Shown: positions 1-10,577 of the stretch, piece by piece
Position numbering within the stretch: the first letter of the stretch is position 1
Layout: the number at the start of each line of letters is the position of its first letter
Assembly (NCBI GenBank): GCA_934101745.1
Contig: CAKOSD010000023.1
Coordinates: forward strand, 1 to 10,577
Length of the DNA stretch: 10,577 bases
Source of the DNA: an uncultured Bacilli bacterium
Lineage (GTDB): Bacteria; Bacillota_I; Bacilli_A; RF39; UBA660
Direction: 5' to 3'
Notes under the pieces: model-generated
Told to the model about the DNA's origin: nothing
The model's database searches: none
Seen by the model: only the letters and a program-made list of their open reading frames with translations
Made by a program: the position numbers and the translations under genes

Positions 1-82
1 TAAATACTCCAATCTAATATAATATTTTTTCTTCTTAAAATCACTATATCATATTTAAACCTATAATTGTTAAAAAACACCC

Positions 83-106
83 AAAAAAAAGCAGTCAAAA
101 TGACTG
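83..106 (-). terminator. Rho-independent terminator, minus strand
   Basis: Read on the minus strand, a 6-bp perfect stem CAGTCA/TGACTG with a TTT loop is followed by C and then eight T residues. On the plus strand no T-run follows, so it acts on leftward transcripts. The nearest leftward gene in the window is the 68-aa membrane protein gene, more than 500 bp away across the plus-strand 137-aa gene. A short, AT-limited stem makes this a moderate call. Confidence 0.6.
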
Positions 107-158
107 TTAAAAAATTATTATATACTTTTTTTACTTTTCTAAGTCCCCTTACTTTATA

Positions 159-187
159 TAGACATTTTTTCTTTTCTTTAGTATAAT
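159..187 (+). promoter_or_regulatory. Sigma-A-type promoter of the 137-aa gene
   Basis: The -35 box TAGACA (159-164) and a perfect -10 box TATAAT (182-187) are separated by 17 bp. Transcription would start near 194, leaving a leader of about 19 nt that carries the GAAGG ribosome-binding site (198-202) in front of the ATG at 213. Confidence 0.75.
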
Positions 188-212
188 CTAAAGTCATGAA
201 GGAAAATGTTTT

Positions 213-626
213 ATGAATGAAGAAACTATAAAAGAAAATGCTCAATTATGTCAAAAAAAGATAAAAGTTTGTGGGCAATTATTTGCTAAGACATACCAAG
301 CCCTTAGAAAAAATATTTTATCTAATGAAGATACTACCGTTATTAAAGATAAAATTGGGAAAACACAAGAAAGTATCCAAGAAGAATTAAATTATTACCA
401 AAGTTTTTATCCTTATTTCTTATTAGGTACCCCCTTTCAAATAGATATTAATAAACTTAACTTAATTAAACAAAAACAGGCTTTATTAATTGGTTCTTTA
501 AAAACCATATTAAATCAACCAGAAATATCTGATATCTATAAAAAAGGAATGTTTAATTTAATCCAAACTAAATTAGAAAACGATACTCTTACTTCTGATG
601 ATACTCTAAAAAAAGGTAAACATTAA
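213..626 (+). CDS. Hypothetical soluble 137-aa protein
   Basis: I do not recognise this protein. It is a charged, probably mostly helical cytoplasmic protein rich in Lys, Gln and Asn, with no signal peptide and no membrane segment. Residues 1-65 look like long amphipathic helices, a short aromatic stretch (YYQSFYPYFLLGTPF, about 61-75) follows, and the end is again helical with a Lys-rich tail. The ATG start is well supported: GAAGG lies about 10 nt upstream and a strong promoter sits at 159-187. Its TAA stop directly abuts the stop of the convergent 68-aa gene with no bases between them, and no plus-strand terminator is visible before the tRNA-His terminator at 1003-1034. Its mRNA may therefore run into the tRNA gene. 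No function is proposed. Confidence 0.7.
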   Translation: MNEETIKENAQLCQKKIKVCGQLFAKTYQALRKNILSNEDTTVIKDKIGKTQESIQEELNYYQSFYPYFLLGTPFQIDINKLNLIKQKQALLIGSLKTILNQPEISDIYKKGMFNLIQTKLENDTLTSDDTLKKGKH

Positions 627-833
627 TTACCGATTAATTATTTTTAGTAAAACTGTCAAAACAATTATAACAGCCCCCGCTATAATAGTCATCTTAGCAG
701 GAGTTTCTCCCATAATGGAAACCATATTATCATATATAGTCATCCCTGTATCAACAATAAAAATTTTAATTCTATTAAAGAACTCCCCTAACTGATCAGG
801 AAGATTTTGTTCCCAGAAATCTAATAAATACAT
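627..833 (-). CDS. Small membrane protein, 68 aa, C-terminal anchor
   Basis: The family is not recognised. The N-terminal half is amphipathic with aromatic and acidic residues (LLDFWEQNLPDQ), and the C-terminal 20 residues (TIIAGAVIIVLTVLLKII, then NR) form one transmembrane helix, so it is a tail-anchored or single-pass membrane peptide. A TTG lies one codon earlier (836), but the AGTAGG ribosome-binding site is only 4 nt from that TTG and 7 nt from the ATG, so I chose ATG at 833. A promoter is visible at 859-887. The gene converges on the 137-aa gene with touching stop codons. The first minus-strand terminator I see is at 83-106, so its mRNA could be antisense to the whole neighbouring gene. 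It could also be an antimicrobial or toxin-like peptide, but nothing beyond its size and shape supports that. Confidence 0.6.
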   Translation of the reverse strand: MYLLDFWEQNLPDQLGEFFNRIKIFIVDTGMTIYDNMVSIMGETPAKMTIIAGAVIIVLTVLLKIINR

Positions 834-858
834 CAAAATACCTACTTTCTATAAATTA

Positions 859-887
859 AGTATAATATATACTTGCAATTTTAGCAA
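859..887 (-). promoter_or_regulatory. Promoter of the 68-aa membrane protein gene
   Basis: On the minus strand, -35 TTGCTA (882-887) and -10 TATACT (859-864) are 17 bp apart. The predicted start near 852 leaves a leader of about 19 nt containing the AGTAGG ribosome-binding site. It overlaps the tRNA-His promoter on the other strand. Confidence 0.6.
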
Positions 888-901
888 TTACTTGATAGAA
901 T
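873..901 (+). promoter_or_regulatory. Promoter of tRNA-His
   Basis: The -35 box TTGCAA (873-878) and -10 box TAGAAT (896-901) have a 17-bp spacer, 12 bp before the mature tRNA end. The -35 box lies inside the spacer of the divergent minus-strand promoter (859-887), so polymerase can occupy only one at a time. Confidence 0.65.
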
Positions 902-913
902 ATTTTAAGTAAT

Positions 914-990
914 GGCGGAATTGGTGAAGTGGTTAACACACCGGATTGTGGCTCCGGCATGCATGGGTTCGACCCCCATATTTCGCCCCA
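914..990 (+). tRNA. tRNA-His (GTG anticodon)
   Basis: The full cloverleaf can be drawn by hand. The acceptor stem 915-921/980-986 is GCGGAAT/ATTTCGC. The extra G-1 at 914 pairs with C73 at 987, the hallmark of histidine tRNA. CCA (988-990) is encoded. The D-arm lies at 924-939. The anticodon stem CCGGA/TCCGG (941-945/953-957) encloses loop TTGTGGC with anticodon GTG at 948-950. The T-arm ATGGG/CCCAT (963-967/975-979) has loop TTCGACC. The gene stands alone, with its own promoter upstream and terminator downstream. Confidence 0.97.
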
Positions 991-1002
991 TTATGGATTA
1001 TA

Positions 1003-1034
1003 AAAGACTGTTTTTTAAGGAAACAGTCTTTTTT
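1003..1034 (+). terminator. Bidirectional intrinsic terminator after tRNA-His
   Basis: The 11-bp arms AAAGACTGTTT and AAACAGTCTTT (1003-1013 and 1021-1031) enclose a 7-nt loop. On the plus strand a seven-T run (1028-1034) follows, ending the tRNA transcript. On the minus strand the stem is followed by TTTT, so it can also stop the leftward transcript of the surface-protein gene that ends at 1122. Confidence 0.88.
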
Positions 1035-1121
1035 CATATCTAAATTTTTACCAAGTTTAGTCATTACTCTTAGATAAATATACCCTATAAATAATATCTG
1101 TTATTTTAGTACCATTTTTCT

Positions 1122-2219
1122 TTATATTCGTACAAACTTATTTTTTACCTTACTCCAAACTACCCCACTAACAAGCACCAATATTAAAATTGGTAAAGCC
1201 GGTAAGAAAGCCCCGGTTTCCGGATTTTTATAATCCTTCTTAGGTTCTTCATTTTTATCCTCAGTATCTGGCTTTTTATCCTCAGTTACTTCATCTTTAG
1301 AAGGGGCATAGATTATTTCATTATTACTAGTATCCGTAACAATATTACTAGTTAAATCCACTTTTAAAATGCTACTAAATTTATCACTACCAGTAACTTG
1401 AGCCTTATAATAATATACTTTCCCCGCAGTGGCCTTATCATCTCCAAATGCTACACCGTTTGTAAAATCATTACAACCAATAGACCAATCTTCGGCGCCT
1501 ACTTTAACATAATCACCATCAATAGCCTCAGAACGATATACCTTACAATATGGCTTATCATCTTCATCTTTAGGTGTATAATCTAAAGATAATTTATAAT
1601 ACGGCATCCCCTCATAAACATACATACTTAATTTAGGAACTAAATTACCATATTTTTTAGCATCTGTTTCTTTACCATACGCCGAGGCAAAAGCACTTAT
1701 TTTATCACTATCAAAACTAATTTTAAAATTACTAATATAAGTATTATCCTTTTCTACATTACTACCATCCGCATTAGAAACCGTATACTTATAAGGGGTA
1801 TAAACTAACCTAACTCCATATTTACCATAATCATTATTATAATTGGTTAATAAAGGTATCGTATAATATTTATCAAGACCACTCAAATTAAGAACCGTAT
1901 CTAAAAGATAATGGAATAAAAGATAACAGTATTCATTTTCTACTGTAGCGGCATCAGTAGGTACCCGCCCATTACTATCAAATTCCAGATAATCACTTCC
2001 GTAATTAACTAACATATCTTTACTATTCCAAGTAAATTTAACCTTTTTATTATCTTTATCAATTTGCCCAACTACTTTACTTCCCTCTACTTCTTTATCA
2101 CTAGTAAGTTCATTAAACTTAGTTATTACTTCTTCTACGGTAAAAACTTTAGCCTCGACTCTCATAAAACTAATTGGTATTAACAAAACCCCAAGTAATA
2201 ATAAACTTATCCTTTTCAT
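1122..2219 (-). CDS. Secreted surface protein, Fn3-like domain, NPETG sorting signal
   Basis: A 365-aa exported protein likely to be covalently anchored to the cell wall. A signal peptide (Lys-Arg, then a Leu/Ile core) ends near V-E-A at residue 23. Residues 24-200 form a domain I do not recognise. Residues about 206-290 resemble a fibronectin type III repeat (CKVYRS, DGDYVKVG, KVYYYKAQV). A Glu/Lys/Asp/Pro-rich spacer (305-331) leads to NPETG at 332-336, a hydrophobic helix and a basic tail (KVKNK), the three-part layout of sortase substrates with Asn instead of Leu in the first position. No sortase gene is in the window. An AAAGGG ribosome-binding site lies 5 nt before the ATG, and the gene starts 17 nt after the ezrA stop, so the two are co-transcribed. 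Binding partner unknown. Confidence 0.85.
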   Translation of the reverse strand: MKRISLLLLGVLLIPISFMRVEAKVFTVEEVITKFNELTSDKEVEGSKVVGQIDKDNKKVKFTWNSKDMLVNYGSDYLEFDSNGRVPTDAATVENEYCYLLFHYLLDTVLNLSGLDKYYTIPLLTNYNNDYGKYGVRLVYTPYKYTVSNADGSNVEKDNTYISNFKISFDSDKISAFASAYGKETDAKKYGNLVPKLSMYVYEGMPYYKLSLDYTPKDEDDKPYCKVYRSEAIDGDYVKVGAEDWSIGCNDFTNGVAFGDDKATAGKVYYYKAQVTGSDKFSSILKVDLTSNIVTDTSNNEIIYAPSKDEVTEDKKPDTEDKNEEPKKDYKNPETGAFLPALPILILVLVSGVVWSKVKNKFVRI

Positions 2220-2236
2220 AACTACCCTTTTTCCTT

Positions 2237-3964
2237 CTATTTTTCTTTATTTTCTAAAGTATTTCTTAAAGTTTTATAATAATCAGGCTCAATTAAATCA
2301 ATCGCATTTATACTACATTCTAAAGACTTTTTATATTCGCCTTTAAAGAATAAGTTTTCGGATTTAATTAAGGCTATATCTAAATTATTATTTAAAGAAC
2401 GATATCTATTTCCATAAACAATACTCATTTCGGCCATATAAGCACTTTTAACTACTTCTTTTGCCGTATTATATAATTTAACGGCTAAGTCTCTTGCCGT
2501 ATCAACTCTAACATTTAAAGTCTTAATTGATATTGGCTTCTTATTTAATTCCACCTTAACATCATCAATAGCGCCCTTTGCCTCAGCCATATAAGTATAA
2601 TAATAATCAGGAACCATCGGTAAAGAATACTCATTTAACTTTCCCTTAGCCTTAATAAGTACTTCTTTTATTTGATCTAACTGCTCTCTGGCTTCTAACT
2701 CATCTTCTTTTAAATTTCCAAAAGTATCATAAAAATTATTTAACTTTGAAGCCACTTCATCCAAGGCTCTATCTAATTTTTGCATCTCCTTAGAAAGTCT
2801 AGTATAAGCAACCGTCTTGTTCCGATGATGGCTTACTATTACTTCATAATTTTTCTTAATCTCTTTAAGTTCTTTGGCTATCTCTTCTAAAATATCTAAA
2901 TCATTATCTTTAATATCATAAGAATATTTATAATCACTAGTCTTTCTTCTTAACTCATTATTATTTCTTTCTAACTTATTAGCGCGGACTAAAACATTCC
3001 GTAACTCATCTTCAAAAGTTTTCTTGGCTAATCTTTCCTTATCAAATTCATTATATAAGTTATCAAAATAATCTAATATAGTCTTTAATTCCACCGAAGA
3101 ATCGGTTATATTTAAAACATTAATTTTCTCTAAATCATCGGCAATCGTCTTTTTAGCCTCTTTAATACTATTATCTATATTTAAATAATCTAAGTTATAA
3201 CCACTTCTTACCATACTATCTTTAATTGACTTAATATCATCTAGTTTTCTTGGTATTAACTTCGTCCCCATTAAAATAATGGCTGGACCTTCTTTAATAA
3301 CTAACTCTAAATTACCAATCATATTATCTAAGGCTTTAATAATCTTATTAACTTCACTATAATTATTTTTTTCCATAGTTACTTCAAAATTACTAAATAA
3401 CTTATCAATATTTTCAAATTGCAGTTCTATTGGTTTACTTATATAAGTATACTCCATTTTATGATTATTATATTCATTTAAAACTAAACGATATCTAGTC
3501 TTTAGAGAAGTTGCTATCTCCCGATTCTTTCCTTTAGATAAAGTAATCTTTTTAATCTCTTTAAGTAAATAATCACTTTTAGCCTTTACTAAGTAAATAT
3601 CAAACTCTACCGTTCCTAATAACTTATTTAATTCTTTATATTTCTTATTATCATATAAATCTTCTAATTTTAATAAATTATCCGTAATCTTGGGAATATC
3701 TTCTTTTTTTATAGTATCAAATCTGCTTCTTAAATTAGTATAGACTTCTTGCATTAAATCATTATTTACAAACTCTTCAACCGTTTGCAGACTACTCATT
3801 ATATCAGAAGATATTATTTGATTCTTATCTCTTTCTAATTCTTCTAATTCTTGTTTATACTTATTTTTCTCTTTTTTATTTATCTTATTTAAAACAATAA
3901 TAATAATTAAAACTGAAACTATATAATAAGTTACCCCAAGTAAAATAAAGGTTGTTTTATTCAT
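2237..3964 (-). CDS. ezrA: Septation ring formation regulator EzrA
   Basis: EzrA is a membrane-anchored, spectrin-like protein that bundles or restrains FtsZ rings and links division to wall synthesis in Bacilli. This 575-aa protein has the family's size and plan: one N-terminal transmembrane helix (about residues 5-26, N-terminus outside) followed by a basic stretch and a long all-helical cytoplasmic coiled-coil region. The stretch around GPAIILMGTKLIPRKLDDIK and RSGYNLDYLN resembles the EzrA region that contains P-x-x-L-x-D-L and GY-x-L. The reading frame is open to a TTG at 3976, but a GGTGG ribosome-binding site lies 5 nt before the ATG at 3964, which I take as the start. It lies 66 nt after the 441-aa gene with no clear terminator between them, and 17 nt before the NPETG surface-protein gene. 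Confidence 0.85.
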   Translation of the reverse strand: MNKTTFILLGVTYYIVSVLIIIIVLNKINKKEKNKYKQELEELERDKNQIISSDIMSSLQTVEEFVNNDLMQEVYTNLRSRFDTIKKEDIPKITDNLLKLEDLYDNKKYKELNKLLGTVEFDIYLVKAKSDYLLKEIKKITLSKGKNREIATSLKTRYRLVLNEYNNHKMEYTYISKPIELQFENIDKLFSNFEVTMEKNNYSEVNKIIKALDNMIGNLELVIKEGPAIILMGTKLIPRKLDDIKSIKDSMVRSGYNLDYLNIDNSIKEAKKTIADDLEKINVLNITDSSVELKTILDYFDNLYNEFDKERLAKKTFEDELRNVLVRANKLERNNNELRRKTSDYKYSYDIKDNDLDILEEIAKELKEIKKNYEVIVSHHRNKTVAYTRLSKEMQKLDRALDEVASKLNNFYDTFGNLKEDELEAREQLDQIKEVLIKAKGKLNEYSLPMVPDYYYTYMAEAKGAIDDVKVELNKKPISIKTLNVRVDTARDLAVKLYNTAKEVVKSAYMAEMSIVYGNRYRSLNNNLDIALIKSENLFFKGEYKKSLECSINAIDLIEPDYYKTLRNTLENKEK

Positions 3965-3982
3965 AAGTACCACCAATACTTT

Positions 3983-3991
3983 CTTATATCA
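3983..3991 (-). promoter_or_regulatory. Possible extended -10 promoter of ezrA
   Basis: On the minus strand TG-A-TATAAG reads as an extended -10 element about 19 bp before the ezrA ATG. No good -35 box is seen at the right distance, so this is a weak call. Read-through from the 441-aa gene is the alternative source of ezrA mRNA. Confidence 0.3.
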
Positions 3992-4030
3992 TATACCCTA
4001 CTTACTTAAATTTTATCATATTTTTAATAT

Positions 4031-5356
4031 TTAGTCATCTAAATCTAATTCATATGGACTATCCATACTACCTTCACCTTTAATAGTTAAATGACCATCA
4101 ATATTTATAATAGGAATCATACTGCAAGTATTATTAGCCTTAGTATAAGATAACTTTCCCTCTTTATTTAATACTGTTATATAAGCCCCATAATAATAAC
4201 TATAAGGCGTTGAGGTACAAATATTTTTATTTAAGAATAAATAATTATCTTGATTATTAAACTTTGCACTAAATCCAATTATACTTACTTCATCAGCACT
4301 TAATATTCCTATTTTACTACTATATTTACCCCCGTAGTCTCTATCACCAGCACTACATCCTAAACTAGGACTATCTTCATCAAATAACCTTTTATTACCA
4401 CTATAAGTTATTTGATTATAATACTTAGTATAGGTTGTATCAACACAGTAATCCTTAGTAACTAAGTATTCCTCATATTTACTTATATTTTCTTCATACC
4501 AAGTATTAAGAGCCTCAGAAGCACTACTAGTATTAAAAACTACATTTTCTTCTTTATTAGAATATTCATTAAACTGATTATCTATATTATTATTTACAAA
4601 GGCTAACTTAATAGACTTATCACTATTAATACCTACTATTCTTAAGATATAATCATCTAATTTAAAATAATTATTTGTTGGATTACCCCTAAAATAATAA
4701 TTATTATCTATTTTAACTAAACCATTCTCTATAATATCACTACTATAATCAATATTACTTATAATATTAGGATTATCATTTAATATTTTTTCAACAAAAG
4801 TAGGCTTTATTATTTGGTTACTAGCCACTACTTCATAAGTACTATAAAAAGTATTTTTATCTTTGCTAGTAGCAGCATATTCATCTAACCACATTCTAAG
4901 ATTAAGTCTAATACTCTTATTAGGTTCTAAATCATATTTATATAATCTTTTCTTTTCTTTAATATTAGAATCACTATTCTTTAAAGTCTTTAAATCACTT
5001 AAAAGAGTTGGTTCTAAAGTTATATCTCCATTTATATAAGTTTTAACTTTATTACTATTAATAGTCGAAGTATTTAATACATTTAAATATACTTGAATAG
5101 TCTTTATATTACTACACTTATTAGTTATAGATATACTTCTTGCTGAAGAACCTTTACCATCTATATCTTTTTCGGCCTCCGGATTAACTAAGTTATATGT
5201 TAATTCATCACTATATATTATATCAACACAAGAAGTATTATTATCTATCTTACTATTATTGTCTATCTTCCATATATAATAAAATATTAATATACTTATA
5301 AGTATCCCTAGTATTATAGTTAAAATTGTCAACCTCTTTTTATAAAATTCTTGCAT
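4031..5356 (-). CDS. Membrane-anchored protein with TasA-like and lectin-like regions; paralogue of the 574-aa protein
   Basis: A 441-aa protein with a basic N-terminus and one transmembrane helix (about 9-29), the rest outside the cell. Residues 45-180 look like a beta-rich TasA/camelysin-type domain (SISITNKCSN, IQVYLNV). From about 219 it parallels the 574-aa neighbour: YYFRGNPTNNYFK here matches YYYRGNVTNNYVK there, GILSADEV (350-357) matches GLLSTDEI, and both end in a short G-x-G...PY-x-(I/L) tail. This C-terminal part is the same C-type-lectin-like fold, but the WWASSP and GVRP signatures are lost and the codons stay AT-rich, so it is not an obvious diversification target. Several cysteines (C42, C81, C304, C334, C380, C411) could form disulfides. 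The ATG has a GAGGA ribosome-binding site 6 nt upstream and a strong promoter. Function unknown; a surface adhesin or matrix component is an inference. Confidence 0.75.
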   Translation of the reverse strand: MQEFYKKRLTILTIILGILISILIFYYIWKIDNNSKIDNNTSCVDIIYSDELTYNLVNPEAEKDIDGKGSSARSISITNKCSNIKTIQVYLNVLNTSTINSNKVKTYINGDITLEPTLLSDLKTLKNSDSNIKEKKRLYKYDLEPNKSIRLNLRMWLDEYAATSKDKNTFYSTYEVVASNQIIKPTFVEKILNDNPNIISNIDYSSDIIENGLVKIDNNYYFRGNPTNNYFKLDDYILRIVGINSDKSIKLAFVNNNIDNQFNEYSNKEENVVFNTSSASEALNTWYEENISKYEEYLVTKDYCVDTTYTKYYNQITYSGNKRLFDEDSPSLGCSAGDRDYGGKYSSKIGILSADEVSIIGFSAKFNNQDNYLFLNKNICTSTPYSYYYGAYITVLNKEGKLSYTKANNTCSMIPIINIDGHLTIKGEGSMDSPYELDLDD

Positions 5357-5375
5357 ACTAAATCCTCATACTTTA

Positions 5376-5404
5376 ATACTAATATAGGTATATCCATTAG
5401 TCAA
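5376..5404 (-). promoter_or_regulatory. Sigma-A-type promoter of the 441-aa gene
   Basis: On the minus strand, -35 TTGACT (5399-5404) and -10 TAGTAT (5376-5381) have a 17-bp spacer. The start near 5369 leaves a leader of about 13 nt carrying the GAGGA ribosome-binding site. It lies just downstream of the terminator at 5436-5466, so the 441-aa gene begins a new transcription unit, probably running on through ezrA and the surface-protein gene. Confidence 0.7.
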
Positions 5405-5435
5405 GTTATTTGTTTTCTTTAAGTATATTTATTCT

Positions 5436-5466
5436 AAATAAAAAGCAAGACTTTAAAGCCTCACTT
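5436..5466 (-). terminator. Intrinsic terminator ending the 574-aa gene's transcript
   Basis: On the minus strand a 9-bp stem with three G-T pairs (AAGTGAGGC against GTCTTGCTT, loop TTTAAA) is followed by TTTATTT. It lies about 400 nt past the TGA of the 574-aa gene and just before the promoter of the next gene, so that transcript would have a long structured 3' region. Confidence 0.6.
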
Positions 5467-5735
5467 AGTAATATAGTTTCTAACAATTAAATTACGTTTA
5501 ATTGTATCTATATTATATATATAAATTGTTATAAGCAAACAAAAATCAAGACCCATACCACCGTTCGTGGAATTAAAATTAGAACAAAATCATTATTTAA
5601 CACCGGCTTAACTCTATTTCACAGAGCCTTTGAATCACTAAGATATGTAAAATTAAGTTTCAAATTTATACTCTATGATACATAACTTTACCAAATTATA
5701 ATATTTTTTAAACTCCATCATAAGGTGGGGTGCGT

Positions 5736-5761
5736 TGCTGTGTTAAAAACGCAGCATTTTT
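5736..5761 (+). terminator. Plus-strand intrinsic terminator with no known gene
   Basis: The 9-bp stem TGCTGTGTT/AACGCAGCA (one T-G pair, loop AAA) is followed by TTTTT on the plus strand. On the minus strand no T-run follows. No plus-strand gene lies upstream between 1034 and here, so it either ends an unannotated small RNA starting near 5400-5600 or guards the 574-aa gene against antisense transcription. Confidence 0.55.
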
Positions 5762-5825
5762 AAGTTAATTTACAAACAATGTCTAATTTTTAGCAAAATA
5801 ACTAGCAACTGGACGAACTTTAAGC

Positions 5826-5852
5826 GGCTCTTAGCCCAGTATTTATAGAGCC
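5826..5852. repeat. Inverted repeat (hairpin) just past the 574-aa stop codon
   Basis: The arms GGCTCT and AGAGCC (5826-5831 and 5847-5852) enclose 15 nt that include one copy of the 13-bp repeat AGCCCAGTATTTA. There is no T-run after it on the minus strand, so it is not an ordinary terminator. The position, 14 nt after a GC-rich variable-looking gene end, resembles the stem-loop that follows the variable region in characterised DGR targets. Confidence 0.55.
5833..5845. repeat. 13-bp direct repeat, copy downstream of the 574-aa gene
   Basis: AGCCCAGTATTTA occurs here and again at 7929-7941, in the same orientation, one on each side of the 574-aa gene. Both copies are preceded by TAAGC within 12 bp and followed by a GC-CTT or GGCTT a few bases on. 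Confidence 0.6.
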
Positions 5853-5865
5853 TTGAGAAAAACTG

Positions 5866-7590
5866 TCAGCTAGTCAGAGAAATGCGATAAGGGTCAGATG
5901 CTGTCCCAGAGCCTTGTGCCAGCACTTCAGCCTTCAGACTGAAAACTGGTCGAACCCCGACGGTGCCGTTGTTCACGCGGTAGTTGTAGCCGTTCGCATA
6001 GCCACCCGAATCAACGAAAAGCACGACAGCGTTACTACCATCGAAGAAGTAGTCCGGCGAGGAAGCCCACCAACTCTGCCCTGAGTATAAGTAATAACCA
6101 CTATTGCTAGCCTCCCATCCACCGGCTAGTACAATTTCATCTGTACTTAAAAGACCGACTGGATACGTTAGAGCTCCATTACCATTAGTAGTATCACTTA
6201 CCGTAAAGGCATCATTCTTTTGGGGACACATTAACATCATTTTATTATTATAAGAACTATCCGCAAAGTTGAACCAACGATATGCTGTGCCATTTGTTCC
6301 ATATCCCAAGTTATTATAACTAATACCATTAATATTTGGTTTGTTACTACTTATTGAACGGTCATTACAGAATACATTATCAGCTAAATATTGTTCATTA
6401 GTTGTACCAACTATATTTGTTTTATACCAATCATCTATATAAGTTTTAATATCAGAATTATTAGTATTAGCATGAGCATCAGCATAAGTCGAGGCACCCG
6501 TTTGACCATACATATAACCGACATAAGCATTATCATCCCAACTACTATTAAAAGCACTAGTTCCTATCTGTCTATCTGCACTTGCCTCACCATTAGCGTG
6601 AGCACTTGTGCCATCATAAATAATACGAACAGTACCATCACCATTAATACGAACAATTCGCCAATACATATCATTACCCGCACTATTAATTATTGTACAA
6701 TTTTTATTATAGAATGAAGCATTTTGACAAGCCTCCATAGAATCATATACCCTAAAAATATTTGTTTCACCAAAATAACCATATACTACATCATGAGCCC
6801 ATTTTCCAAATTTAACATAATTATTAGTTACATTACCACGATAATAATATGAATCACCATAAGCATCTTTAGCCTTACATAAATAACCATTAGTAGCCTC
6901 TTTTCCAGTAACATTTACTGAACCATCAGCATTCATAAGTGGGCACTTACCAGAAGTGTCTAGCTGAGCAATTATCTTATCAATGATTGGCACTCCACCT
7001 AAATCCAAATTAATTGTATACTCTTGACCTTGTTGATTACTTTGGTCACCTTGGTTAGCATATTCTACTACTAAATAATATTTAGTTTCTGTCTTCGGAT
7101 AAACAATTATATTTTTATGATCTTCATCTGCTCCTCCAGATAACTCTAAAGTTGCACTACTAGGAATATTACATGATGAATCTTCATAATACTGACCATT
7201 TACATGTTGTTGTGTAGATGTACAAGTAACTTCTTCAGTTGATTTATATAACTTCCAGGTTACATCATTACTAAATACTCCTAAATTAGGCATTACTTTA
7301 ATTGAGGCTTCTGTTGGTTGAGCGTTTGTATCGCCTTCACCTCTTATGGTAAATGCTTTTACTTCTTTATGGCCAGGCAATACGCCATCAAAAGCTACAG
7401 TTTTACTCTTAATATCCATTACAACATTAGTAGTGCTTGCTGATATTACATTATTATTCCCATTTTCGGGATTTTTTACCTGAAAATTTGCCACATAATA
7501 AGCATAAGAGATACTTACCCCAATTAACCCCACTAAACATACTGCTGTTAATGCCAATAGCAGTTGTTTCTTATTAATCTTTTCTTTCAT
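5866..7590 (-). CDS. Secreted TasA-like protein with C-type-lectin-like C-terminus, putative DGR target
   Basis: A 574-aa exported protein. A basic N-terminus and hydrophobic core (9-28) end in S-Y-A at 30, a likely signal peptide or anchor. Residues 31-200 form a TasA/camelysin-like beta domain (SYAYYVANF, KAFTIRGEGD). A middle region has YYYRGNVTNNYVK (248-260) and MYWRIVRINGDGTVRIIYDG (308-327). The end carries GLLSTDEI (479-486), WWASSP (507-512), GVRPVF (545-550) and SDPYRISL (565-572), the layout of lectin-fold proteins targeted by diversity-generating retroelements, similar to DUF6273-type domains. The last 70 codons are GC-rich, unlike the rest. AGAGG lies 6 nt before the ATG. It has its own transcription unit between terminators at 8024-8047 and 5436-5466. 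Surface display and ligand binding are inferred; no reverse transcriptase is in the window. Confidence 0.8.
   Translation of the reverse strand: MKEKINKKQLLLALTAVCLVGLIGVSISYAYYVANFQVKNPENGNNNVISASTTNVVMDIKSKTVAFDGVLPGHKEVKAFTIRGEGDTNAQPTEASIKVMPNLGVFSNDVTWKLYKSTEEVTCTSTQQHVNGQYYEDSSCNIPSSATLELSGGADEDHKNIIVYPKTETKYYLVVEYANQGDQSNQQGQEYTINLDLGGVPIIDKIIAQLDTSGKCPLMNADGSVNVTGKEATNGYLCKAKDAYGDSYYYRGNVTNNYVKFGKWAHDVVYGYFGETNIFRVYDSMEACQNASFYNKNCTIINSAGNDMYWRIVRINGDGTVRIIYDGTSAHANGEASADRQIGTSAFNSSWDDNAYVGYMYGQTGASTYADAHANTNNSDIKTYIDDWYKTNIVGTTNEQYLADNVFCNDRSISSNKPNINGISYNNLGYGTNGTAYRWFNFADSSYNNKMMLMCPQKNDAFTVSDTTNGNGALTYPVGLLSTDEIVLAGGWEASNSGYYLYSGQSWWASSPDYFFDGSNAVVLFVDSGGYANGYNYRVNNGTVGVRPVFSLKAEVLAQGSGTASDPYRISLTS
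5869..6081 (-). other. GC-rich gene end resembling a DGR variable region
   Basis: By hand count about 55% of these bases are G or C, against about 25-37% in the blocks 6181-6360 of the same gene. The change happens at residue G504, just before WWASSP. In codons 513-541 (5968-6054) 16 end in C, 9 in T, 4 in G and none in A. The 29 codons at residues 430-458 include 7 ending in A and only 4 ending in C. Five codons are AAC. NNC/NNT codons are what adenine mutagenesis of AAC/AAT template codons produces. The stretch after GVRP (5869-5955) would be the invariant recognition part. The template and reverse transcriptase are not seen, so horizontal transfer from a GC-richer source is the alternative. 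Confidence 0.5.
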
Positions 7591-7685
7591 TTTAAACCTC
7601 TACTACTTTTATTATTTCCCATTAAAAATAATTAATACCTAATAACTAACAGGTCTTTAGAATACCTATTTACATACTTTACACT

Positions 7686-7712
7686 TTTCATAGAGTTAAA
7701 TATTCTATGAAA
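7686..7712. repeat. Inverted repeat TTTCATAGA/TCTATGAAA, copy 1
   Basis: Two perfect 9-bp arms with a 9-nt loop. The same arms recur at 7950-7976. In the leftward leader of the 574-aa gene this would form a hairpin about 100 nt before the start codon. No T-run follows on the minus strand. Confidence 0.7.
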
Positions 7713-7786
7713 CCGTATTTTCGTATCTTATTTTTAATTTATATATTAACTATAACACATAATTGCCCATATTGCTATAGGTAAAA

Positions 7787-7814
7787 ATTTTAAATTTTTG
7801 TTAATTATGGTCAA
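7787..7814 (-). promoter_or_regulatory. Candidate promoter of the 574-aa gene
   Basis: On the minus strand, -35 TTGACC (7809-7814) and -10 TAAAAT (7787-7792) are 16 bp apart. Start near 7780 gives a leader of about 190 nt containing the hairpin at 7686-7712. The -35 box is part of the repeated GTCAAA motif. An extended -10, TG-T-TATAGT at 7749-7757, is an alternative start. Confidence 0.4.
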
Positions 7815-7827
7815 ATTTATAGTCAAA
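7807..7827. repeat. GTCAAA double motif, copy 1
   Basis: Two GTCAAA units with a 6-bp spacer, 12-bp period. A second copy at 7899-7919 matches at 17 of 21 positions, 92 bp away. A same-strand repeat with near-helical period fits a dimeric regulator bound to one face of DNA; one unit is the -35 box of the candidate promoter. Confidence 0.5.
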
Positions 7828-7854
7828 AAATCATGTAAAATTGCTAGATAATTC

Positions 7855-7935
7855 CTGGGTTTAAGAGCGTAAAGTTCTTTTTGTTTTTAAAATCGTTTCT
7901 AGTCAAATTCATGGTCAAATAAGCTTTGAGCCCAG
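7855..7935. repeat. Imperfect inverted repeat related to the 13-bp repeat
   Basis: CTGGGTTTAAGAGC (7855-7868) and GCTTTGAGCCCAG (7923-7935) pair imperfectly around a 54-nt loop. The left arm, read on the minus strand through 7876, also matches the sequence 5816-5839 behind the 574-aa gene with small gaps, so three related copies exist in the window, two direct and one inverted. Confidence 0.45.
7899..7919. repeat. GTCAAA double motif, copy 2
   Basis: Second copy of the 12-bp-period GTCAAA pair (see 7807-7827), lying upstream of the candidate promoter where an activator or a second operator could sit. Confidence 0.5.
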
Positions 7936-7941
7936 TATTTA
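7929..7941. repeat. 13-bp direct repeat, copy upstream of the 574-aa gene
   Basis: Exact match to AGCCCAGTATTTA at 5833-5845, same orientation. The two copies bracket the 574-aa gene and its flanking non-coding DNA, about 2.1 kb apart. Confidence 0.6.
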
Positions 7942-7949
7942 CCTAGGCT

Positions 7950-7976
7950 TTTCATAGAGTATTTAACTCTATGAAA
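7950..7976. repeat. Inverted repeat TTTCATAGAGT/ACTCTATGAAA, copy 2
   Basis: Perfect 11-bp arms with a 5-nt loop ATTTA; the outer 9 bp are the same as in copy 1 (7686-7712). It sits 8 bp after the 13-bp direct repeat and is not followed by a T-run long enough to be a good terminator. Confidence 0.7.
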
Positions 7977-8023
7977 TTTTCAAGTTAAAATATATTTTAC
8001 CCAAAGGCCAATATTTTATACTG

Positions 8024-8047
8024 AAAAAAGCAGGTTTCCCTACTTTT
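8024..8047 (-). terminator. Terminator of the ackA-nrnA operon, overlapping the nrnA stop
   Basis: On the minus strand AAAAGTAGG and CCTGCTTTT (one T-G pair) close on a GAAA tetraloop, then a T-run follows. The stem contains the last bases of the final lysine codons and the TAG stop of nrnA (8040-8042), so coding and termination share the same DNA. Confidence 0.88.
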
Positions 8048-8993
8048 CCTCTTTACAAACTTCATCTAAGTCTTTTATTAAATTATCAATATCTTCTTCA
8101 TTAGGTGTTCTAACACCACTAGCAAAGGCATGACCACCACCATTATACTTAGCAGCAATCTCATTAATAACTGGACCTCTACTACGAATATTTACTTTAA
8201 ATATTTTATTTTTAGTATCATAAGATATAAAAGCCCAAACTTTAATTTCTTTAATAAAGTTAAAATTATTAACCATATTACTAGCCGTGCCACTATCAAC
8301 GCCAAATTTTTCTATTAATTCATTATCTATTTTAATATAAGCAAAACCATTTTCGGTAAGAATTAGATTCTCAGCTAAATAACCTTGGAATCTAATTTCA
8401 TTAATTGGTCTTTCATATAACTTAACATATAACTTGGAAAAATCTAAATTAGTTTCTTCTATTAAACGACTTACTAACTTAAAGGTTTTAGCAGTAGTAT
8501 AGGGAAGTAAGAATCTATCACTATCGGATACAATGCCACAAAATAAGTTTTCGGCTACATGTAAAGGCATTTTTAACTTTGTATTAAATATTAATTCCGT
8601 AACTAATTGAGCCGCGGAACAACTAGTAGTATCCACTAGTTCAACATCCCCCATTTTATCTTCAAAAGGATGGTGATCGATTTTTATAACCTCACTATAC
8701 TTACTAAAAGTTATTCCATCAATCCGATAGATATTAGGAACATCAACCACAATTAACAAGGGATTAACTAATTCATCTTCATTTATTTTATCTAAAGTCC
8801 CATAAGTCTTAAAACGAGCCACACTACTACCAACAGCATAAACTTTCTTATTAGGAAAAGTTTCTCTAATACTATCTCTTAAAGCAATCTCGGTAGTTAC
8901 CGCATCAGGATCCGGTCCAATATGTCTAGCAACTACAATTGTGTCATATTTTTTTATCTTTTGATATATCTTTTTATATATTGGATTTACCAC
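8040..8993 (-). CDS. nrnA: DHH-family phosphoesterase, NrnA type
   Basis: A 317-aa DHH/DHHA1 phosphoesterase of the NrnA group. Such cytoplasmic enzymes hydrolyse nanoRNA (2-5 nt), pAp and in some species cyclic dinucleotides, using Mn2+. Metal ligands are visible in order: H24, D28 and D30 in ARHIGPDPDAV, D84 in VVDVPN, D106-H107-H108 in IDHHP, and D157 in GIVSDSD. The DHHA1 end has R-S-R and NGGGHAFASG (GGGH at 285-288), which binds the nucleotide. The length is normal for NrnA. The start is GTG at 8993, with AGGAG 7 nt before it and no suitable ATG nearby. It begins 14 nt after the ackA stop, so the two genes form an operon. The exact substrate cannot be told from sequence. Confidence 0.88.
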   Translation of the reverse strand: MVNPIYKKIYQKIKKYDTIVVARHIGPDPDAVTTEIALRDSIRETFPNKKVYAVGSSVARFKTYGTLDKINEDELVNPLLIVVDVPNIYRIDGITFSKYSEVIKIDHHPFEDKMGDVELVDTTSCSAAQLVTELIFNTKLKMPLHVAENLFCGIVSDSDRFLLPYTTAKTFKLVSRLIEETNLDFSKLYVKLYERPINEIRFQGYLAENLILTENGFAYIKIDNELIEKFGVDSGTASNMVNNFNFIKEIKVWAFISYDTKNKIFKVNIRSRGPVINEIAAKYNGGGHAFASGVRTPNEEDIDNLIKDLDEVCKEEK

Positions 8994-9007
8994 AAAAATA
9001 CTCCTGA

Positions 9008-10195
9008 CTAATTATTAAGAAAACTATATGTATCTCTAGCAATCATAACTTCTTCATCAGTTGGTATGACATAAATAGGTACCGATGAGTTAACAGAAGA
9101 AATAATGCCTTCTTTGCCAAATCTAGTGGCTTCATTTTTTTCACGGTCAATCTTAATACCTAAAGCCCCTAATCTATCAACAATCATACGACGAACATGA
9201 GCAGAATTTTCTCCAACTCCAGCGGTAAATACTAACATATCACAACCACCTAGTTCTACATAGTATTGGGCTATATATTTAACAATAGAATTTACTAATA
9301 AATGATGTGCTAAAATAGCCTTATGATTACCATTACTAATTTGCGCTTCAATATCTCTAAAATCACTAGAAATACCACTGATACCTAACATACCACTCTT
9401 CTTATTTAAAATCTTATCAACTTCCTCTAAAGACATACCAGTCTCTTTCATAATATAAGGAATAATAGAATAATCTATATCCCCACAACGAGACCCCATT
9501 ACAATACCCGCATTAGGAGTAAAGCCCATAGTTGTATCAATACATTTACCATCTCTTACTGCCGAAATAGAACCACCTGAACCAATATGGCAAACAATAA
9601 CATTGCAATACTTACGGTCAAGTATCTCAGAAGCCCTCTCTGATATATACTTATGGCTTAACCCATGAAAACCATATTTTCTAATGCCATACTTTTCATA
9701 CCATTCATAAGGAACAGGATAAATATATTGATCTTCATCCATAGTTTGATGAAAGGCTGTATCAAAGCATCCTACTTGCAAAGCATTAGGAATAGCTTTT
9801 TGGAAAGCCTCTACCCCCATAATATTAGCAGGATTATGTAAAGGTGCAAGAGGAATAAGTTTTCTTAATTGTTCCATAACATCTTCATCAATAATTACAG
9901 ACTTATTATACTTATCTCCCCCATGTACTAGGCGATGTCCTACTCCTTTAATCTCATCTAAATCTTTAATAACTCCCTTTTCTAAAAGAGTTTTAAGTAA
10001 AATATCTACAGCAACACTATGATCTTTTAATTCTGCTTGATATTCTTCTTTTTTACCATTTTGTTTAATTGTATAAATACCATCATTAATTCCAATTCTT
10101 TCAATTAGTCCTGAAATTAATACTTTAGCCTCTGGCATTTCATATAATTGAAATTTTAAAGAACTACTACCGGCATTTACTGATAATATTTTCAT
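9008..10195 (-). CDS. ackA: Acetate kinase
   Basis: Acetate kinase interconverts acetyl phosphate + ADP and acetate + ATP, the ATP-yielding last step of acetate fermentation; it is a cytoplasmic homodimer of the ASKHA fold. The 395-aa protein is full length. Numbered from the chosen ATG, N7 (VNAGSSSLKF), R88 (HRLVHGG), H120 (PLHNP), D145 (CFDTAFH), H177 (YGFHGLSH), R236 (MGSRCGD) and E382 (PTDEE) match the family's substrate and catalytic residues, and HIGSGGS and TAGVGEN are intact. A GTG three codons upstream (10204) is in frame, but AGGTGG lies 5 nt before the ATG at 10195, which aligns with family starts. Promoter at 10214-10242. No pta is in the window; nrnA follows in the same operon. 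Confidence 0.97.
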   Translation of the reverse strand: MKILSVNAGSSSLKFQLYEMPEAKVLISGLIERIGINDGIYTIKQNGKKEEYQAELKDHSVAVDILLKTLLEKGVIKDLDEIKGVGHRLVHGGDKYNKSVIIDEDVMEQLRKLIPLAPLHNPANIMGVEAFQKAIPNALQVGCFDTAFHQTMDEDQYIYPVPYEWYEKYGIRKYGFHGLSHKYISERASEILDRKYCNVIVCHIGSGGSISAVRDGKCIDTTMGFTPNAGIVMGSRCGDIDYSIIPYIMKETGMSLEEVDKILNKKSGMLGISGISSDFRDIEAQISNGNHKAILAHHLLVNSIVKYIAQYYVELGGCDMLVFTAGVGENSAHVRRMIVDRLGALGIKIDREKNEATRFGKEGIISSVNSSVPIYVIPTDEEVMIARDTYSFLNN

Positions 10196-10213
10196 TTTTT
10201 CCACCTCTAGTCC

Positions 10214-10242
10214 ATTATACTAAAGTTTAGAAATAATATCTA
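10214..10242 (-). promoter_or_regulatory. Promoter of ackA-nrnA
   Basis: On the minus strand -35 TAGATA (10237-10242) and a perfect -10 TATAAT (10214-10219) are 17 bp apart, giving a start near 10207 and a leader of about 12 nt with the AGGTGG site. The -35 box overlaps the stop codon of the 64-aa gene. Confidence 0.6.
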
Positions 10243-10434
10243 TCTTTTAATAGTAAAAAAATCTTTATTTACAATATTTTTCGGCCTATAACCCTGCATT
10301 TCTAGTGCTTCTTCATCTATATGAGCATTATCAAAATTATATCCATACTCATTTATAGTATCACCATATCTTTTTTCTAAATCATCTAAATAAATAAACT
10401 CTCTTGTTTTATTTTTACTATATTTTATTTGCAT
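10240..10434 (-). CDS. Hypothetical 64-aa protein
   Basis: I do not recognise it. It is a short, soluble, charged protein, basic at both ends (KYSKNKTR, KDFFTIKR) and acidic in the middle (NAHIDEEALEMQG), with many Tyr and Asp residues and no signal peptide or membrane helix. A GGTG ribosome-binding site lies about 5 nt before the ATG. It sits alone after a terminator (10477-10503) and ends 44 bp before the ackA start, inside the ackA promoter, with no terminator between, so it may be partly co-transcribed with ackA. The codon use matches its neighbours. A chance open frame cannot be excluded. Confidence 0.55.
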   Translation of the reverse strand: MQIKYSKNKTREFIYLDDLEKRYGDTINEYGYNFDNAHIDEEALEMQGYRPKNIVNKDFFTIKR

Positions 10435-10449
10435 ATTATCACCACTATT

Positions 10450-10479
10450 AGTATGTTAATAATTTCTATTTTCATACAA
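10450..10479 (-). promoter_or_regulatory. Weak candidate promoter of the 64-aa gene
   Basis: On the minus strand TTGTAT (10474-10479) and CATACT (10450-10455) are 18 bp apart. It sits right behind the terminator of the preceding unit. In such AT-rich DNA this could be chance. Confidence 0.3.
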
Positions 10480-10503
10480 AAAAAGCAGGAATTTATCCCA
10501 CTT
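10477..10503 (-). terminator. Terminator of a minus-strand gene beyond the right edge
   Basis: On the minus strand AAGTGGG and CCTGCTT pair (two G-T pairs, 7-nt loop) and are followed by a T-run. It ends a leftward gene outside the window; bases 10504-10577 hold no gene I can support. Confidence 0.7.
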
Positions 10504-10577
10504 AAATTAATTATTTTGTTAAATTATATCATTATTTATTTCTATATGCAACTAAAAGGAACTAGATCTATATATCC

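Follow-up and report, generated by a model that had tools for sequence, protein, structure and literature searches.

The window, by which we mean the whole 10,577-nt stretch analyzed here, is an AT-rich 10.6-kb contig from a bacterium that we take to be an RF39-like uncultured member of the Bacilli. It carries an EzrA gene (PF06160, 2.6e-98), one tRNA, and, identified by eye, genes for a DHH-type phosphoesterase and an acetate kinase. Between EzrA on one side and the DHH and acetate kinase genes on the other lies a gene whose 3' end has the appearance of a variable region (VR) of a diversity-generating retroelement (DGR). This putative target gene, its parts, and an adjoining paralog are listed in Table 1. 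Just upstream of the gene, two 27-nt inverted repeats (7686-7712 and 7950-7976) are 96% complementary and stand 237 nt apart, each arm being itself palindromic; a regulatory or an invertible element is possible.

Table 1. Features of the putative DGR target gene and its surroundings, in window coordinates
Feature	Position	Strand	Basis
Predicted DGR target gene, 574 aa	5866..7590	-	ORF, codons, homologs, structure model
Predicted variable region (VR), SP...GVRP	5947..6060	-	Codon pattern and alignment with G223 VRs
Predicted mutable codons of the VR, 32 codons	5959-6054	-	Codon pattern
GVRP end of the VR	5947-5958	-	Corresponds to the last bases common to template repeat (TR) and VR in relatives
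GC-rich, nearly constant 3' tail, VFSLKAEVLAQGSGTASDPYRISLTS	5869..5946	-	Codons and homologs
VR-bearing domain, residues 238-574	5869..6879	-	Structure model
Putative N-terminal hydrophobic signal or anchor, residues 1-34	7489..7590	-	By eye, from sequence
Diverged paralog adjoining the target gene	4031..5356	-	24% identity over 102 aa

The earlier note had recognized the codon pattern of a DGR variable region in codons 513 to 541 (5968-6054), and our recount agrees with it: 25 of the 29 codons end in C or T, four in G, and none in A, and the five AAC codons said to be kept are present. These endings differ in weight as evidence. The C/T count is weak by itself, since the best 29-codon stretch in five other ORFs tested reaches 23, while the excess of C and the absence of A are strong. 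C stands at 16 of the 29 third positions, against 7 at best in the five other ORFs, and A at none, against a minimum of 3. Codons 513 to 544 (5959-6054) delimit the variable codons better than the stretch in the earlier note; there C stands at 19 third positions, T at 9, G at 4, and A at none (n = 32), and in the first 512 codons of the same gene the counts are 267 T, 149 A, 61 G, and 35 C. With the latter as background, the probability of at least 19 C is 1e-14 and that of no A is 1.7e-5. The paralog, which serves as a control within the window, lacks a C-ending block, with C ending no more than 3 codons in 29.

Toward its 3' end the gene grows richer in GC, from about 0.3 to roughly 0.55, in a block that runs beyond the VR up to the stop codon, an extension that the earlier note did not mention. 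The tail 3' of the VR keeps foreign-looking codons and is nearly invariant; its protein conservation suggests that it is not adenine mutated.

When the window VR was aligned with five VRs from a related genome (G223), the variable and inserted columns took in 22 of its codons, each with C or T as its last base. GTG, TCG, GCG, and GTG, the only four codons of the segment to end in G, coincide with framework codons in this alignment. The corresponding P value of 9e-6 is an after-the-fact one, since the count reflects our own reading by hand, in which one GTG was moved by one column and a column was taken in where four of the five G223 VRs have TCG. DGR targets are recognized by a VR at the 3' end of the gene and by NNC/NNT-type codons at its variable positions, and both are found here.

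The protein has a large family: 7120 of the 7999 proteins scored match it at an E value of <= 0.001, and homologs are 66 to 81% identical over the searched region. The motif WWASSP...GVRPV occurs in 87 of 120 retrieved homologs, the window's own protein included. Among the 70 with a 29-residue VR, ten near-invariant framework columns (entropy of at most 0.42 bits) alternate with nineteen that vary (2.1 to 3.4 bits), in counts that include near-duplicates, and the variation falls at the columns predicted to be variable. Residues that NNC/NNT codons cannot encode make up 0.7% of the VRs of the 87 homologs versus 10.8% of the 100 residues upstream, near-duplicates again being counted. The displayed homologs differ in their N termini and are alike in the VR-bearing region, and the 3' tail is retained in homologs with different N termini. 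Searched as DNA, the window VR matched G195, G003, and G090 in a set of 193 genomes and G090 alone in a set of 291. Six exact peptide patterns of the window protein had no occurrence in viral_contigs, where the VR-end, template-like, and element patterns also gave 0 matches each, and tblastn of the target domain found no match among phage records.

Residues 238 to 574 were modeled at a mean pLDDT of 91.4 from 90 more diverse sequences; a first model, from 56 close homologs, was discarded at a pLDDT of 46. A Pfam search of the window protein itself matched no family. The close homologs P0005, P0022, and P0046 pass the cut-off of PF19789 (DUF6273), and P0008 lies just below it. Neither the window domain nor an alignment (A4) found a match when searched by sequence against solved structures, and three viral models in BFVD pass an E value of 0.001, one of them named DUF6273. 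The C-terminal domain is DUF6273-like and probably C-type-lectin-like. Of the earlier suggestion that fold, position, and codon endings all fit a DGR, position and codons hold; the fold is consistent with it, lectin matches of the domain being weak.

The relatives are all genome bins. By the target domain, the closest among 385 genomes of one order are G336 and G223 (51 to 60% identity to homolog P0022); by EzrA, other genomes are closer to the window (best, 55%). In G336, a VR, a TR, avd, and a reverse transcriptase (RT) gene lie together within 2.2 kb, and from the TR to the VR beside the RT gene, 20 of 30 adenines and 0 of 75 other bases are changed. Three more G336 targets, on other contigs, are changed at 15, 20, and 18 of 30 adenines and at 0, 3, and 5 of 75 other bases, respectively. 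G004 has a target, TR, MutS-I ORF, avd, and RT gene in a single locus, and the changes there are nearly confined to adenines (A, 16/38; C, 0/31; G, 1/23; T, 1/20). The pattern is blurred in G002 (A, 11/30; others, 14/76), where the TR follows an RT with an internal stop and the VR lies in the next gene. With its codons, its 3' position, and homologs that are adenine mutated beside an RT and an Avd-like gene, the DGR reading of the gene end is supported.

The RTs concerned, of about 370 to 380 aa, were found by RVT_1 searches besides other RTs in these genomes, and their assignment to DGRs rests on a motif (GNMTSQ in L011 and L013, which we take to be the DGR-typical RT signature, and GSLSNQ in L012), on their neighbors, and on the best solved match, which for the G336 RT is 8ub7_A. 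RVT_1 matched in 26 of 28 genomes searched; the two without a match, G220 and G242, both have template elements of the kind described below. An Avd-like ORF precedes the RT in all three HMM-tested loci (L264, L032, and L034), scoring below or near curated cut-offs. Small MutS domain I proteins (PF01624) are encoded inside the avd-RT cassettes of both loci tested, at 4493-5026 in L032 and 6159-6581 in L034.

G223 has a second VR family, with a codon framework (TCG NNY GGY NNT GCG NNC... GTG) common to the window; its template was looked for and not found. Both G223 and G336 also carry a second avd-RT pair with repeats upstream, which in G223 were read as a cis template array. The arrays lie directly upstream of avd and the second RT (L269, 60-1910; L268, 3538-4979), and the L269 repeats can be read as TRs with a GVRA end in place of GVRP.

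We also looked for hairpins after the VRs. Perfect stems of at least 8 bp follow 18 of 75 relatives' VRs (2 of 9 in G336 and G223, 10 of 23 in G195, and 6 of 43 in G003), in a search for perfect stems in which several stretches end early at contig ends. A 12- to 13-bp hairpin with a 4-nt loop stands about 106 nt after the VR in both G336 (L264, about 510-537) and G223 (L279), and a 12-bp one, seen by eye, follows the G004 VR. Such stems could be terminators, and the one shared by G336 and G223 is either a terminator or a homing hairpin.

Two of the genomes matched by the window VR hold many VR-like ends. Searches with one VR each found 27 places in G195, and in G003 the counts were 33 and 37. 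Among 74 fetched places (27 from G195 and 47 from G003), 70 are ORF ends and four (L101, L106, L144, and L155) are non-coding, asparagine-rich templates. With L089, L100, L114, and L150 left out and L032 added for G003, 23 and 44 VR-like ends, respectively, were comparable with TRs, of which two were used for G195 and twelve for G003; a close match was allowed up to 4 non-A mismatches and up to 6 gap columns. Eleven of the 23 G195 VRs match one TR closely (A, 186/352; others, 28/759), as do 8 of the 44 in G003 with twelve templates tried (A, 111/240; others, 14/563). The full sets are still A biased, at 390/732 versus 230/1582 for all 23 in G195 and 644/1308 versus 516/3086 for all 44 in G003. 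The templates found in these genomes sit on contigs other than that of the RT. Template and VR counts in relatives are floors or candidates, and bins can mix strains, yet a single 101-kb contig (G003:C1) by itself holds six VR places and six template elements.

The ends without a close match to a TR that we found (12 of 23 in G195 and 36 of 44 in G003) may belong to other templates or be inactive. They are also what lends some credit to the idea that the window segment is a former VR, now a fossil, whose RT or matching template has since been lost. The length of the window VR is unusual, its framework departs at one position (R to L), and leftover targets have been reported for Treponema denticola in the portion of PMC4891356 consulted. 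Nevertheless, we consider a fossil unlikely, given that no A stands at any of the 32 third positions, that the codons counted as variable end in C or T, and that the reading frame of the gene is intact.

The templates of the relatives are stand-alone elements of about 200 nt, in which a 9-bp clamp encloses the TR and a conserved hairpin lies 3' of the TR. An alignment of six of them, 211 columns long, averages 80% identity per column. In 55 of 59 elements, a stretch upstream of the TR pairs at nine of nine positions with the nine bases after the 3' hairpin, with G-T allowed and the 5' partner sought in 100 nt; the share of shuffles pairing equally well is 0 to 0.06 for these 55. Double changes in the clamp keep the pairing (GGTTAGTTT/AGACTAATC, GGTTTATCT/AGATAAATC, and GGTTAATTT/AAATTAACC), although not all are independent, since the elements are related. 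A similar clamp, chosen by eye, pairs at 11 of 11 positions in G004 and at 10 of 11 in G336. None of the Rfam families reaches its gathering threshold in L264 or in any of four template loci.

A covariance model of the 3' flank (R1) has matches in 31 of the 385 genomes of the order at an E value of <= 0.001, G195 and G003 matching by construction; it matched two or more times in 21 of the 31, up to at least 12 times per genome, and had no match up to an E value of 1 on the window contig. Twenty-one genomes have between 2 and at least 17 elements each, with at least 13 in G003 and at least 17 in G251. One G251 contig has 12 of them in 3.3 kb, five others lying elsewhere in that genome, and a spacing of about 300 nt recurs on contigs of G226 (C12) and G007 (C25). 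Templates within one genome differ in length and in their fixed positions. The 12 tandem elements of the G251 array (L186 on G251:C20, 677-4017) have 0 to 6 AAY codons of 32 and VR-like residues, and are either decayed templates or low-diversity donors.

Such an array, in which some units are VR-like, would suit antigenic variation in which silent cassettes are the donors of ordinary gene conversion, with no reverse transcription, and so would the dozens of similar gene ends and the tandem non-coding copies in the relatives. Simple conversion, however, copies and does not randomize, whereas the G336 donor and two of its recipients differ at donor adenines only (20/30 versus 0/75 and 15/30 versus 0/75), an RT and an Avd-like gene adjoin that donor, and the adenine pattern of G004 points the same way; we therefore regard gene conversion as very improbable. 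That the GC-rich segment arose by chance or by horizontal acquisition and plays no part in diversification can practically be dismissed: the block does extend past the VR to the stop codon, but the homologs show the pattern of hypervariable and framework columns, and the 59 TR elements have a GC content of 0.38 to 0.58 over their last 90 nt in AT-rich surroundings.

Judging from sequence comparisons, we put the probability that 5947-6060 is the VR of a DGR target gene in an uncultured member of the Bacilli at roughly 0.9. The evidence comprises the codon signature of the window, the columns of its homologs, and the cis DGRs of G336, which is adenine only, and G004, which is nearly so. A template RNA with the same framework and with AAC/AAT codons would be encoded elsewhere in the window genome; a DGR RT and Avd would copy it, misreading adenines, and the cDNA would replace the segment. 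Misreading and replacement would make the variable residues random NNC/NNT codons, while the framework codons stay. The product would be a membrane-anchored protein with a randomized, probably C-type-lectin-like binding face. The system of the window is presumably still active, with ligands bound at the cell surface.

The related genomes look like many-to-many DGRs, with multiple templates and dozens of targets. We lean toward an order-wide arrangement in which one or a few RTs would work with a set of stand-alone template RNA genes, as many as a dozen or more, often in tandem about 300 nt apart, each with a covarying clamp and its own framework. These templates would rewrite the ends of dozens of DUF6273-like genes, the window gene among them. 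RT-Avd may recognize the clamp and the 3' hairpin, one RT may use many templates, and the arrays would amount to a repertoire of different binding surfaces. We infer that the window species is itself built in this way. Dozens of VR-like ends in a genome of 1.1 to 1.3 Mb, joined in G003 by at least 13 template elements, would imply that altering binding proteins quickly lies at the core of how these uncultured bacteria live. The covarying clamp and 3' hairpin are a searchable RNA signature for DGR templates far from an RT, and template arrays would let one ask directly how a single RT selects its template and its target.

Among systems with many targets, Trichodesmium and Thiohalocapsa have larger genomes than the relatives of the window. 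Trichodesmium has 18 loci with TR/VR homology and Thiohalocapsa has 9 DGR loci with 15 targets, some of the targets being acted on in trans, as in our genomes; in the parts of their descriptions available to us, we met no tandem arrays of stand-alone templates (PMC8867640, PMC10907252). In Treponema denticola (TvpA family, FGE/C-type lectin), a cellular DGR with remote targets like those considered here, one RT and one TR diversify several lectin-fold genes genome-wide, up to 7 per isolate, according to the excerpted PMC4891356. The two relatives have 23 and 44 VR-like ends, and 2 to at least 17 templates are found per genome in 21 genomes. In the open-access, peer-reviewed literature, we met no stand-alone, clamp-enclosed templates arrayed in tandem and paired with dozens of separate target genes, nor, among the papers listed, a DGR described for RF39, Tenericutes, or Erysipelotrich/Mollicutes.

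The target domain itself has counterparts in gut phages. The tentaclins and the targets of Faecalibacterium prophages carry their VR on DUF6273, with a C-type-lectin-like fold, and belong, in the passages seen, to phages or prophages whose systems have one or two targets (PMC10743442, PMC11792537). The window gene lies instead between EzrA and the DHH and acetate kinase genes and had no match in phage records. Bordetella phage BPP-1 resembles the relatives in its adenine-specific transfer from TR to VR, its Avd and RT, and a structured RNA 3' of the TR; there, as the available text of PMC12875486 has it, Avd-RT copies the TR RNA with adenine errors, and the structured RNA recruits the RT-Avd complex and is the site of priming. 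Phage-type targets have a hairpin 4 to 34 bp from the VR (PMC3240598, in part), whereas within 300 nt downstream of the window VR we found no perfect stem of at least 8 bp (loop of 3 to 6).

Multiple TRs and multiple VRs per DGR are already known. In a survey of 948 DGRs, 677 had a single VR and 271 had several; about a fifth of the latter had more than one TR and most a single one, as given in the sections of PMC6642488 at hand. The same sections describe a Stenotrophomonas DGR with 2 TRs and 6 VRs and, in Pseudomonas costantinii, 6 TRs with 91 TR-VR pairs, a case called atypical, having few A-to-N changes and 21 merged VRs in one gene (PMC6642488). In contrast to P. costantinii, the VRs of the relatives end many separate genes, their changes are adenine biased, and their templates are stand-alone, clamp enclosed, and often tandem.
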